A stretch of DNA of 64,000 bases from Anaerobiospirillum thomasii (GTDB lineage: Bacteria > Pseudomonadota > Gammaproteobacteria > Enterobacterales > Succinivibrionaceae): contig NZ_UAPU01000006.1 in assembly GCF_900445255.1 (NCBI RefSeq), positions 105,001 to 169,000 of the forward strand, read 5' to 3'. Both the position numbers and the translations under genes were made by a program. Numbering within the stretch: the first letter of the stretch is position 1; each line of letters opens with the position of its first letter. The notes under the pieces were generated by a model. The model saw nothing but the letters and a program-made list of their open reading frames with translations. It was not told the DNA's origin and ran no database searches. Shown here one piece after another: positions 1 through 64,000 of this stretch.

Positions 1-1118
1 TCTACAATTAAAACATCTATAGTTAACTTATTGTTTTCATTATATTTTGATTTACTGCTGCGCGGCATGACACCAATTAATGAGTGTATGGTGCAGGCCT
101 CGGTTGGAATCTTGTCTATAAGAGTCAAAAGTGCACTGTCATCTTTAAAACTGTATTTTAAATAATTAAGACCTAAGACAATAGACTCTTTCATTCGTCC
201 TGCTGCCTTGCCTGTAGGCGCACACAGACGTATATCAAGGTTCTGTCCCTGATTTAGATAAAGATGTAAAAATAAAAGTTTTAATACAGTTGTGGTTTTG
301 CCGGTACCAGGTCCGCCTGAGATTATAGAAAAACCCTGATATATAGATAAAAGAGCACACAAAAGCTGATAGTTAAGCTCGCCTTCTCTTATATTAAAAA
401 GCTTTGGCAGAATACCCTGAATTTTAGCTTCATCTATATATCTGTTTTTTTTCTTGGTGGCAATATACTGTGCAATATAGCTTTCATACAGATAATTGCG
501 TCTTATATACAGGCGATTAAGACTTAAAATCAGAGGACATTCCTTATCTGTGCTGCTGTTATTATCCTCACAATCACGATCAACTGCTTTGAGGGCACTA
601 TCTTGTGTATCAGTGATGGCTTGTGTAGCTGCCATCTCTTTTATATTATCAGCAGCAGATGCAAAGCTTGCACTGTCTATAAGATTACTGTCTTTATATT
701 CAATGCACTCAAGTAAAGAGTGACTTATTCTTTGTATATATCCCTCAAAGAGCTTTTTATCAAAATGCACAGCTCTAAAGTGTTTTTTATCCTGCGGGTA
801 GGAGAGAGCGTAAAGTCTTATACTCTCCTTTTCATAGGCTTTGTAGGTATCAAGCACACCACCTGGTGTAAAAATGCTTTCAAGATTTAAACATACATCC
901 TTGTTATCAAGATTGTGACAGAGCATTAAAATAAGGTAGATGGTATACAGACAGTCAAGCTCACGATCGCAAGCTACATGCTGCAACTTATTGTTATCAA
1001 TAAGTTTTACATCGCAAAAGTACTTTTCATAGATAAAAGAGGCAATACATTTGGCACTGCCTGAGGCATAGCCAAAGTGTTTTTCTATCTGCTGTACATA
1101 ATATAGTGTATTGTGCAT
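1..1118 (-). CDS. recD: RecBCD enzyme subunit RecD (N-terminal part, cut by window edge)
   Basis: The minus-strand frame is open from an ATG at 1118 to the window edge, about 372 codons. RecD is the 5'-3' helicase of RecBCD, which processes double-strand breaks and degrades foreign linear DNA. The translated Walker A motif GGPGTGKTTT is at about residues 268-277, after a long N-terminal domain, and is followed by RLCAPTGKAAGRM, a typical RecD helicase motif Ia region. The start codon lies 5 nt after the recB stop, so recC, recB and recD form one tight operon. The C-terminal helicase motifs lie outside the window. Identification is secure from motif order and position; only completeness is unknown. 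Confidence 0.93.
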   Translation of the reverse strand, partial: MHNTLYYVQQIEKHFGYASGSAKCIASFIYEKYFCDVKLIDNNKLQHVACDRELDCLYTIYLILMLCHNLDNKDVCLNLESIFTPGGVLDTYKAYEKESIRLYALSYPQDKKHFRAVHFDKKLFEGYIQRISHSLLECIEYKDSNLIDSASFASAADNIKEMAATQAITDTQDSALKAVDRDCEDNNSSTDKECPLILSLNRLYIRRNYLYESYIAQYIATKKKNRYIDEAKIQGILPKLFNIREGELNYQLLCALLSIYQGFSIISGGPGTGKTTTVLKLLFLHLYLNQGQNLDIRLCAPTGKAAGRMKESIVLGLNYLKYSFKDDSALLTLIDKIPTEACTIHSLIGVMPRSSKSKYNENNKLTIDVLIV

Positions 1119-1123
1119 TGTCT

Positions 1124-4100
1124 CTACTCCTTAGGATACAGCAGCTGTTCAATCTGCAGCACAAGATCATAATCAACTTTAGTATGAAAGACACCATGCT
1201 CATTATCATGGCCCATGCCTCTGACAAAGAGATATAAAACGCCTCCCATATGCCTGTCATAGTCATAATCCTTAAGGCGCAGCTTTAAATAACGATGCAA
1301 AACTACAGTATAGATAAGATACTGCACATCATAGCGATGATGTTCATTAAACATGACTCTGCCAATATTCTGCGCTCTGTAGTCAGACAAAGATGAGCCA
1401 AGATAATTTGACTTGTAGTCAAGCACAAAGTATTTGTATTCATTATCAATTTTAAAGCGCAGCACAAGATCCAGTGATCCGTTTAAATAACCGTCTATTA
1501 TCTGTTTTTGCAAAGCCATGCCCTCAATAAAGGACTTGTCAGGGCAATCTTTGAATACCCTTAAGGCTTCCTTTTGACACAATCTGTTAAAATCCTCAAT
1601 ATCAAAGGCACTGCAGGGCATCAAAAACTGCATTTCTGCTATATAATCCATCTCTTTAAGATCACAAAGAGCATAGCTTTTATCAGTGCGACACAGAAGA
1701 TCCTGACGTATGGCCCTGTCAAACCATGTACTTATTGCCATAAGGCTATTGTGTGCATAAAAACGATAGTCCTCATCAGGACAGCCATAAAGCCAGCTTT
1801 TTTTTAGCTTTATGGCATTGCTGTCTCCCTCTTTTAACACAATATCAGCTACAGCCTGAGCTAAAGCTCCGCCATCTAATCTGTCAAAGGCCGTTTTTTC
1901 AAAAATATTGTGCATAATGGTGCCAAAGACAGCGCCTTTTGGATAGTTTAAATTATTAAAACACTGCTGCACATCAAGCCCAGAGTGCGCAAGAGATGGC
2001 AGAATGACACTTACATCTTTATCTGCCATTTCATCTGTAAACTCATCTGCCACATAGTTTTCATCATTTTTTAAAAGAGCAGCCCTGTAGCTCTCAGCAA
2101 GCATGGCATTTTTGGTAATAGCAGAGTATGAGGTAAAGACAAAACGTCTGTCTATGGATTCAGGAAAAAAGATGCCTAACTCAAACTCATCATAATCATG
2201 TATCTCGCGCCTGTAGGTGTACTCTCTCTCACCAGTGTGCAGCACCTGTCCATCTTTTACTGTCAGTTCATGCAGGTGCATAGAGTCAGAGACAGAGCTA
2301 AAGGCATGTAAATTGTCATTTGTTATCTCAAATGAGCCTTTGCGTTCACTGCGCCCTGAGAGCAGAGCATTGACAGGACTTTGTTCATAGCCACGCACAT
2401 GCTGTGTATCTACAGCATACATATAATTGGCATAGCGTGCCCTGGTCACAGCCACATATAAAAGACGTCTGTTTTCACAGCCTGAAGCCAGATCGCGGCT
2501 GTTTTTTGAAGCTGTGGCATTAAAGCCAATGACATAGGCGCCCTCATTTTCATCATAATAAGGAATAACTCTCTGATCGGCCATCTCCTTTTTTTGCGCC
2601 TTGAACCATAAAAATGGCATGATAACAATTGGAAACTCTAAACCCTTGGATTTGTGGATGGTTAAAACCTTGACCTGATCTCTTTGTGTATCAAGTCTTT
2701 TTTCAAAGGTACTGTCATCGGCAATTAGTGTACTATCCTGCGATTCAATAAGATCTATAAAATAACGCAGCTGTGCCATAACACCGCTTATGGAGTTGTG
2801 CACACCCTGTATGAGCTCTGCAATCTGATAGAGATTGGATATGCGCCTTAAGCCACCATGCTCTGACAGGCGGCGTCTTAGACAGTCATGGCTACCATCA
2901 AGATACCAGGTGGCAAAGGCTGATAAAAAGCCGTCTCTCTCCCAGACAAGACGGCATTTATTTAAAAGCTCAATTTCATGCTCATAGTGCTCATCAGAGC
3001 GCAGTGCATCAAACTCTTTGCCATTAAGACCTAAAAGTCTGCTGCCCAAAAGACGGTTTAGAGTAGATCTGCGTGTAGGCTCCATCATAGCCTGCATCAG
3101 ATAGATGATGTTTTTGGCATCCTCACTTGGTTTTTCACCAGAGGCATCCTTTAGTACCGACTGTCTGTCAGAGTAATAGACAGATGGGATATTAAGCTTT
3201 TCAAGCTCCTCTGCTATATACTCATTTTCACTGCCAGAGCTTACTAAAACAGCTATGTCACCTGGACGTATTTCACACTCCACCCCATCCTTGACAATGC
3301 GTCCATGACTTAAAAGATGCACAATATCAAGCGCAGCTCTGCGTGCCACCATAAGCCTAAGTTCGGCTGCCTTATATTTATTAATTGTGTCGATGATGCT
3401 CACAGTAGTGCCGTTTTGGGCAAGAGATAATGAGTCTGTATCCTTTAAATAACTGTCCTTTGTAACATGACCTACCTTAAGATATTTTATATTGTCACTA
3501 ATAAAGGCATTTTTATCGCTTTTGCCAATATCTGAGCTGAACATGGCATTGACAGACTCAATAATGGTCCTATCCGATCTGTAATTGGTATCTAAGGTTA
3601 AAATACCGACGCCGCCGGCTCTTTGCTGCAGCTTTTCAATAAGATTGCGGGCCTTTAGATAGGAGTTGATATCAGAGCCACGAAATTCATAGATTGACTG
3701 TTTTGGATCGCCAATTAGATAACAGGCAGCGCCGTTATCCTGAGCCTCTTCATTTAAATACAGCTTTTTAAAGATATTAAACTGTATAGGATCGGTATCC
3801 TGAAACTCATCAATCATGGCTACTCTGTAGCGCTGACGCAAAAGTCTGGCCAGAGCATCGCCACTCTCTTTGGTATTTAAAATATAAAAGAGTCTGGTTA
3901 AAACATCATTGGAGTAGATAACCTTATCTCTTTTACACAACAGCTCCACGCGCTCTCTGATGCAGATAACTGTCACCAGATTTATCAAAAGCACTATATC
4001 TGTAAATTCATTTAAAAGCTCACTACACTCAAGGGCAAATTCATAAAAGTATTTGCAGCTCTCTGCAAGCAGATTTGAATCAGCCACACTTGCAGACGTC

Positions 4101-5203
4101 AGTGAGCGTATACGCGAGCCATCTACAAAGTATTTATAAGGCTCATCAAAATCATTGCCAACAATGGCATCCACTGCCTCCTGCACCTGCGTAAGATCAA
4201 GGTTATCAATATCATCAATGGCCTGGTTTACAAGCTTTAAAAATAATAGACCGCGCTTTTGTGACAGCAGAGATTTATCGCTGCTTTTAAAGGCAAAGCC
4301 GTTGCCATTGCCTGACTTTGGATTATACAGAGCATAGAGTCTGTTCTTTATGCAATTGACACTGTCCTGGTCACAAAGACGTCTTTTAAAGATATCCCCA
4401 AGACTTGTTAAAGAATCATGTATTTTTACATAGGCTACAAGCTCATCTAAAGCCTCAACAGCGCTGGTAGCTTTTAGCTTTAGAGGCAGATTTATAATGT
4501 TATAGCCTAAAAAGCCTTGCTTTTTATCAGGCAGCACCACCTTTTCAAGATAACTGTTGTATTTATTAAAGAGTGTATAGCCATCTGTGCTTTCAAGATA
4601 ATTGTCCTCAATGAGTTTTAATCTGTCAGATTCAGGGTAGAAAAGATAGCGCCACATGCTCTGTGCCGCCTCTTTTTGATATTTGCCAATATCTATGACA
4701 AATTCATTTTCAAAAGCCTCACCTGTCTCAAAGGCATAAATACGGTTCAATGCCTTGTTGCAAAAAGAATGTATAGTGTAGATGGATGCAGTATCCACAG
4801 ATCTTTCAGCTCTTTTTAAAATCTGCAGCGCCCCAGAGAGAGTTTTTAGATTGTCATCCTCAAACTCTTCAATAATCTCAACTAGCTGTGTCTCATATTG
4901 AGTTTTATCAAAGTGTTCCCTGTCCTTTAAATATTTTTCAAAGCCAAGGCGCGCATAACGTATTTTCTCTCTGACCCTAGCCTTTAAATCAGCTGTGGCC
5001 TTTTCTGTAAAGGTTACAATAAGAATATTCTCAAGATTTAAAGGTCCATCCTTATGCGCTGTATTGTTATGCATGCCAGAGCCTAAAAGCAGTCTTATAA
5101 CAAGATAGCTTATAGTATAGGTCTTGCCCGTGCCGGCACTGGCCTCAATAAGTGATGAGAGTTTAAGATCAAAGTTTTTGATTACAAGTGTATTTGAGCT
5201 CAT
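1124..5203 (-). CDS. recB: RecBCD enzyme subunit RecB (helicase/nuclease)
   Basis: RecB is the 3'-5' helicase and nuclease subunit of exonuclease V. The 1359-residue product opens with the Walker A motif EASAGTGKTYT (residues 20-30), has helicase motif II DEFQDTDPIQF near residue 465, and the UvrD-like motif TIHKSKGLEFP in the middle. The C-terminal nuclease domain shows GSLDLVLRF followed by LDYKSN near residue 1262, the D-x-K active site of the RecB nuclease. The protein is about 180 residues longer than E. coli RecB (1180). The ATG is 5 nt after recC, and recD follows after 5 nt, so translation is probably coupled. No ptrA gene lies between recC and recB, unlike in E. coli. Confidence 0.97.
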   Translation of the reverse strand: MSSNTLVIKNFDLKLSSLIEASAGTGKTYTISYLVIRLLLGSGMHNNTAHKDGPLNLENILIVTFTEKATADLKARVREKIRYARLGFEKYLKDREHFDKTQYETQLVEIIEEFEDDNLKTLSGALQILKRAERSVDTASIYTIHSFCNKALNRIYAFETGEAFENEFVIDIGKYQKEAAQSMWRYLFYPESDRLKLIEDNYLESTDGYTLFNKYNSYLEKVVLPDKKQGFLGYNIINLPLKLKATSAVEALDELVAYVKIHDSLTSLGDIFKRRLCDQDSVNCIKNRLYALYNPKSGNGNGFAFKSSDKSLLSQKRGLLFLKLVNQAIDDIDNLDLTQVQEAVDAIVGNDFDEPYKYFVDGSRIRSLTSASVADSNLLAESCKYFYEFALECSELLNEFTDIVLLINLVTVICIRERVELLCKRDKVIYSNDVLTRLFYILNTKESGDALARLLRQRYRVAMIDEFQDTDPIQFNIFKKLYLNEEAQDNGAACYLIGDPKQSIYEFRGSDINSYLKARNLIEKLQQRAGGVGILTLDTNYRSDRTIIESVNAMFSSDIGKSDKNAFISDNIKYLKVGHVTKDSYLKDTDSLSLAQNGTTVSIIDTINKYKAAELRLMVARRAALDIVHLLSHGRIVKDGVECEIRPGDIAVLVSSGSENEYIAEELEKLNIPSVYYSDRQSVLKDASGEKPSEDAKNIIYLMQAMMEPTRRSTLNRLLGSRLLGLNGKEFDALRSDEHYEHEIELLNKCRLVWERDGFLSAFATWYLDGSHDCLRRRLSEHGGLRRISNLYQIAELIQGVHNSISGVMAQLRYFIDLIESQDSTLIADDSTFEKRLDTQRDQVKVLTIHKSKGLEFPIVIMPFLWFKAQKKEMADQRVIPYYDENEGAYVIGFNATASKNSRDLASGCENRRLLYVAVTRARYANYMYAVDTQHVRGYEQSPVNALLSGRSERKGSFEITNDNLHAFSSVSDSMHLHELTVKDGQVLHTGEREYTYRREIHDYDEFELGIFFPESIDRRFVFTSYSAITKNAMLAESYRAALLKNDENYVADEFTDEMADKDVSVILPSLAHSGLDVQQCFNNLNYPKGAVFGTIMHNIFEKTAFDRLDGGALAQAVADIVLKEGDSNAIKLKKSWLYGCPDEDYRFYAHNSLMAISTWFDRAIRQDLLCRTDKSYALCDLKEMDYIAEMQFLMPCSAFDIEDFNRLCQKEALRVFKDCPDKSFIEGMALQKQIIDGYLNGSLDLVLRFKIDNEYKYFVLDYKSNYLGSSLSDYRAQNIGRVMFNEHHRYDVQYLIYTVVLHRYLKLRLKDYDYDRHMGGVLYLFVRGMGHDNEHGVFHTKVDYDLVLQIEQLLYPKE

Positions 5204-5208
5204 AACTT

Positions 5209-8200
5209 CTACTCACTCCCTGCACCAAAGTGCTGTAAAATATATTCTGTATAAAACTCAAAAAAATCATGTAAATTGGACAATAATATCCCATGCTCAA
5301 GTACAGTAGGCACATCATTGAACACATAGTCAAAAGAGGCATTGCCACTTTCTTTTAGCTGTATACTTGCAATAAATTCCTCAAAGTCATGCTCTTTACC
5401 AAAATCAAGTGTGCCTATAAGTCTGTCACACCATGGCTGCGGCCGTCTTAGACCAAAGATCATAAAACTTAAAACCTCATTCATAAAACTCTCTGCCTCA
5501 TCGTGGGTAAACCCATTAAAGCACAAGGTGCTGCCAACAGAGTCAATGGCATAGAAAGTTGAGTCAAAACCATTTAGAGCATTAAAGGCACTGTACAGAG
5601 CACAGCTTACAGCCACCTTATATGGCACCTTACCCATCTCAAAGGTGTTAAAGGCAAAGATTTTATAATTACACTGCCTGTGCGCACTTCTTAGCTCTAT
5701 CTTATGCATCATACGCCCCGATGGTGCATACTCATCCACCATAAACTCAAAAACACTGCTGCTATCTTTATCAAAAACCTCAAGTGTGTCTTTGGCTATA
5801 GCGCATATAGCCTTACACAAAGCGCAGAATTTTAATTTAAGCTCAGCTATGACCTCCTGTGCAAAAACACCATAAGGTATACTGCCATCACGTCTTTTAT
5901 CTTCAATAAAGCTCTCTAATGCCTTGTAGACAGATGGGGGCAGATTATAACTTGTGCCCTGCACCGTAACTCTTACCAATGAGTTTTCATCAGTTACACC
6001 AAAGAGATCATCTATAAGATTTTTACCCACAAAGAGCGATTCAATCAAATCATTAAACAGCAGATTTATATCAAAAGATCCCAAGGCAAAACTTTCATGA
6101 TCGGCAAGTGACATGGCCCTTACATCAGAGACATAGATATCAAGCACTCTTTTTAAAAAGAAGCGGCAGGGACATCTTAAAAAATCCTCAACCTCCGACA
6201 GATCAAAAAACAGATTCTGTGCAATTTCATTGGAAAAGCTCTCAAAACCAAGATATGGCATATAGTCAAGTTCCTTGACTTCATAGATACACTGATAAAA
6301 ATAGTCACGGTTAAATGAAGGATGATAGAGTACATGCTGCTGACCATTATCCTCTAAAAAATTATCTGCATCATAACCATGCAGTCTCTCCTCTTTTATA
6401 AGGCGTGACAATATGGACTTTTCATCACAGCTACCGTTTTCAAGTACAAGACTGTCTGACAGATAATCTAAAAGCTCAGAGAGTACAATTGATGGATTAC
6501 GCACTGAATTGTCAACAGCATCACGGCCTATATAGGATAAATACAGTGACTGTCTTGCTGAAATTATGGCCTCTAAAAATAAAAATCTGTCCTCAGCTGA
6601 TGCAGATCTGTCACCGCGACGTATAAGATCTGGCACTGACATTAAATTAAAGTTTAAAAGCACATCCTGACGCGGAAATTCACCATCATTAAGGCCCAGC
6701 ACAAAAACATGCTCAAAAGGTACTGCTCGCATTGGCACTAGTGAGCAGAAGTTAATCTTGTCACGCAAAAATGGCGAGAACTCATTGCTCTTGCTAAATT
6801 CACTCTCAAGCATGGATCTGAATGTGGCAAGAGTGATTTTAGGCTTTTGCTTTAAATCGCCAATTATAGCTGCAATATCATCAAGAGCAGCAGCAATAAT
6901 AGCTATAACCTCCTGACAGGCGACATCCTGCGTATCAAAAAAGTCGGCTATAAGCTTATTTATCATGCTCTGCCAGCTGCTGTTGTGCTCATCCTTGATC
7001 TCAAGAGCAAGACTTGGAATAAAGGTCTGCTTTAAATTGGCCACTTTATAGATAAAGCTGTACACAGATGAGAGTGTTTTTAAATCAGAGCCCTCAATAT
7101 CAAGATAGACATCATCCTTTACAGAGCTACCAAGCAGTGTACCCTCCACCATGCGCTTTAACCCATGACCAAAGGTAAAAGGCAGATGCTCACCAAGCTC
7201 TAGTGCCTCATTACCATCACAGTCAAATAAAAAGGCTGTATCATCAATACCCCAGAGCACATTGTTGTCATTAAACCAGCGCCCTATAAGCTCAAGATCA
7301 TCTGAGCTAATATCAAATTTAGAGGCAATGGCAGGAATGGTAAGCATATCTAAAATAAAATTGCTTGTTATTCTTTTTTTATCTATGCTAAGCAGACTTA
7401 TAAGCGCATCAGCCACAGCATTTTCCTGACCTGATGATCTGTCTGATATGGCATAGGGCAAAGATATCTCATCTTTAATATCAGGGGAGAAGACACTTTG
7501 AATATATGGAGCATAGGCATTGATGGCAGGAACCATAACCACAATATCACGCGGTCTTAATTTTTGTCCCCTGATCCTGTAGGAGTTAAAGAGCTCTAAA
7601 ATTTTGTCCTTTAAAACCTCAACCTCACGCATCTTTGTATGACAGGAGTGAATCTCAAGCGATCTGTCATTATTCCGTAGCACATATCTTGTCTCATCTG
7701 TACTCTCATCAAGCTCTAAAAGACGTCTTTTTATTTCAGATAAAAGGCAGGTGCCCTCAATGTCGGCAAAGGCTGAGATGAAGTTTACACTCTCGTCATA
7801 CTCCATGAGCAAGGATAGATTATCCCTACCCTGCCTGCCAAGAGATAAAAGCAGAGCATTACCCTCCTGTCTTATGCCATCTGTATAATCCTCACTTGCA
7901 TAGTTAAAATTCTTAACCTCATAGTTTTTACGCTGATAAGGCAGGGAGAGCATATTATCTTTGGCATATTTTCTTGCAAGCAGCTTTTTAAAATCCTCAA
8001 ACTTTTCTACATAGCTGTCTTTAATATCTCCCCAGTAATGCGCGCAGGGATTTAAAAGCATGATAAAAACCTGACTTATGGTGGAGAGTGCCTGCAGTAT
8101 TTCAATAACAGCCACAGGTAGTGAGGATACACCAAAAACAAAGATACGCTGTGGTACAAGATCACTAAGTTCCCTGTTGTTTTTAAGCGCTCTCTTTAGC

Positions 8201-8961
8201 GCATCTAGCATCTGCGCTCTGTCAGCCATAACACTTAAACAGGCTGTATCATAATCCTCACTTTGTGTCTCAACGGCCTTTAAATCAAGATTTTCACGCA
8301 AAAGACACCACAGCCTTATCTGCCAGATATTCTCCTCAAGATTGGTTTTAATGCGCAGATAGGCACTATTTGAACGCACCCTGCCGCCTGCTGTATACTT
8401 AGCCACCCTCTCAATCCAGGCACCAATGGCTCCTGACTCAGAGCTGTCTGTCATATAGTAGGCAAAATCATCTTTTGTGAACTTATTCCACTCAAGAATA
8501 TAATCAGTTCTGTACATCTGATACTGATCAAAGATATCGGCAATCCTGCCTGAGAGCTCATAAGCCTTATCGCCTGTCACATCATATTGTGTATAGTCTG
8601 CAAGTTTATGAAAGTAAAAGGCATACTCACCCTCATCCTGCTCCCATATATGGCGCAAAGAGAAAATATTAAGTCTTAAATAATCAGAGGAAAATGGATT
8701 TCTGGTTTCTGTAAGATTATGAATGGATTTGTAAATCTCCCATATAATCTGCCAGACATGTACATAGCGACAGTTAGCCTGTACGCCTGAGTAATTGGCA
8801 AGCTCCTGACTTAAATAGGTTTTCATACCACTGTTCATAACCAGTATGCTCTCACGCATAAATGGATCAGGCAGCGGGTTTTCACTAATAATACGGGCAC
8901 AGATCTGAGATAGAACCTGCAGATCATTGGAATTGACAATATTGAGGGTATCAGTATGCAT
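5209..8961 (-). CDS. recC: RecBCD enzyme subunit RecC
   Basis: RecC is the scaffold and Chi-recognition subunit of RecBCD. The start is placed at the ATG at 8961 (MHTDTLNIVNSND), because E. coli RecC begins with a similar short strand-forming segment. The frame stays open 25 codons further upstream, but that stretch looks unlike protein. The product has 1250 residues, compared with 1122 in E. coli. Family features include the region PLPDPFMRESILVMNSGM near the N-terminus and VPMRAVPFEHVFVLGLNDG, a RecC hallmark, about two thirds along. It is the first gene of recCBD; the promoter should lie in the AT-rich stretch upstream (8962-9270), but no convincing -35/-10 pair was found. Confidence 0.96.
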   Translation of the reverse strand: MHTDTLNIVNSNDLQVLSQICARIISENPLPDPFMRESILVMNSGMKTYLSQELANYSGVQANCRYVHVWQIIWEIYKSIHNLTETRNPFSSDYLRLNIFSLRHIWEQDEGEYAFYFHKLADYTQYDVTGDKAYELSGRIADIFDQYQMYRTDYILEWNKFTKDDFAYYMTDSSESGAIGAWIERVAKYTAGGRVRSNSAYLRIKTNLEENIWQIRLWCLLRENLDLKAVETQSEDYDTACLSVMADRAQMLDALKRALKNNRELSDLVPQRIFVFGVSSLPVAVIEILQALSTISQVFIMLLNPCAHYWGDIKDSYVEKFEDFKKLLARKYAKDNMLSLPYQRKNYEVKNFNYASEDYTDGIRQEGNALLLSLGRQGRDNLSLLMEYDESVNFISAFADIEGTCLLSEIKRRLLELDESTDETRYVLRNNDRSLEIHSCHTKMREVEVLKDKILELFNSYRIRGQKLRPRDIVVMVPAINAYAPYIQSVFSPDIKDEISLPYAISDRSSGQENAVADALISLLSIDKKRITSNFILDMLTIPAIASKFDISSDDLELIGRWFNDNNVLWGIDDTAFLFDCDGNEALELGEHLPFTFGHGLKRMVEGTLLGSSVKDDVYLDIEGSDLKTLSSVYSFIYKVANLKQTFIPSLALEIKDEHNSSWQSMINKLIADFFDTQDVACQEVIAIIAAALDDIAAIIGDLKQKPKITLATFRSMLESEFSKSNEFSPFLRDKINFCSLVPMRAVPFEHVFVLGLNDGEFPRQDVLLNFNLMSVPDLIRRGDRSASAEDRFLFLEAIISARQSLYLSYIGRDAVDNSVRNPSIVLSELLDYLSDSLVLENGSCDEKSILSRLIKEERLHGYDADNFLEDNGQQHVLYHPSFNRDYFYQCIYEVKELDYMPYLGFESFSNEIAQNLFFDLSEVEDFLRCPCRFFLKRVLDIYVSDVRAMSLADHESFALGSFDINLLFNDLIESLFVGKNLIDDLFGVTDENSLVRVTVQGTSYNLPPSVYKALESFIEDKRRDGSIPYGVFAQEVIAELKLKFCALCKAICAIAKDTLEVFDKDSSSVFEFMVDEYAPSGRMMHKIELRSAHRQCNYKIFAFNTFEMGKVPYKVAVSCALYSAFNALNGFDSTFYAIDSVGSTLCFNGFTHDEAESFMNEVLSFMIFGLRRPQPWCDRLIGTLDFGKEHDFEEFIASIQLKESGNASFDYVFNDVPTVLEHGILLSNLHDFFEFYTEYILQHFGAGSE

Positions 8962-9274
8962 AGGCCTGCTTCTTTTTTTAAGACTACTTATGCCTATACA
9001 ATAGCAAAAATCTATTCCACATTTCAGAAAAAGCACAAAATAATTTGTACTTTTTTAAACACGCTCTGATATAAGCCATAAGAGGCATAAAAGCTATATT
9101 GACCCATTAGAGGATAATCTTGTAAATAATGTTTTATAAAGGCTTTGAGTAACAATAATGCAGCCAGCTTGGGTTAAATGCACCAAGATTATAAGCTTTA
9201 GTGAATGGAGCTGACCTGAGCAAGTAAAACAGATCTGAGATTTTAGTGTAGAAAAATAATATGGTGTACAGATG
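8962..9274. other. Intergenic region between recC and the lipoprotein gene
   Basis: This AT-rich stretch of about 310 bases lies upstream of recC and downstream of the lipoprotein terminator. It should contain the recC promoter. The short open frames in it on both strands lack ribosome binding sites and family resemblance. No RNA gene was recognised. Confidence 0.5.
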
Positions 9275-9300
9275 AAAAGAGCCGGATATCCGGCCCTTTT
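9275..9300 (-). terminator. Intrinsic terminator of the Braun-type lipoprotein gene
   Basis: A near-perfect inverted repeat centred on GCCGGATATCCGGC, flanked by A4 and T4 runs, starts 17 bases downstream of the lipoprotein stop codon. Read on the minus strand it gives a GC-rich stem followed by UUUU. Highly expressed Lpp genes typically end in such a terminator. Confidence 0.85.
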
Positions 9301-9317
9301 CATGGTTATAAGAAGAA

Positions 9318-9551
9318 TTACTTCTTGTAACGACGAGCCAGGTTGTCAAGACGCTCGTTAGCACGGGCGGCATCTGACTTAACGAAAGCAACATCGTTAG
9401 CCAGCTTTGACTGCTGGGTCTTTAAAGCATCAACGTCGGCAGCAATAGCGTCAACCTTTGCATTTAACTGGTCTAAAGCTGGTGATGTGCAGCCTACTAA
9501 TGCAGTTGCGCCGAGTGCTAAAGCACCTAATAATGCTGAATACTTAGTCAT
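9318..9551 (-). CDS. lpp: Major outer-membrane (Braun-type) lipoprotein
   Basis: This small protein of 77 residues has a signal peptide with lipobox LVGC (Cys21). The mature part is about 57 residues, nearly the same as E. coli Lpp (58), with heptad-like hydrophobic spacing (LDQLNAKVDAIAADVDALK) expected of a trimeric coiled coil. It ends in RRYKK; a C-terminal lysine is the residue joined to peptidoglycan in Lpp. The start at 9551 is chosen over an ATG four codons upstream because GGAG sits 6 nt before it. A strong promoter (9598-9626) and an intrinsic terminator frame it as a single-gene unit, suggesting abundant expression. It anchors the outer membrane to the wall. Confidence 0.88.
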   Translation of the reverse strand: MTKYSALLGALALGATALVGCTSPALDQLNAKVDAIAADVDALKTQQSKLANDVAFVKSDAARANERLDNLARRYKK

Positions 9552-9597
9552 GTTATTCTCCAATACTGTTTAAACAGACAAAATACAACTTTAAGTT

Positions 9598-9626
9598 GTT
9601 ATAGCCATTCTAATACACTTTTGCAA
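9598..9626 (-). promoter_or_regulatory. Predicted sigma-70 promoter of the Braun-type lipoprotein gene
   Basis: On the minus strand TTGCAA (9621-9626) is separated by exactly 17 bases from TATAAC (9598-9603), 46 bases upstream of the start codon. Both boxes are close to consensus and the spacing is ideal. The short leader contains ACAACTT/AAGTTGT, which could form a small 5' stem. Confidence 0.75.
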
Positions 9627-9656
9627 AAGTGGCGCATTTTTGAGTAAAAATTTTTA

Positions 9657-10235
9657 TTAATTTTTATAAAGCCAGTTGATGTATTGCTCTAAAGCGTGAT
9701 CTATAGTAGATAATCCGCTTTCATGCTGAAAGCCCTGCCTGATTGCCGATCCGCTGAGTGTTACCTCGTTGACCATCTGATAGGACATGGCATCATACAT
9801 GCTAAGTTTGACCACAATATTCTGACTCTCAAAAGTCTTCTCTGCCCAGTATATAATCTGTGGATGCACTAAAATATTACAGCCTTTTGCCTGCACTTCG
9901 GCCCTGGCTGAATGTTCATCATAGCTCTGCAGCAGATAGGTGGCCGGCGAGTGCTGGGCAAATTTGTCATAGGTTATCTTCTGAATATAGGCACCTGACT
10001 GTCTGTAAAGTATATTGCCATTGCGCTCATCATAGGCCTTTATCACACATATACTGTCGGAGACTCTGACAAAGCGGTTGTGTTTGGTCATGGCAATGTG
10101 CTTTGAGCCTACACTTGCAGGAATCTGATTTTTATAACTGTCAGACTGTGTCTGAGACGGAGGCATCTGACAGCCTGCAAACAGCAAAGCTGAGGTTAGT
10201 GTTCCAAGGAGAAAAAGCAGTTTTATTTTTATCAT
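9657..10235 (-). CDS. Putative lipoprotein, DUF4823-like
   Basis: The protein has 192 residues with a signal peptide and lipobox LFAGC (Cys22), so it is predicted to be a lipid-anchored envelope protein. The mature part is mixed alpha/beta without membrane segments. Overall length and pattern resemble the DUF4823 family of gammaproteobacterial lipoproteins of unknown role; this resemblance is from memory and not certain. It starts 2 nt after the gmhB stop and is the last gene of a three-gene envelope cluster (murein-hydrolase-like lipoprotein, gmhB, this gene). The context suggests an envelope role; no enzymatic motif was recognised. Confidence 0.6.
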   Translation of the reverse strand: MIKIKLLFLLGTLTSALLFAGCQMPPSQTQSDSYKNQIPASVGSKHIAMTKHNRFVRVSDSICVIKAYDERNGNILYRQSGAYIQKITYDKFAQHSPATYLLQSYDEHSARAEVQAKGCNILVHPQIIYWAEKTFESQNIVVKLSMYDAMSYQMVNEVTLSGSAIRQGFQHESGLSTIDHALEQYINWLYKN

Positions 10236-10237
10236 GG

Positions 10238-10795
10238 TTAAAATCCCTTATACTCTTTTACTACTGCAACTAAATCATCAAAGACTTCTATATTGTCTAT
10301 CTTGCCCTGCTCCTCTTGTATATGCTCTCCTACAAGCAACAGTTTTTTGACGCCGGCCCTACGCGCTGCAATAAGATCGCCTGCATGATCGCCAATCATA
10401 ATTGAGGCGCTAAGATTGAGGTTAAGATCCTCCTTGGCCTGCAAAAACATGCCTGGCTTTGGCTTTCTGCACTCACAGTCACATCTGTAGCTCTCAAGCG
10501 TGGCCTCAGGATGATGCGGGCAGAAATAAATGGCATCAAACAAAGCATAATTATACTCAAGGCTCTCCTGCATATAATCGCAAAGCTCCCAGAAATCATC
10601 CTCTGAATAATAACCCCTGCCAATACCTGACTGATTGGTGACTAAAATCAGTCTATAGCCTTTCATGCGTATGGCATATAAAGCCTCAGGCACACCCTCT
10701 ATAAAATGAAAATCTTCAATTTTTCCAACATAGCCGCTATCTACATTGATAACGCCGTCTCTGTCAAAAAAGACTGCCTTGTCCATAGTTAACAT
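10238..10795 (-). CDS. gmhB: D-glycero-beta-D-manno-heptose-1,7-bisphosphate 7-phosphatase
   Basis: This 185-residue HAD-superfamily phosphatase removes the 7-phosphate from heptose bisphosphate on the way to ADP-heptose for the lipopolysaccharide inner core. It shows HAD motif I FFDRDGVIN (Asp11 nucleophile, Asp13), motif II LILVTNQSGIGRG, a four-cysteine zinc loop (CPHHPE...CDCECRKPKPG) and motif III/IV MIGDHAGDLIAARRAG. Length and zinc loop match E. coli GmhB (191). The ATG is 2 nt after the upstream lipoprotein stop; a second ATG three codons in (10786) is possible. No good Shine-Dalgarno sequence is visible, so translational coupling is likely. Confidence 0.93.
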   Translation of the reverse strand: MLTMDKAVFFDRDGVINVDSGYVGKIEDFHFIEGVPEALYAIRMKGYRLILVTNQSGIGRGYYSEDDFWELCDYMQESLEYNYALFDAIYFCPHHPEATLESYRCDCECRKPKPGMFLQAKEDLNLNLSASIMIGDHAGDLIAARRAGVKKLLLVGEHIQEEQGKIDNIEVFDDLVAVVKEYKGF

Positions 10796-10797
10796 AA

Positions 10798-11391
10798 TCA
10801 GTATAAATTACACTTTAAAAGCTGCTGTTTATAATTGTCAGACATTCTTTTGACACTCTGTGCAATACGCAGCAGAGAATCCTTGCCCTTGTAGCTGCCG
10901 CTGGCATAGCCACCCCAGCCTTCATGATAGTTTAAATACTGTCTGTAGGCATCGGTCAGAGGTACATTGTTGATCTTTTTACTCTTGGTCATGTACCAGC
11001 CAATAAAATCAAGGGCATCATCAAAGTCATCACGATCAGAAAAATAGGAGCCCTGCTCTTCAAGATATTCGCTCCATACTGCATCCTGAGCCTGCGCATA
11101 GCCATAGGCTGATGAGCCTCTACCATAAGGTATGAATAAAAACCAGCGCATAGGAGGCTTGGCATCGTCCACAAAGCCCGATTCATGAAACATTATGGAC
11201 ATAGCCACATTTATAGGCACACCATATTTCTTATGTACTTTATGAGCTGCCACATACCAGCTGTCCTTTTCCTGAAATATAGAGCACAGATCGCGTGGAT
11301 TTGCTGGTGGTGTAGTGGAGCAGGCACTTAAAACAAAGGCACTTATTCCAAGGCACAGGGCTGTAACTTTAGTCCACGTCTTTTTTTGCAT
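10798..11391 (-). CDS. Lipoprotein with lytic-transglycosylase (SLT/lysozyme-like) fold
   Basis: The 197-residue protein has a signal peptide with lipobox LSAC (Cys24), so it should be a periplasm-facing lipoprotein. Downstream is the signature of a lysozyme-like transglycosylase: AMSIMFHESGF with the likely catalytic Glu, then SSAYGYAQAQDAVW and YLNYHEGWGGYASG. These match SLT-type murein hydrolases that cleave the MurNAc-GlcNAc bond. It heads the cluster with gmhB and the DUF4823-like lipoprotein. A clear AGGAGAG lies before the ATG, but the T-tract of the glnB terminator runs almost into that site, so expression probably depends on read-through or on a promoter inside glnB. Confidence 0.72.
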   Translation of the reverse strand: MQKKTWTKVTALCLGISAFVLSACSTTPPANPRDLCSIFQEKDSWYVAAHKVHKKYGVPINVAMSIMFHESGFVDDAKPPMRWFLFIPYGRGSSAYGYAQAQDAVWSEYLEEQGSYFSDRDDFDDALDFIGWYMTKSKKINNVPLTDAYRQYLNYHEGWGGYASGSYKGKDSLLRIAQSVKRMSDNYKQQLLKCNLY

Positions 11392-11404
11392 TGCTCTCTC
11401 CTGA

Positions 11405-11443
11405 TATAAAAAAGGTACAGCTATATTTTAACAGCTGTACCTT
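11405..11443 (-). terminator. Intrinsic terminator after glnB, abutting the next ribosome binding site
   Basis: A perfect 11-bp stem (AAGGTACAGCT/AGCTGTACCTT, 11412-11422 and 11433-11443) with a 10-base loop is followed on the minus strand by seven T. It starts 24 bases after the glnB stop. Fewer than 15 bases separate its tail from the start codon at 11391 of the following lipoprotein gene, so it may act as an attenuator as well as a terminator. Confidence 0.85.
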
Positions 11444-11467
11444 CAAAAAAGTATACGCACGTTTTAT

Positions 11468-11917
<450 letters not shown>

Positions 11918-12100
11918 TTACTTTAATTAAGCACTTTGACTCTGTCACAATTCTGACATCATTTATTGATTTTATATTTAGTTTTTTGTCACATGGCTCT
12001 GAAAACAGCATTAACAAGCCATTTGTAAAATATGGCACACAATTTGCTCATAGGTGTTTATCCAAATTTAAAACATGATTTTTTTTACAGGAGCCTAAAA

Positions 12101-12700
12101 ATGGATAGAAATTATTCACCTTTTGCATCATATTGGAGCTTAACCACTTTCATGGTCTGGTTATTTAGCATGACTGTTTTACTGCTTGTTCTTCCATTTG
12201 AGTTTGTATCACCGGATCTTGCAGCAAGCATTGACAGCCACAGACAGTTCCTGTACCTGGCGCTTATAGTGGAAATTTCAAACTTCATTGCCATTGGTGT
12301 ACTTAAAGTGTACAACTCAGTACGCTCCAAGAAATACGCCAAGTATGTAGAAGAGAGCGTCAACACCGCCGTAGAAAGACTGGACTTTGCCGAGCGTGCT
12401 CTTTTGCGTGAATTTGTTCTGCAAAGAAAGTCAGTATTAAATCTGCCTCTGAGTGAGCCTACTGTAAGTTCACTTCTTGACAGCCATATTTTAGTTCAGA
12501 CCTCAGGTGAGGATGGTTCTGGCCGTGCAGGTATCTGCATCTCCAAGGTAGCAAGACCACTTATCACCTACAAGGTAATAGGTCTGTCACGTACCAAGAT
12601 GTCAGAGCAGATGTTAGATCAGATTATGTCAGCCCGCCCTGCCTTTGCCCGTGATGAGAACGAGCAGCCAAGAGCCTACAGAGGTATGCGCGCAGCTTAA
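12101..12700 (+). CDS. SieB-like (superinfection exclusion B family) membrane protein
   Basis: The protein has 199 residues, starting at the ATG preceded by AGGAG 7 nt away (12089-12093); an earlier ATG at 12032 lacks such a site. Two hydrophobic segments (about residues 14-36 and 52-72) are followed by a basic stretch and a cytoplasmic winged-helix-like domain with FAERALLREFVLQRKSVLNLPLSEPTVSSLL. This plan, two membrane helices plus an LREF-containing domain, fits the SieB-like family, common in gammaproteobacterial chromosomes as well as phages. The assignment is by pattern only. It stands alone between glnB and glpX with its own UUCG-looped terminator, and no other phage gene is close, so a housekeeping role is as likely as phage exclusion. 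Confidence 0.5.
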   Translation: MDRNYSPFASYWSLTTFMVWLFSMTVLLLVLPFEFVSPDLAASIDSHRQFLYLALIVEISNFIAIGVLKVYNSVRSKKYAKYVEESVNTAVERLDFAERALLREFVLQRKSVLNLPLSEPTVSSLLDSHILVQTSGEDGSGRAGICISKVARPLITYKVIGLSRTKMSEQMLDQIMSARPAFARDENEQPRAYRGMRAA

Positions 12701-12722
12701 AGATTTACAAACAAGGCTCGTT

Positions 12723-12745
12723 AAGGTGGCTTCGGCCACCTTTGC
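12723..12745 (+). terminator. UUCG-loop terminator after the SieB-like gene
   Basis: AAGGTGGC-TTCG-GCCACCTT forms an 8-bp stem closed by the very stable UUCG tetraloop, 22 bases after the stop. The T-tail is short (TTTG), so it may be bidirectional or partly factor-dependent. Confidence 0.75.
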
Positions 12746-12870
12746 CGACACACAGCACCCAAACCTTTATCTACTCTTTATCTCCACCTAAACTGCCCTT
12801 TTACACAATCTTTTTTCCACTATATCCGCACAGATCTTTATATTAAGTATACCTGCCTAAAATACAGATC

Positions 12871-12876
12871 TATAAT
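12871..12876 (+). promoter_or_regulatory. Candidate -10 box for glpX
   Basis: A perfect TATAAT lies 31 bases upstream of the glpX start in an AT-rich stretch. The -35 region at 17-18 bases is far from consensus (TATACC), so activation by a regulator is possible. Confidence 0.45.
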
Positions 12877-12906
12877 AGCTATAAATTTCATGCAAGCGGA
12901 GAGGCT

Positions 12907-13893
12907 ATGTCATCACATTTAACCGATAAAAATATTGCACTTGATCTGGTACGCGTCACTGAGGCAGGAGCCCTGGCCGCCGCCAGATTTTTTGGAAGAG
13001 GCGACAAAAATGGCGCAGATGGCGCTGCTGTAAATGCCATGGCACAGGCCTTTGCCTCACTTAACATCAAAGGTACAGTGGTAATTGGCGAGGGTGAAAA
13101 AGATAAGGCGCCAATGTTTTATCATGGTCAGGAAGTCGGCACAGGCAGCGGTGTGGCCTTTGATATTGCCATTGATCCGGTTGAGGGTACCAATGCTGTA
13201 GCCTTTGGCAGACAAAATGCGCTGGCTGTTGTAGGTATCAGCCCAAGAGGCACTATGTTCAATCCAGGCAAGAGTTTTTACTGTAAAAAAATCTGTGCCG
13301 GCGCCGAGGCTGCCCAAGTCCTGGATATTGACGCACCAATTGAAGATACACTACAGAAAGTGGCTTTAGCTCTTGGCAAAGATATACGTGATGTCAATGT
13401 CTTTGTACTGGACAAACCGCGTCACAATGAACTTATAGAGCGTATACGCCTGGCAGGTGCCCGTGTACATCTGCACAGTGACGGCGATGTGGCTGGCTCA
13501 CTTATGGCCGTAGATCCAAGATCGCCAATTGATCTTATGGTAGGCACAGGCGGTACTCCAGAGGGTATTATCTCAGCCTGCGCCATCAAAGGCTCTGGCG
13601 GTCAGATGCTTACCAAATTGGACCCTCAATCAGAAGGTGAGTACAAGGCTATTATTGATCAGGGCATTGATGTAAATATGGTGCGCTCTATTGACGATCT
13701 TATTACCTCAGATGAGTGCTACTTTGCAGCCACAGGCATATCTGAAGGTGAAATTTTAAGAGGCGTGCAGTATGAAGGTCTATATGCAGTAACCTCATCT
13801 CTGACCACACGTGGCAGAACGGGCACCATACGTTATATAGAAGCCTGGCACAACCGCGCTAAACTGGCCCGTATGTCAGGTCTTGATATCTAA
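12907..13893 (+). CDS. glpX: Fructose-1,6-bisphosphatase class II
   Basis: GlpX hydrolyses fructose 1,6-bisphosphate to fructose 6-phosphate in gluconeogenesis. The 328-residue product shows the family start (LDLVRVTEAGALAAARFFGRG), the metal site IGEGEKDKAPM, the lithium-sensitive phosphatase signature DIAIDPVEGTN (residues 85-95) and LMVGTGGTPEGI. Length equals E. coli GlpX (336) within a few residues. The ATG has GAGAGG 2-8 nt upstream. It is a single-gene unit with its own terminator. A bacterium fermenting C4/C5 substrates would need it for hexose synthesis, consistent with the sugar operons elsewhere in the window. Confidence 0.96.
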   Translation: MSSHLTDKNIALDLVRVTEAGALAAARFFGRGDKNGADGAAVNAMAQAFASLNIKGTVVIGEGEKDKAPMFYHGQEVGTGSGVAFDIAIDPVEGTNAVAFGRQNALAVVGISPRGTMFNPGKSFYCKKICAGAEAAQVLDIDAPIEDTLQKVALALGKDIRDVNVFVLDKPRHNELIERIRLAGARVHLHSDGDVAGSLMAVDPRSPIDLMVGTGGTPEGIISACAIKGSGGQMLTKLDPQSEGEYKAIIDQGIDVNMVRSIDDLITSDECYFAATGISEGEILRGVQYEGLYAVTSSLTTRGRTGTIRYIEAWHNRAKLARMSGLDI

Positions 13894-13929
13894 TTTATAA
13901 GCAGCTTTGGCTATTGCCCTAAAGTACAT

Positions 13930-13960
13930 AGGCCATGATGGCAGCTAGCATGGCCTTTTG
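13930..13960 (+). terminator. Intrinsic terminator after glpX
   Basis: AGGCCATG (13930-13937) pairs with CATGGCCT (13949-13956), an 8-bp stem with an 11-base loop followed by TTTTGTTT, 37 bases after the glpX stop. Confidence 0.8.
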
Positions 13961-14306
13961 TTTATGTATCTTAAAAGAGTATGCAAGATCCTAAATTTAA
14001 TCACCCGTATATAAAGATAATATAATAGGATGTAGAACTGATATTACCAATAAAACCCTTACAAACAATAAGTTATACAAGGTAATAGACTTTAGATCTC
14101 ATAGCTTGCATTAGATTAAGTATATATTTGGTACAAAGGAAAATCTTTGGACTTTTTCATCTCTACAGTATTTTTGCCTTCATGCATCAAGATTTTTTAG
14201 GCATTGGCAAAGGCAATAGACTTACCCCTCAATGATTGGCAAAGCAACCCTTAATGGCGTGTCATTGACGGATCCTGCAACCTGTTTTAGCTTTTGCTCT
14301 CTTTTT

Positions 14307-14815
14307 TTAAAAGTGTCTGCTATTTGCCTCAATCTGCGTGGTACTGTGTCGTTTTTTTGGTGTATCAGAAGCGCCTACAGAGCTAACTTGCCGTGACTTT
14401 AGAGCAACATTCTCATCTAAGTCATTGTTTTTATGAATATTGTTCTGATACATTTCAGGCACAATGGGTTTAAACTTAAGTGTATCAGGCATATTTATAC
14501 TCTAAGAAAGGTAGTATTGAGTGTTGCAAACTTACAGTCATCGGCAGTGGCTTTAGAGCTGCTATTCTCACTGTCAGAATAAAGCTGAGCCTCACCTATA
14601 ATACAGTAGCTCCTTTTAGCGCCTGCAACCAATAACATAGGATTTTTAGCCTCGCTGGTCCTTATAGGAACGTAATTTATTTATTGCTATAGCCTACATA
14701 ATTTGCAAAGCCGCGTTTAGAGACTGTCCTATGTTATTAAACTGCACTTTATCGCCACTTATTTGCTTATACCCTGCAATGATACTGCCTATGGTGCTGT
14801 CTAGGATGCAGTCTG
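14307..14815 (-). pseudogene. Decayed coding remnant of unknown family
   Basis: Reading the minus strand from 14815, protein-like segments appear in successive frames: ILDSTIGSIIAGYKQISGD, then VPIRTSEAKNPMLLVAGAKR, then, after a stop, a 61-residue frame from 14492 beginning MPDTLKFKPIVPEMYQNN. Stops and frame changes separate them. The segments have normal amino-acid composition, unlike random translation of AT-rich DNA, so one gene (or two adjacent genes) probably eroded here. The family is not recognised; a mobile-element or phage origin is possible but unsupported. Confidence 0.35.
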
Positions 14816-14816
14816 C

Positions 14817-15062
14817 ATGATTATTATCAGACACTGTCTAATCGTAGATGTGCAAATCTTTAAATTAGTCAGTCAAATACTGATGCTTATGCGGTTACGT
14901 AAAGATACAAAGCTTAAGATTAATGAAAACTTTATTACACAAAAAACTAGAAACATAATTTATGACAAAGAGTACAGCAGCTTTTATGAAATAAGCTTTG
15001 CTGGTCTTAGTACACATGATTATAGAGAAATAATTGAAGATAAGGTCATGATTTTAAGTTAA
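14817..15062 (+). CDS. Small open frame of unknown function, possibly a remnant
   Basis: This 81-codon frame starts at an ATG without a recognisable ribosome binding site. Its C-terminal half is rich in charged and aromatic residues (KEYSSFYEISFAGLSTHDYR) and looks protein-like, while the N-terminal third overlaps sequence that also resembles an antisense remnant. No domain was recognised. It could be the 3' end of a lost gene rather than a functional small protein. Confidence 0.2.
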   Translation: MIIIRHCLIVDVQIFKLVSQILMLMRLRKDTKLKINENFITQKTRNIIYDKEYSSFYEISFAGLSTHDYREIIEDKVMILS

Positions 15063-15276
15063 CGCTTTAAAGAGCCTTTTAAAGGCTAATGCTATAGTCA
15101 GATATCTAGAGCTTTAAATATTGCAGACAATGCAGATCTGCTATAAATAAACGACCAAAATACTTAAGATTTTTAAAAAAGATCAAAAAAAACGATGCAC
15201 TCTAAAGCCATTATAAGGTCATTTACAAATCAAGATAGCTTGCCTGAAAATGTACAAACTGTGTGCTCATAAATGC

Positions 15277-15306
15277 AAAAGGTCCGGATAAATCCGGACC
15301 TTTTTA
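15277..15306 (-). terminator. Intrinsic terminator of the str operon (after tuf)
   Basis: AAGGTCCGGAT and ATCCGGACCTT form a perfect stem with a very short loop, with A4 on one side and T5 on the other, so it can work in both directions. It lies 29 bases after the tuf stop and closes rpsL-rpsG-fusA-tuf. Confidence 0.9.
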
Positions 15307-15334
15307 TTGAATATTAAACTTTTAAAAGTTTAAA

Positions 15335-16519
15335 TTACTCAATGATCTCGCCTACAACGCCAGCACCTACAGTACGGCCACCCTCACGGATAGCGAAGCG
15401 CTCGCCCTTGGCCATAGCAACTGGGTGGATCAGAGAAACGATCATCTTGGTGTTGTCACCTGGCATAACCATCTCTACGCCCTCACCGAGGTCGATAGTG
15501 CCGGTGATGTCAGTTGTACGGAAGAAGAACTGTGGACGGTAGCCCTTGAAGAATGGGGTGTGACGGCCGCCTTCATCCTTTGACAGAACGTAAACCTCAG
15601 CATCGAACTTGGTGTGAGGAGTGATGGTGCCTGGCTGAGCCAGAACCTGACCACGCTCAACCTCATCACGCTTGGTACCACGGAGGAGAACACCAACGTT
15701 ATCACCAGCCTGACCCTGGTCAAGTAACTTACGGAACATTTCAACGCCAGTAACGGTGGTCTTGGTTGTTGGACGGATACCAACGATTTCAACTTCATCA
15801 CCAACAGTAACGATACCACGCTCAACACGGCCAGTTACTACAGTACCACGGCCTGAAATTGAGAATACGTCCTCGATTGGGAGGAGGAATGGGTGATCGA
15901 TGTCACGCTTTGGCTCTGGGATGTATGAATCAAGAGCTGCTGCTAACTCGAGGATCTTCTCTTCCCACTTAGCTTCGCCATTTAAAGCGCCTAAAGCTGA
16001 ACCACGGATAACTGGAGTGTCATCACCTGGGAAGTCGTACTGTGAAAGAAGCTCACGTACGTCCATCTCTACTAACTCTAAGAGCTCCTCGTCGTCAACC
16101 ATGTCGCACTTGTTTAAGAATACAATGATGTATGGTACGCCTACCTGACGAGCAAGAAGGATGTGCTCACGGGTCTGTGGCATTGGGCCGTCAGTAGCGG
16201 CACAAACTAAGATAGCGCCGTCCATCTGAGCAGCACCGGTAATCATGTTCTTAACGTAGTCAGCGTGGCCTGGGCAGTCAACGTGAGCGTAGTGACGGGT
16301 CTCGGTGTCGTACTCTACGTGTGAAGAGTTAATGGTAATACCACGTGCCTTCTCTTCTGGAGCGTTATCGATCTGATCGAAAGCTCTAACCTCACCGCCA
16401 AACTTCTCTGACAGAACCTTGGTCAGAGCTGCAGTTAAGGTGGTCTTACCGTGGTCAACGTGGCCGATAGTACCTACGTTTACGTGTGGTTTAGAACGTA
16501 CAAACTTTTCCTTTGCCAT
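15335..16519 (-). CDS. tuf: Elongation factor Tu
   Basis: EF-Tu delivers aminoacyl-tRNA to the ribosome. The product has 394 residues, the E. coli length, with G1 [12 protein letters not shown]2 region [13 protein letters not shown]3 [12 protein letters not shown]4 [11 protein letters not shown] and the domain III end [14 protein letters not shown]. It is the last gene of the str operon, 61 bases after fusA, with an extra hairpin in the spacer. Many gammaproteobacteria carry two tuf copies; only this one lies in the window. Codon choice is strongly optimised compared with neighbouring accessory genes, as expected for an abundant protein. Confidence 0.99.
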
Positions 16520-16540
16520 TTTTAATATTCCTATTTTAAG

Positions 16541-16567
16541 GTGTGGCAGGCTTAGTGCCTGTCACAC
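16541..16567 (-). other. Hairpin in the fusA-tuf spacer
   Basis: GTGTGGCAGGC and GCCTGTCACAC form an 11-bp stem (one G-U or mismatched pair) with a 5-base loop, between the fusA stop and the tuf ribosome binding site. On the minus strand it is followed by CTTAAAA, not a good terminator tail. It may protect the tuf-only processed mRNA or modulate tuf relative to fusA. Confidence 0.55.
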
Positions 16568-16580
16568 GTTTGAAACAAAA

Positions 16581-18683
16581 TTACTTGGTTTGACGAGCAG
16601 CGATAACTGCATCGGCAATATTCTTTGGAGCCTCAGCGTAATGGCCAAATTCCATTACATATGAAGCACGGCCTTGGGTCTGAGAACGCAGGTCAGTTGC
16701 ATAACCAAACATCTCAGCAAGAGGTACCATAGCACGAACAATCTTGCCAGTTGGACCATCTTCCATGCCCTCAACGATGCCACGACGACGGTTTAAGTCA
16801 CCGATAACATCACCCATGTACTCCTCAGGAGTATCTACCTCAACCTTCATTAAAGGCTCAAGCAGAACTGGGGTTGCCTTCATGAAGCCTGCCTTAAAGG
16901 CCATAGAAGCTGCAATCTTGAAGGCCATTTCTGATGAGTCAACTTCGTGGTAAGAACCGTCATATACGGTTACCTTTACGTCGACGATAGGATAGCCGGC
17001 CAGAACACCGTTGGCGATCTGCTCCTGAACACCCTTGTCAACTGCAGGGATATATTCCTTAGGAATAACACCACCTACAACCTCGTTGCCGAACTCATAG
17101 CCCTTGCCAGGCTCTAAAGGCTCAATACGTAACCAGCAGTGACCGAACTGACCGCGACCACCTGACTGACGTACGAATTTGCCTTCCTGCTCAACCTGTG
17201 AACGAATTGTCTCACGATATGCTACCTGTGGCTTGCCGACATTGCAGTCAACAGAGAACTCACGACGCATACGGTCAACAATAATGTCAAGGTGAAGCTC
17301 ACCCATGCCAGAGATAATAGTCTGGCCAGACTCTTCATCAGTGTGAACACGGAATGAAGGATCTTCCTGAGCTAAGCGGTTAAGAGCAATACCCATCTTC
17401 TCCTGATCGGACTTGGTCTTTGGCTCTACCGCAACAGAAATAACTGGATCTGGGAACTCCATACGCTCAAGGATGATTGGAGCTGACTCAACACACAGAG
17501 TATCACCAGTGGTGGTCTCCTTTAAGCCGATGGCAGCTACGATATCGCCGGCGTAGATTTCCTTAATTTCATTTCTTGAGTTAGCGTGCATCTGAACCAG
17601 ACGTCCAAAACGCTCACGCTTCTGCTTAACTGAGTTTAATACAGTGTCACCAGAGTTAATTACACCTGAATATGAACGCAGGAAGGTTAAGTTACCTACG
17701 AATGGATCAGTTGCAATCTTGAATGCTAAAGCTGAGAATGGCTCCTTATCAGAGGCTTTACGCTCATCTGGAGTACCATCAAGCTTCTCACCCTTAACAG
17801 GTGGAATATCAATTGGTGAAGGCAGGTACATAACAACAGCGTCAAGCATAGCCTGAACACCCTTGTTCTTGAAAGCACTGCCGCAGCACATTGGAATAAT
17901 TTCGTTGCGAAGTGTACGGGCACGGATACCTTTAATGATTTCCTCTTCGGTGAGCTCTTCACCACCGAAGTATTTATCCATTAAAGTCTCATCGGCCTCA
18001 GCAGCGGCTTCAACAAGCTTTGAACGCCACTCTTCAACTTCTTCAACCATATCAGCTGGAATATCTGTGTACTCAAAGGTTAAACCCTGATCTTTCTCAT
18101 TCCAGTCAATGGCTTTGCGCTTTAATAAGTCAACGATACCAACAAATGAATCTTCCTTACCGATTGGAAGCATGAGTGGAACAGGGTTGCCCTTTAAGCG
18201 GGTTCTGATCTGCTCTACTACACGTAGGAAGTTAGCACCGGTACGGTCCATCTTGTTTACGAAGGCGATACGTGGTACCTGGTACTTGTTGGCCTGACGC
18301 CATACAGTCTCTGACTGTGGCTGTACACCACCTACTGCACAGTAAACCATAACGGCACCGTCAAGAACACGCATTGAACGCTCTACCTCGATGGTAAAGT
18401 CTACGTGTCCTGGGGTGTCAATAATGTTAAAACGGTACTGCTTAGGGAACTGACCTGCCATACCCTTCCAGAAACAGGTGGTGGCTGCAGAGGTAATGGT
18501 AATACCACGCTCCTGCTCTTGGGCCATCCAGTCCATGGTGGCGGCGCCATCATGTACTTCACCTAACTTGTGGCTTTTACCGGTATAGAACAGAATACGC
18601 TCGGTAGTAGTGGTCTTACCTGCATCAATGTGTGCACTGATACCGATATTGCGGTATAACTCAATTGGAGTAGTACGTGCCAT
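16581..18683 (-). CDS. fusA: Elongation factor G
   Basis: EF-G catalyses ribosomal translocation and, with RRF, recycling. The 700-residue protein (E. coli 704) carries G1 [14 protein letters not shown]3 [16 protein letters not shown]4 [10 protein letters not shown], and domain IV sequence [18 protein letters not shown]. It lies 18 bases after rpsG in the str operon order rpsL-rpsG-fusA-tuf. All conserved domains are present in order; nothing unusual is seen in the motifs. Confidence 0.99.
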
Positions 18684-18701
18684 TTATATAAAACCTCTTT
18701 A

Positions 18702-19172
18702 TTACCAGCGGAAGTGAGCAAAGGCCTTGTTAGCCTCAGCCATACGGTGAACGTCTTCACGCTTCTTAACTGCTGAGCCCTTGTTCTCTGAGGCATCCAT
18801 CATCTCACCGGCTAAGCGGAGAGCCATGGTCTTCTCATGACGTGAACGGGCAGCGTCAACTAACCAGCGCATTGCTAAAGCATTGCCACGGGCAGGACGA
18901 ACCTCAACAGGAACCTGATAGGTGGAACCACCTACACGGCGAGACTTAACCTCTACTGCTGGACGAATGTGCTCCAGAGCCTCCTCGAACAGGGCGAGGT
19001 GCTCCTTGCCGCTCTTCTGGGAAATGGTGTCTAATGCGCCATATACAATGCTCTCTGCAATTGATTTCTTACCATCAAGCATAACAACATTGATGAATTT
19101 TGCTAACAGTTCTGAACCGAACTTTGGATCAGGTAAAATCTTACGCTGACCTACAACACGACGTCTTGGCAT
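18702..19172 (-). CDS. rpsG: 30S ribosomal protein S7
   Basis: S7 binds the 3' major domain of 16S rRNA and nucleates assembly of the small-subunit head. The 156-residue sequence starts [20 protein letters not shown] and contains [14 protein letters not shown] and the C-terminal helix segment [14 protein letters not shown]. Length matches the short (non-K12) form of S7. It lies between rpsL (91-base spacer) and fusA (18 bases). In E. coli, S7 represses its own operon through the rpsL-rpsG spacer; here the spacer is similar in size (19173-19263), but no confident S7 target fold was drawn. Confidence 0.99.
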
Positions 19173-19263
19173 TTATAAATCCTCGTTACTTCAGGGTTAT
19201 CCAAAACTAAAATTTTAAAACTAGCACTACTGCTGTTTGGCCTTACTCTAGCGGGGATGTCTA

Positions 19264-19638
19264 TTAAGCCTTAGGCTTCTTGACACCATACTTTGAGCGA
19301 CCCTGCTTGCGATCTTTAACACCTGAGCAGTCCAGTGAACCGCGAACAGTGTGATAACGAACACCTGGTAAATCCTTAACACGACCGCCACGGATCATTA
19401 CAACAGAGTGTTCCTGCAGATTGTGTCCTTCACCGCCAATGTATGAAGTTACTTCAAAACCATTGGTTAAGCGAACACGGCAAACCTTACGCATAGCTGA
19501 GTTTGGCTTTTTAGGCGTAGTTGCGTAAACGCGAGTACATACACCACGCTTCTGTGGGCAGGCTTCCAAGGCTGGAACCTTGTTCTTAGCAACTACCTTA
19601 ACACGTGGCTTACGTACTAACTGATTAATAGTAGCCAT
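19264..19638 (-). CDS. rpsL: 30S ribosomal protein S12
   Basis: S12 sits at the decoding centre and controls accuracy. The start at 19638 gives the universal N-terminus [10 protein letters not shown] and 124 residues; a 22-codon in-frame upstream extension contains the leader palindrome and is rejected. Motifs [16 protein letters not shown] and [17 protein letters not shown] are intact, with lysines at the positions (43 and 88 in E. coli numbering) whose mutation gives streptomycin resistance, so the sequence predicts a susceptible allele. A good Shine-Dalgarno (AGGAGA) precedes the ATG. It is the first gene of the str operon. Confidence 0.99.
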
Positions 19639-19682
19639 TAAATAAAATCTCCTGTTAGTCCTTAATGGACAGACTTTACTCT

Positions 19683-19700
19683 CCCTTGAATATTCAAGGG
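19683..19700 (-). other. 18-bp perfect palindrome in the str operon leader
   Basis: CCCTTGAATATTCAAGGG lies between the predicted promoter and rpsL. As RNA it could form a hairpin in the 5' leader; as DNA it could bind a dimeric regulator. No known regulator is assigned. Confidence 0.5.
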
Positions 19701-19709
19701 GCACCGTAT

Positions 19710-19737
19710 TTTATAACTTTTATTTGCTCTTTTGCAA
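19710..19737 (-). promoter_or_regulatory. Predicted sigma-70 promoter of the str operon
   Basis: On the minus strand TTGCAA (19732-19737) and TATAAA (19710-19715) are separated by 16 bases, 72 bases upstream of rpsL. The surrounding sequence is AT-rich, as expected for a strong ribosomal promoter. Confidence 0.65.
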
Positions 19738-19871
19738 CAAAAATAAAGGCAAGTGATAAATTATTTTTTTGGTCGCATTATCACAAAGTAGGTGTTTTCT
19801 TATAATACAGGTATTGACTATGTCATAAATCACTTAAAATCAAGCACATGTGTTAATTTTTGCTTTCTAGC

Positions 19872-20798
19872 CTATTCGTATTCATCAAAAAAATCTGTAT
19901 CTATTTTTTTGATAAAATATGTTTTCTCCACCGAAACTCCAAAATTGTACTCAATCATTAGCTTTGCAAGCTTCCTTCCATCTATAAGAACCATCTTTTT
20001 ACCTGTTTTTTCTAGCGAACTTGCAAACTCAACAGCATCAGCTGTAAATTCAGATGTAGTTATAAAAATCATTTTTGCATCGTTGTTGTAGCACGCTCCT
20101 AAAAAACTCTGTAACACTGGTCTGCCTATCTTATTGTTACTGTGCCATTTTTTAACCTGTATGTATATTCTATCGAGTCCAAGCTTGTCAGATGAAATGA
20201 TGCCGTCAATGCCTGCGTCTTTTGATTTTTGTGTGACTGCGTTTTTATTGTACTGAAATTCTCCATATCCCATATGTATAAGCAGTCTTATAGCAAGCTT
20301 TTCAAATTCATAATCTGATACTTTCTTCTGTATCATTTCAAGCAACCTGGTAGCAAGTTCATCATTAAGCGTTGTGACTGCTCGTTCAAGCTGCTCTGTA
20401 GGAGTGAACTCCAATATTTCGACTTCTTTAGTGTTGATTTCTGATGACCCGCAGCCATTCTTTCTATTTAGAAAACTTTGAAATGCTGGATACTCAAGCA
20501 AATCTTTTGGGCTAATTTCTTTTTTAGTGGATATTAAATCTGATCCTTCATCAGTTATCTGATAAATACCACGTCTTTTACTTTTAATTATACCAGCCTG
20601 TTTTAAATATGTTCTTGCCCATCCCACTCGGTCTTTCAAACGACTAGAGCCACTTGTCAGTTTCTCATTTATGTCATCTTCACTTAAAGCATAATATCTA
20701 ATACAGTACTCTATGGTCTCTTTTATAGAATACTCTTTACCATCACTAAGACACAGGAGAACTGGAGTTAAAAACTTATCGAATTTAGGAACTGCCAT
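19872..20798 (-). CDS. mrr: Mrr-type restriction endonuclease (type IV)
   Basis: The 308-residue protein has an N-terminal Mrr_N winged-helix domain (about residues 1-95, LTPVLLCLSDGKEYSIKE) and a C-terminal PD-(D/E)XK domain: YEFEKLAIRLLIHMGYG, then KDAGIDGII with the first acidic residue and YIQVKKW with the Q-x-K active site. Mrr enzymes cut DNA carrying foreign methylation, so it probably restricts incoming modified DNA. The ATG lies 83 bases from the left end of the adjacent IS, whose transposase points the same way, so the IS may supply or disrupt its promoter. It marks the start of the accessory block after the str operon. Confidence 0.93.
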   Translation of the reverse strand: MAVPKFDKFLTPVLLCLSDGKEYSIKETIEYCIRYYALSEDDINEKLTSGSSRLKDRVGWARTYLKQAGIIKSKRRGIYQITDEGSDLISTKKEISPKDLLEYPAFQSFLNRKNGCGSSEINTKEVEILEFTPTEQLERAVTTLNDELATRLLEMIQKKVSDYEFEKLAIRLLIHMGYGEFQYNKNAVTQKSKDAGIDGIISSDKLGLDRIYIQVKKWHSNNKIGRPVLQSFLGACYNNDAKMIFITTSEFTADAVEFASSLEKTGKKMVLIDGRKLAKLMIEYNFGVSVEKTYFIKKIDTDFFDEYE

Positions 20799-20880
20799 TT
20801 ACCCCCCTTTACCTGTTTCTTTGCACAATCGTTCTAATTAGATTAATCACAGCCAACATTTAATAATTCTTTTTATTAAT

Positions 20881-22928
20881 TAAAAGTTTCCCAAAAATCT
20901 GTACTATTAAACGGCTTCAATATTTGACGCTATCATAAAGGAAAGTTGTTCCACTCAAGAAGCCGTTTAAATAATAGCATATTTAAGTGTCTATGAACTC
21001 TTTTTGGGCCTGCCAACCGGTCTTTTAATCTTGTCAGTTTTTTCAATTTTAGGTCTGCCAGGTTTTCTTTTGGGTCCAATAAATTCAGGCTTTTTCTTTG
21101 GTCTTCCTCTTGGTTTGGGCTCAGATGTAACTCCTTGCGAGTCCACTTCTTTTTTCTCTTTATGAGGTCGACCAGCTTTAGCTTTTCTAAGTTTTTCAGG
21201 TGCCTGCTTATTGGTACAAAGTCCAAGTTTAATTAATGCCTCAAAGCTCGATTTAACCCCCACTTCCCAGTATCCATCATCTAAATCAGGTATGCCTTCA
21301 ATAGGTGGATCAGTTCTTCTCCATACGGCATTGAGATCTTCCATAAGCTCTCCATATGTTATGCCGTTTAGTACATTATTTTCCTCAAGCTTGTTTAGAA
21401 TCCTTGATGTAATCAAGGTTGATATGAAGTTTATAAACTCAAGACCCTGCACAGAAAAGTCATTGTGAACTCTTGTCTCATCAAAGTACTCTTCATTTTT
21501 ATAGCGATTAAACATAAGCTCAAGAAGCCATCGCTCCTTGAATGTCTTATATACAGAAGATGGTTCTAGATCTAAATCTGACTCAAAAACAATCAATCCG
21601 GACTTTTCTTCTCTAGATTTATACTCCTGAGCGTCAAATGAGTTGTTTTTTATCGTTCTCATTATGTAGTTTGTATTTTCTTTTGCATAGCCTGATATAT
21701 CTCTGAAAGAATACAGATAAAGACCGTCTTTTGTTACAACTTTCCTGCAAACTACTGCTTTTTCCTCATATCTGATGGCACTGTCAAACTCTAAAAGAGA
21801 ATACTCACTGATTCGTACATCATTGCGCCTTATTGGGGTTATATAGTGAAGATCTTTGTGCTCAGCGAGCTCCTGTCTAATTTTATTTGGTGGAAAGCCT
21901 TTGTCGGTTACTATAATTCCTTTTTCTATATTATTGTTCCTAATAAAGGCTCTATAAGCAGAGGCATCTATAATGTTTCCAGGTAAAATCATAGAGCATA
22001 ATGGCTCCATGGTTTCTATTACATAAGCATAGATAATAGAGACATCTCTGCAACCTTTGACACGAGACTTCCTTGAAAAGTTAGACAAATCGTTAACTAT
22101 ACTTGTATTCTGCTTAAGAGTTCCATCTATAGCAATATGACAAGAAGGCAGGAGTCTGTCTATACGTCTTGCATAAAAATCATGCATCAATTGAGAATTT
22201 GAGCCAAGGTGGTAGATGAACTTTGCTACTGTATTCTTGCTAAGGCCCACATAAGGTATAAATTTTGAAATAAAACAATGCTCATAGGCGGACTTCAATC
22301 TTGTATTTGTAACTCTAGGTCTTATTACCCTTAGCAAGGCCATAGCGAGAATTGTATCCACATCCCCGCACTCATACACGGCCCTCAAATCGTCTTTTAT
22401 ATCGCCGACTACCGAGAAAGCAAGAGCACTGGCTCCATAAGACAATTTATCTGGCATTACTCCCTGAGATACAATTTTAGTCTCTTTGGCAACATAACGA
22501 CCATCAATAATATGACCAATAATAGCTCCATTGATAGGCTGGGCCTTTCCTTTGGCATCATACTTAGTACCAGATCTTTGACGAACAGCGTACCTATATC
22601 TGCCAGTTCCAGATAGAACTACGACAGTATTTGTAGGTCTTGGGACGGCTCTTATATTCTCAGGTATAGACATAACTAAAACCCTCAAAATATTATCTAT
22701 TAATTAAGATATAACTGTACATATTATATCATATATGTACAGTTAAAATAATATATTTATAGTATTTTTTTATGGATTTTATTAATAATGTCACAATAAT
22801 AGAGCAAAGAAGAATCTGTTGTTAACAAAGGATTTATGTAATTATTTGGTAAGATTAGGGAGATAGTGAATATGATATAATGAGCTTAAAGTAAATCCCC
22901 ATTAGTACAGTTTATGGGGAATCTTTTA
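20881..22928 (-). mobile_element. IS4-superfamily insertion sequence (2.05 kb)
   Basis: The ends are imperfect inverted repeats starting TAAAAG(T/A)TTCCC with 23 of 29 matching positions (left 20881-20909; right, read inward, 22928-22900). ATTAAT flanks both ends (20875-20880, 22929-22934), consistent with a 6-bp target duplication. ATTAAT is itself palindromic, so it could instead be part of the repeats. One transposase gene fills the element. A hairpin (TCCCCAT...ATGGGGA, 22897-22921) just inside the right end could block translation of transposase from outside transcripts, as in IS10/IS50. A second long stem (ACGGCTTC/GAAGCCGT, about 20911-20967) lies after the transposase stop. Confidence 0.85.
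20991..22673 (-). CDS. IS4-superfamily DDE transposase with AT-hook tail
   Basis: The 560-residue transposase has the DDE_Tnp_1 layout: first Asp in CHIAIDGTLKQN, second in GIIVTDKGFPPNKI, and the IS4-type signature with R-x3-E-x6-K in KERWLLELMFNRYK, followed by VHNDFSVQGLEFINF. It is closest in plan to the IS1634/IS4 groups. The start at 22673 (MSIPENIR) is preferred to the ATG five codons upstream. Unusually, the last 70 residues are Lys/Pro/Arg-rich with four RP-centred motifs (AGRPHKE, PRGRPKKK, KPGRPKIE, VGRPKKSS), of which PRGRPKK matches the canonical AT-hook. This should bind AT-rich minor groove. The gene appears intact. Confidence 0.9.
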   Translation of the reverse strand: MSIPENIRAVPRPTNTVVVLSGTGRYRYAVRQRSGTKYDAKGKAQPINGAIIGHIIDGRYVAKETKIVSQGVMPDKLSYGASALAFSVVGDIKDDLRAVYECGDVDTILAMALLRVIRPRVTNTRLKSAYEHCFISKFIPYVGLSKNTVAKFIYHLGSNSQLMHDFYARRIDRLLPSCHIAIDGTLKQNTSIVNDLSNFSRKSRVKGCRDVSIIYAYVIETMEPLCSMILPGNIIDASAYRAFIRNNNIEKGIIVTDKGFPPNKIRQELAEHKDLHYITPIRRNDVRISEYSLLEFDSAIRYEEKAVVCRKVVTKDGLYLYSFRDISGYAKENTNYIMRTIKNNSFDAQEYKSREEKSGLIVFESDLDLEPSSVYKTFKERWLLELMFNRYKNEEYFDETRVHNDFSVQGLEFINFISTLITSRILNKLEENNVLNGITYGELMEDLNAVWRRTDPPIEGIPDLDDGYWEVGVKSSFEALIKLGLCTNKQAPEKLRKAKAGRPHKEKKEVDSQGVTSEPKPRGRPKKKPEFIGPKRKPGRPKIEKTDKIKRPVGRPKKSS

Positions 22929-22934
22929 ATTAAT

Positions 22935-23007
22935 GTCGTAGTTCTTTAAAATTTGCGATTTTTTACATAGATATTTTGACACATGATCTTGAATATTACA
23001 TCGCATG
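22935..23007. other. Short 3' flank of the group II intron
   Basis: These 73 AT-rich bases separate the right target duplication of the IS from the 3' end of the group II intron. No gene is present; this is the original downstream DNA of the intron site. Confidence 0.5.
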
Positions 23008-23010
23008 ATC

Positions 23011-23064
23011 GGGTAGCCCTTTCGGGCTCCCACACCACCCACCGTACCGTTCGGTAGTAGGGCG
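23011..23064 (-). ncRNA. Group II intron domains V and VI
   Basis: On the minus strand the catalytic domain V lies in AGGAACCGCC...ACGGTACGGTGG (about 23030-23064), followed by the short domain VI hairpin GAGCCCGAAAGGGCT and the terminal CTACCCGAT. These bases form the expected stems and precede the splice boundary at 23008. Domain V looks intact although the reverse transcriptase is interrupted. Confidence 0.75.
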
Positions 23065-23068
23065 GTTC

Positions 23069-23821
23069 CTAACAAGCGCTAGAGATCCTTGAATGCAGGG
23101 TCTCTAGCTCCGCGGTTATAGTTGTCCAGCCCTCGTTTATCAGTATCTGATTGTTAAGTGCTCTGTGGATCCCTTGGTTTTTCGATAATTTCCAATAACT
23201 GTTTGAGCTGTATGCCATAGTGCCATCTCCGATGGCGGGGGCTTTTGACCATCTCAGCTTGAACTGTCTGTAGCGGTTTTGTGGGGTCTTCCATTGTTTC
23301 CATAGGAGTTGCCTGACGCGTCTTCTGATCCAAGCATCGATTTTCCTTGCCCATGATGTTGGTATGGCTTCACCAAAGTAGTTTACCCACCCTCTGAGTA
23401 GATACTTCAGCTTAGCTTTGACGACAGCAATGCCGCCTTTACACCTTCTATCTAGTATGAGCTTTACCTTTTCCTTGAGTTTCTTCCTCTTTTTGTCGTG
23501 CACAGTTGTGAAATATTGATCCTTTGGCTTTGCCTGCTTTCTTGTCTTTGAGACACATCTAGCGCTTAGAAATGCAAAACCTAGGAATTGCATATCCTTG
23601 CCGACATGCACTATTTTGGTTTTCTCTCTGTTCACCTTGAGGAATAGCTTGTCCTCTATATACCGTGTTACCCACTCTAAAACTCTCTCTGCACTTTTCC
23701 TGCTACTGCAGAATATGCACATGTCGTCGGCGTATCTGACAAATTTCCTGTCTCTGGCGTCCAACAGTTGATCAAGTTCGTTGAGGAGTATGTTTGCAAG
23801 TACCGGACTACACACAGCCCC
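23069..23821 (-). pseudogene. Group II intron reverse transcriptase/maturase, C-terminal part
   Basis: This half begins at CSPVLANILLNELDQLL and contains the RT active site FVRYADDMCIF, the end of the palm domain (KIVHVGKDMQFLGFAF) and the maturase X domain (KLKYLLRGWVNYFGEA, then IRRRVRQLLWKQWKTPQNR). It joins directly to the N-terminal half at 27258-27889: ...KGTPQGA plus VCSPVLANI restores the universal PQG-x-SPxLANI motif. The break is caused by the recombinase element between them. An internal Met could start a 248-residue fragment, but without the fingers domain it cannot be a working RT. Confidence 0.92.
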
Positions 23822-23852
23822 TTATGTAGATATAGATATTATGCCAAGTTAG
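23816..23852 (+). repeat. Left terminal inverted repeat of the RIT element
   Basis: This 37-base sequence starting AGCCCCTTATGTAG and ending CCAAGTTAG is the exact reverse complement of 27227-27263. It probably contains the recombinase binding sites. Confidence 0.9.
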
Positions 23853-23910
23853 TATAGTTTTTAAATTGATTTTTATAAACTTTCATTTTTTTAACTTGGC
23901 ATAAATATTA

Positions 23911-24930
23911 TTATTTAAGAGAGTTCAAAAATTGCATTAGATCTTGATCTTTATTCCAGTCTTGATATGTTGCTGACTCTGTAATAAGAGGTGCCAGCTT
24001 GCTAATTGCCTCATTTTTAAGCCTATTGTCAGCTCTGACGTATATCATTGTTGTTGAAATATCTTCATGACCTAAAAAATCTCTAATATAGACTATATTA
24101 ATGCCAGCCTCCAACATGTGCATAGCTTTTGAATGTCTAAACATATGACAATGAACATGCTTAGGAAAAGAAGCATCTTGTCTACTAATAATACCAGCAT
24201 ATTTTTTAACAATATACGATATTCCATCTCGATTTATAGAATGGTTAAATCTGTTTGTAATCAAAAAATCAGTTCCTATAGCGTATTGGCGGTATCTTTT
24301 GATGTAATTGCGTATAATAGATGCAGTTTCATCAGATATTACTACTGTTCGAATTTTATTTCCTTTTCCATGCAGTGTAACTGTAGAAATTGGCTCCAAA
24401 GATATATCTGCAATTTTAATATTGCAAAGTTCCTGTACCCTGCAGCCACTGTCATACATCAGTGCTAAGATCATTCTATGTCTTAAACCTACGGCTGTAT
24501 TAACATCTGGACTGTTTATAAGTTTAGCCATTTGCTCAGTGTTTAGGTAGGATATATCTTTCTGTGCAGATTTTTTAGATTTAATTCCTGCGATATTTTG
24601 TAAAGGCTCAATGTATTCAATTTTTTCAAGCTGTGCGAAATCACTAAATGCTTTTATAGCGGCAAGACGTTGATTGGCTGCAGATATGCTTGCTCCGGTA
24701 CCTCTGTACCACTCTAAAAAATTTATTACGAGATCACGATTAAAATCCTTCATATAAAAAGAGTTGACCGACATATTTTTTTCTTCCTTGATGAATTTTA
24801 AAAACAGTTTTAGAGTGTCTCTATAGCTTAGGATTGTATTTTTAGAATAACATCTATGGCATGGTAGATACTCTGTTAAAAATTTTGTAACAATCTTTGC
24901 AAAATCAGTAGAATTCGCCATCATCTGCAT
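23911..24930 (-). CDS. Tyrosine recombinase, third gene of the RIT element (RitC-like)
   Basis: This integrase-family recombinase has 339 residues. The N-terminal SAM-like core-binding domain (residues 1-110, FLTEYLPCHRCYSKNTILSYRDTLKLFLKF) precedes the catalytic domain with LMYDSGCRVQELCNIK (catalytic Arg I), VHCHMFRHSKAMHMLEAG (H-x-x-R box) and FLGHEDISTTMIYVRAD with the nucleophilic Tyr. All catalytic residues are present. The start is inside the end of the middle gene (26-base overlap); GGAGG lies 3 nt before the first ATG and 9 nt before the ATG two codons later (24924), so the latter may be the true start. Translational coupling of the trio is likely. Confidence 0.88.
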   Translation of the reverse strand: MQMMANSTDFAKIVTKFLTEYLPCHRCYSKNTILSYRDTLKLFLKFIKEEKNMSVNSFYMKDFNRDLVINFLEWYRGTGASISAANQRLAAIKAFSDFAQLEKIEYIEPLQNIAGIKSKKSAQKDISYLNTEQMAKLINSPDVNTAVGLRHRMILALMYDSGCRVQELCNIKIADISLEPISTVTLHGKGNKIRTVVISDETASIIRNYIKRYRQYAIGTDFLITNRFNHSINRDGISYIVKKYAGIISRQDASFPKHVHCHMFRHSKAMHMLEAGINIVYIRDFLGHEDISTTMIYVRADNRLKNEAISKLAPLITESATYQDWNKDQDLMQFLNSLK

Positions 24931-25887
24931 CTACCTCCCTAATTAAATCTGGAAATGATTGTTTCATTCTGTCTTTGATATAAGGAAACCTTTCTGATGT
25001 TAACTTAACGTAGTACGCAGTTTCATGAAAAGTTTCATGCCCAAGCATTGTGCGCAAATACGGCAGGTAGGCCATTAGATCTTTTCCTTCATTAACCCAT
25101 TTTCTCAAAATATTTACGCAATATGTATGACGAAAATCATGAACACGAGGGCCTTCGCCTGTATGGGGTATACCTGCCTTCTCTAAGTACCGCCGAAAAT
25201 TATGGTATACATTAACCAAAGACATTGCGACTCCTGGTCGTATCATAAAAAAATACTCTTCGTCGTTTGAGTTGGTATGGATCTTTGCTTTTAAATCTCT
25301 GCATTTCTCTAAAAGCTTTGGATGGATTGGCACTAATCTTTCTTTTTTATTTTTTGCATTTAAAATAGTTAAGACTCCGTCCTGTAAATTTATATTTTTT
25401 ATTTTTATTAGCCGTAACTCTGAGACACGCAAACCACTTGTATATAGAACTCTAAAAAAATAGGCATTACATCTTTACGGAAAGGGCATATGTCTTGTAC
25501 AGAGTTACTTTGATCAACGTAGAAAAAGAATTTCTTAATTTCTTCATCTGAATAAATATGTGGCTCATATTTTTTCACTTTGCTCATTTTAACTTTTGGA
25601 GAAATATATGCCTTTATACCAATATCATTTAGATACTTACAAAATACGCGCAGACAACTAATTCTTTTTAATTGGTTTGAAACTTTTTCATAATCTCTTT
25701 TCTTAGACCAAAGGTCACTTAACTCCTTTGTTATAACTTTGTCAGATAGATTATTTTCAATAAAAAAAGCATCAAGTTGTAAAAATGCTTCTTCATTATG
25801 GTTATATAAATAGCCAGAAGCTCTCTTTAATTCAACAAGATCTGCAAACTCTTGTTTAAAAACGCTTTTATAGGATTTTTTATTCAT
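24905..25887 (-). pseudogene. Tyrosine recombinase, middle gene of the RIT element (RitB-like), frameshifted
   Basis: The gene reads MNKKSYKSVFKQEFADLVEL from 25887 but shifts frame at a run of seven T (minus strand, 25454-25460). One more T would give DVMPIFFRVLYTSGLRVSEL and continue to 24905 as a full recombinase of about 327 residues. The second part carries GLRVSELRL (Arg I), VHDFRHTYCVNIL (H-x-x-R) and MLGHETFHETAYYVKL (Tyr). As written the first frame stops after 159 residues. The change is in a homopolymer, so it could be a mutation, a sequencing error or slippage-dependent expression. It overlaps the first gene by 8 bases. Confidence 0.85.
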
Positions 25888-27115
25888 TTCTAAAATCCTC
25901 CGGCTCTAGAGTACATTCAGCAAGTTTTTTTATATCTGTTTTAAGATATATAGCTGTAACATCTGGATCGGTGTGCCCAAGTATTTGTGTTATTACTGGC
26001 AAAGGTGTTTCAATCTCTAGCAGCAGAGAGCCAACGGAGTGCCGTAGAGAATGAAATCCAGATCTTTTTTTGGAGCGACTATCAATTTTAGCCTTGCGCA
26101 TATATTTAGTGACTATGTTTTGTAAATGACTATCATCGCTAAAAGGATCAAATGGTGGCATATGTTTTATAAAAACTACATCTGATTTATATGCTTTTGG
26201 CCTCGCATTTTTTATATAATCTATCACCGCCCATCCAATATAATCTGGGATTGGTAAGGATAGAGGCTTTTTTGTTTTATGTTGTATAATTGAGAGCTTT
26301 TTTTCTTCCCAATTAAAATTATTAAAGCGCAGTCTTTTTATATCACCAACTCTTAACCCCAGAGTACAGGCAATTAAGATCATTGCATAATCTCTCTTAC
26401 CTATAGGATTATTTCTATCTATGGCGGATAGCATCTTTTTAAGATCGTCTAAATCCCAGGAAGATGGAATATTTGCAGTCTTTGAAATATTTGGCACGTG
26501 TATCTTGTCAATGAAGTTTTCAACAATCATTCCAGATGAATGAAGAAAGCGTAAAAAGTGCCTTATACCACAGACTTGTTGCTCAACTGTTTTAAATTGA
26601 AAACCCGCAAATGTTTTAATGAAGTCGTGGCATGTTTTTGTCGTAATATCTTGTATACCGGCAACTTTCCGTTGGGTAATGAAATCTAAAAAAACTTGCG
26701 ATGTTTTTTTATAATGATTTATAGTCGATACAGACAGATCTGTATTTGACAAGAAAGAAGAGTATTTAGAAAATATATCTGACATGCTGTCATTTAATTT
26801 AATTGGATTTTTTGAGGCATAATATCTTCTAGTAAGAACCCTATGAAGTCTGTAATCCTCTAACATATGGACAACACGTAGAAGTTGAACTCTTTGCTGA
26901 GAAAGTACTTTATTTTCATATTTCTGAATAAAACTGTATTTGACCTCAAGATATTTTAGCCCTCTCTCCATATTGTATTCGGTGCTACCATATTCTTGTT
27001 TTAGAAAGTCATTTATTTTTCTCCACTCTTTTTTATAGAATTCAATAGTTCCTGATGAATAGTGATTTTCTGTAAGAAGTTGGTTTAAGCCTTCTGTAAT
27101 CATTTCTAGTTTCAT
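25880..27115 (-). CDS. Tyrosine recombinase, first gene of the RIT element (RitA-like)
   Basis: The 411-residue recombinase has two N-terminal helical regions (residues 1-210) including a SAM-like domain (FSKYSSFLSNTDLSVSTINHYKKTS) and a catalytic domain with LIACTLGLRVGDIKRLRF (Arg I), GFHSLRHSVGSLLLE (H-x-x-R) and ILGHTDPDVTAIYLKTD (Tyr). All catalytic residues are intact. It is the first of the three recombinase genes and lies 112 bases inside the right terminal repeat, where the promoter must lie. The length and order (long, medium, medium) fit RIT elements described in diverse bacteria. No cargo gene is present. Confidence 0.9.
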   Translation of the reverse strand: MKLEMITEGLNQLLTENHYSSGTIEFYKKEWRKINDFLKQEYGSTEYNMERGLKYLEVKYSFIQKYENKVLSQQRVQLLRVVHMLEDYRLHRVLTRRYYASKNPIKLNDSMSDIFSKYSSFLSNTDLSVSTINHYKKTSQVFLDFITQRKVAGIQDITTKTCHDFIKTFAGFQFKTVEQQVCGIRHFLRFLHSSGMIVENFIDKIHVPNISKTANIPSSWDLDDLKKMLSAIDRNNPIGKRDYAMILIACTLGLRVGDIKRLRFNNFNWEEKKLSIIQHKTKKPLSLPIPDYIGWAVIDYIKNARPKAYKSDVVFIKHMPPFDPFSDDSHLQNIVTKYMRKAKIDSRSKKRSGFHSLRHSVGSLLLEIETPLPVITQILGHTDPDVTAIYLKTDIKKLAECTLEPEDFRNE

Positions 27116-27226
27116 AGTGATAACTCCTATGTAGTGAAATGATTTCAGATTAGCAAATGGTCAATAATATAAAATTATGTAGAGTTGAAAAAATTAAAAT
27201 TTATATAATTCAATTTGATAAATATG

Positions 27227-27263
27227 CTAACTTGGCATAATATCTATATCTACATAAGGGGCT
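27227..27263 (-). repeat. Right terminal inverted repeat of the RIT element
   Basis: Exact inverted copy of 23816-23852. Its outer six bases (GGGGCT) overlap the start of a 32-bp palindrome that continues to 27289. Confidence 0.9.
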
Positions 27264-27289
27264 TTATGCCGAGCTCGGCATAAAGCCCC
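27258..27289. repeat. 32-bp perfect palindrome at the right junction of the RIT element
   Basis: The two 16-base arms (GGGGCTTTATGCCGAG and its complement) meet at a central GAGCTC. It is absent from the left junction and from the reconstructed target, so it belongs to the element or arose during insertion. It shares TTATGCC/GGCATAA with the terminal repeats and may be a recombination core. Confidence 0.85.
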
Positions 27290-27889
27290 CTGAGGGGTGC
27301 CCTTTGTGGTCTTATGACCAACTTTGCCGTTTTCACTGATTGGGGCTCTCATGAACCTATGTATCAGCGATATGACTCTTCCGTCCTTGATATTATTGCT
27401 TAAGACTTGGAGAAGCTTGCTGTGGTTCACAGTATCAAAGAATTTGCTTAGATCCAAATCGATTACCCATTCTAGACCTTGGTTTACATACTCGCTTGCT
27501 TTCGCAATCGCGTCTTTGCAACCTCTGCCCGGGCGGAATCCGAAGCTATTGTCTGAGAATACCTTTTCATACTCCTCGCTTAGTACTTGCGCTATAGCCT
27601 GCTGTACAAAGCGATCTCGTACTGTTGGTATTCCCAAGGGTCGCTTCTCTCCATTATCTTTTGGAATGTAGACTCTCAGAATTGGTTGTGGTCTGTATTT
27701 GCCGTTCCTAATCGCCTCAGTGATTTCACCTGGGTGTGATTGTAAATACTCACAGAGTTCATCTGTGCGCATTCTATCGACGCCCGCACTGCCTTTGTTT
27801 CTCAGCACACTGTGCAGAGCTCTTTTAAGGTTAGTGTAGTCGAGCACTCTCTCTAAGGTTATAGGTTCAATTTGCGATATATTACTCAT
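27258..27889 (-). pseudogene. Group II intron reverse transcriptase, N-terminal part
   Basis: The N-terminal fingers and early palm of the RT: VLRNKGSAGVDRMRTDEL, RVYIPKDNGEKRPLGIPTVR, DRFVQQAIAQVLSEEYEKVF, SFGFRPGRGCKDAI and DLDLSKFFDTVNH with the first catalytic Asp. It ends at KGTPQGA, where the RIT element begins; the frame then runs into the palindrome. Start at 27889 follows the intron 5' domains. Together with the C-terminal part it would make an RT of roughly 450 residues, the size of class C proteins. The intron can therefore no longer make its own maturase. Confidence 0.92.
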
Positions 27890-28410
27890 AGGTCTATATT
27901 ATCCGGCAGAACTCTTCCTACCCTCCGCAACTTGATTTACGTCCAAGCCTTGGCCAGTAGCTACAGTCAATTGCCTGCTTTTGCAGAAGACTGCTTTTTC
28001 AGAGCCATTTTTTTTTAACCGGCTAATTCCTCCGATTTTCATATCTGTTAGGTTCTGTCCTTCCCTTGTGCTCTCAAGGTACTATGACGTCTGCTGACTT
28101 CCGTATATTCGTTGTTACTACGGTTTCCCGCTATACGGATCTCCCCCGGTAAGTACGGTTTCTTTCTCTCCATATAACGCTCAGTCTTTACATATACCGC
28201 TACGACTAGATTTCGGACTTCGTCATATTTAGCAGACTTATCCGCGGTACATGCCTATAAACTGTTTCTGTTCGTAGGTCCGGAGATTTGCCTTCAGCTT
28301 CCTTCAGCCATAGTGTTACCACTATAACCTTGCTTTTAGCTATACACTTCCCTCTAGTGGGGCGTGTTGGGGACTTTCACCCGTTAGAAACGCGCACATG
28401 CAGGGCGCAC
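27890..28410 (-). ncRNA. Group II intron 5' RNA domains
   Basis: The region from the intron 5' end (GTGCGCCC at 28410) to the RT start carries the structured RNA domains I-III and the entry to domain IV. It contains typical features such as GGGTGAAAGTCCCC close to the 5' end. No protein gene is present here. Secondary structure was not computed. Confidence 0.75.
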
Positions 28411-28411
28411 T

Positions 28412-28442
28412 AAAAACAAAGATGGACTTTGCCATCTTTGTT
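28412..28442 (-). terminator. Terminator of the UPF0303 gene; target of the group IIC intron
   Basis: AACAAAGATGG and CCATCTTTGTT form an 11-bp stem with a 6-base loop, followed on the minus strand by TTTTTA and then immediately by the intron 5' end. It lies 10 bases after the stop of the upstream gene. Confidence 0.9.
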
Positions 28443-28452
28443 TATGTGTGAT

Positions 28453-28944
28453 TTAAATATTAAATACCGGGACTTCTATCTGCTTTTGACCAAGGTATGT
28501 TGCAATCTGATTGGTCAGATACTGATGATCTCTTAAATGAGGCAGTCCTGATACCAAGGCTATGCCTCTGAACAGGCCGTTTACAACAATAGGGAAGCCA
28601 CCGCCTACTAAAGCATAGTGATCCTCATCATCATGCCATGGCTCATCTTCAATCATTTTAAGATGACGCAGTACAGCTACATGCAGTGAGGCCATCTGAG
28701 TTCTTTTAACAGTATTGGTCTTGCGCATCAGCCATCTGTTGTTGACCTCGTTGGTGCCCTGCTTGAAGCAGGCAAAAACCTCAAGATCATCAAAAATAAT
28801 TTTGGTAGCTATAGGTCTATCCAGATCTTTTGAGTTTTCAATGATTAAACTGCCAAGTTCAATAGCAGCAGTATGATCAAAGGTCTTGAATTTATAAAGT
28901 TGTTCCTGCTCTACAATAGCATCAAGTGTTTCCTGTCTGTACAT
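28453..28944 (-). CDS. UPF0303/heme-degrading-domain family protein
   Basis: The 163-residue protein matches the UPF0303 (DUF336-like, YBR137W-type) family: FDHTAAIELGSLIIENSK, RPIATKIIFDDLEVFACF, NNRWLMRKTNTVKRTQMAS and HYALVGGGFPIVVNGL followed by SGLPHLRDHQYL. Family members are small homo-oligomers annotated as heme-degrading-domain proteins, but their in vivo role is unsettled. It is a single gene with AGGAG before the ATG and its own terminator. UPF0303 genes often sit near sugar catabolic operons in gammaproteobacteria, which fits this position beside the iclR region. Confidence 0.8.
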   Translation of the reverse strand: MYRQETLDAIVEQEQLYKFKTFDHTAAIELGSLIIENSKDLDRPIATKIIFDDLEVFACFKQGTNEVNNRWLMRKTNTVKRTQMASLHVAVLRHLKMIEDEPWHDDEDHYALVGGGFPIVVNGLFRGIALVSGLPHLRDHQYLTNQIATYLGQKQIEVPVFNI

Positions 28945-29036
28945 ACAATCTCCTAAAGCAATGTCCTGCTATATAATACAATGATTTGCCAAAAAAAGAA
29001 TAATGCTTTGCTCTCTTACAAAGGCAGGTCACAAAA

Positions 29037-29336
29037 TTACAGCAGTGAAACTACTTGGCCTTTATAGTTACTTATAAAGATAGCAGCTTCCCTTGCTTTT
29101 ACTCTGTAACATATCAATTTAGAAGATATAGCGCTGTTCTCTTCTCCTTTATTGTTTTTTTTCCTCTCAATGAAGAAGTTACTGTCAACAATTCTTATGC
29201 TCTCACACTTGTCACATAGACTCAGCACTATACTTTCGTCTATATCCTCTTCTTTAAAAACAACCACACTGTCTGTTCTTTCTATAATCTCTCGACATTG
29301 TAGTAAAGATGAGTTTGAATTTAACATGTATAACAT
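29037..29336 (-). CDS. DsrH/TusB-like sulfur relay protein
   Basis: The 99-residue protein begins MLYMLNSNSSLLQCREII, resembling the start of TusB/DsrH (MLHxLxxSP), with the following segment DSVVVFKEEDIDES in place of the TusB LLLLQDGV strand. It is the third of three overlapping small genes whose sizes and order match tusD-tusC-tusB (dsrE-dsrF-dsrH). It overlaps the preceding gene by TAATG. It is divergent from canonical TusB, so it is probably a paralogue. In known complexes the DCB hexamer carries persulfide from TusA; no other sulfur gene is in the window. Confidence 0.6.
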   Translation of the reverse strand: MLYMLNSNSSLLQCREIIERTDSVVVFKEEDIDESIVLSLCDKCESIRIVDSNFFIERKKNNKGEENSAISSKLICYRVKAREAAIFISNYKGQVVSLL

Positions 29337-29641
29337 TAAAATGTTACCACCTTTTCTGACTGCTCAATACATTTACGAAACTCAGTTTTATCTATCATCT
29401 TTATAAACATATATTCATCTTTTAATGAACCATTTCCTAAAGCGTATGTAGGTACATTAAATAACTCTAGTTGTCTTATTTTTTTTACTCTATCTAAACT
29501 GCTATTCTTAATTGTATCTAGAATCTCTGGCATAATCATAAACATGCATTCAATGTCCATATCAGCCATTGTCAAAGTCAATTCTAGAGCGTGCTCAAAG
29601 TCGTTTGTTTCTATACTACTGTTTAAGATAATTAAAATCAT
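29336..29641 (-). CDS. DsrF/TusC-like sulfur relay protein
   Basis: The 101-residue protein has the alpha/beta pattern of DsrE/F proteins: an initial strand MILIILNSSIETNDFEHALE, a middle hydrophobic segment and the typical ending TEFRKCIEQSEKVVTF, where TusC/TusD proteins end in DRVVxF. It starts directly after the stop of the DsrE-like gene and shares TAATG with the next gene. Identification rests on order, size and C-terminal motif; the central region is poorly conserved. Confidence 0.6.
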   Translation of the reverse strand: MILIILNSSIETNDFEHALELTLTMADMDIECMFMIMPEILDTIKNSSLDRVKKIRQLELFNVPTYALGNGSLKDEYMFIKMIDKTEFRKCIEQSEKVVTF

Positions 29642-29965
29642 TTAAAAACTTATAACCTTTTCTGCCTGTGCTATACAAATAGCTAGTTCTGTATATCCAG
29701 ATATCTCTACTCCAACCAATTGCTCTTTTTCTATGTTCTGCTCTTCAGTAGCTCTGCCGCATACCAAGAGTCTTACATCATAGATATCAGCTTTATTTTT
29801 ATATTGTTTCAACAGGTCTGCATTTATATTCTTAAACAATGAAGCAGAGTTACCTGTAAAAAATATAACATCAAGTTCGAATTGATAAGATTCCATCAAC
29901 TCAAGAATAGTTTGATGTATATTTTCTTTATCCGCATCCTGTTTAACTATTATCATATACTTCAT
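29642..29965 (-). CDS. DsrE/TusD-like sulfur relay protein
   Basis: The 107-residue protein shows the DsrE fold pattern: MKYMIIVKQDADKENIHQTI, LDVIFFTGNSASLFKN, and then DVRLLVCGRATEEQNI, in which the Cys aligns with the persulfide-carrying Cys78 of E. coli TusD. It ends AICIAQAEKVISF, matching the TusD C-terminus (DRVVQF). It is the first of the three Dsr-like genes and starts 15 bases after the iclR stop, so all four genes form one operon. The presence of the catalytic Cys suggests a working sulfur-transfer function. Confidence 0.68.
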   Translation of the reverse strand: MKYMIIVKQDADKENIHQTILELMESYQFELDVIFFTGNSASLFKNINADLLKQYKNKADIYDVRLLVCGRATEEQNIEKEQLVGVEISGYTELAICIAQAEKVISF

Positions 29966-29980
29966 CGTTGATAGACTCTT

Positions 29981-30754
29981 CTATAAGCTTTCAGATATTT
30001 TTGCGCTAGCAGCGTTTAACTTTCTAATTAAACTATCACGTTGTACTCCTTTTATTTCTATGGAGTTGCCATATATGCCGATAGCTCCAATTGGATAGTG
30101 CATAGAATCATATACTCCTACGGCTATATCCATAATATTTTCACAAAAGGTCCCATCACAGACAGCAACATTTTTATCCCTAATCTGCTCTATTTTCTTT
30201 TCAAGAACACTCCAAGAAACAATAGTATCATCTGTGACTTTTGAGAGCTCACTTCCCTTTATTGTCTGCAGTTCTGAATCAGACATATGTGCCAAAATAC
30301 ACTGTCCAATTGCTAGGCTATGTGCTGGTACTATCAATCCTGCACTAATATTATTTACAACACTTTTTATCTCTCTACAAGCAGTAGTATAAATGATAAT
30401 TATTTCTTGCTCACGATCAGAAGATAAGAAAGGAATGGCTAGATAAAAACTTTGTTTAAAATACTCACTTAGTGGTGATAGCGCTTTTTGAGCAGCTACG
30501 CAAAGAGGGAGACGCGACTGAACCTCTGCACCCACAAAATAAAACTTAAGACCTAGCCCATACGCTTTAGTTTGAGAATTCTGAAAGATAAAGCCCCTAT
30601 CTTTTAAGGTATTGAGAATTCTGAATGTCCCGCTTTTAACAAGATTAAGTCTTCTACTTATCTCTGTTACGCCCATTTCACGCTTTTCATTGGTAAGAAG
30701 CTCAATGATGTCCATGGCTTTATGTAGCAGATTTATATTTGAAGAGTCTTTCAT
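29981..30754 (-). CDS. IclR-family transcriptional regulator
   Basis: The 257-residue protein has an N-terminal winged helix (residues 9-70: AMDIIELLTNEKREMGVTEISRRL, then SGTFRILNTLKDRGFI) and a C-terminal IclR effector domain (LVVPAHS-like LIVPAHSLAIGQCILA, ending in DIAVGVYDSMHYPIGAIGI). It is transcribed divergently from the TRAP-aldolase-kinase operon and first in an operon with the Dsr-like trio. Two near-identical palindromes of IclR type in the 234-bp divergent region are its likely operators. Both the gene and its target are therefore expected to respond to the same sugar-derived ligand. Confidence 0.9.
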   Translation of the reverse strand: MKDSSNINLLHKAMDIIELLTNEKREMGVTEISRRLNLVKSGTFRILNTLKDRGFIFQNSQTKAYGLGLKFYFVGAEVQSRLPLCVAAQKALSPLSEYFKQSFYLAIPFLSSDREQEIIIIYTTACREIKSVVNNISAGLIVPAHSLAIGQCILAHMSDSELQTIKGSELSKVTDDTIVSWSVLEKKIEQIRDKNVAVCDGTFCENIMDIAVGVYDSMHYPIGAIGIYGNSIEIKGVQRDSLIRKLNAASAKISESL

Positions 30755-30827
30755 GCTTTGTGCATATCCCTCTTTTTTGTTTTTTTTATTTTATTACAAA
30801 AACAACATTTTCAACAAAAATACTTCA

Positions 30828-30846
30828 TGTTCCACAGAATAGAACA
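30828..30846. promoter_or_regulatory. IclR-type operator, iclR side
   Basis: TGTTCCACAGAATAGAACA is an interrupted palindrome (TGTTC/GAACA arms) 74 bases upstream of iclR. It differs at only two positions from the copy at 30951-30969. Confidence 0.75.
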
Positions 30847-30916
30847 AAATCAGACAAATACTAAAAATAGGCCAAAAATTATTTGTGACACATAACTCAT
30901 TTTTTGTTTTTTCAAT

Positions 30917-30944
30917 TTGTAAACCTTTCTTTCAAGACTAATAT
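30917..30944 (+). promoter_or_regulatory. Predicted promoter of the TRAP-aldolase-kinase operon
   Basis: TTGTAA (30917-30922), 16 bases, TAATAT (30939-30944). The expected transcription start falls inside the operator at 30951-30969, a position suited to repression. Confidence 0.5.
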
Positions 30945-30950
30945 TAATAT

Positions 30951-30969
30951 TGTTCCACTGAGTAGAACA
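30951..30969. promoter_or_regulatory. IclR-type operator, dctP side
   Basis: TGTTCCACTGAGTAGAACA lies 20 bases upstream of the dctP start, immediately before the ribosome binding site AGGAG. It is nearly identical to the palindrome 123 bp away beside iclR, which suggests two dimers and possible looping. Confidence 0.78.
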
Positions 30970-30988
30970 ATATTAGGAGTTTTGAATT

Positions 30989-32026
30989 ATGAATAGTTTT
31001 TTTAAGCGCACCTTAGTTGGTGCAGGACTCATGGCTAGTGCAACAATGTTTTCTTGTGCTTTTGCCCTGCAGGCTCCAACATTTACCCAGAACAAAGCAC
31101 CGGCTCAAGCTACAAATGCCGAATTTACTATGAATATTGGTCACGTAGCAGGTGCTGAACATCCTGTAAATATTTCACTCAAACAGTTTAAAACCAATGT
31201 TGAACAAAGAACTGGTGGCAAGCTTGCAATTAACATATATGACAGCGGATCTTTAGGCGGAGAGCTCGAAATGCTCGAGCAAATGAATATAGGCACTCTA
31301 GAGTCATCTGTAATCATGTCAGGATCTTTTTGGGAACGTTATGATACTGCCGCAAATGTTTCTTTAATTCCATTCCTATTTGATACTTTAGAAGGAGCAA
31401 GAAAGGCCTGGAATGGAGAGTTTGGTGCAAAATTTGCTAAAGATATTATCGAACCAAACGGAGCCTACGTTTTATCCTATTGGGAGTCTGGATATAGACA
31501 CCTTTCCTGCAACGAAAAACCTATAAATGTGCCTGCAGATATGAAAGGAATTAAATTTAGAACATCAGAAAATGACATGAAGGTACAGATGTTCAAGGCT
31601 CTTGACTCAAATGTTGTGATGCTCCCATTCTCTGAATTATTTACAGCATTACAGCAAGGAACTGTTTCTGGTCAAGAGAACCCTGCTGCTAACATTCTTG
31701 CCTCATCATTATTTGAGGTTCAAAAGTATATGTCATTAACTGGACATATGTATGATAACTGCGTCTTTGGTGTAAACAAACAATGGTTTGACAAACTTCC
31801 TGAAGATTTTAAAGTAATCGTAAAAGAAGAAGCCGCTAAAGCCCGCCTACTTGATCTTGAATTATCTGATGAAGCTAAGTTCATTGCTAAGCTGAAAGAG
31901 AAAGGCATGATCATTAATGAAGTAGATAAGGAAGCCTTTAGAAAGCAGATCAAGCCTATCTGGGACAAATTCACAAAAGAACACGGTCCAGAGTGGATTG
32001 AGCTTGCCATTAAATCTCAGAAATAA
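30989..32026 (+). CDS. TRAP transporter substrate-binding protein (DctP type)
   Basis: This 345-residue periplasmic binding protein has an N-terminal signal peptide (MNSFFKRTLVGAGLMASATM, cleavage probably after CAFA). Family features are HPVNISLKQFKTNVEQRTGGKLAI, SGSLGGELEMLEQMNIGTLE, MKGIKFRTSENDM with the Arg that binds the ligand carboxylate or hydroxyls, and LFTALQQGTVSGQENP. It captures the substrate for the DctQM permease encoded next. The group with RTSEN and GQENP usually binds sugar acids or related polyols, but the ligand cannot be fixed. It is the first gene of a five-gene operon under the IclR operator. Confidence 0.93.
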   Translation: MNSFFKRTLVGAGLMASATMFSCAFALQAPTFTQNKAPAQATNAEFTMNIGHVAGAEHPVNISLKQFKTNVEQRTGGKLAINIYDSGSLGGELEMLEQMNIGTLESSVIMSGSFWERYDTAANVSLIPFLFDTLEGARKAWNGEFGAKFAKDIIEPNGAYVLSYWESGYRHLSCNEKPINVPADMKGIKFRTSENDMKVQMFKALDSNVVMLPFSELFTALQQGTVSGQENPAANILASSLFEVQKYMSLTGHMYDNCVFGVNKQWFDKLPEDFKVIVKEEAAKARLLDLELSDEAKFIAKLKEKGMIINEVDKEAFRKQIKPIWDKFTKEHGPEWIELAIKSQK

Positions 32027-32044
32027 ATTTAAGGGGTAAGCGCT

Positions 32045-32524
32045 ATGAAATTGATTGATATTGTAAAAAAACTTGTAACCTGGGCCTGCAGTTTTGCTTT
32101 GGCACTTATGGCTACTATAGTTTTTATTCAAGTTATAAATCGCAATATTTTTGGTGGTTCATTTAAGTGGGTTGAAGAGATGGCATCCATGTGTATGGTT
32201 TGGATTACATTTTTTGGTGCAGCCCTTGCTACAACCTTAAATGCTCATACTCGCATCGAGTTATTCGTGTCACTTCTACCAAAGCGCTTATCCAGAACAA
32301 TTTTTGCTTTAGGAGATTTAGTATGCGCCGCCTTTTCAACAGCTTTATGTTGCTACAGCTATCCTCTTATTATGGCAAATCTGCATACTATGTCTCCTGC
32401 AATGAAGCTTCCTCTTGCTATTAACTATATAGTTTTCTTTATCGCAGCTCTTTTAATTACTTTCTTTATGATATTAAGAGCGGTAGAAGATTTTAAAGAC
32501 AAAGAGCAGAAAAAGGAGAATTAA
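32045..32524 (+). CDS. TRAP transporter small permease subunit (DctQ type)
   Basis: The 159-residue membrane protein has four predicted helices, as usual for DctQ (about residues 12-32, 44-65, 86-108, 126-148). It contains NRNIFGGSFKWVEEMASMCMVWITFFGAA, typical of the family (N-R...W-x-E-E...R...W). It pairs with the large permease encoded 3 bases downstream. It lies 18 bases after the binding-protein gene. Confidence 0.92.
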   Translation: MKLIDIVKKLVTWACSFALALMATIVFIQVINRNIFGGSFKWVEEMASMCMVWITFFGAALATTLNAHTRIELFVSLLPKRLSRTIFALGDLVCAAFSTALCCYSYPLIMANLHTMSPAMKLPLAINYIVFFIAALLITFFMILRAVEDFKDKEQKKEN

Positions 32525-32527
32525 GAT

Positions 32528-33811
32528 ATGGATCCTATTGCACTTATTTTTATTGCTCTTGCTGTATGCCTAATTCTTGGTATACCTGTGGCCTTTTCAA
32601 TAGGTATCAGTGTTCTCTCTTTTTTACTATATCAGGGATACCCTTCTCCTATTGTGATGGCTCAAAGAATGGTAGATGGTGCCCGTTCATATACTATGAT
32701 GGCCCTTCCTATGTTTATTTTCGCAGGCGCCCTTATGGCATACGGCAGCACTCCAAGACTAATGAGACTTGCCAATATGTTAGTTAGCAAAGTTCCAGGC
32801 GGTCTCGGCGCTGCAACTCTTGTAACCTGTGGCTTCTTTGGAGCAGTGTCAGGATCCGGAGTTGCATCCACAGCTGCAATAGGCGGAATTGTAGGCAAAG
32901 AAATGCTAAAACAAGGCTATGGGCTTGGAATCACTGCAGGCATTTTAGCCGGTGGCGGTGTAATGGCTACTCTCATTCCCCCATCTCTTGTAATGGTCAT
33001 ATATGCAGCAAGCACAGGCGTATCCGTAGGAGATATGTTTGTTGCAGGTATTGGTCCTGGCGTATTTATCATTCTGCTTCTTATATTAATGAACTGTATA
33101 ATTGCCAAAAGACGCAATATTGGCAGTGGTGAAATTATCACTTATACAGCTGGTGATAGAATAAAAATAATAGCAGATGCACTTCTCCCTCTTTTTTTAC
33201 CAGTGCTTATTATTGGTGGCGTGATATCTGGAGTTCTTACACCGACAGAGTCATCAGTAATAGCTACTGTTTATGCTCTATTCCTCGCTGTTTTTGTTTA
33301 TAAAGAGTTAACCTTTGCTAAATTTATAAAAGCAACATCTGAGTCAGTAATTACATCTGCAATTATCCTCTTTATTATCTCATCAGCCACTCCTTTTGGC
33401 TGGTTGATGGCGACTCAGAATGTCCCACAGATATTTACTCAATCAATAATAAATATAACGACAAATCCATACATGATAATGGCAATTTTCTTCTGCCTGC
33501 TATGGGTTCTCGGCTGTTTCATGGAGACTATATGCATAATTATTCTAATTACGCCAATACTGTTCCCTATAGTAACCTCTATGGGAGTTGATCCTATTCA
33601 TTTTGGTGTAGGAATGATGGCTAACCTTGCTGTAGGCGGCATTACACCTCCTCTATCAGTCGGACTATTTACAGCTTGTCGTATTTTAAACTGCAAAATT
33701 GAGCAAACATTCCCAGATGTTCTCTATATTGTTGCTGTAATTACTGTAGGTGCCATAATCACATTCATGGTCCCAGAGTTCTCTCTTTTCCTTGTAGATT
33801 TGCTAAAGTAG
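32528..33811 (+). CDS. TRAP transporter large permease subunit (DctM type)
   Basis: DctM is the sodium-coupled transport channel of the TRAP system. The 427-residue protein has about 12 hydrophobic helices, with family motifs LPMFIFAGALMAYGSTP, SGSGVASTAAIGGIVGKEM, TLIPPSLVMVIYAASTGVSVGDMF and TPTESSVIATVYALFL, and near the end NLAVGGITPPLSVGLFT. Both repeat halves are complete. It follows dctQ by 3 bases and precedes the aldolase by 9. Confidence 0.95.
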   Translation: MDPIALIFIALAVCLILGIPVAFSIGISVLSFLLYQGYPSPIVMAQRMVDGARSYTMMALPMFIFAGALMAYGSTPRLMRLANMLVSKVPGGLGAATLVTCGFFGAVSGSGVASTAAIGGIVGKEMLKQGYGLGITAGILAGGGVMATLIPPSLVMVIYAASTGVSVGDMFVAGIGPGVFIILLLILMNCIIAKRRNIGSGEIITYTAGDRIKIIADALLPLFLPVLIIGGVISGVLTPTESSVIATVYALFLAVFVYKELTFAKFIKATSESVITSAIILFIISSATPFGWLMATQNVPQIFTQSIINITTNPYMIMAIFFCLLWVLGCFMETICIIILITPILFPIVTSMGVDPIHFGVGMMANLAVGGITPPLSVGLFTACRILNCKIEQTFPDVLYIVAVITVGAIITFMVPEFSLFLVDLLK

Positions 33812-33820
33812 GTTTAAATT

Positions 33821-34429
33821 ATGAGTATTGAACAACTATCACAAGAAATAATTTCAGTTTGTAGGCTCTTAAGACAAAACAAGCTTGTTAATGCCACACA
33901 TGGAAATATCTCCGCAAGATATGGCGATATTATGCTTATAACTCCAACTGGTAGTGACTTTTATACAATTGAACAGGAAGACCTTGTTCAAATGAATATC
34001 ATATCAGGAGAAATTATTTCAAAAGGACACCCTTCAAAAGAATACGATTTACACCTTCTGGCATACAGAAAACGCCCCGATATAAATGCTGTTATTCATG
34101 CTCATAGTCCAAACTCTGTGGCAGTAAGCTGTCACAAAGAAGTTACTAATTTGGATAGTATTGTCCCAGCATACACTCTTTCTTTTGCTATTTATACAAA
34201 ACACCTGCCAATGGTGGGTTACTTTAAAGCAGGCTCTATGGAGCTAGCAGAAAAAGCGACTGACAAATTAATAGGCAATAATGCTGTAGTTCTGCAGCAT
34301 CACGGCATAATAGTTGTATCTGACTCTGTTATGAAAGGTCTTTATAGACTTGAGGAAATTGAAGAGAACAGCGAAATTGCACTAAAAATAGGTTTTGACA
34401 GCAAGTCCATGGATCCTGACTCTTTATAG
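33821..34429 (+). CDS. Class II aldolase (fuculose-phosphate aldolase family)
   Basis: This 202-residue zinc-dependent aldolase shows NATHGNISAR (phosphate loop), ITPTGSDF, PSKEYDLHLLAYR with the catalytic Glu, VIHAHSPNSVAVS with two zinc-binding His and LQHHGIIVV with the third. FucA-type enzymes cleave ketose 1-phosphates to DHAP and an aldehyde. With the FGGY kinase next door, the expected route is uptake, phosphorylation at C1 and cleavage. No isomerase is in the operon, so the transported compound may already be a ketose. Other family members act on ribulose 5-phosphate (epimerase) or on tetronates. Confidence 0.88.
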   Translation: MSIEQLSQEIISVCRLLRQNKLVNATHGNISARYGDIMLITPTGSDFYTIEQEDLVQMNIISGEIISKGHPSKEYDLHLLAYRKRPDINAVIHAHSPNSVAVSCHKEVTNLDSIVPAYTLSFAIYTKHLPMVGYFKAGSMELAEKATDKLIGNNAVVLQHHGIIVVSDSVMKGLYRLEEIEENSEIALKIGFDSKSMDPDSL

Positions 34430-34455
34430 TTTAAATAAAGTTAAGAGAGTTTATT

Positions 34456-35973
34456 GTGAATAAAACTATATACAAAGATCTGCTTCTTGGAATAGATATT
34501 GGAACTACAGGAACCAAGTGTACTTTTTACAACTTCAAGGGGCAGAAGGTATCCTCAGGATATCAAGAATACAGAATGATTCATCCACAAGATGGGTGGA
34601 CAGAACAAGATCCTAGCAGGTGGTGGAGAGCTGTAAAGGAAAATATTCAGCTTTGCATCGATGTAGATAATATTGATACTGGTCGTGTTGCATGCATAGC
34701 TGTAAGCTCTACAAATGCAGTGATGCTAATGGGAAAATCTAAAATTATCTATAATGGAGTAGGTCTTCATGATCAAAGAGCTACTCAACAAGAGCAATGG
34801 CTAAAACAAAATGTTGGTGATGATTATATATTTAATATAACCGGAAATAACATTGTAAAAGGCTCTTTTGCCTTGCCGACTCTTAGATGGTTTATAGATA
34901 ATAGACCAGATTTAATAGAGGAAACAGAAAAGTTCTTAATACCAAATGGCTTTATTATAAAGAAACTGACAGATGAGTATTCTGTAGACAAACCTCGTAG
35001 TGGTCTAACATTAATGAACGACTTGAAAAAAGGATGTTGGTCAGATGAAATTATAAATAAAGCACAGATCCCTTCATCTATTCTTCCCCCTATTTTTAAA
35101 TCTACAGATATTGTGGGCGAGGTTACAAAAAAAGCAGCAAAATCAACGGGACTTAAAGAAGGAACTCCTGTTTGTGCTGGAGCTATCGATACTATATCAG
35201 CTACTTTGGCCACCGGAGCAATTAATCCTCAGGATATTGCTATTACCATTGGCAGTAGTGGTCGAGTATGTCAAATTGACAATGAGCCATTTTTTAAACC
35301 TCATGTTCTTTCTACACCTTATGCCTTTGATAATATTTTTGCATCGGTTCAAACAACAGATAATGCAGGAATTTCATTAAAATGGTTTAGAGACACATTT
35401 GGTAAAGTAGTTTTTCAAGATGCTCTTAATGCAGGTATCAGCATATATGAGCAAATGAACAGACTCTGTTCTAAATCACAGCCAAACTCGTCTCTTATTT
35501 TTTTACCTTATTTATCAGGCGAAAAAAGCCCTATATGGGATCCAAGTGCTAGAGGAGTTTTCTTTGGCGTCGGCTTAAACTCAAACTACAGTGATTTTAT
35601 AAGAGCGATTATGGAAGGCGTTGCTTTTTCTATAAAGCACTGCATTCACAATCTTTTACAAGGAAAGGCTAATTCATCATCTGCTCCTATTCCTATAGGA
35701 GGTGGCATAGCCAACAGTGATATTTGGTGTCAGATTTTTGCGGATATACTACAAAGACCAATAATTCAACTGTGCTATGAGGAAACCGAAACTCTCGGAG
35801 ATATCATTATTGCAGCACAAGCAGTTGGTATAAATGATATAACGCCAGATTTTGGAAAAAAACTTACAGCAAAGGGGAAAATTAAGGCACCATCAAAAGA
35901 TCTGAGTGACTTATATAACGAAAAGTTTGAAAAATATCTTAAGCTATATAATTCTGTAAAAGAGCTATATTAA
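34456..35973 (+). CDS. FGGY-family carbohydrate kinase
   Basis: The 505-residue sugar kinase begins at a GTG at 34456 with GAGAG about 8 bases upstream. Domain I has LLGIDIGTTGTKCTFYNF (phosphate 1 loop) and DGWTEQDPSRWW; domain II has ITIGSSGRVCQ, SGEKSPIWDPSARGVFFG and IPIGGGIANSDIWCQIFADILQRP (adenosine region). Length and motifs fit xylulokinase/gluconokinase-like FGGY enzymes. In the operon it should phosphorylate the sugar brought in by the TRAP system, giving the substrate of the aldolase. Which ketose is used cannot be decided. Confidence 0.9.
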   Translation: MNKTIYKDLLLGIDIGTTGTKCTFYNFKGQKVSSGYQEYRMIHPQDGWTEQDPSRWWRAVKENIQLCIDVDNIDTGRVACIAVSSTNAVMLMGKSKIIYNGVGLHDQRATQQEQWLKQNVGDDYIFNITGNNIVKGSFALPTLRWFIDNRPDLIEETEKFLIPNGFIIKKLTDEYSVDKPRSGLTLMNDLKKGCWSDEIINKAQIPSSILPPIFKSTDIVGEVTKKAAKSTGLKEGTPVCAGAIDTISATLATGAINPQDIAITIGSSGRVCQIDNEPFFKPHVLSTPYAFDNIFASVQTTDNAGISLKWFRDTFGKVVFQDALNAGISIYEQMNRLCSKSQPNSSLIFLPYLSGEKSPIWDPSARGVFFGVGLNSNYSDFIRAIMEGVAFSIKHCIHNLLQGKANSSSAPIPIGGGIANSDIWCQIFADILQRPIIQLCYEETETLGDIIIAAQAVGINDITPDFGKKLTAKGKIKAPSKDLSDLYNEKFEKYLKLYNSVKELY

Positions 35974-35984
35974 AATTATATTTA

Positions 35985-36013
35985 ACAGCTGCTATTTATA
36001 ACATAGCAGCTGT
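35985..36013. terminator. Hairpin between the kinase and ridA genes (likely bidirectional terminator)
   Basis: ACAGCTGCTA and TAGCAGCTGT form a perfect 10-bp stem with a 9-base loop, between the convergent kinase and ridA stops. U-runs are poor on both sides, so termination may be partial. Confidence 0.6.
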
Positions 36014-36020
36014 AAGTGAT

Positions 36021-36401
36021 CTATTTACGTAAATCAACAACCACTTCAATCTCGCACAGTGCTCCTTTTGGAAGTTCGGCTACTGCCACGCATGATCTGG
36101 CAGGATATGGTGCTTTTAAATAGGAGGCGTAGATTTCATTAAAAACTGCAAAATCAGACATATTCTTTAAAAAACATGTGGTCTTTACAATCTTTGAGAC
36201 ATCAGCACCTGCTGCCTCAACTAAAGCCACTACATTCTGCATGGCCTGATGAGTCTGTTCACTGATATCGCCTTTAAGCTCTCCTGTCTTTGGATTTATA
36301 GCAACCTGACCTGAGGCAAAAAGTAAATTTCCAACAATACGTCCCTGTGAATATGGGCCAATAGCCTGTGGGGCTTTGTCTGTTGATAAGACCTGTGACA
36401 T
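36021..36401 (-). CDS. ridA: RidA-family enamine/imine deaminase
   Basis: RidA hydrolyses reactive enamine/imine intermediates such as 2-aminoacrylate released by PLP enzymes. The start at 36401 (MSQVLSTDKAPQAIGPYSQ) is preceded by AAGGAG and gives 126 residues, the family length. Motifs GNLLFASGQVAI, NVVALVEAAGADVSKIVKTTCFL and YPARSCVAVAELPKGALCEIE, with the conserved Arg and Glu that contact the carboxylate, are present. An in-frame extension upstream looks non-coding. It is a single gene between two sugar operons. Confidence 0.95.
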   Translation of the reverse strand: MSQVLSTDKAPQAIGPYSQGRIVGNLLFASGQVAINPKTGELKGDISEQTHQAMQNVVALVEAAGADVSKIVKTTCFLKNMSDFAVFNEIYASYLKAPYPARSCVAVAELPKGALCEIEVVVDLRK

Positions 36402-36681
36402 AAATATCTCCTTTAAAACAATAAAATTTATTGTAGCAAAATTATAGGGCTCATACAGATCTGGCCATAACAGTGCACAAGGCGCCCTTTTAAGAGCTCT
36501 TTTGATGCTAATAACAAGGCTCTTTACAGTAAAAAGGGCCTTTAGCACTTAAGACTTAGACAAAGCCTATACGCATAAGCCTTTGAGTGCATTTTATTTT
36601 TTTATCCCTTAAAGATTTAACACACCCCACATACCCTGATTTATAAAGACCGTGTACCAGCACTTTGTATGGCACCTGAAG
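36402..36681. other. ridA upstream region
   Basis: About 280 bases between the ridA start and the dctM terminator. It should hold the ridA promoter; no gene or RNA was recognised. Confidence 0.4.
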
Positions 36682-36706
36682 AAAGAGCAGCCTCAGGCTG
36701 CTCTTT
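36682..36706 (-). terminator. Intrinsic terminator of the transketolase-TRAP operon
   Basis: AAAGAGCAGCC-TCA-GGCTGCTCTTT is a perfect 11-bp stem with a 3-base loop, 21 bases after the dctM stop. Confidence 0.85.
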
Positions 36707-36726
36707 ATATGTCAATGGAGTTTATA

Positions 36727-38007
36727 TTACTTTAATAGATTTGGCAGAAGCATTGAGATCTGCGGGATGAAGGTTATCATCATCAGTGTGGTAATCATTA
36801 CCAGGATGAATGGCAAGATACCCTTTAATACAACCTCAAGCTTTGAGTTGGACACTCGCGCCGCCACAAACAGAGCCATACCCAGAGGCGGTGTGATAAA
36901 GCCAATGGCAAGGTTTGCAACCATGATAATGCCAAAGTGTACAGGATCGACACCAATTGATTTGGCTACAGGCAGAAGAATTGGAGATAAAATCAATATT
37001 GCAGGAGTCTGATCCATTACACAGCCAATAATAAGCAGCAGAATATTGATTAAAATCAGCAGCAGTATCTTGTTTTGTGTAATGTCCATCAGAGTCTCTG
37101 TAACAAGTACAGGGATCTGCTGAATGGTCAGTACCTTGGAGAAGGCAGTAGCACAGGCTAAAATTACCATTACAGTACCTGTAGTACAGCATGATGTGGC
37201 AATAGCCTCTACTAGCTTTTTAAAGTTGAGCTCTTTGTGGATAAATGAGCCACAGATAAAAGCATAGATAGCAGCTACAGCCGCAGCCTCGGTTGGAGTA
37301 AAGATACCTGCATAGATACCGCCTAAAATAATGACTGGGTTGATTAAGGCCCACTTGGCCTCCCAGATGGCGCCCCAGGCCTTTGACCACTCAAAAGGAT
37401 CGGTCTGCACCTGGAATTTATTTATCCTGCAGTAAAAATATGAGTATGCAATCAAGGCTGCACCAATTAAAAAGCCTGGCAGAATACCGCCCATAAACAA
37501 TGAGGTAACAGAGGCACCTGTGGAGACGCCATAGAGCACCATAGGAATTGACGGAGGAATAATTACGCCAATGGTACCTGCAGTGGCTACCAGTGCCAGG
37601 GCAAATGATCTTTTATAGCCAAGCTCAATCATGGTAGGAATAACCATTGAGCCTACAGCTGCCACAGTGGCAGGACCTGAGCCTGAGACAGCAGCAAAGA
37701 ACATACATACAAGCACAGTTACAATAGCTACACCGCCTGTAATACGGCCAAAGAAGATATTGCAGACATTTAAAATACGGCGCGATACACCGCCAGCTCC
37801 CATCAGATCGCCTGCCAGAATGAACAGTGGCACAGCAAGAATAGGAAATGAGTCACAGGCAACAACCATTGCCTGAGGAATAGATGTCAATGTAAGACCT
37901 GCACCTGAGAGCAGTGCTGCCAGTGTGGACAAACCAATGGCTATACCTACAGGCACATTGAGAATTAAAAAAACTATAAGTGATATGAGTAAAACTATTG
38001 ATGCCAT
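36727..38007 (-). CDS. TRAP transporter large permease subunit (DctM type), second system
   Basis: The 426-residue permease has about 12 helices and family motifs VPLFILAGDLMGAGGVS, SGSGPATVAAVGSMVIPTM, IIPPSIPMVLYGVSTGASV, TPTEAAAVAAIYAFI and NLAIGFITPPLGMALFVA. It is clearly a different paralogue from the one at 32528-33811. It is the last gene of the operon tktN-tktC-dctP-dctQ-dctM and is followed by a strong terminator. Confidence 0.95.
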   Translation of the reverse strand: MASIVLLISLIVFLILNVPVGIAIGLSTLAALLSGAGLTLTSIPQAMVVACDSFPILAVPLFILAGDLMGAGGVSRRILNVCNIFFGRITGGVAIVTVLVCMFFAAVSGSGPATVAAVGSMVIPTMIELGYKRSFALALVATAGTIGVIIPPSIPMVLYGVSTGASVTSLFMGGILPGFLIGAALIAYSYFYCRINKFQVQTDPFEWSKAWGAIWEAKWALINPVIILGGIYAGIFTPTEAAAVAAIYAFICGSFIHKELNFKKLVEAIATSCCTTGTVMVILACATAFSKVLTIQQIPVLVTETLMDITQNKILLLILINILLLIIGCVMDQTPAILILSPILLPVAKSIGVDPVHFGIIMVANLAIGFITPPLGMALFVAARVSNSKLEVVLKGILPFILVMITTLMMITFIPQISMLLPNLLK

Positions 38008-38018
38008 ATAACCACTTC

Positions 38019-38519
38019 CTACTGCTGCTCTTCATCCTGAGTCTCTTTACCTATGTTCTTTATATAGTAGGTAATAGACTGTACAAGACGGATAGAGGTT
38101 AATGAAAAGCCAACTAGTGGTGCTGAATAGACCAGCCACATTGGAATACGCATTGCAGGTGAAAGCTGACCTATCATCATCTGTTTTTTAACCAGCTGCC
38201 AATCAAGATAAATTACAGTCAGAGCAAAGGCTAAAAATAATAATTCACCTAAAATTACTACATATGGTCTCAAGGCTTTTGGAAAGCAGTATAGACCTGC
38301 ATCAATCTTGATATGACGCATCATGCGGGCACCGTAGCTTATGCCCATAAAAACCAGCCACACAAAAATGTAACGTGAAAGTTCCTCTGACCAGCCAAGA
38401 GAAGCATGCATCACATAACGCATAAATACCTGTGTACCTAATATCAGCGCTAAAGCCGACATCAATACCACACAGATAGACATTTCAAGCTTGTCATCTA
38501 AAAATTTCAATATGCTCAT
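38019..38519 (-). CDS. TRAP transporter small permease subunit (DctQ type), second system
   Basis: The 166-residue protein has four membrane helices and the DctQ pattern MHASLGWSEELSRYIFVWLVFMG (Trp, Glu-Glu, Arg). It overlaps nothing and lies 11 bases before dctM. Its short cytoplasmic tail is acidic (KNIGKETQDEEQQ). Confidence 0.92.
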   Translation of the reverse strand: MSILKFLDDKLEMSICVVLMSALALILGTQVFMRYVMHASLGWSEELSRYIFVWLVFMGISYGARMMRHIKIDAGLYCFPKALRPYVVILGELLFLAFALTVIYLDWQLVKKQMMIGQLSPAMRIPMWLVYSAPLVGFSLTSIRLVQSITYYIKNIGKETQDEEQQ

Positions 38520-38571
38520 GTCACTTTCCTATATGCGGCAGGTGCACCCTGCCGCCACATTAAAGTATGTA

Positions 38572-39570
38572 TTAATATTTCTTGTTTAAAACAGCATCAA
38601 GATACTCTGGGTGATCCATCTTCTCTTTAACAAGATCGTACACACCGCCGTCTACTGCCATCTTTTTCCACTGATCTCTGTCAGCATCGCTAAGCTCGAT
38701 AACCTCGCAGCCTGCCTGCTTGAACTTCTCTACAGCGGCAGCATCAAGCTCTTTAGATCTCTGAACCTGAGTCTCAACAAAGGCCTTAACTGCCTTATCA
38801 AGAGCCTTTTGCAGATCTGGGCCTAATGACTCATACTTCTCCTGATTCATAATGAGGATCTGTGGGCTATACTGATGGCCTGTCAGTGAAATGTAGTGCT
38901 GAACTTCATAAAGCTTGTTGGCATCAATAATAGCTACAGGGTTTTCCTGTGCATCAATAGTGCCCTGCTGCAGAGCTGGCAGCACCTCGGCAAATGCCAT
39001 AGGTGTTGGGTTGGCACCCCATGCCTGCCACTGAGCCATCTGAATCTCTGACTCAATTACACGTACCTTGGCGCCTTTAACATCGGCAGGAACCTTAACT
39101 GCAACCTTGTTGTTAGTGTAGTTTCTAAAGCCGTTGCCAACCATAGCCAGATACTTAAGGCCCTTGCTCTCAACCTGTGAATTTACCTTGTTGGCAATCT
39201 CGCCGTTAAAACAGGCACGGGCATCCTCAGCTGAGCTGAATAAGAATGGAGCATCCCAGATAAAGAAGTCAGAAACCATTGAGGTTAATACTGATGGCTG
39301 AGTCAGTACCAGATCTATATCACCCATAATGGTTGACTCGGTGGCAACACGGTCATCACCTAACATGTTGTCAGGGAAATGTTTGATATCAAGAACGCCG
39401 CCTGACTCTTTGGCAGCTACATCAATCATAACCAGGGCAGCATCTTTGGCAGCCTGATTGGTAGCATTGGAAAATCTCAGTTCAATCTTGTCTGCAGCCT
39501 GAGCAGATACGCTAACTGCACTTAATACGGCCACAGCCATAACACTTTTAACAAATGATTTAAGTTTCAT
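38572..39570 (-). CDS. TRAP transporter substrate-binding protein (DctP type), second system
   Basis: The 332-residue protein has a signal peptide cleaved after SAQA (residues 1-25). Features: KDAALVMIDVAAKESGGVLDI, DNMLGDDRVATESTIMGDIDLV, VKGAKVRVIESEIQMAQW with the ligand-binding Arg, and ALQQGTIDAQENPVAII. The motif RVIES in place of RTSEN indicates a ligand different from that of the other TRAP system. It lies between the split transketolase and the permease genes, so the imported compound should enter the transketolase route, directly or after phosphorylation elsewhere. Confidence 0.93.
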   Translation of the reverse strand: MKLKSFVKSVMAVAVLSAVSVSAQAADKIELRFSNATNQAAKDAALVMIDVAAKESGGVLDIKHFPDNMLGDDRVATESTIMGDIDLVLTQPSVLTSMVSDFFIWDAPFLFSSAEDARACFNGEIANKVNSQVESKGLKYLAMVGNGFRNYTNNKVAVKVPADVKGAKVRVIESEIQMAQWQAWGANPTPMAFAEVLPALQQGTIDAQENPVAIIDANKLYEVQHYISLTGHQYSPQILIMNQEKYESLGPDLQKALDKAVKAFVETQVQRSKELDAAAVEKFKQAGCEVIELSDADRDQWKKMAVDGGVYDLVKEKMDHPEYLDAVLNKKY

Positions 39571-39592
39571 AACAAACTCCTAAAAAATGAAC

Positions 39593-40516
39593 TTAATTTA
39601 AATTGTCTGCAACAGTTTTAACAATATCGTCGGCGCTTAGGTGATACAGCTCAAAGAGCTCTTTGGCGCTGCCTGAACGGCCAAAGCTGTCATCAACACC
39701 CATACGAATGACACGGCATGGGCTCTTTTCACAGCACACTTCACACACTGCAGCTCCAAGACCACCTGCTCTTTGATGATCCTCGCATGTCACTATAAGT
39801 CCGGTCATAGCTGCTCTGACAATGGCCTCTTCATCAATTGGCTTGATGCTGTACATGTCAATAACACCAACATTGATGTTTCTCTCAGCCTTTAGTTTCT
39901 CTGCTGCCTCTAAAGCTGCATGCACACGGCTGCCACAGGCTATGATATAGGCATCAGTGCCTTCCTTTAGAGTATGGCTGCCACCAAGCTTAAACTTGGT
40001 TGTATCGCTGTAAAGATCTGGCATCTTGTCACGGCCCACGCGCATATAGGCAGGACCGTCATGCTCTGCCATAAGATAGACAAGCTCTCTTGTTGCAACA
40101 GGATCGGCTGGCACTAAAACAACATTGCCAGGCATGGTGCGCATAACTGCAAGATCCTCAAGTGCCTGATGGGTGGCACCGTCAGCTCCGCACTCTATGC
40201 CGGCATGAGTTGCCACAACCTTGACATTAAGGTGTGGATAGCACACTGAATTTCTAAACTGCTCTGAGGCTCTTAAACTTGCAAATACAGCAAAGGTACT
40301 TACAAATGGAACAAGACCAGTAGTGGCTAGACCTGCAGCCACACCCATCATGTTCTGCTCGGCAATACCGCAGTCGATAAATCTGTCACCATGCGCCTTT
40401 CTAAAGGTATCTGTAAAGGTGGCCTTGGCCAGATCGGCATCAAGCACTACAATGTTTTTATTCTTCTCATATAAAGAAACAAGAGCCAGGCCGTAAGCTT
40501 CACGATTTGCTATCAT
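39593..40516 (-). CDS. Transketolase, C-terminal subunit (split enzyme)
   Basis: This 307-residue protein corresponds to the pyrimidine-binding and C-terminal domains of transketolase. The start at 40516 (MIANREAYGLALVSL) is 1 nt after the stop of the N-terminal subunit gene and has GGGAG upstream; an open frame further upstream overlaps that gene and is rejected. Key residues: DADLAKAT, DCGIAEQNMMGVAAGLA with the catalytic Glu, FVSTFAVFASLRASEQ, and HQRAGGLGAAV. With the N-terminal subunit it should form an active thiamine-diphosphate enzyme transferring two-carbon ketol units. Confidence 0.92.
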   Translation of the reverse strand: MIANREAYGLALVSLYEKNKNIVVLDADLAKATFTDTFRKAHGDRFIDCGIAEQNMMGVAAGLATTGLVPFVSTFAVFASLRASEQFRNSVCYPHLNVKVVATHAGIECGADGATHQALEDLAVMRTMPGNVVLVPADPVATRELVYLMAEHDGPAYMRVGRDKMPDLYSDTTKFKLGGSHTLKEGTDAYIIACGSRVHAALEAAEKLKAERNINVGVIDMYSIKPIDEEAIVRAAMTGLIVTCEDHQRAGGLGAAVCEVCCEKSPCRVIRMGVDDSFGRSGSAKELFELYHLSADDIVKTVADNLN

Positions 40517-40517
40517 A

Positions 40518-41333
40518 TTAAACTCCCAATTCCTCTTTTGCCTGTAGAAGCTCCTGCTCACTTGGAGCCTTGCCATGCCATCCAACCTGATTTTCCATAA
40601 ATGAAACACCCTTGCCCTTTATAGTGTTGGCAAGAATTACTGTAGGTCTGTTCTCGCACTCACGCGCTCTGGCAAAAGCCTGTAAAATCTGCTCATAGTC
40701 ATGACCGTCAATCTCAATTGTGTTAAGGTCAAATGCTTCAAGCTTTGCCTTGATATTCTTTAAAGACATAACCTCATCATTGCTGCCGTCGATCTGCAGA
40801 CCGTTGTGATCAACAATGACAGTAAGATTGGAAAGGCTGTTGTGGCTTGCAAACATTAAAGCCTCCCAGACCTCACCCTCATTCATCTCACCATCACCAA
40901 GTACGGTATAGACTCTGTAGTTAGAAGCTGTAAGTTTAGCTGCCATGGCCATACCGCAGGCTGCTGATATGCCCTGACCTAATGAACCTGTTGACATATC
41001 CACACCTGCTGTGTGCTTCATATCAGGATGGCCCTGCAGGAAACTGTCAACATGACGCAGTTTTAAAAGCTCATTTCTGTCAAAAAAGCCCTTTTTGGCT
41101 AAAGCTGCATATAAAATAGGACTGGCATGGCCTTTAGAGAGCACAAAACGATCTCTGTCTGCCTTTTTTGGATCTTTAGGATCAACCTGCATGACATCAA
41201 AATAGAGAACAGACATAATATCTGCCAGTGACAATGAACCGCCAGGATGGCCTGAGCCACCTTTGACAATAGCCTCAAGGGCCATATAGCGTAATTCATC
41301 AGCAATTTGCTTTAATTGAGAAGCGCTTTGCAT
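40518..41333 (-). CDS. Transketolase, N-terminal subunit (split enzyme)
   Basis: The 271-residue subunit binds thiamine diphosphate: GGSGHPGGSLSLADIM, FVLSKGHASPILYAAL, GVDMSTGSLGQGISAACGMA and the diphosphate motif VLGDGEMNEGEVWEALMFASHNSLSNL. It is the first gene of the five-gene operon ending with the TRAP permease. Split transketolases in sugar operons include apulose-4-phosphate transketolase (AptA/AptB) as well as pentose-phosphate enzymes, so the exact substrate is open. A LacI-type operator lies just upstream of its -10 box. Confidence 0.92.
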   Translation of the reverse strand: MQSASQLKQIADELRYMALEAIVKGGSGHPGGSLSLADIMSVLYFDVMQVDPKDPKKADRDRFVLSKGHASPILYAALAKKGFFDRNELLKLRHVDSFLQGHPDMKHTAGVDMSTGSLGQGISAACGMAMAAKLTASNYRVYTVLGDGEMNEGEVWEALMFASHNSLSNLTVIVDHNGLQIDGSNDEVMSLKNIKAKLEAFDLNTIEIDGHDYEQILQAFARARECENRPTVILANTIKGKGVSFMENQVGWHGKAPSEQELLQAKEELGV

Positions 41334-41386
41334 ATAAACCTCAGGTAAAATATTTAAATATGATAATAATTATTTGATTTAACTTT

Positions 41387-41408
41387 ATTATATTTACACA
41401 AACGTTTG
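41387..41408 (-). promoter_or_regulatory. -10 box and LacI-type operator of the transketolase-TRAP operon
   Basis: On the minus strand a perfect TATAAT (41387-41392) is preceded 6 bases upstream by the palindrome CAAACGTTTG (41399-41408). The same palindrome sits in nearly the same position relative to the -10 of the isomerase gene. The -35 region is weak. Confidence 0.75.
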
Positions 41409-41641
41409 ATTAATGTGTTTGAGTTCACATAAATCAAAGTATTTGTTAATTTTGCGTTAAAAACACGCATCTTACTGATATTACAAGAAATATTATGGGT
41501 TTTTAATTGCGCTCCATACTAAAAGTATTTGCGCAAAAACAGATAAGAATTTGAATATAAAGAATTTTTTTTGAAAATAGAAGGAAAAGACAGTTGAGGG
41601 ATAAGAGCAAAGCCTATGTAAAACTTTGCTCAAAATTCAGA
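41409..41641. other. Intergenic region between lacI-type gene and transketolase operon
   Basis: An AT-rich stretch without genes, upstream of the transketolase operon and downstream of the LacI-family gene. It contains the palindrome TTTGCGCAAA (41528-41537), also seen near other operons here. No clear terminator for the LacI-family gene was found. Confidence 0.45.
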
Positions 41642-42631
41642 CTACTGTTTTTCTCCAAGTGAGGCTCTTACCACGAGCTTTGGAGTTAAAACTATTTTAA
41701 TTGGATCCTGAGCATTCTCAATCTCCTGCAGCAAAAGCTCGGCAGCCTTTTTGCCAAGGAAGATCTTGCGCTGATGCACTGTGGTCAAAGGCACGCTTAT
41801 CATGCTGCTGATTTCAAGATCATCATAGCCTGCAACCTTGATATCATCAGGTATTTTAATGCCATGATCCTGACAGTATTTAATGGCACCAAGGGCCACT
41901 GAATCATTAATGGCAAAGATTGAATCAATACCTTTGCCAAGCAGTCCCTTGGTCTTTTTATATCCGTTTTCAAAGGTTGCATCCGTATAGATTATATTGT
42001 GCTCATTAAACTCAATTGCATTCTCTTCCATAACCTGCTTGAAGGCGCGCAGTCGGTCTATAGTAGTTTTAGATCTTTTATTGCCAAGGATAAGACCTAT
42101 ATTTTTACAACCCTGATGGATCATGTGCCTGAAGAGCTGCAGTGCCCCTGTATAGTTGTCATTGATAACAGAGGAGATACTATCAGAGAGCTCAACGTCG
42201 GCCGCTACTACCTGTATGCCGCTATCCTTTATAGCCTTGATATCACTTTCACTGGCTGTGACAGAGACCATGATTATGCCTTCAACTCTCTGCCTTTTTA
42301 GAAACTGAATATTATCCTTTTCAATATGCTCATCGCGGTTGCAGTCGCACAGCAGCACATTATAGCCCTGAGAGCGCAGATATTCGTTAACACCTTTGGC
42401 AATAGAGGCATAATAGGTCGATACCAGATCGGGAATAATAAGACCTATAAGTTTACTCTCTTTGGTAATAAGAGTACGCGCCACCTCATTTGGCGCATAA
42501 TTAAGCTCAATACAGGCCTGTTTGATTTTCTGTCTTAAACTCTCAGACACACCGGCCTTATTGTTTAAAGCCCTTGAAACTGAAGAAGGTGTTACACCGC
42601 AGTGGCGTGCCACGTCTACAATACTTACCAT
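41642..42631 (-). CDS. LacI-family transcriptional regulator
   Basis: The 329-residue repressor starts at 42631 (MVSIVDVARHCGVTPSSVSR) with AGGG upstream; an ATG 7 codons earlier lies in the loop of a hairpin and is less likely. The helix-turn-helix (residues 3-25) and hinge helix (NYAPNEVARTLITK) are followed by a periplasmic-binding-protein-like domain (KLIGLIIPDLVSTYYASIAKGV, GIIMVSVTASESDI, DDIKVAGYDDLEISSMI). It is co-transcribed with the RpiB-like gene and should bind the CAAACGTTTG palindromes at 43357 and 41399, repressing both its own operon and the transketolase-TRAP operon until a sugar-derived ligand appears. Confidence 0.92.
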   Translation of the reverse strand: MVSIVDVARHCGVTPSSVSRALNNKAGVSESLRQKIKQACIELNYAPNEVARTLITKESKLIGLIIPDLVSTYYASIAKGVNEYLRSQGYNVLLCDCNRDEHIEKDNIQFLKRQRVEGIIMVSVTASESDIKAIKDSGIQVVAADVELSDSISSVINDNYTGALQLFRHMIHQGCKNIGLILGNKRSKTTIDRLRAFKQVMEENAIEFNEHNIIYTDATFENGYKKTKGLLGKGIDSIFAINDSVALGAIKYCQDHGIKIPDDIKVAGYDDLEISSMISVPLTTVHQRKIFLGKKAAELLLQEIENAQDPIKIVLTPKLVVRASLGEKQ

Positions 42632-42643
42632 ATTATGCCCTAA

Positions 42644-42663
42644 GGGCCGCATAAAGGCGGCCC
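42644..42663 (-). other. GC-rich hairpin between the isomerase and LacI-family genes
   Basis: GGGCCGC and GCGGCCC form a perfect 7-bp stem with a 6-base loop, 11 bases after the isomerase stop. There is no U-run. It may lower transcription or translation of the downstream regulator relative to the isomerase. Confidence 0.6.
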
Positions 42664-42673
42664 TGCATGTGTA

Positions 42674-43306
42674 TTAAAGTGATTTTAAGAAAGCTGCAAT
42701 CTCATCATCCTGACAGTTTGGATAGAACATCTCTGCAAACTTAGGATCATCAATAGTGCCCTTGACAAAGTCCTTATCAAGATCTTTTAGAATGTCGATA
42801 AGTGGTCTGTGGGTAATGGTCTTAACATGATCTAAGATCTTCTTGTTAGCCTGCTCAGCCTCAGCTCTCTCCTTTGGATAGCCGCCGCCAAATGGACTTA
42901 CAAACAGCTTTTCAAAGGTGTAGCGCAGATTTAACTCACCGCCCCAGCCAAAGTTCTGGGCATATGGCAGAGATATGGCATTGCCACCGTTAACCTGAGT
43001 AAAGAGGTAGGCATCAGTTGGGTTGGTTACATGACCGCACTGTACATTAGGGAAAGCATTGCAGGCAAGACATGCACCTTCACCGGTACCACAGCCTGTT
43101 ACAACAAAATCTACAGCCTTGGTTGATAGAAGAATAGAGGCTAAAAGACCATTTCTTACATAGGTTAAAAATCTCTTGTCTTCAGCGCTGTACATACCAT
43201 AGTTGAATACTTCATGGCCGTGAGCTGATGCAACATCGTTGAGCTCTTTGAAAATAAGAGCGTTCTTAGGGGCCTGTGAGTTTTCAAGAACTAGTGCAAT
43301 TTTCAT
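42674..43306 (-). CDS. RpiB/LacA/LacB-family sugar-phosphate isomerase
   Basis: The 210-residue protein carries the family core: MKIALVLENSQAPKNALI, then VDFVVTGCGTGEGACLACN with the catalytic Cys in CGTGEGA, and NPTDAYLFTQVNGGNAISLP. It is about 60 residues longer than ribose-5-phosphate isomerase B (149), with a C-terminal extension (residues 150-210). Enzymes of this family interconvert aldose and ketose phosphates of four to six carbons. It is first in an operon with the LacI-family regulator and shares that regulator's operator with the split transketolase and TRAP genes, so it is expected to work in the same pathway. Confidence 0.85.
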   Translation of the reverse strand: MKIALVLENSQAPKNALIFKELNDVASAHGHEVFNYGMYSAEDKRFLTYVRNGLLASILLSTKAVDFVVTGCGTGEGACLACNAFPNVQCGHVTNPTDAYLFTQVNGGNAISLPYAQNFGWGGELNLRYTFEKLFVSPFGGGYPKERAEAEQANKKILDHVKTITHRPLIDILKDLDKDFVKGTIDDPKFAEMFYPNCQDDEIAAFLKSL

Positions 43307-43341
43307 TTTTTATTTCCTTTTAAACAAAAAACTATAATTCC

Positions 43342-43370
43342 ATTATACACAATTAACAAACGTTTGCTAA
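43342..43370 (-). promoter_or_regulatory. Promoter of the isomerase-lacI operon with embedded LacI-type operator
   Basis: On the minus strand TTAGCA (43365-43370), 17 bases, TATAAT (43342-43347). The palindrome TTAACAAACGTTTGCTAA, core 43357-43366, overlaps the -35 and fills the spacer, so binding of a LacI-type repressor would block RNA polymerase. Confidence 0.8.
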
Positions 43371-43547
43371 AAATTTTGCTATATTTGCGCAAATTATTTG
43401 AGTGTTTTTGCTTTAGTAGAAATGATGGATTTGCTGTTGTTATTTATATTTACTTTGGTACAGATATTAAAGCATATTCCTACAGCTAAATCCCATGTAT
43501 AAGCGATAAAATTTAATGACAAGATTGTGTGTCTTTTAAGTTGTGAG

Positions 43548-43552
43548 CAAAA
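43548..43552 (+). repeat. Left 5-bp target duplication of the TniA/TniB-type transposon
   Basis: CAAAA, identical to 49411-49415, directly flanks the terminal TGTC of the transposon. Confidence 0.85.
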
Positions 43553-43601
43553 TGTCACTGCTAAATGAGAATGACGCATTTTAGCTAAGTCATTTTGTCA
43601 T
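43553..43601 (+). repeat. Left end of the TniA/TniB-type transposon
   Basis: Starts TGTCACTGCTAAATGAG and contains TAGCTAAGTCATTTTGTCAT; aligns without gaps with the right end at 38 of 49 positions. It likely holds two transposase binding sites. Confidence 0.85.
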
Positions 43602-43656
43602 GCCTTTAAAGCATTTTGTTCTAATTGTATTAAATAACCTCAAATAGCACATAAAA

Positions 43657-43683
43657 AAAATGATCCCATATAGGGACCATTTT
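43657..43683 (-). terminator. Terminator of the transposon operon
   Basis: AAAATGATCCC and GGGACCATTTT form a stem (one imperfect pair) with a short loop; on the minus strand it is followed by a run of T. It lies 30 bases after the ATPase stop and inside the transposon end. Confidence 0.75.
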
Positions 43684-43712
43684 CGTGTATTATCCTTCTT
43701 GTATTATCTTCT

Positions 43713-44236
43713 TTATCCCAAACACATGTTTGGTGGCAGTTCTCTTTCAATGACAGCTCTAACAAGATCTTCATTGATCACAGACTGTCTGCATTTAGCT
43801 GCATAGATCAGAGAATGTGTGCAGATTTTGTTGATAACTCTAGGCACGCCAGCTGAGGCGTTACTTATCATCTCTATAGCGGCCGATGAAATTATGGTGT
43901 CATCGGTTCCTGCATATTTGAGATGTGTCTCTATGTACTGAGCAACCTGCCAGTTATCCAGAGCCGGAATCTTGCAGATCTGATCTATGCGCTGAATAAT
44001 AGCCTTATGATCTTTATGTGCTATCAAGTCCCATAACTCGTTCTGGCCAGAGAGGATTAGACTCAGAGGATTGCCAGAATCAAATTCGCAATTGAGCATA
44101 AATCTAATTTCCTGCAGAGTGCTACGATTATTGTGATGATCTACCAGGTGAGCCTCATCTACAATTATGACTACATTCTTGCCCTTGACCTCCATTTCCT
44201 TATAGAGCATATCCTGGAGCTGTATACGTGCATCTT
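43713..44236 (-). pseudogene. TniB/ExeA-like AAA+ ATPase, C-terminal part
   Basis: The part after the nested IS reads in frame KDARIQLQDMLYKEMEVKG and then Walker B NVVIIVDEAHLVDHHNNRS, sensor 1 LSLILSGQNELWD and SAGVPRVINKICTHSL, the pattern of ExeA/TniB/IstB-like ATPases that activate and target DDE transposases. Joined to the N-terminal part at 46217-46547 it would give about 284 residues. The interruption removes Walker A from this fragment, so it cannot hydrolyse ATP. An internal Met at 44210 gives a 165-residue frame but no known independent role. Confidence 0.9.
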
Positions 44237-44242
44237 TGGTAT
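44237..44242 (+). repeat. Left target duplication of the nested IS
   Basis: TGGTAT, identical to 46217-46222. Removing the IS together with one copy restores the ATPase reading frame exactly (HT joined to KDAR). Confidence 0.92.
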
Positions 44243-46216
44243 CCTAAATTCTGCATGCCCTATAGTATACAAGATCTTAGAGAACGCATGGTTTAAACCA
44301 GCTCTATAGCCGACAGATCAACTCCTAATGCACCTAGGATGATTTTTTGGGTTTTTGTCAGTGCTTTGGTCAGAAAAATATCTGATTTCGAGCGTTTAAT
44401 ACTTATATCATCAAGCTCTCTTAGTAGTTTCTCATAGGTCATTTTAATAAAGCGTTTTGGCTCTTCGACCTTTAGCTTATTTATAACTTCCTGTATAAAG
44501 CTGTGTACAACTAGAGCCATAAAAATCACAAACATTTTACCTCTTGCAGTATTAGAGTTATGAATTTTTAATCTATCGCAGTCTAAAGTGTTCTTGGCAG
44601 TATCAAAGATCTTTTCCTGCACATCTTTGTGCCTGTAGGCAGACAGTACATCAGCGCCACTAAGATCAGAGTTAGTAGTAAACAGTGCAAAAAAGCCAAG
44701 CAGCTTCTGAGCTTTTATTATTTTATCTTCATCCTCTTTAAATACGTATCCACAAGGGTTACTGTCATCTTTTATGCAATTGTGAAACTTGCACAGAGAC
44801 TTAGCTTTTCTTTGTGTTATTGGCATACCATCATCATTAACTTCCTTGATTTTTTCAATCTCAGCGGCAACTTCTTGACTGAGTATTTTATTATCTTCAT
44901 AACACTTATTCATATCATGGTAAATATGCAGGACACCTTTTACATCTTCTATTGTATGCTCTATACGATGGCCGTAAATTCCTGGGTATTCAGACAATTC
45001 ATATTTTGGCAACCTATATGCCTGGGAGTTAGACAGAGCCTCAATAACCTCAAGGGCTTGCTTATACCTGCTAAGAGAAACACCAACAATGATTTTTAGC
45101 CCCGCATTGTCAAGAAAAGTAATGCCTTTTTGGCTAAAGAAACCTCTGTCAAAGGTACAGACATTGCGCGTGCTGATACCAAGACGCTTGGCATCATTGA
45201 TTACGTATGGTAGTTGCGTAGAATCATTCAGAGAGCCATTGTACATTGAATAATACAGTGGCTTTTTACTTTTTATACTTGAGAACATGCCAAGATTAAC
45301 CTGTGGCAAATCCTCTTTATCTCTGTTATAACCAAACTCAGCATGCTGTATCTCTTGTGCATATGAGGAAAATGAAGTTACGTCGTAACATATTGCTTCA
45401 TTCAGATCCATATGTTTTTTCAGCCATAATTCGAAAAATGAATCTATATCTTCCTGTTCACAAAGAGAAAACAGCCTTGATATTGTTGAATCACTAACAG
45501 AGCCAATCTCAGGCTCATCAAAGACAAATGTCTTTGAAAAGTCATCAATATTACTCATGGTTGAATCACCAGAGGCTATAAGACATGCTGTTGCAGTTAA
45601 ATAGTCAGACTCTTTTTTATCAAAGATCTTTTTTATACAGTCGCTCAAACCTGTATTTTCAAAAATCTTTTTTAATATCAGAGAGCTGCCTTTAACAACA
45701 TCACCATTAACCACAGGTACACCATGAGAAATAGATGTAATCTTTGAACCTCTTTTTTGCTTTTTAGCTTTACGCTCTTCCTTTTTATCTAATACCACCT
45801 GAGGGATGGCCGCACCGGTAATAGCAAAATATTTGTCATTAGGGTGAAACAGTGTTGGATCAGTCTCACTGACTCGACCAACGATAACAGACTTATTGCG
45901 GGACTGTCCTTTTTCATTTCTAAAAAAGGAAGTGTACATATACAGATATTTAATAGGCCTGCCACCACGTATTTCAGACTGTGTATAGCACCTGCTTTGA
46001 GGAACAGCATATGTTATTTCGTAATAAATCATGAAAAGCCCCCTAAAATCACTACTATACAAATAACTAAACTAGCAATATATAGTATACACAAAAACAA
46101 TAAAAAAGCAATGAGTCTTACTAAAAAAAATCATTGCTAACAGTAAATTATTTAAAAAATGATCAGTAAATATAAATGGCTGGGCAAACTACTATATATT
46201 GCATGAAAAATTTAGG
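44243..46216 (-). mobile_element. IS1634-like insertion sequence nested in the transposon ATPase gene (1.97 kb)
   Basis: Both ends start CCTAAATT (left 44243 onward, right 46216 reading inward) with 14 of the first 18 positions matching. A 6-bp direct repeat TGGTAT flanks the element. A single intact transposase gene fills it. It inserted in the ATPase gene in the same orientation. Its ends and protein differ from the IS at 20881-22928, so two separate IS types are present. Confidence 0.92.
44293..46032 (-). CDS. IS1634-like DDE transposase
   Basis: The 579-residue transposase has its first Asp in EAICYDVTSFSSYAQ, the second in NVCTFDRGFFSQKG, and the C-terminal region GFFALFTTNSDLSGADVLSAYRHKDVQEKIFDTAKN, which carries the Y-R-K/E signature of the IS4/IS1634 group, followed by MFVIFMALVVHSFIQE. 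The start at 46032 (MIYYEITYAVPQS) is preceded by AGGGGG 6-7 bases upstream; an ATG ten codons earlier lacks this. It looks complete and potentially active. Confidence 0.9.
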   Translation of the reverse strand: MIYYEITYAVPQSRCYTQSEIRGGRPIKYLYMYTSFFRNEKGQSRNKSVIVGRVSETDPTLFHPNDKYFAITGAAIPQVVLDKKEERKAKKQKRGSKITSISHGVPVVNGDVVKGSSLILKKIFENTGLSDCIKKIFDKKESDYLTATACLIASGDSTMSNIDDFSKTFVFDEPEIGSVSDSTISRLFSLCEQEDIDSFFELWLKKHMDLNEAICYDVTSFSSYAQEIQHAEFGYNRDKEDLPQVNLGMFSSIKSKKPLYYSMYNGSLNDSTQLPYVINDAKRLGISTRNVCTFDRGFFSQKGITFLDNAGLKIIVGVSLSRYKQALEVIEALSNSQAYRLPKYELSEYPGIYGHRIEHTIEDVKGVLHIYHDMNKCYEDNKILSQEVAAEIEKIKEVNDDGMPITQRKAKSLCKFHNCIKDDSNPCGYVFKEDEDKIIKAQKLLGFFALFTTNSDLSGADVLSAYRHKDVQEKIFDTAKNTLDCDRLKIHNSNTARGKMFVIFMALVVHSFIQEVINKLKVEEPKRFIKMTYEKLLRELDDISIKRSKSDIFLTKALTKTQKIILGALGVDLSAIELV

Positions 46217-46547
46217 TGGTATGGAACTTGGCTTCATAGCCCATTTTTGTCAGAGGTATTGCATAGAGCCAGCGGGCAGAGAGATTACTGTCAGATACAT
46301 AGAGAATAGTGTACTTGTCATCATCAAGTTCGGCACTAAGAGCTCTTAGCAGAGTACTTTTACCACAGCCAGGGGCTGCTGTAAGTACAGCAAATTGCTT
46401 GTTTTTGGCAGCATAGAGCAGACGCCCCATGCTGTCTAGAAACTGCTCTGACTGATAGAGGGCCTCGACAGGTATATTCTGCGTAAATGGGGTAGATGAC
46501 ATATTGAAAAAAGCCTTAAAATCCAGGTTTGGCAGATTCTCGTACAT
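46217..46547 (-). pseudogene. TniB/ExeA-like AAA+ ATPase, N-terminal part
   Basis: The fragment begins MYENLPNLDFKAFFNMSSTPF, typical of ExeA/TniB proteins (F-x-PF near the start), and contains Walker A LTAAPGCGKSTLLRAL (about residues 56-71). It breaks off at YEAKFHT, where the IS has inserted. It starts 10 bases after the DDE transposase stop. In Tn7/Tn5053-like systems the partner ATPase is essential for target capture. Confidence 0.9.
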
Positions 46548-46557
46548 AATTTATATC

Positions 46558-48111
46558 CTATAAAGTGTTGTTATCATTGTTGATTTTGCTTTGAACAGCA
46601 TATGGAGATGCCACCTCTGGGCCTCTTGCCATATTTCTGCTCTCAGTGCTCTTATAAAACTTACTGTTAAAATCTCGGACAAACTCATCCTCAGTAGTAT
46701 AGGTGCCATCCCGTCTGGCTTTGTCTCGTGACAGAGCCATACAGTAGCGGGGTGGGCATGTGTTGACCTCATCAGGGCGCTGTTTATGTCCCTGTCCTTT
46801 ACCTCTAGTCTTTGCAGGTTTGTCACAGGCATTGTCTGCAGGTGCCTTATTATCTGTATCTGTTTTATAATCTGGCTGAGGGCAGCTCTTGAGATTTAAA
46901 GGCTCAATGACTCTTATATCTTTAACATCCAGGACCTGATAAACAATGCCTTTTTCATCTATCATGAATTCTGCAGAGTCATTGACATAAATACCTTTAG
47001 AGGAATCCACAATAGCTTTATAGCTTATGTTATTGATACTCACAGTACCGTCCTTGCCTATAACGCGTGTTTTAGTAATTCTAAAAGCAGTATTGATGAT
47101 GTCAGGAGTAGTAAAGCGCCTTGGAAACGTGTCTGCATCAAACACCTGATTTGGCGTCTTGTTGTCCAGGGTTGAGTGTGATCTGTTGTTATGCTCATTA
47201 ACCCATATCTCCACAATCTCCCTGAGACCTTCAATACTTATGTTTTTCAGATGTTTAATGTCATTCTCAATTTCATTAAGATCCAGATTTACTCTCTCAA
47301 CCATACCCTTGGACTCTGCTGCATATGGACGGCAGTAATGCAGCTTCATATCAAGCAGATAAGCAGCTCTGGCCAGTATTTTGCTGCGATATATAGAGCC
47401 ATTGTCCAGAACCAGTGTTTTAGGTATACCCAGATTGCAGACCAGTGATTTAATTGAGTCTGTCACCAGCTGTACCTTCTGCTCTGTCGACACAGCAAAT
47501 GAAATGATTTTTCTTGAGTGATTGTCCACGCAGAGCTGTATATAGGCATTGCAGCTGATACCACTGTCGTCTGTAATCAGACCTTTAGGCAGCTCCTTTA
47601 CGTCACACTGCACAGAATCAAGCACATGCTTTTTGCGGTAGCGCAGATAAATCTCTCTGTAATCGCAGGTGTCCTTTTTAATCTGTGTTCTGTTGCAGTT
47701 GTTGCGCTTGAGATATAACTGCACTGTAGAGCGTTTTAGCAAACCGACAAAATCAGGGAACTCACTTTCAACTACACGTAAAAGCTGAGGCACAGTTAAA
47801 GTCATATTTTCTTTGCGATATGCAATGACAATCTTAATAGCAGCGTCAAAGAGCCTATTGGTCTTTGCCTTTGGCTCTGAGCCTTTATAGGATGGCTTTA
47901 AAGCCTGAATATCTTTACCATTATTAATGTATCGCTCCAGCCAACGCTGCAATGTCCTGACCGAGCATCCTGCATTCGCAGCTGCCATTTTTATCATGGC
48001 AGTAAAGGTAGTGCCGTCAGTGCATCCTGTATTTTTGGCAATGATAAGCGCTGACAGAATGCGTAATCTGGCGTCTAAATCGACAATATATTTTTTCTTT
48101 CTTATGGTCAT
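46558..48111 (-). CDS. DDE transposase of the TniA/TnsB/Mu type
   Basis: The 517-residue protein has N-terminal helix-turn-helix regions (residues 10-60, ANAGCSVRTLQRWLERY), an rve integrase core with VQCDVKELPKG (first Asp), TLVLDNGSIYRSK (second Asp) and ESKGMVERVNLDLNEIE (Glu), a Mu-transposase-like beta-barrel domain (about residues 340-420), and a basic C-terminal tail that would contact the ATPase. AGGGAGGGG precedes the ATG. The gene is intact, so the enzyme could act if the ATPase is provided by another copy. Confidence 0.9.
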   Translation of the reverse strand: MTIRKKKYIVDLDARLRILSALIIAKNTGCTDGTTFTAMIKMAAANAGCSVRTLQRWLERYINNGKDIQALKPSYKGSEPKAKTNRLFDAAIKIVIAYRKENMTLTVPQLLRVVESEFPDFVGLLKRSTVQLYLKRNNCNRTQIKKDTCDYREIYLRYRKKHVLDSVQCDVKELPKGLITDDSGISCNAYIQLCVDNHSRKIISFAVSTEQKVQLVTDSIKSLVCNLGIPKTLVLDNGSIYRSKILARAAYLLDMKLHYCRPYAAESKGMVERVNLDLNEIENDIKHLKNISIEGLREIVEIWVNEHNNRSHSTLDNKTPNQVFDADTFPRRFTTPDIINTAFRITKTRVIGKDGTVSINNISYKAIVDSSKGIYVNDSAEFMIDEKGIVYQVLDVKDIRVIEPLNLKSCPQPDYKTDTDNKAPADNACDKPAKTRGKGQGHKQRPDEVNTCPPRYCMALSRDKARRDGTYTTEDEFVRDFNSKFYKSTESRNMARGPEVASPYAVQSKINNDNNTL

Positions 48112-48146
48112 AACAGACCCCTCCCTTTAAAAAGTAGGCTCTTGCC

Positions 48147-49124
48147 TTAGGATGAGTCTATTTTCATATCTAACAGTCCTTCTAGCCATAACAGATGTGT
48201 TGATACATTAGGAAAATGGTGGGTGAGCAGGGCCTGCAGCCTGTAGGCTGCAGATGTATGCTGTTTTAAAAAATCACTGCAATCTTCAGGAACAAAATCA
48301 GAGCTTTCTTTAACACCGCCAGCCTTTTGCGATTTATCATGCTCCTTTTGCGCACTTAAGCCTGAGTTAAGCATCCTTGATATGTTGTTATACACTTTGA
48401 ATATCAATTTGGCTGTAGGCTCGAGCAAAAGCGCTTGTAGATACAGCGCTATGCTCTGTACTCTCTCATCGTTGACCGCATTTTTCTCAAGCTGCAAACA
48501 CTTTCTGATATGCCGATAGACAGCTTTAATGTCATTATCATTTTTTAATATTATCAAAGCCTCTACAGTATCTAATGACAAAGCTGTAAATGGAAAAGAT
48601 ATAGGGCTTAAAACCAAATGTGTAGGCCTGTGCTTCTGAGTATGAGCGACAAGTACTATTGGCTTCTTTTTCTTTGCTTTTTTGTTATCAGTTGCTTTAG
48701 CATGCCCACACTGCACCTGTGTACCATCCTGCTCCTTACTTTCATTAGGTTGGTTACTATCCTGAGTTTTGGATATTCTTAATCTTGTTTTACCTCTGCA
48801 GTCATGGTTGGTGCACTGCATTCTGTTGCACTTTAGGTAATAGACGTTGTTGCTATCCATGACAGCATAAAGACACTCGTTAAGCTCATCTTTAAAGGCT
48901 TTGTAGTGATAACCAAAGAAGTTTAAAGGATGGCCACAGTAAGGACATACAGCCTTGTATCTTTGAGCCTCACCTATGGTGCAGTCAATAACCCTGGCCT
49001 TAAAGTCGGTCTGACCGTCAACAAGTGAGGCTCTATCAGAAAAGCGTGCAAATGAAGCAGGAATAATTTGTTCTTTATATATTTTATTGCGTGAGTTTTG
49101 ATGACAAAGTTGTGATATAATCAT
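48147..49124 (-). CDS. Transposon-encoded zinc-ribbon protein of unknown function (DUF6431-like)
   Basis: The 325-residue protein has an N-terminal zinc-binding segment: YKAVCPYCGHPLNFFGYHY and then YYLKCNRMQCTNHDCRGKTR, giving two Cys pairs plus extra Cys/His. A Lys-rich linker (residues 120-155) and an alpha-helical C-terminal half without recognised catalytic motifs follow. It is the first gene of the transposon operon, where Tn7 carries tnsA and where Tn5053-like elements do not usually have a gene. It resembles proteins labelled DUF6431 next to DDE/ATPase pairs (recalled, not searched). A DNA- or target-binding role is a reasonable guess, no more. Confidence 0.65.
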   Translation of the reverse strand: MIISQLCHQNSRNKIYKEQIIPASFARFSDRASLVDGQTDFKARVIDCTIGEAQRYKAVCPYCGHPLNFFGYHYKAFKDELNECLYAVMDSNNVYYLKCNRMQCTNHDCRGKTRLRISKTQDSNQPNESKEQDGTQVQCGHAKATDNKKAKKKKPIVLVAHTQKHRPTHLVLSPISFPFTALSLDTVEALIILKNDNDIKAVYRHIRKCLQLEKNAVNDERVQSIALYLQALLLEPTAKLIFKVYNNISRMLNSGLSAQKEHDKSQKAGGVKESSDFVPEDCSDFLKQHTSAAYRLQALLTHHFPNVSTHLLWLEGLLDMKIDSS

Positions 49125-49179
49125 ACTGCTTTTTGAGCAGGCTACAGCTGATGTCGTCCAAAACAGTGCAGCTGTAGCC
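49125..49179 (-). promoter_or_regulatory. Structured leader before the transposon operon
   Basis: An 11-bp perfect stem GGCTACAGCTG/CAGCTGTAGCC (49140-49150, 49169-49179) with an 18-base loop, followed by a second small hairpin CTGCTCAAAAAGCAG that reaches the start codon at 49124. No normal Shine-Dalgarno is free. The arrangement suggests control of translation or a dimeric repressor site. Confidence 0.6.
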
Positions 49180-49361
49180 CTTATAAAATCTAACTCTATA
49201 AGAAACCCACCTAATTTTAATTAAAAATCACATAAAAACAAAGAGCACAGGTAAGCATATGCAACCCTGATCTTTGTGCACACTCTATTCCAAATTTTCA
49301 GATCACATGCATGTAGATAAAAATAATGTATGAAAAAATAGCTGACACAATAAAAATAAGT
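49180..49361. other. Non-coding inner right end of the transposon
   Basis: AT-rich sequence between the leader and the right terminal repeat. It contains further TGTCA-type motifs (near 49343) that may bind the transposase, and should include the operon promoter. Confidence 0.45.
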
Positions 49362-49410
49362 ATGACAAACTGATTTAGCTATAATTGGTCATACTCATAT
49401 GTCATAGACA
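49362..49410 (-). repeat. Right end of the TniA/TniB-type transposon
   Basis: Read inward on the minus strand it starts TGTCTATGACATATGAG and contains TAGCTAAATCAGTTTGTCAT. It is followed outside by the target duplication CAAAA (49411-49415). Confidence 0.85.
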
Positions 49411-49415
49411 CAAAA

Positions 49416-49890
49416 CACGAAATCAAATAACTGTCTTCCATATCTAAAATTTAATAAATTTTTCTGTGATTTTTAAAAGATTTAAGTGGTATTTGCGCTC
49501 ATCCTAATAGTCTGTATTTGATCAACAACACATAAAGGAGTTAGAAGATAAGATTTAAGCACCTCCTTTACTCATACTATTTGCGCAAATCATAGCTTTC
49601 CTTAAAGTCTCTAAATTACAGTTCTTAAAGCACAGCTTACACAAATCCTCGTGGTTTTTTTATCCTTTAAGCTACAACACTCACAACCCCTGAAGGACAT
49701 CCTCCATACCTCAAAGACAAGCATCATAAAAAAGCTATATATAACAATAAAATACGTACAGTTGGCTGTTCAAGGAGGCTAAGATTTTTTTAATTAATTT
49801 GCGCTGCAGATCTGGCAGATATGCTATCTATGCTTTAGATGGAAAAATGATCTTTAAGATTTAATAAATGTAGACATGGAAGTATAAAAA
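49416..49890. other. Non-coding region between the transposon and the hydrolase operon
   Basis: About 475 AT-rich bases without a credible gene. The palindrome ATTTGCGCAAAT (49579-49590) lies here. Before insertion of the transposon this DNA adjoined the upstream region of the isomerase operon. Confidence 0.45.
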
Positions 49891-49928
49891 AGAGCTGAAA
49901 TTGCTTTAAAAGTAGCAGCTTCAGCCCC
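49891..49928 (-). terminator. Terminator of the hydrolase-permease operon
   Basis: On the minus strand GGGCTGAAG...TTTCAGCTCT forms a stem followed by six T, 15 bases after the stop of the hydrolase gene. The loop is long and may hold an inner stem. Confidence 0.75.
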
Positions 49929-49942
49929 TTGTTCAAGCTCTG

Positions 49943-50977
49943 TTATGCAAGCAGTTTGGCAGGATTTAGCCTTAAGAGCTTGTCAACAGTTGCCAGGCTT
50001 ACTCCCTTTTGCATTAAGAGTGATACAAAGACAGTTGGCACAAATATAAAGCCATTGCCACCGTTTTTAGTCCACATCTGTTTTAAAAACACATCATGTG
50101 ACAGAACAATCTGATCTTCATATCCCTGCTTTATAAGATTGTATACATTGTTTACAGTCTCAGGCACACTAGGACCAACTCCCTCTTTAGGGAAGGATAT
50201 GTCCTGGGCAATCATATCAAACTCTATATAAATGCCTCTATCTAAAAGCCTCTTCTGATAATCAAAGTCCTCTCCTGAAGGATCAGAATGAGCTAAAGAT
50301 ATTTTTTCAGGATTGGCCCCCATTTCGTCGATCATAATGTCAAGCACTTCATCGCCAAAACGCATCCAGCCTGGCATATGAATATTAACACTGACACTTG
50401 GATTTAATTGCTGAGCAATTGCACCGGCTCTTAAATTATTCTTTTCACCTGGTGTAAATCTTGGAGATACACCAAGCTCACCAATAAGACCGGCTTTAAT
50501 GTCAGTGCCATCTATACCTATATTAAGATCATTATCGTATTCCTTGGCAATAATCTCAGGCTTACGCAGAAGTTTTTCCTCTGTCTCAAACTTAGATAGA
50601 TAATATCCGGTTGAGGCTATAACATTAATGTTTTTAGCTACAGCAACTTCGTGAATTTTCTTAATATTGCGGCCAATAGAGGCAGATCCTGTTGCCTCGA
50701 CAATTGTTCTGCCTCCAATTTCAATGAACTTTTCAACTTCATCACAGACGTCAGCAACATCCTTTTCAGACATATTGTCTTTATTGCAGTAAGGATCATA
50801 ACGTAATCCGTAGGCAATATCAGGACTTACCTTTTTGTCGGCAATAAACTTTGAATATGGGTAGAAAGGCTCATCTACACATCCTGACAAGTCATTGAAA
50901 AAGTGCTCATGAACCAGACAGATACCAAGACTGTCATTTTTTACCTTTCCTGTAACAGTTTGTACGCAATCTTTCAT
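49943..50977 (-). CDS. Phosphotriesterase-family hydrolase (lactonase-like)
   Basis: The 344-residue amidohydrolase-superfamily protein shows the metal ligands of the phosphotriesterase group: LVHEHFFND (H-x-H), KAGLIGELGVSPRF (bridging acidic residue region), VNIHMPGW, KISLAHSDPSGED and VLSHDVFLKQ (Asp). The start at 50977 (MKDCVQTVTG) has GAGG 8 bases upstream; an ATG two codons earlier is too close to it. Relatives in sugar operons are often lactonases or esterases. It is the third gene of an operon after a glutamine-amidotransferase-like gene and a DMT permease, opposite an AraC-type regulator. Confidence 0.88.
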   Translation of the reverse strand: MKDCVQTVTGKVKNDSLGICLVHEHFFNDLSGCVDEPFYPYSKFIADKKVSPDIAYGLRYDPYCNKDNMSEKDVADVCDEVEKFIEIGGRTIVEATGSASIGRNIKKIHEVAVAKNINVIASTGYYLSKFETEEKLLRKPEIIAKEYDNDLNIGIDGTDIKAGLIGELGVSPRFTPGEKNNLRAGAIAQQLNPSVSVNIHMPGWMRFGDEVLDIMIDEMGANPEKISLAHSDPSGEDFDYQKRLLDRGIYIEFDMIAQDISFPKEGVGPSVPETVNNVYNLIKQGYEDQIVLSHDVFLKQMWTKNGGNGFIFVPTVFVSLLMQKGVSLATVDKLLRLNPAKLLA

Positions 50978-51007
50978 ATACATGACCTCACTTTTATCTG
51001 TGCAACG

Positions 51008-51955
51008 TTAGTTGGCGCTCTGACGCTCTGACTTAGATGGAATTGCTGTAACAATAGCACCGGCAAGAGCAAATAAGGTACCAACAATGGTTAAGAAGTA
51101 CACTGTGTTGCCAAGAGCAGGAATGGCAAGATCAATAAGCACAGAGCCTAATAACTGACCTGCAGTTGATGCAACGCCCAGCAGTAACAGACCAATACCT
51201 CTTACCAGAATAGCCATCAGAGCAATAGAGGCCAGACCTAATGGGCCACCAAGGTACATCCACCACTCAGTTGGCAGATCAAAGCTTACATAACCTAAGG
51301 CCATACGTATTGCCAGAGCAATAGATAAAACGGTGAAGCCGACAATAAAGTTCCAGGTGATGGATACCAACATAGAGCCTGTAGCCTCGCCTACAGCTGA
51401 GTTACCAGCTGGCTGCCAGCCTGCAAGCAGACCTGCCAGAAATGGAAGAATGGCAAGGATTAACAGATGTGGTGACTCCCACTGTGGCATTACTACAAAG
51501 ACTGTTGCAACGATAGCTAAAAGAGCACCTGTAATACGCTGGAAGGTAAAAGGCTTTTTCTCCTTAACGCCAATACCAAATCTGTCACACAGCAGACCTG
51601 ATAAAATCAGTGCTGAAATTAAAGCAGTCTGGAAGGTTGCCACACCAAGATCACTTGCTGATGCACCCTCTGAGAAAACCACCATGGCTCCGCACAGACC
51701 TGCAAACCAGTTCCACAGAGGAATGGTTCTGTTTTTTATCAGACGTGGAATAGAAGCAAATTGCTCTCTTGTAGATTTTCTTGCAATAATAATGAAAAAC
51801 ATTACTACAAGACCGCTGGCAAATGAAATAACAGCACAGGCGTTGCCGTCACCTAAAAATTTACCTAGCTGGCCGTTTACAGCTGACTGCATTGGAGACA
51901 GCATACCTGCCAGCACAGTTGCCAGCATGAACAAAGGAACAGATACTTTATTCAT
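51008..51955 (-). CDS. DMT-superfamily permease, duplicated YdcZ (DUF606) type
   Basis: The 315-residue membrane protein has about ten helices arranged as two YdcZ-like halves: LAGMLSPMQSAVNGQLGKFLG in the first and LLAGWQPAGNSAVGEATGSML in the second. Each half is about 145 residues. Family members export or import small metabolites; the substrate is unknown. It lies between the amidotransferase-like gene (32-base spacer) and the hydrolase gene (30 bases), so it probably moves the compound these enzymes use. Confidence 0.85.
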   Translation of the reverse strand: MNKVSVPLFMLATVLAGMLSPMQSAVNGQLGKFLGDGNACAVISFASGLVVMFFIIIARKSTREQFASIPRLIKNRTIPLWNWFAGLCGAMVVFSEGASASDLGVATFQTALISALILSGLLCDRFGIGVKEKKPFTFQRITGALLAIVATVFVVMPQWESPHLLILAILPFLAGLLAGWQPAGNSAVGEATGSMLVSITWNFIVGFTVLSIALAIRMALGYVSFDLPTEWWMYLGGPLGLASIALMAILVRGIGLLLLGVASTAGQLLGSVLIDLAIPALGNTVYFLTIVGTLFALAGAIVTAIPSKSERQSAN

Positions 51956-51987
51956 AATAGTTATCCTTTTTTAGCAAATATGATCCA

Positions 51988-52719
51988 TTATTTTTTGGCA
52001 ATATGTTTTAATGAATTTACCCAGAGATCGGTATAGTGCTTCCAGTTCATGAATTCATGACAACCCCAGTGTGGAGAGCAGTCAGACATGAAACAGGCAG
52101 TCTTGCCTTTCTTATATGTACCAAAGACTAAAAGAGGATCATCACCTACAGACATAACAGTTTGAGCTCCCTGACGGGCTTTTACTCTGTTGTAGCCTAA
52201 GAATAATGGCTCGCCTTCAAAACCCTTTACAGTTTCATGCTCTGGATCTGTATAGCTTGCTCTGATTCCCTCAGGCACTTCAACACGATCATCTCCATCT
52301 AGCATTTCAACAGGGAAGACTTCATCTAAAACTGTATTTTTATAATTAGCTTTACCTTCAATACCCATAAATGACAGGTAGCCGCCAATCATCATAAAGC
52401 CACCGCCGTTTGCTACATAGTCTTTTAGCTTAACTAAGGCATTTGGCACAGTTTTTAGGTTATAGAATGTGCTATTCTGTAATAAGAAGGTGTTACTGCC
52501 GATATCACTGATAATTACTGCATCGTAGTTATCAAAATTTACGTCAAAGCCAGTTTGAATTTGATGAGCGGGAAAATAATCAACTTCAATGTCTTTGGCA
52601 CGTAACTGTGAAATCAGATAGGTAGCACCTTCTTCATACTTAGTTGAGGTAAAACTGTCAAAGCCCTTAGAGTGAATCATATGAATGCTCCAGGACTCAC
52701 CTATTAATAAAATTTTCAT
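51988..52719 (-). CDS. Glutamine-amidotransferase-like protein (PF07090 type)
   Basis: The 243-residue protein has the fold pattern of the class I amidotransferase-like group: MKILLIGESWSIHMIHSKGFDSF, IISDIGSNTFLL, YVANGGGFMMIGGYLSFMG, LLVFGTYKKGKTACFMSDCSPHWG. The classical nucleophilic elbow with Cys is replaced by GGYLSF, so amidotransferase activity is doubtful. Homologues are found in sugar-acid and aromatic-lactone gene clusters. AAAGGAG precedes the ATG. It is the first gene of the operon and is divergent from the AraC-type gene. Confidence 0.75.
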   Translation of the reverse strand: MKILLIGESWSIHMIHSKGFDSFTSTKYEEGATYLISQLRAKDIEVDYFPAHQIQTGFDVNFDNYDAVIISDIGSNTFLLQNSTFYNLKTVPNALVKLKDYVANGGGFMMIGGYLSFMGIEGKANYKNTVLDEVFPVEMLDGDDRVEVPEGIRASYTDPEHETVKGFEGEPLFLGYNRVKARQGAQTVMSVGDDPLLVFGTYKKGKTACFMSDCSPHWGCHEFMNWKHYTDLWVNSLKHIAKK

Positions 52720-52875
52720 ATATATTTTTCTCCTTTAAATAGAAACAATTTAAGCTTGATATCAAAGATAGTGCATTTTTTGGTGTAAAAATATCATTAT
52801 CAAAGATAAAATAATATAATTAACGCTATAATCTTGGTATTTTGAGTCTTTTTTCAAAAATATTTAAATTCATAT

Positions 52876-54114
52876 ATGGATGATATTTCTTCAGTAAAAA
52901 AGAGTGATGCTTTCTACCTCGAGACCCTCTCACACATCACGTCCCTGCCTATTTTAATGATTAATACAAAAGGCGACATTTTGTTGAATTTAGGTGGATG
53001 GCGCGATGAGGATCATGCTGTCTGTCAGGATAAAGTCCTAAACGATGAGATCATCGCCAAGGTTAACGAGAAAAATATTTTTATATACTACGATATTTTT
53101 TATATCCACTTTGGCGTGGTTAAGTGGTTTGACGACAAGATTATAATCATAGGTCCATTTACAGATTTTGACTTATCACCAGGCGCCGTCAGAGCCTTTT
53201 CCATCAAGCACAATACCAATTTAAAACCAATATCCAAATATGACTTTGTAAAGCTTGCTGCTGTGCTGATTCAGATAAACTTTCTTGTCACAGGAGAGGA
53301 GCTTATGGTAAATGATGTAATTGGCACTCTTGAGGTTAAAGACAGACTCAATCATGAAATTAATAATCAGATAGAAAATGTTTTAAAACGCCATATTGAA
53401 ATAAGCGCTCCGCATAATGACGGATCATGGGAGGTTATACGCAGAAAGTGCATTATGCAGGCTGATGTTAAAGGGCTAAACCGCCATATAAATGCACCAT
53501 TTTCAGGTAAAAGAGGCGTTATTGCCAATAATCCTATAAGAAATCTTAAAAATCTGGCTATTGTCGATGTTACTGTTTCATCACGCGCAGCTTTAGATGC
53601 CGGCCTTGATTCTGAAACAGTCTATACCATATCAGATGGCTATATTCTACAGATTGAAGAATGTAAGACACAAAGTGACATTGAATCAATTGCCAATCTG
53701 GCGGCCAATGAGTTTTGCCAGCTGGTCAAAAAGATCAAGGACAGTGGCGTGAAGTTTTCTATCAATACGCCAGAGGTGCTAGTTAATGCCTATAACTACA
53801 TATTAAGAAATCTCAATCAGAAACTCAATGTAACTGAGATAGCTCACAAGGTAGGCATCAGCCATGATTATCTTGAAAAACTATTTAAAAGAGAACTTGG
53901 CAGCACTGTGGGCAACTTTATTCTCTCATCTCGTGTTAAAAACAGTCAGAATCTGCTTAAAAACTCGAATATGTCTATATCTGAAATAGCCATGGTCATG
54001 GGTTTTTCAAGCTCAAGTCATTATATAAAAGCCTATAAAAGCATTTTTAATATAACACCATCAAAACACAGAATAAGATTTAAGAACAGATATTTACCCG
54101 ATGAAATTAAATAG
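52876..54114 (+). CDS. AraC-family transcriptional regulator
   Basis: The 412-residue protein ends in an AraC-type DNA-binding domain (about residues 305-405): YILRNLNQKLNVTEIAHKVGISHDYLEKLFKREL and ISEIAMVMGFSSSSHYIKAYKSIFNITPSKHR. The first 300 residues contain an unidentified sensor region; the segment FYLETLSHITSLPILMINTKG resembles the start of a PAS/PocR-like domain. No clear Shine-Dalgarno precedes the ATG. It is transcribed divergently from the amidotransferase-DMT-hydrolase operon with 156 bases between starts, so it probably activates that operon. Confidence 0.88.
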   Translation: MDDISSVKKSDAFYLETLSHITSLPILMINTKGDILLNLGGWRDEDHAVCQDKVLNDEIIAKVNEKNIFIYYDIFYIHFGVVKWFDDKIIIIGPFTDFDLSPGAVRAFSIKHNTNLKPISKYDFVKLAAVLIQINFLVTGEELMVNDVIGTLEVKDRLNHEINNQIENVLKRHIEISAPHNDGSWEVIRRKCIMQADVKGLNRHINAPFSGKRGVIANNPIRNLKNLAIVDVTVSSRAALDAGLDSETVYTISDGYILQIEECKTQSDIESIANLAANEFCQLVKKIKDSGVKFSINTPEVLVNAYNYILRNLNQKLNVTEIAHKVGISHDYLEKLFKRELGSTVGNFILSSRVKNSQNLLKNSNMSISEIAMVMGFSSSSHYIKAYKSIFNITPSKHRIRFKNRYLPDEIK

Positions 54115-54194
54115 AAGTTTTCCCCACTTAAAATGGCAGGCCACTCCGGGACTAGCTTAGATTCTACCCAAAAGGCACTTTTTAAGATCTCAGC

Positions 54195-54227
54195 AAAAAA
54201 AAATGGCCCAGCGGGCCATTTTTTTTT
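54195..54227. terminator. Bidirectional terminator between the AraC-type gene and rpoC
   Basis: AAAAATGGCCC-AGC-GGGCCATTTTT with long A and T runs on both sides. It ends the rplJL-rpoBC transcript 12 bases after the rpoC stop and also serves the AraC-type gene. Confidence 0.92.
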
Positions 54228-54238
54228 GATTCAAGATC

Positions 54239-57200
54239 TTAATCTCTGTCAAAGCCGAAGCTGTCGGCAGCCTCAAGAGCTGCACCAAGCTGCTTAGAAA
54301 TGTCATCAGTTGAAGCCTGTGTCTGCTCGCTGGCAGCTGGCAGATCAAACTCCATCTTAGAGCGCAGAATCTCTTCGCGTCTTTGCTGATGATACTTAAA
54401 GCCGGTACCTGCAGGAATAAGTCTTCCCACAATAACATTCTCTTTAAGACCACGCAGATCATCGGTTCTGCCGGCAACAGAGGCTTCGGTAAGCACTCTG
54501 GTTGTCTCCTGGAAGGAGGCGGCAGAGATGAATGACTCTGTGCTTAATGAGGCCTTGGTCAGACCCATGAGCACATGGCGATAGAGTACAGGTCTCTTGC
54601 CCTGAGAGAGCAGTCTTTCGTTAACCAGACGTACCTGGGCAACTTCTGCCTGCTCGCCCTGCAGGAATTCGGTGCTGTCACCGGCATCAAGAACTTCACA
54701 CTTGCGAAGCATCTGACGTACGATAACCTCAATGTGCTTGTCATTGATCTTTACACCCTGCAGACGGTATACATCCTGAACTTCATTAACAATGTAGTTG
54801 GCCACTGCATTGACACCACGCAGACGCAGAATGTCATGTGGTGACTCAGGACCTTCGGCAATCATTTCGCCCTTTTGTACCTTCTCACCCTCAAATACGT
54901 TGAGGTTGCGTGACAGAGCAATCATTTCCTCGTGCTCTGGGACTAATGCTCCGTTCTCATCTACAGTACCCTCGGCTGGAGTGATAACCAGACGACGCTT
55001 GCTCTTAGTCTCCTTACCAAATGATACAGTACCTGAAATCTCAGCCAGAATTGCAGGCTCCTTAGGAGCACGGGCCTCAAACAGGTCAGCAACACGTGGC
55101 AGACCACCGGTAATATCCTTGGTACCGCCGGCCTTCTGAGGAATACGGGCAATAATATCACCGATATTAACCTCAGCACCGTCCTGCAGCTGCACAATGG
55201 CTTTAGCCTGCAGCAGATACTGAGCGGCAACTGTAGTGCCAGGAATAAGAACATCATTACCTTCCTTGTCAATAATCTTAACAGAAGGTCTCTTCTCCTT
55301 ACCCTGTGTTGGACGGGCAGCAATTTCACGTACTTCGATAGAGGCAATACCTAAAGACTCATCCTCTTTCTTATCTACGGTTACACCCTCGATAATATCG
55401 GTGTACTTAATTCTACCCTGCACCTCGGAAATAATTGGGTGAGTGTGCGGATCCCAGCGTGCAACTGTGGCACCGCTCTTGACTGTATCGCCGTCCTTGA
55501 CATCAAGTACAGCACCGTAAGGGATCTTGTGGCTCTCTTTTGATACACCAAAATCATCCATAACAGTAAGTTCAGTCTGACGTGAAGTAACAACTTCCTT
55601 GCCGTCAGTATTGATTACAGTCTTGGCATTTAAAATACGTACAATACCGCTGTTTCTTACTGTAGCGCCAGATTCAGCTACAGCACGTGATGCAGCACCA
55701 CCGATGTGGAAGGTACGCATGGTCAGCTGTGTGCCTGGCTCACCGATTGACTGAGCAGCAATAACACCCACAGCCTCACCGGCATTGACAATATGACCAC
55801 GGGCCAGATCACGGCCATAGCACTTGGCGCAGACACCAAAGAGAGTCTTACAGGTAATAGGTGAACGTACCTTGACTCTGTCAATCTTGGCATCTTCAAG
55901 TACAGAACAGGTCTTCTCATCAAGCACAGTGCCGGCAGGAAGCAGAACTTCCTTGGTGCCAGGACGCAGAACATCATTGGCAAGAGTACGGCCAAGTACA
56001 CGATCACGCAATGTCTCAATTACGTCACCGCCGCTTACATGAGGTGTAATCTCAAGACCATCTGATGTGCCGCAGTCATACTCTGTAATTACAAGATCCT
56101 GTGCCACATCAACTAAACGACGTGTCAGGTAACCTGAGTTAGCAGTCTTAAGAGCAGTATCGGCAAGACCCTTACGTGCACCATGGGTTGAAATAAAGTA
56201 CTGCTGTACGTTCAGACCTTCACGGAAGTTTGCAGTAATTGGGGTCTCAATAATAGAGCCATCAGGTGTAGCCATCAGACCACGCATACCTGCAAGCTGA
56301 CGAATCTGGGCTGGTGAACCACGGGCGCCAGAGTCAGCCATCATATAGATGCTGTTGAATGAGGCCTGCTTCTCTTCCTGACCTAAAATATTTACAGCGC
56401 TCTCAACTGAGAGGTTGGACATCATGGCCTTCATAACCTTGTCGTTGGCATTTGACCATACGTCGATAACCTTGTTATATCTCTCACCTGGAGTGATCTG
56501 TCCGTTCTCATACTGAGTCTGAATTGACAGAACTTCTTTCTGAGCTGAGGCAATAATTGACTGCTTCTCCTTAGGAATGAGCATATCATCCACACATACG
56601 GATGAACCGGAGATAGCGGCGTTCTTAAAGCCTGTGTACATAATGTGGTCTGCAAACATAACAGTGTCTTTAAGACCCAGAAGTCTATAGCAGCTGTTGA
56701 GCAGAGCAGCAATCTTCTTCTTGCCAAGAGGTACGTTTGATACCATGGTGAACCAGTCCTTGTGGGCCAGGATTTCACTTATAGTATCCTCATTTACGCC
56801 GTCAACCTTAGGATCGATAAGATCATAAGACAGACCCTTTGGCAGAATCAGAGATAAAATAGCACGACCTACAGTGGTCAGACGTAATTCATTCTTCTCT
56901 ACAAACTCACCTGTATCTGGATTCTTGTCGTAGTAGTGAATACGGCATGCAATACGGGCCTGCATATCAGCCAGACCTGACTTGTACACGCGCTCAGCCT
57001 CATAGGCGTCAGAGAGTATCATACCCTCACCGCGGGCACCGACCTTCATACGAGTCATGTAGTACAGACCTAATACCACGTCCTGTGCAGGTACAATAAT
57101 AGGATCTCCAGAGGCTGGAGAGAGAATATTATTGGTTGACATCATAAGAGCACGGGCTTCAAGCTGTGCCTCAAGTGTCAGCGGAATGTGCACAGCCATC

Positions 57201-58729
57201 TGGTCACCGTCGAAGTCGGCGTTAAAGGCTGGACATACCAGAGGGTGCAGACGGATAGCCTTACCCTCAATAAGAATTGGCTCAAAAGCCTGAATACCTA
57301 AACGGTGCAGTGTAGGAGCACGGTTTAATAATACAGGATGCTCACGGATAACCTCATCGAGCACATCCCATACCACAGCATCCTCACGCTCTACCATCTT
57401 CTTGGCAGCTTTGATGGTGGTGGCAAGACCGCGCAGCTCTAAACGGCCATAGATAAATGGCTTGAAGAGCTCAAGAGCCATCTTCTTAGGTAAACCGCAC
57501 TGATGCAGACGCAGATTAGGTCCGCAGGTAATTACAGAACGGCCAGAGTAGTCTACACGCTTACCTAGGAGGTTCTGACGGAAACGACCCTGCTTACCCT
57601 TAATCATGTCAGCAAGTGACTTTAAGGCTCTCTTGTTTGAACCTGTAATAGCTCTGCCGCGACGACCATTGTCCATCAGGGCATCTACAGACTCCTGCAG
57701 CATACGCTTTTCATTGCGTACGATGATATCAGGAGCAATAAGATCTAAAAGTCTCTTTAAACGGTTGTTTCTGTTAATTACACGTCTGTAGAGATCATTA
57801 AGATCTGATGTAGCAAAACGACCGCCGTCAAGTGGCACCAGAGGACGCAGATCAGGTGGCAGAACTGGCAGTACAGTTAAAATCATCCACTCAGGCTTGT
57901 TGCCAGAGGTGATAAATGACTCAATGAGCTTTAATCTCTTTGAGAACTTCTTGCGGTTGCTCTCAGAAGTGGTGGTCTCAAGAGCCTCTCTTAAAGAGCG
58001 GGCCTCTAGCTCAAGATCCATGCGCTGCAGGATCTCTAAAATAGCCTCGGCACCCATCTTGGCAGTAAAGTCATCACCATACTGCTCAAGAGCATCCATA
58101 TACTGCTCTTCAGTTAAAAGCTGACGATCAGTAAGCTCTGTCATGCCAGGATCGGTCACAACATAGCTTTCAAAATAAAGTACTGATTCAATGTCACGCA
58201 GCTTCATATCGAGAATAAGACCGATACGTGATGGCAGTGACTTTAAGAACCAGATATGGGCAACAGGAGCTGCAAGCTCAATATGACCCATACGCTCACG
58301 ACGTACTTTAGCCTGTGTTACTTCAACACCGCACTTGTCACAGATTGTGCCGCGGTGCTTTAAACGCTTATACTTGCCGCAAAGACACTCGTAATCTTTG
58401 GTTGGACCGAAAATCTTGGCACAGAATAAGCCGTCACGCTCAGGCTTGAATGTACGGTAATTGATGGTCTCTGGTTTTTTAACCTCGCCGTATGACCATG
58501 AACGGATCATTTCAGGTGAGGCAAGACCTATCTTAATTGCATCAAAATCTTCAAGACGCTGCTTTGACATGTTATTGCTGCTCTTGGCAAATTTGCCAAG
58601 GCTTTCACTCAGACCAAGATCAAGTGATAACTCATCACCTGCACCCATAGCCTGTGTGCCAGAGGCACCAAATTCTGCATTGTCATCAGCATTTAGTGCA
58701 TTTAGTACGTCAAATTCTTGATTGCTCAC
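54239..58729 (-). CDS. rpoC: RNA polymerase beta' subunit
   Basis: The catalytic beta' subunit has 1496 residues (E. coli 1407). The active-site motif [12 protein letters not shown], the zinc-binding [20 protein letters not shown], the bridge-helix region [15 protein letters not shown] and the trigger loop [16 protein letters not shown] are intact. The start is GTG at 58729 with AGGAG 8 bases upstream, which gives an N-terminal extension of about 41 residues ([20 protein letters not shown] onward) before the region [17 protein letters not shown] shared with E. coli. The gene follows rpoB after 57 bases, with a terminator-like hairpin in the spacer. Confidence 0.98.
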
Positions 58730-58759
58730 AACAGTTTCTCCTGCTTACGTGGCTTTAAA

Positions 58760-58777
58760 AGGGGAGCTGCCTCCCCT
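58760..58777 (-). other. Terminator-like hairpin in the rpoB-rpoC spacer
   Basis: AGGGGAG-CTGC-CTCCCCT is a perfect 7-bp stem with a 4-base loop followed on the minus strand by TTTTAAA. It resembles a weak intrinsic terminator and could lower rpoC relative to rpoB, or be an RNA-processing site. Confidence 0.65.
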
Positions 58778-58786
58778 ATCTGAATT

Positions 58787-61700
58787 TTAGTCCTTGCGAA
58801 CAAGATCAATATTGATACCTAAAGAACGTATCTCGCGTAACAATACGTTGAATGACTCAGGAATACCTGCATCCATACGATAGGCACCATCTACAATGTT
58901 CTTGTACATCTTGGTTCTGCCGTTGACGTCATCTGACTTGACAGTGAGCATCTCACGCAGGGTGTAGGCAGCACCGTAGGCCTCAAGGGCCCAGACTTCC
59001 ATTTCACCAAAGCGCTGGCCACCAAACTGTGCCTTACCGCCAAGAGGCTGCTGAGTTACTAATGAGTATGAACCTGTAGAACGGGCATGCATCTTGTCGT
59101 CAACTAAGTGGTTGAGTTTTAACATGTACATGTAGCCTACGGTTACAGGACGCTCAAAGGCCTTGCCTGTGGTGCCGTCAAACAGTGTCATCTGACCTGT
59201 CTCTGGCAGACCTGCAAGCTTTAACAGCTCCTTGATACAGTTTTCATCGGCACCGTCAAATACAGGTGTGGCCACTGTCATACCATCGCGCAGGTTGTTG
59301 GCAAGTACCATAACCTCATTGTCTGACATGGAGGCAATATCCACCTGCTGTGATGTTTCGCCTAAATCGTAAATCTTCTGCAGCAGTGTTCTTAATTCAG
59401 CTATGGCCTTCTGATCATTGAGCATGCGGTTGATCATCTCACCCACACCCTTAGCTGCAAGACCTAAATGTACCTCAAGCACCTGACCGATGTTCATTCG
59501 TGAAGGCACACCAAGAGGATTTAACACGATATCTACAGGACGACCTGTCTCATCGTATGGCATATCCTCAATTGGGCAGATCTTGGAGATAACACCCTTG
59601 TTACCGTGACGGCCGGCCATCTTGTCGCCTGGCTGAATACGGCGTTTTACTGCAAGGTAGACCTTGACAATCTTAAGCACGCCAGGAGTTAAATCGTCGC
59701 CTTCTGTAATCTTTCTTGAGGCAACCTCAAACTTCTCCTGATACTCCTTGCGGTAAACCTCAAGACGCTCGGCGAAGATCTCAAGCTGACGCTGTGCGGT
59801 ATCGTCCTTTAATCTCTGCTTTAGAAGCTCGGCATCAGCAATGGCATCAACAGCCTCCTGTGTCATACCGCTCTTGACAAGCAGAGTACGGACCTGACCT
59901 AAAAGACCGCGGCTTAGGAATGAGAACTCTTCATCAAGATCCTTTTTAGCCTTGGCAATATGCATCTGCTCAATTTCACGGGCACGTGAGTCCTTCTCTA
60001 CACCTTCACGGGTGAAGATCTGAACATCAACTACAGTACCTGAAGTACCGTTTGGTACACGCATTGAGGAATCTTTAACCTCAGAGGCCTTCTCACCAAA
60101 GATGGCACGCAGCAGTTTTTCCTCAGGGGTAAGCTGTGTCTCACCCTTTGGTGTGACCTTACCTACAAGAATATCACCACCTACAACCTCGGCGCCAACA
60201 TAGACAATACCTGACTCATCAAGCTTGGATAAGGCACTCTCACCTACATTAGGAATATCAGCTGTGATCTCCTCAGGGCCTAACTTGGTATCACGGGCCA
60301 CACAGGAGAGCTCCTGAATATGAATAGTAGTCAGTCTGTCCTTGGCAGCTACGCGCTCTGATACTAAGATAGAGTCCTCATAGTTATAACCGTTCCAAGG
60401 CATGAAGGCTACGCGCAGGTTCTGACCTAATGCAAGCTCACCTAAATCAGTAGATGAACCGTCGGCTAATACGTCACCTGCCTTGACCTTTTCATACAGT
60501 GAAACGCAAGGGCGCTGATTGATACAGGTATTCTGATTTGACCTTGTATATTTGATAAGGTTGTAGATATCAATGCCAGCATCATCCATACCGGTAATTT
60601 CATCGGCATTGACACGAACCACAATACGGCCGCCGTCAACGTGATCAATCACACCGCCACGTTTGGCAATAATAGTAACGCCTGAGTCTACAGCTACAGC
60701 ACGCTCCATGCCGGTACCGACAAATGGCTTCTCAGAACGTACAGTAGGTACGGCCTGACGCTGCATGTTTGCACCCATCAGCGCACGGTTGGCGTCGTCA
60801 TGCTCAAGGAATGGAATCAGAGCAGCAGCAACAGAAATAACCTGCTGTGGAGATACGTCCATAAACTGAACATCTGCCTTTCTGCGTACTACAGACTCAC
60901 CCTTGTAACGGCACTGTACGAACTCATCAATAATATTGCCGTTCTCATCAAGATCGGTATTGGCCTGGGCAATTACGTACTGACCCTCGTCAATAGCTGA
61001 GAGGTATTCAAAGTCCTCAGAGACAAGACCGTTTTTAACCTGACGGTACGGAGTCTCAAGGAAGCCGTAATCATTGCATCTTGAGAACACAGCCAGTGAG
61101 TTGATAAGACCGATGTTCGGACCTTCTGGGGTCTCAATAGGACACAGACGACCGTAGTGGGTCGGATGTACGTCTCGCACCTCAAAGCCGGCACGCTCAC
61201 GGGTTAAACCACCAGGACCAAGAGCAGAAATACGTCTCTTGTGTGTCACCTCAGACAGTGGATTGTTCTGATCCATAAACTGTGAGAGCTGAGATGAACC
61301 AAAGAATTCCTTGATAGCAGCAGAAATTGGTTTGGCGTTGATAAGCTCCTGTGGAGTAATATTGTCAAGATCGCCAGATGACAGTCTCTCGCGCACAGCA
61401 CGCTCTACACGCACCAGGCCGATTCTGAACTGATTTTCTGCCATTTCACCGACAGAGCGGATACGACGGTTGCCTAAGTGATCAATATCGTCGATAGTCT
61501 CTTTGCCGTTTCTGATCTTGATTAAGTAGCGTATTACCTTAATGATGTCATTATGAGATAAAACGCCTGAAATGCTGTCAGCCTCGGCAGGGGCAACAAT
61601 GGTAAGCTCCTTGCCCTTAAGATCGGTTACAGTACCGTCAATCTCCTCAACCTTGGCTTTAAGATTGAGTGCTGACATAGGAATAATAATGGCACGGTTG

Positions 61701-63262
61701 AGCTCAATGTCGCCATCCTTTGATGCAATCTTTACCTTGTGGATAAAGCGATCGTGGGCAGTAATCTTAGGATCATCCTTGGCCTTTAGAATAAAGCCGT
61801 CAAGGAAGTCTAAAAGCTTGTCGGCACACTTGTCAGGAGTGGTGCTTGGCATGCACTCGATCTCACCCTGATCAAGGTATTTCTTGACAAGGTCAACCAC
61901 CTGTGGGTACTGTGCATAGACATAGCCGTTGGCAAGTACAATACCAGACTCCTGTGTATTGAAGACATTGTTGCTGTCTGCAAAGGCTCTCTCTAAACCT
62001 GCCTTGAAGTGTTTGATCTCAACAAAGCGTGAGTCAAACTTCATTCTGCCTACAGATGAAAGATCGTATCTGTCTTCTGCAAAGAACAGATTGTTAAACA
62101 GTCCCTCGGCTGCCTCTGTTGTAGGCTGCTCACCAGGACGCATCATCTTGTAGATTTCAAACAGAGCTGCCATGCGGTCAGCTTCATCTGAGGTCAGATC
62201 GCGTGTTGAATCATTACGCAGAGTATCGGCAATGAATGGACCCTCATCTACCTGAGAGGTATAAAGTACGTCAAATTTCTTGATGCCATTCTCGGCAAGA
62301 GCTATAAGGCTCTGCTCGGTTAATACAGTATTGGCAGCAACGATGATCTCGCCCTGCTTGTTTTTGTAATCCTTGGCAACAATCTTATCTAATAGGTACT
62401 CTGGCGGAACGTCAATTGATGTCTTGCCTGCCTTCTTAAGCTCACGTATGTGACGGGCAGTAATCTTCTTGCCCTTTTCAACGAGCACTTTCTTGTCAAC
62501 GACAATATCAAATGAGGCAGTCTCGCCGCGCAGTCTTTCTGGTACCAGCTCCATGTTGATCTTGTTTGACTTAAATTCAATGGTTACTGTGTCAAAGAAA
62601 AGATCAAGGATCTGCTCTGTTGTATAGCCAAGAGCTCTTAAAAGTACTGTAGCTGGCAATTTACGGCGACGGTCGATACGCACGAACATATTGTCGCGGT
62701 GATCAAATTCAAAATCAAGCCATGAGCCGCGGTATGGAATAATACGGGCGCTAAACAGAATACGGCCAGGATGGGTTTTACCCCTGTCATTGTCGAAGAA
62801 TACACCAGGACTTCTGTGCAGCTGTGATACTACAACACGCTCGGTTCCGTTGACTACAAAGGTACCATTGTCAGTCATGAGTGGAATTTCACCCATGTAG
62901 ACATCCTGCTCTATACGCTCCTTGACAGTCTTTGGAGCATCCTTTTCATAGCGGACAAGGCTTAATTTAACCTTTAACGGAGCAGAATAAGTTGTACCAC
63001 GGATCATACATTCGCGGACATCGAATTTTGGCTCGCCAAGATGGAAACTGTTATAGCAAAGCTCTGCATTTCCTGAATAGCTCTTTATAGGAAATACACT
63101 TTTAAATGTAGCAACCAAACCATTTTCACTATCTGGATCGGAGCTAATAAACTGTTTGAATGAATCTAGCTGAACTGCAAGTAGATAAGGGGTATCTAAT
63201 ACCTTTGTTCTCTTACCAAAATCCTTGCGGATACGCTTTTGCTCAGTGTACGAGTAGACCAT
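58787..63262 (-). CDS. rpoB: RNA polymerase beta subunit
   Basis: The beta subunit has 1491 residues against 1342 in E. coli. Core regions are nearly identical: the rifampicin region [17 protein letters not shown] with unmutated Asp, His and Ser positions (residues about 655-690), [16 protein letters not shown], and the C-terminal clamp [25 protein letters not shown]. The excess is mainly an insertion of about 145 residues between VGRMKFD (410) and [10 protein letters not shown] (about 565), where E. coli has a 14-residue loop. The sequence predicts rifampicin susceptibility. It follows rplL after a 171-base spacer that contains an attenuator-like hairpin. Confidence 0.98.
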
Positions 63263-63333
63263 GGATTGGGAGTCCTCAGGTTGATCTGTTTCGCGAAGAG
63301 AGCATTATAATCATGCTCTTTTATCAGGCACCG

Positions 63334-63363
63334 AACCCGAACCCTCTTTCGAGAGCTCGGGTT
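63334..63363 (-). terminator. Attenuator-like hairpin in the rplL-rpoB spacer
   Basis: AACCCGA and TCGGGTT close a stem with an inner CTCT/AGAG pair and a TTCG-like loop. It lacks a long U-run. In E. coli the same spacer holds a partial terminator and an RNase III site that lower rpoBC expression relative to rplJL, so an equivalent role is likely. Confidence 0.65.
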
Positions 63364-63433
63364 TAGTATTTTCGATATAAATATCGTCTAGCGCACGGTG
63401 CTGTGCACCAGTCTTAAAGAAGGAAGGAGATAA

Positions 63434-63805
63434 TTACTCAACCTTAACCTTAGCACCAGCCTCTTCAAAGGCCTTCTTGATTGTCTCGGCTTCTTCCTTA
63501 GCAATGCCTTCCTTGATCTTAGCAGGAGCTGACTCAACTAAGTCCTTAGCTTCCTTCAGGCCCAGACCGGTAGCGGTACGAACAGCCTTAATAACGGCAA
63601 TCTTGTTAGAACCAACGTCCTCTAAGGTTACGTCGAACTCGGTCTTCTCCTCAGCGGCGGCAGCACCACCGGCAGCAGGGCCTGCAACAACAGCAGCAGC
63701 TGCAGTAACACCGAACTTCTCTTCCATTGCCTTTACTAACTCAACAACGTCCATTACGCTCATCTCAGCGATTGCATTGATGATATCATCCTTTGAAATT
63801 GCCAT
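63434..63805 (-). CDS. rplL: 50S ribosomal protein L7/L12
   Basis: The stalk protein of 123 residues begins [24 protein letters not shown], has the Ala/Gly-rich hinge [20 protein letters not shown] and the conserved C-terminal domain [21 protein letters not shown]. It recruits translation GTPases to the ribosome. Length matches E. coli (121) within two residues. It follows rplJ by 67 bases and has GGA-rich sequence upstream. Confidence 0.99.
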
Positions 63806-63872
63806 TTCAATTTTCCTTTATAAACTTCAGCCTTTGGCTGTAAAAAATCATTAAATACAGTATGTTAAAGAA

Positions 63873-64000
63873 TTAAGCAGCTTCGCCGCCTTCGTTTAAC
63901 TTCTTCTCTAAAGCAGCAAGAGTACGTACGAGCTTGCCAGCTGCGGCTTCCTTCATAGTAGCCATTAACTGAGCAACACCCTCATCAAATGTAGGTAATG
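63873..64000 (-). CDS. rplJ: 50S ribosomal protein L10 (C-terminal part, cut by window edge)
   Basis: The minus-strand frame entering at the window end reads [20 protein letters not shown] and ends [10 protein letters not shown], matching the C-terminal helix of L10 that binds L7/L12 dimers. Only the last 42 codons or so are in the window. Gene order rplJ-rplL-rpoB-rpoC supports the call. Confidence 0.93.

Follow-up and report, generated by a model that had tools for sequence, protein, structure and literature searches.

A three-gene transposon with exact ends

The window, by which we mean the whole 64,000-nucleotide stretch of Anaerobiospirillum thomasii DNA that was analysed, carries between positions 43553 and 49410 a three-gene transposon of the AAA+-dependent DDE superfamily (TnsB/TniA with TnsC/TniB/MuB), 3,878 bp long and interrupted by a second mobile element. 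The features are as follows, with the strand given where there is one.

43548–43552, left target-site duplication, CAAAA
43553–43601, plus strand, left terminal repeat on the ATPase side, TGTC tip
43713–44210, minus strand, C-terminal fragment of the AAA+ ATPase, Walker B
44237–44242, TGGTAT duplication on one side of the IS1634-family insertion
44243–46216, minus strand, IS1634-family insertion, transposase ORF 44293–46062
46217–46222, TGGTAT duplication on the other side of that insertion
46212–46547, minus strand, N-terminal fragment of the AAA+ ATPase, Walker A
46558–48111, minus strand, DDE transposase of 517 aa, TnsB/IS481-like
48147–49124, minus strand, zinc-ribbon protein of 325 aa, first gene, probable divergent DUF6431 relative
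49362–49410, minus strand, right terminal repeat on the zinc-gene side, 78% complementary to the left repeat
49411–49415, right target-site duplication, CAAAA

An earlier note on this DNA had described 49-base related termini starting with TGTC and a perfect CAAAA duplication, and both the sequence and the other copies in the genome bear this out. The tips read TGTC...GACA, the flanking CAAAA direct repeat is perfect, and the two terminal repeats are complementary at 38 of 49 positions (binomial P ~2.5e-13, for one comparison), with short TGTC/ATGAC-type repeats spaced ~22 bp apart in the left one. Four copies are present in the genome, two of them intact: the window copy, which is broken, and L009, L010 and L011. 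Because these other copies start and stop at bases identical to those of the window element, in different flanks, its ends are exact, and the copies show that it is mobile. Target duplications are 5 bp in two of the four copies (CAAAA in the window, AGTGC at L009) and 6 bp in one (CCATGG at L011), with none at the ends of L010; transposase identity among the copies is 99–100%.

The zinc-ribbon and transposase genes of the earlier reading are present as described, but the ATPase gene is split by an element that had been missed. This inner element, assigned to the IS1634 family by NCBIfam model NF033559 (2.6e-66), has ends CCTAAAT...ATTTAGG and a 6-bp target duplication, and has no counterpart in the outer element's intact copies; because it interrupts the ATPase gene, the true outer unit is shorter than the interval that it occupies. 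Intact copies encode the zinc-ribbon protein, the DDE transposase and an ATPase of 284 aa with Walker A and Walker B motifs, and nothing else. A DDE transposase and an AAA+ ATPase with Walker motifs are thus enclosed by defined ends, which places the element among the AAA+-dependent DDE transposons (the TnsB–TnsC/MuA–MuB/IstA–IstB superfamily).

Within that superfamily the nearest solved relatives of the element's proteins are TnsB, IstA and MuB. The transposase triad D170, D236 and E272 is invariant among the 11 relatives compared, and the best solved-structure match of the family profile is CAST V-K TnsB (1.8e-29). In Pfam the window transposase matches rve only, whereas that of L113, a Bacillota relative, passes Mu-transpos_C (39.5 vs 21.7 bits). 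For the ATPase, the family profile finds MuB as its best solved-structure match (1.1e-8); the intact protein from the same genome matches AAA_22 and neither the TniB nor the IstB profile, the IstB model gives the N-terminal fragment 16 bits against a 200-bit cut-off in NCBIfam, and the L113 ATPase passes Pfam TniB (25.9 vs 22.4 bits). The label TniA/TniB-type, applied previously, therefore holds at the superfamily level and otherwise fits loosely, since the solved structures nearest the two proteins are TnsB and MuB.

In agreement with the earlier note, we found neither TniQ nor a resolvase in the gene content of the intact copies, and a search of the whole host genome with TniQ (PF06527) gave no match. 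That note had also taken a TniQ-type target-selection protein to be needed in such elements, which is not supported, as Mu and IS21 both do without TniQ.

A probable DUF6431 relative

By itself, the 325-residue zinc-ribbon protein (motifs CPYC, MQCTNHDC and THLVLSPISFPF) had no match in Pfam, NCBIfam or PHROG and no homologue in plasmids by tblastn, and the DUF6431 (PF20020) profile gave it an E value of ~7. Remote-homology comparison, which the earlier note had proposed together with structure prediction, was more productive: the hhalign score against DUF6431 rose from 45% for the window protein alone to 96.8% once the intermediates L066 and L067 were added. Two syntenic relatives, L020 (27.5 bits) and L026 (37.7 bits), exceed the Pfam DUF6431 cut-off of 26.6, and the zinc ligands and a TH..LP...PF motif are conserved between the window protein and its relatives. 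Intermediates, gene position and common motifs together make it probable that the window protein is a DUF6431 relative. One further hit, the EAL-type protein L015 (1.5e-4), was judged a chance match.

In ISL3 transposases the N-terminal zinc-ribbon/helix-turn-helix module lines up with the DUF6431 family over 93 columns (hhalign 96.8%), and further weak matches of the zinc gene are themselves ISL3 transposases. In ISL3 the module is fused to a transposase that works without an AAA+ ATPase, whereas here it is a separate protein. Against TniQ (PF06527), by contrast, the family reaches 16.9% and the window group 0.5%, and together with the genome search this led us to reject TniQ homology at the sequence level.

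Structure prediction added less. The model of the window protein was poor overall (pLDDT 57.6), and its fold search returned no useful match. In a predicted DUF6431 model, residues 22–71 fold as a zinc ribbon (Z 5.1 to NrdR, with 41 residues aligned at rmsd 2.2), and helices come after it; the fold search recovered the zinc ribbon only (NrdR, TFIIS and RPB9-like, Z ~5 or less), and the helices past it had no clear match to any solved fold. TniQ was not among the listed fold matches, though the protein may yet have a TniQ-type fold.

Co-occurrence, selection and insertion sites

The earlier note had proposed surveying the neighbours of the zinc gene, and had held that its role would be in doubt if the transposase/ATPase pair moved without it or if the gene lay mostly outside such elements. 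Among 77 relatives found through the transposase, mostly Bacillota, 71 have a DUF6431-type ORF immediately upstream of the transposase, alongside the transposase/ATPase pair. Of the remainder, L068 carries a degenerate zinc gene and that of L143 was missed by the HMM; L145 has lost the gene, which may therefore be dispensable. A two-gene relative without it, L027, is single-copy and therefore no proof of mobility in its absence. In the Gammaproteobacteria three zinc genes adjoin a DDE gene and two (L173 and L174) are solo. With the loss in L145 and these solo genes, co-occurrence is strong, not absolute. Multi-copy elements of Tumebacillus avium carry the zinc gene between their ends, with target duplications of 5–6 bp.

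Nor does the element stand alone, as the same trio is annotated in public plasmids of Bacillota and Pseudomonadota as DUF6431, DDE-type integrase/transposase and AAA ATPase, with the same order and kinds of genes and DUF6431 first. Examples, annotated but unnamed, come from Alicyclobacillus dauci, Planococcus lenghuensis, Ruminococcus albus and Cupriavidus necator. Their zinc protein is ~160–190 aa long and Pfam-recognisable, whereas that of the window, with its long inserts, falls below detection; several have a small fourth gene after the trio (DUF5348 or hypothetical) that the window element lacks. Because the same gene set recurs in many bacteria, the zinc protein is probably a regular, though unstudied, component of the transposition machinery.

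The zinc gene is under purifying selection (dN/dS = 0.16–0.33) and is the fastest-evolving of the three. Its distances correlate with those of the transposase at 0.92–0.94, a kind of correlation that can reflect shared history. With the ATPase held constant, the zinc–DDE partial correlation is 0.71 (bootstrap 0.40–0.81); with the transposase held constant, the zinc–ATPase value is 0.06, with a wide interval (−0.34 to 0.51). At the level of sequence divergence, these comparisons show the zinc protein family tracking the transposase and not the ATPase, a pattern that we report as co-evolution. A survey of insertion-site preferences, also suggested in the earlier note, covered 22 sites, both within and between genes, with no evident common target motif. 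Sequence-guided target choice by the zinc protein is not supported, given this result, the family's co-variation with the transposase and its alignment with ISL3 and not TniQ.

A proposed DNA-binding subunit of the transpososome

We lean towards a reading in which the zinc protein is a separate DNA-binding subunit within an AAA+-dependent transpososome and works with the transposase or with the ends, not as a site-specific selector. The transposase would attach to the site repeats of both ends and carry out strand cleavage and transfer, and the MuB/TniB-like ATPase, largely indifferent to sequence, would capture and activate target DNA. The DUF6431-type protein, as a free-standing version of the ISL3 N-terminal module, would assist the transposase, most likely by recognising or pairing the ends. 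With TnsA and a resolvase both missing, its movement as an element may follow a copy-paste or a co-integrate route.

Tn5053/Tn402 (TniABQR) and Tn7 (TnsABCD) resemble the element, at the superfamily level, in their TnsB/TniA-like DDE transposase and TnsC/TniB-like AAA+ ATPase, and also in TGT...ACA-type ends and repeated end sites; their duplications of the 5-bp class are matched by two of the four copies here. The window element differs in lacking TniQ/TnsD, resolvase and TnsA, and by profile comparison its zinc-ribbon protein is unrelated to TniQ. IS21 (IstA/IstB) likewise combines a DDE transposase and an AAA+ ATPase without TniQ, from a different branch. Canonical IS21 is limited to these two genes, yet IS21-type elements of this bacterial family have, as in the window, a homologous DUF6431-like first gene, often without zinc ligands, beside an ATPase of another kind.

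These homologous first genes beside a different ATPase make a general role in AAA+-dependent transposition plausible, and also speak for a factor that acts on the target side, where, as a functional counterpart of TniQ, it would load or stop the ATPase filament on target DNA without strong sequence preference. The zinc protein occupies TniQ's place in the gene set of a genome with no TniQ match, and TniQ itself combines zinc-finger and helical domains (PMC10293859). We nonetheless consider such a factor rather unlikely, given the lack of sequence relation to TniQ, a co-variation that, with the other partner controlled for, holds for the transposase and not for the ATPase, and insertion sites with no evident common motif.

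Less probable still is a transcriptional regulator of the transposase operon that overlaps the end repeats and sets copy number. Its position as first gene adjoining one end, its zinc-ribbon/helix-turn-helix make-up and its fast evolution would suit a regulator, but strong co-variation with the transposase in many relatives and conservation in two transposon classes exceed what a mere repressor needs. That the element is simply an ordinary insertion sequence of the IS481 or IS21 family, already catalogued, in which the ORF is an irrelevant passenger, is highly improbable: the closest NCBIfam transposase model is IS481 (1.5e-39; 136.2 bits, below the 224-bit cut-off) and the trio is already in databases as DUF6431/DDE/AAA products, but IS481 elements are not known to carry an ATPase, the IS21 models score below their cut-offs (IstA 47.5 bits, cut-off 160), and the ORF is widely retained, under purifying selection and co-evolving.

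A more far-reaching and rather unlikely reading makes the separate DUF6431 protein, with its ISL3-type zinc-ribbon/helix-turn-helix, an obligatory third subunit of two AAA+-dependent classes, TnsB/MuB-like and IS21-type, giving TniQ-like licensing without prescribing a target sequence; many IS21-type versions would have given up the zinc and kept the LPDF.LPY segment. A conserved, co-evolving, non-TniQ zinc-ribbon subunit in a broadly distributed set of TnsB/MuB-like transposons, with a homologue in IS21-type elements, would be a new control module for AAA+-dependent transposons, testable in a compact three-gene element, and would give DUF6431 a function. A literature search, with ISfinder outside it, found no published description of this element type; DUF6431 is mentioned in one paper of the literature searched and DUF5348 in none. 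Beyond bacterial genomes, the DUF6431 protein had no phage match and, among viral contigs, only the one already known; the transposase search matched eight viral loci.

Boundaries and copies of the element

The ends that the earlier note had read at 43553 and 49410 are borne out: the two 49-nt repeats are 78% complementary (binomial P about 2.5e-13, one comparison), CAAAA flanks both of their outer sides, and three further copies in the host genome (of which the window is G000:C6:105001-169000) start and stop at exactly the same bases. The element has been mobile in the recent past.

Features of the element and its surroundings
41642-43306 and 49943-50983, flanking genes, same strand
43553-43601, 49-nt repeat at one end
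44243-46216, IS1634-family element
48147-49124, minus strand, zinc-ribbon gene
49362-49410, 49-nt repeat at the other end

Further copies in the host genome
L009: intact, 3,878 bp, without the IS1634-family insertion; target-site duplication (TSD) AGTGC
L010: intact, 3,878 bp, without the IS1634-family insertion; no TSD
L011: transposase gene broken by a different insertion; TSD CCATGG

Because L009 and L010 are intact without the insertion sequence, the 5.86-kb unit originally described is a 3.88-kb transposon with a nested 1.97-kb IS1634-family element (transposase NF033559, 2.6e-66; TSD TGGTAT). The three genes first reported stand, with the ATPase gene disrupted by this insertion in the window copy. 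Several more near-identical copies of the insertion sequence lie elsewhere in the host genome. No partner flank for L010 turned up in the other copies, and in this one case the missing duplication would fit a rearrangement after insertion. Short TGTC-type repeats, spaced about 22 bp apart, are arrayed at the ends, as they are in Tn7, Mu and IS21. The flanking genes resemble a LacI-type regulator, an RpiB/LacA-type isomerase and a phosphotriesterase-like hydrolase, and the insertion may split a sugar-related operon. The host genome also holds a second, 27%-identical three-gene family (L055, L056; 4,003 bp; TSDs TCATT and ACTGC), with a longer repeat array at the ATPase-side end.

A proposed zinc-ribbon subunit in place of TniQ

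From the right end, the genes encode a zinc-ribbon protein (325 aa), a DDE transposase (517 aa) and an AAA+ ATPase (284 aa in intact copies). The transposase triad (D170, D236, E272) is invariant; alone, the window transposase exceeds the Pfam cut-off for rve only, and it scores below the NCBIfam cut-offs for IS481, IS3 and IS21. A profile built from 11 relatives found CAST V-K TnsB as the top solved structure (1.8e-29, nearly full length), followed by IS21-family IstA (about 1e-19) and retroviral integrases. The ATPase profile matches MuB (1.1e-8), and a Tumebacillus relative (L113) exceeds the Pfam cut-offs for Mu-transpos_C and TniB, so the TniA/TniB label proposed earlier holds at superfamily level only. 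The reported absence of TniQ is upheld, with no TniQ match in the host genome; the element also lacks TnsA and a resolvase.

The window zinc-ribbon protein is far diverged, and its direct link to DUF6431 (PF20020) is weak (hhalign 45%). Adding the proteins encoded at the same position in L066 and L067, its closest relatives, raises the profile-comparison value to 96.8%. The window protein keeps the motifs CPYC, MQCTNHDC and THLVLSPISFPF, and where its model is confident, strands and helices follow the order seen in a homologue from relative L081; DUF6431 membership is probable. In the model of that homologue (8.1e-32 to DUF6431; AlphaFold2 pLDDT 79.6), the zinc ribbon spans about 22-71 (NrdR, Z 5.1, rmsd 2.2, 41 residues) and leads into a short strand and helices. 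DUF6431 itself matches ISL3 transposases over their N-terminal zinc-ribbon/helix-turn-helix part (96.8%, 93 columns). In the same kind of profile comparison it does not align with TniQ (16.9%).

The neighbour survey suggested in the earlier note supports a linked gene. A transposase-alignment scan of 84,980 species genomes, from which the best 80 of 296 loci were kept (a sample that leans toward the closest relatives) and pooled with viral loci, gave 77 analysable relatives, and in 71 of these a DUF6431-type ORF immediately precedes the transposase gene. In the other six the gene is degenerate (L068), present under threshold (L143) or absent (L112, L145), the locus is rearranged (L129), or the transposase is longer and Mu-like (L150). 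Public plasmids show the same order, annotated DUF6431, DDE integrase and AAA ATPase, most with a small fourth gene. In Tumebacillus avium, units bounded by identical ends occur at different sites and contain the zinc-ribbon gene; four relatives (L075, L083, L099, L118) are contigs of about 3.0-3.3 kb whose titles give read coverage of 295-517, as expected of multi-copy elements. In Succinivibrionaceae relatives L066 and L061, the next gene after the ATPase encodes a KfrA_N domain (plasmid replication region DNA-binding), with ORFs similar by eye in L067 and L062. Solo DUF6431 genes lacking a transposase occur in two Gammaproteobacteria (L173:4503-5096, L174:2796-3329), one adjoining pyrG/kdsA/eno-type genes; they may be remnants or co-opted copies.

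Role of the zinc-ribbon protein

The earlier suggestion that this protein may choose targets fared less well. Across 22 insertion sites (Tumebacillus, Aneurinibacillus, both host element families and IS21-type copies), 20 show duplications of 5-6 bp, inspection revealed no evident shared target sequence, and insertions lie in ORFs and intergenic DNA alike. This makes a sequence-specific target selector unlikely; the element probably inserts in a random-like way, as Mu and IS21 do.

Between related Bacillota elements, the zinc-ribbon gene is constrained (dN/dS 0.16-0.33) yet the fastest-evolving of the three (transposase 0.04-0.11; ATPase 0.02-0.10). Its pairwise distances correlate with those of the transposase (0.92-0.94). 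The partial correlation with the transposase, holding the ATPase constant, is 0.71 (0.40-0.81), and that with the ATPase, holding the transposase constant, is 0.06 with a wide interval (-0.34 to 0.51); this indirect evidence fits a partner of the transposase or ends better than one of the ATPase. The transposase and zinc-ribbon protein would together recognize the ends, and the ATPase would capture the target. We call this element type an AAA+-dependent DDE transposon with a dedicated ISL3-type zinc-ribbon subunit replacing the TniQ of TniQ-bearing transposons. A literature search, which did not extend to ISfinder, found no published description; the type is already present in annotation databases.

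Related first ORFs in IS21-type elements

IS21-type elements of the host genome, for which IstA/IstB are the best matches yet below curated NCBIfam cut-offs, also begin with a DUF6431-like ORF, with cysteines in L050/L051 and without them in L053/L054. A search with one IstA brought up relatives in seven other genomes that likewise have such a first ORF; some IS21-type loci from the same search lack it, so its presence is not universal. Many of these first ORFs have lost the zinc ligands and kept an LPDF.LPY segment. An HMM of them, built without any Bacillota sequence, retrieves DUF6431-type ORFs from the six-frame set among the matches listed, and profile comparison gives 97.5%. The last ORF of L050-type elements (82 aa, no Pfam match) resembles by eye the DUF5348 gene of Bacillota elements.
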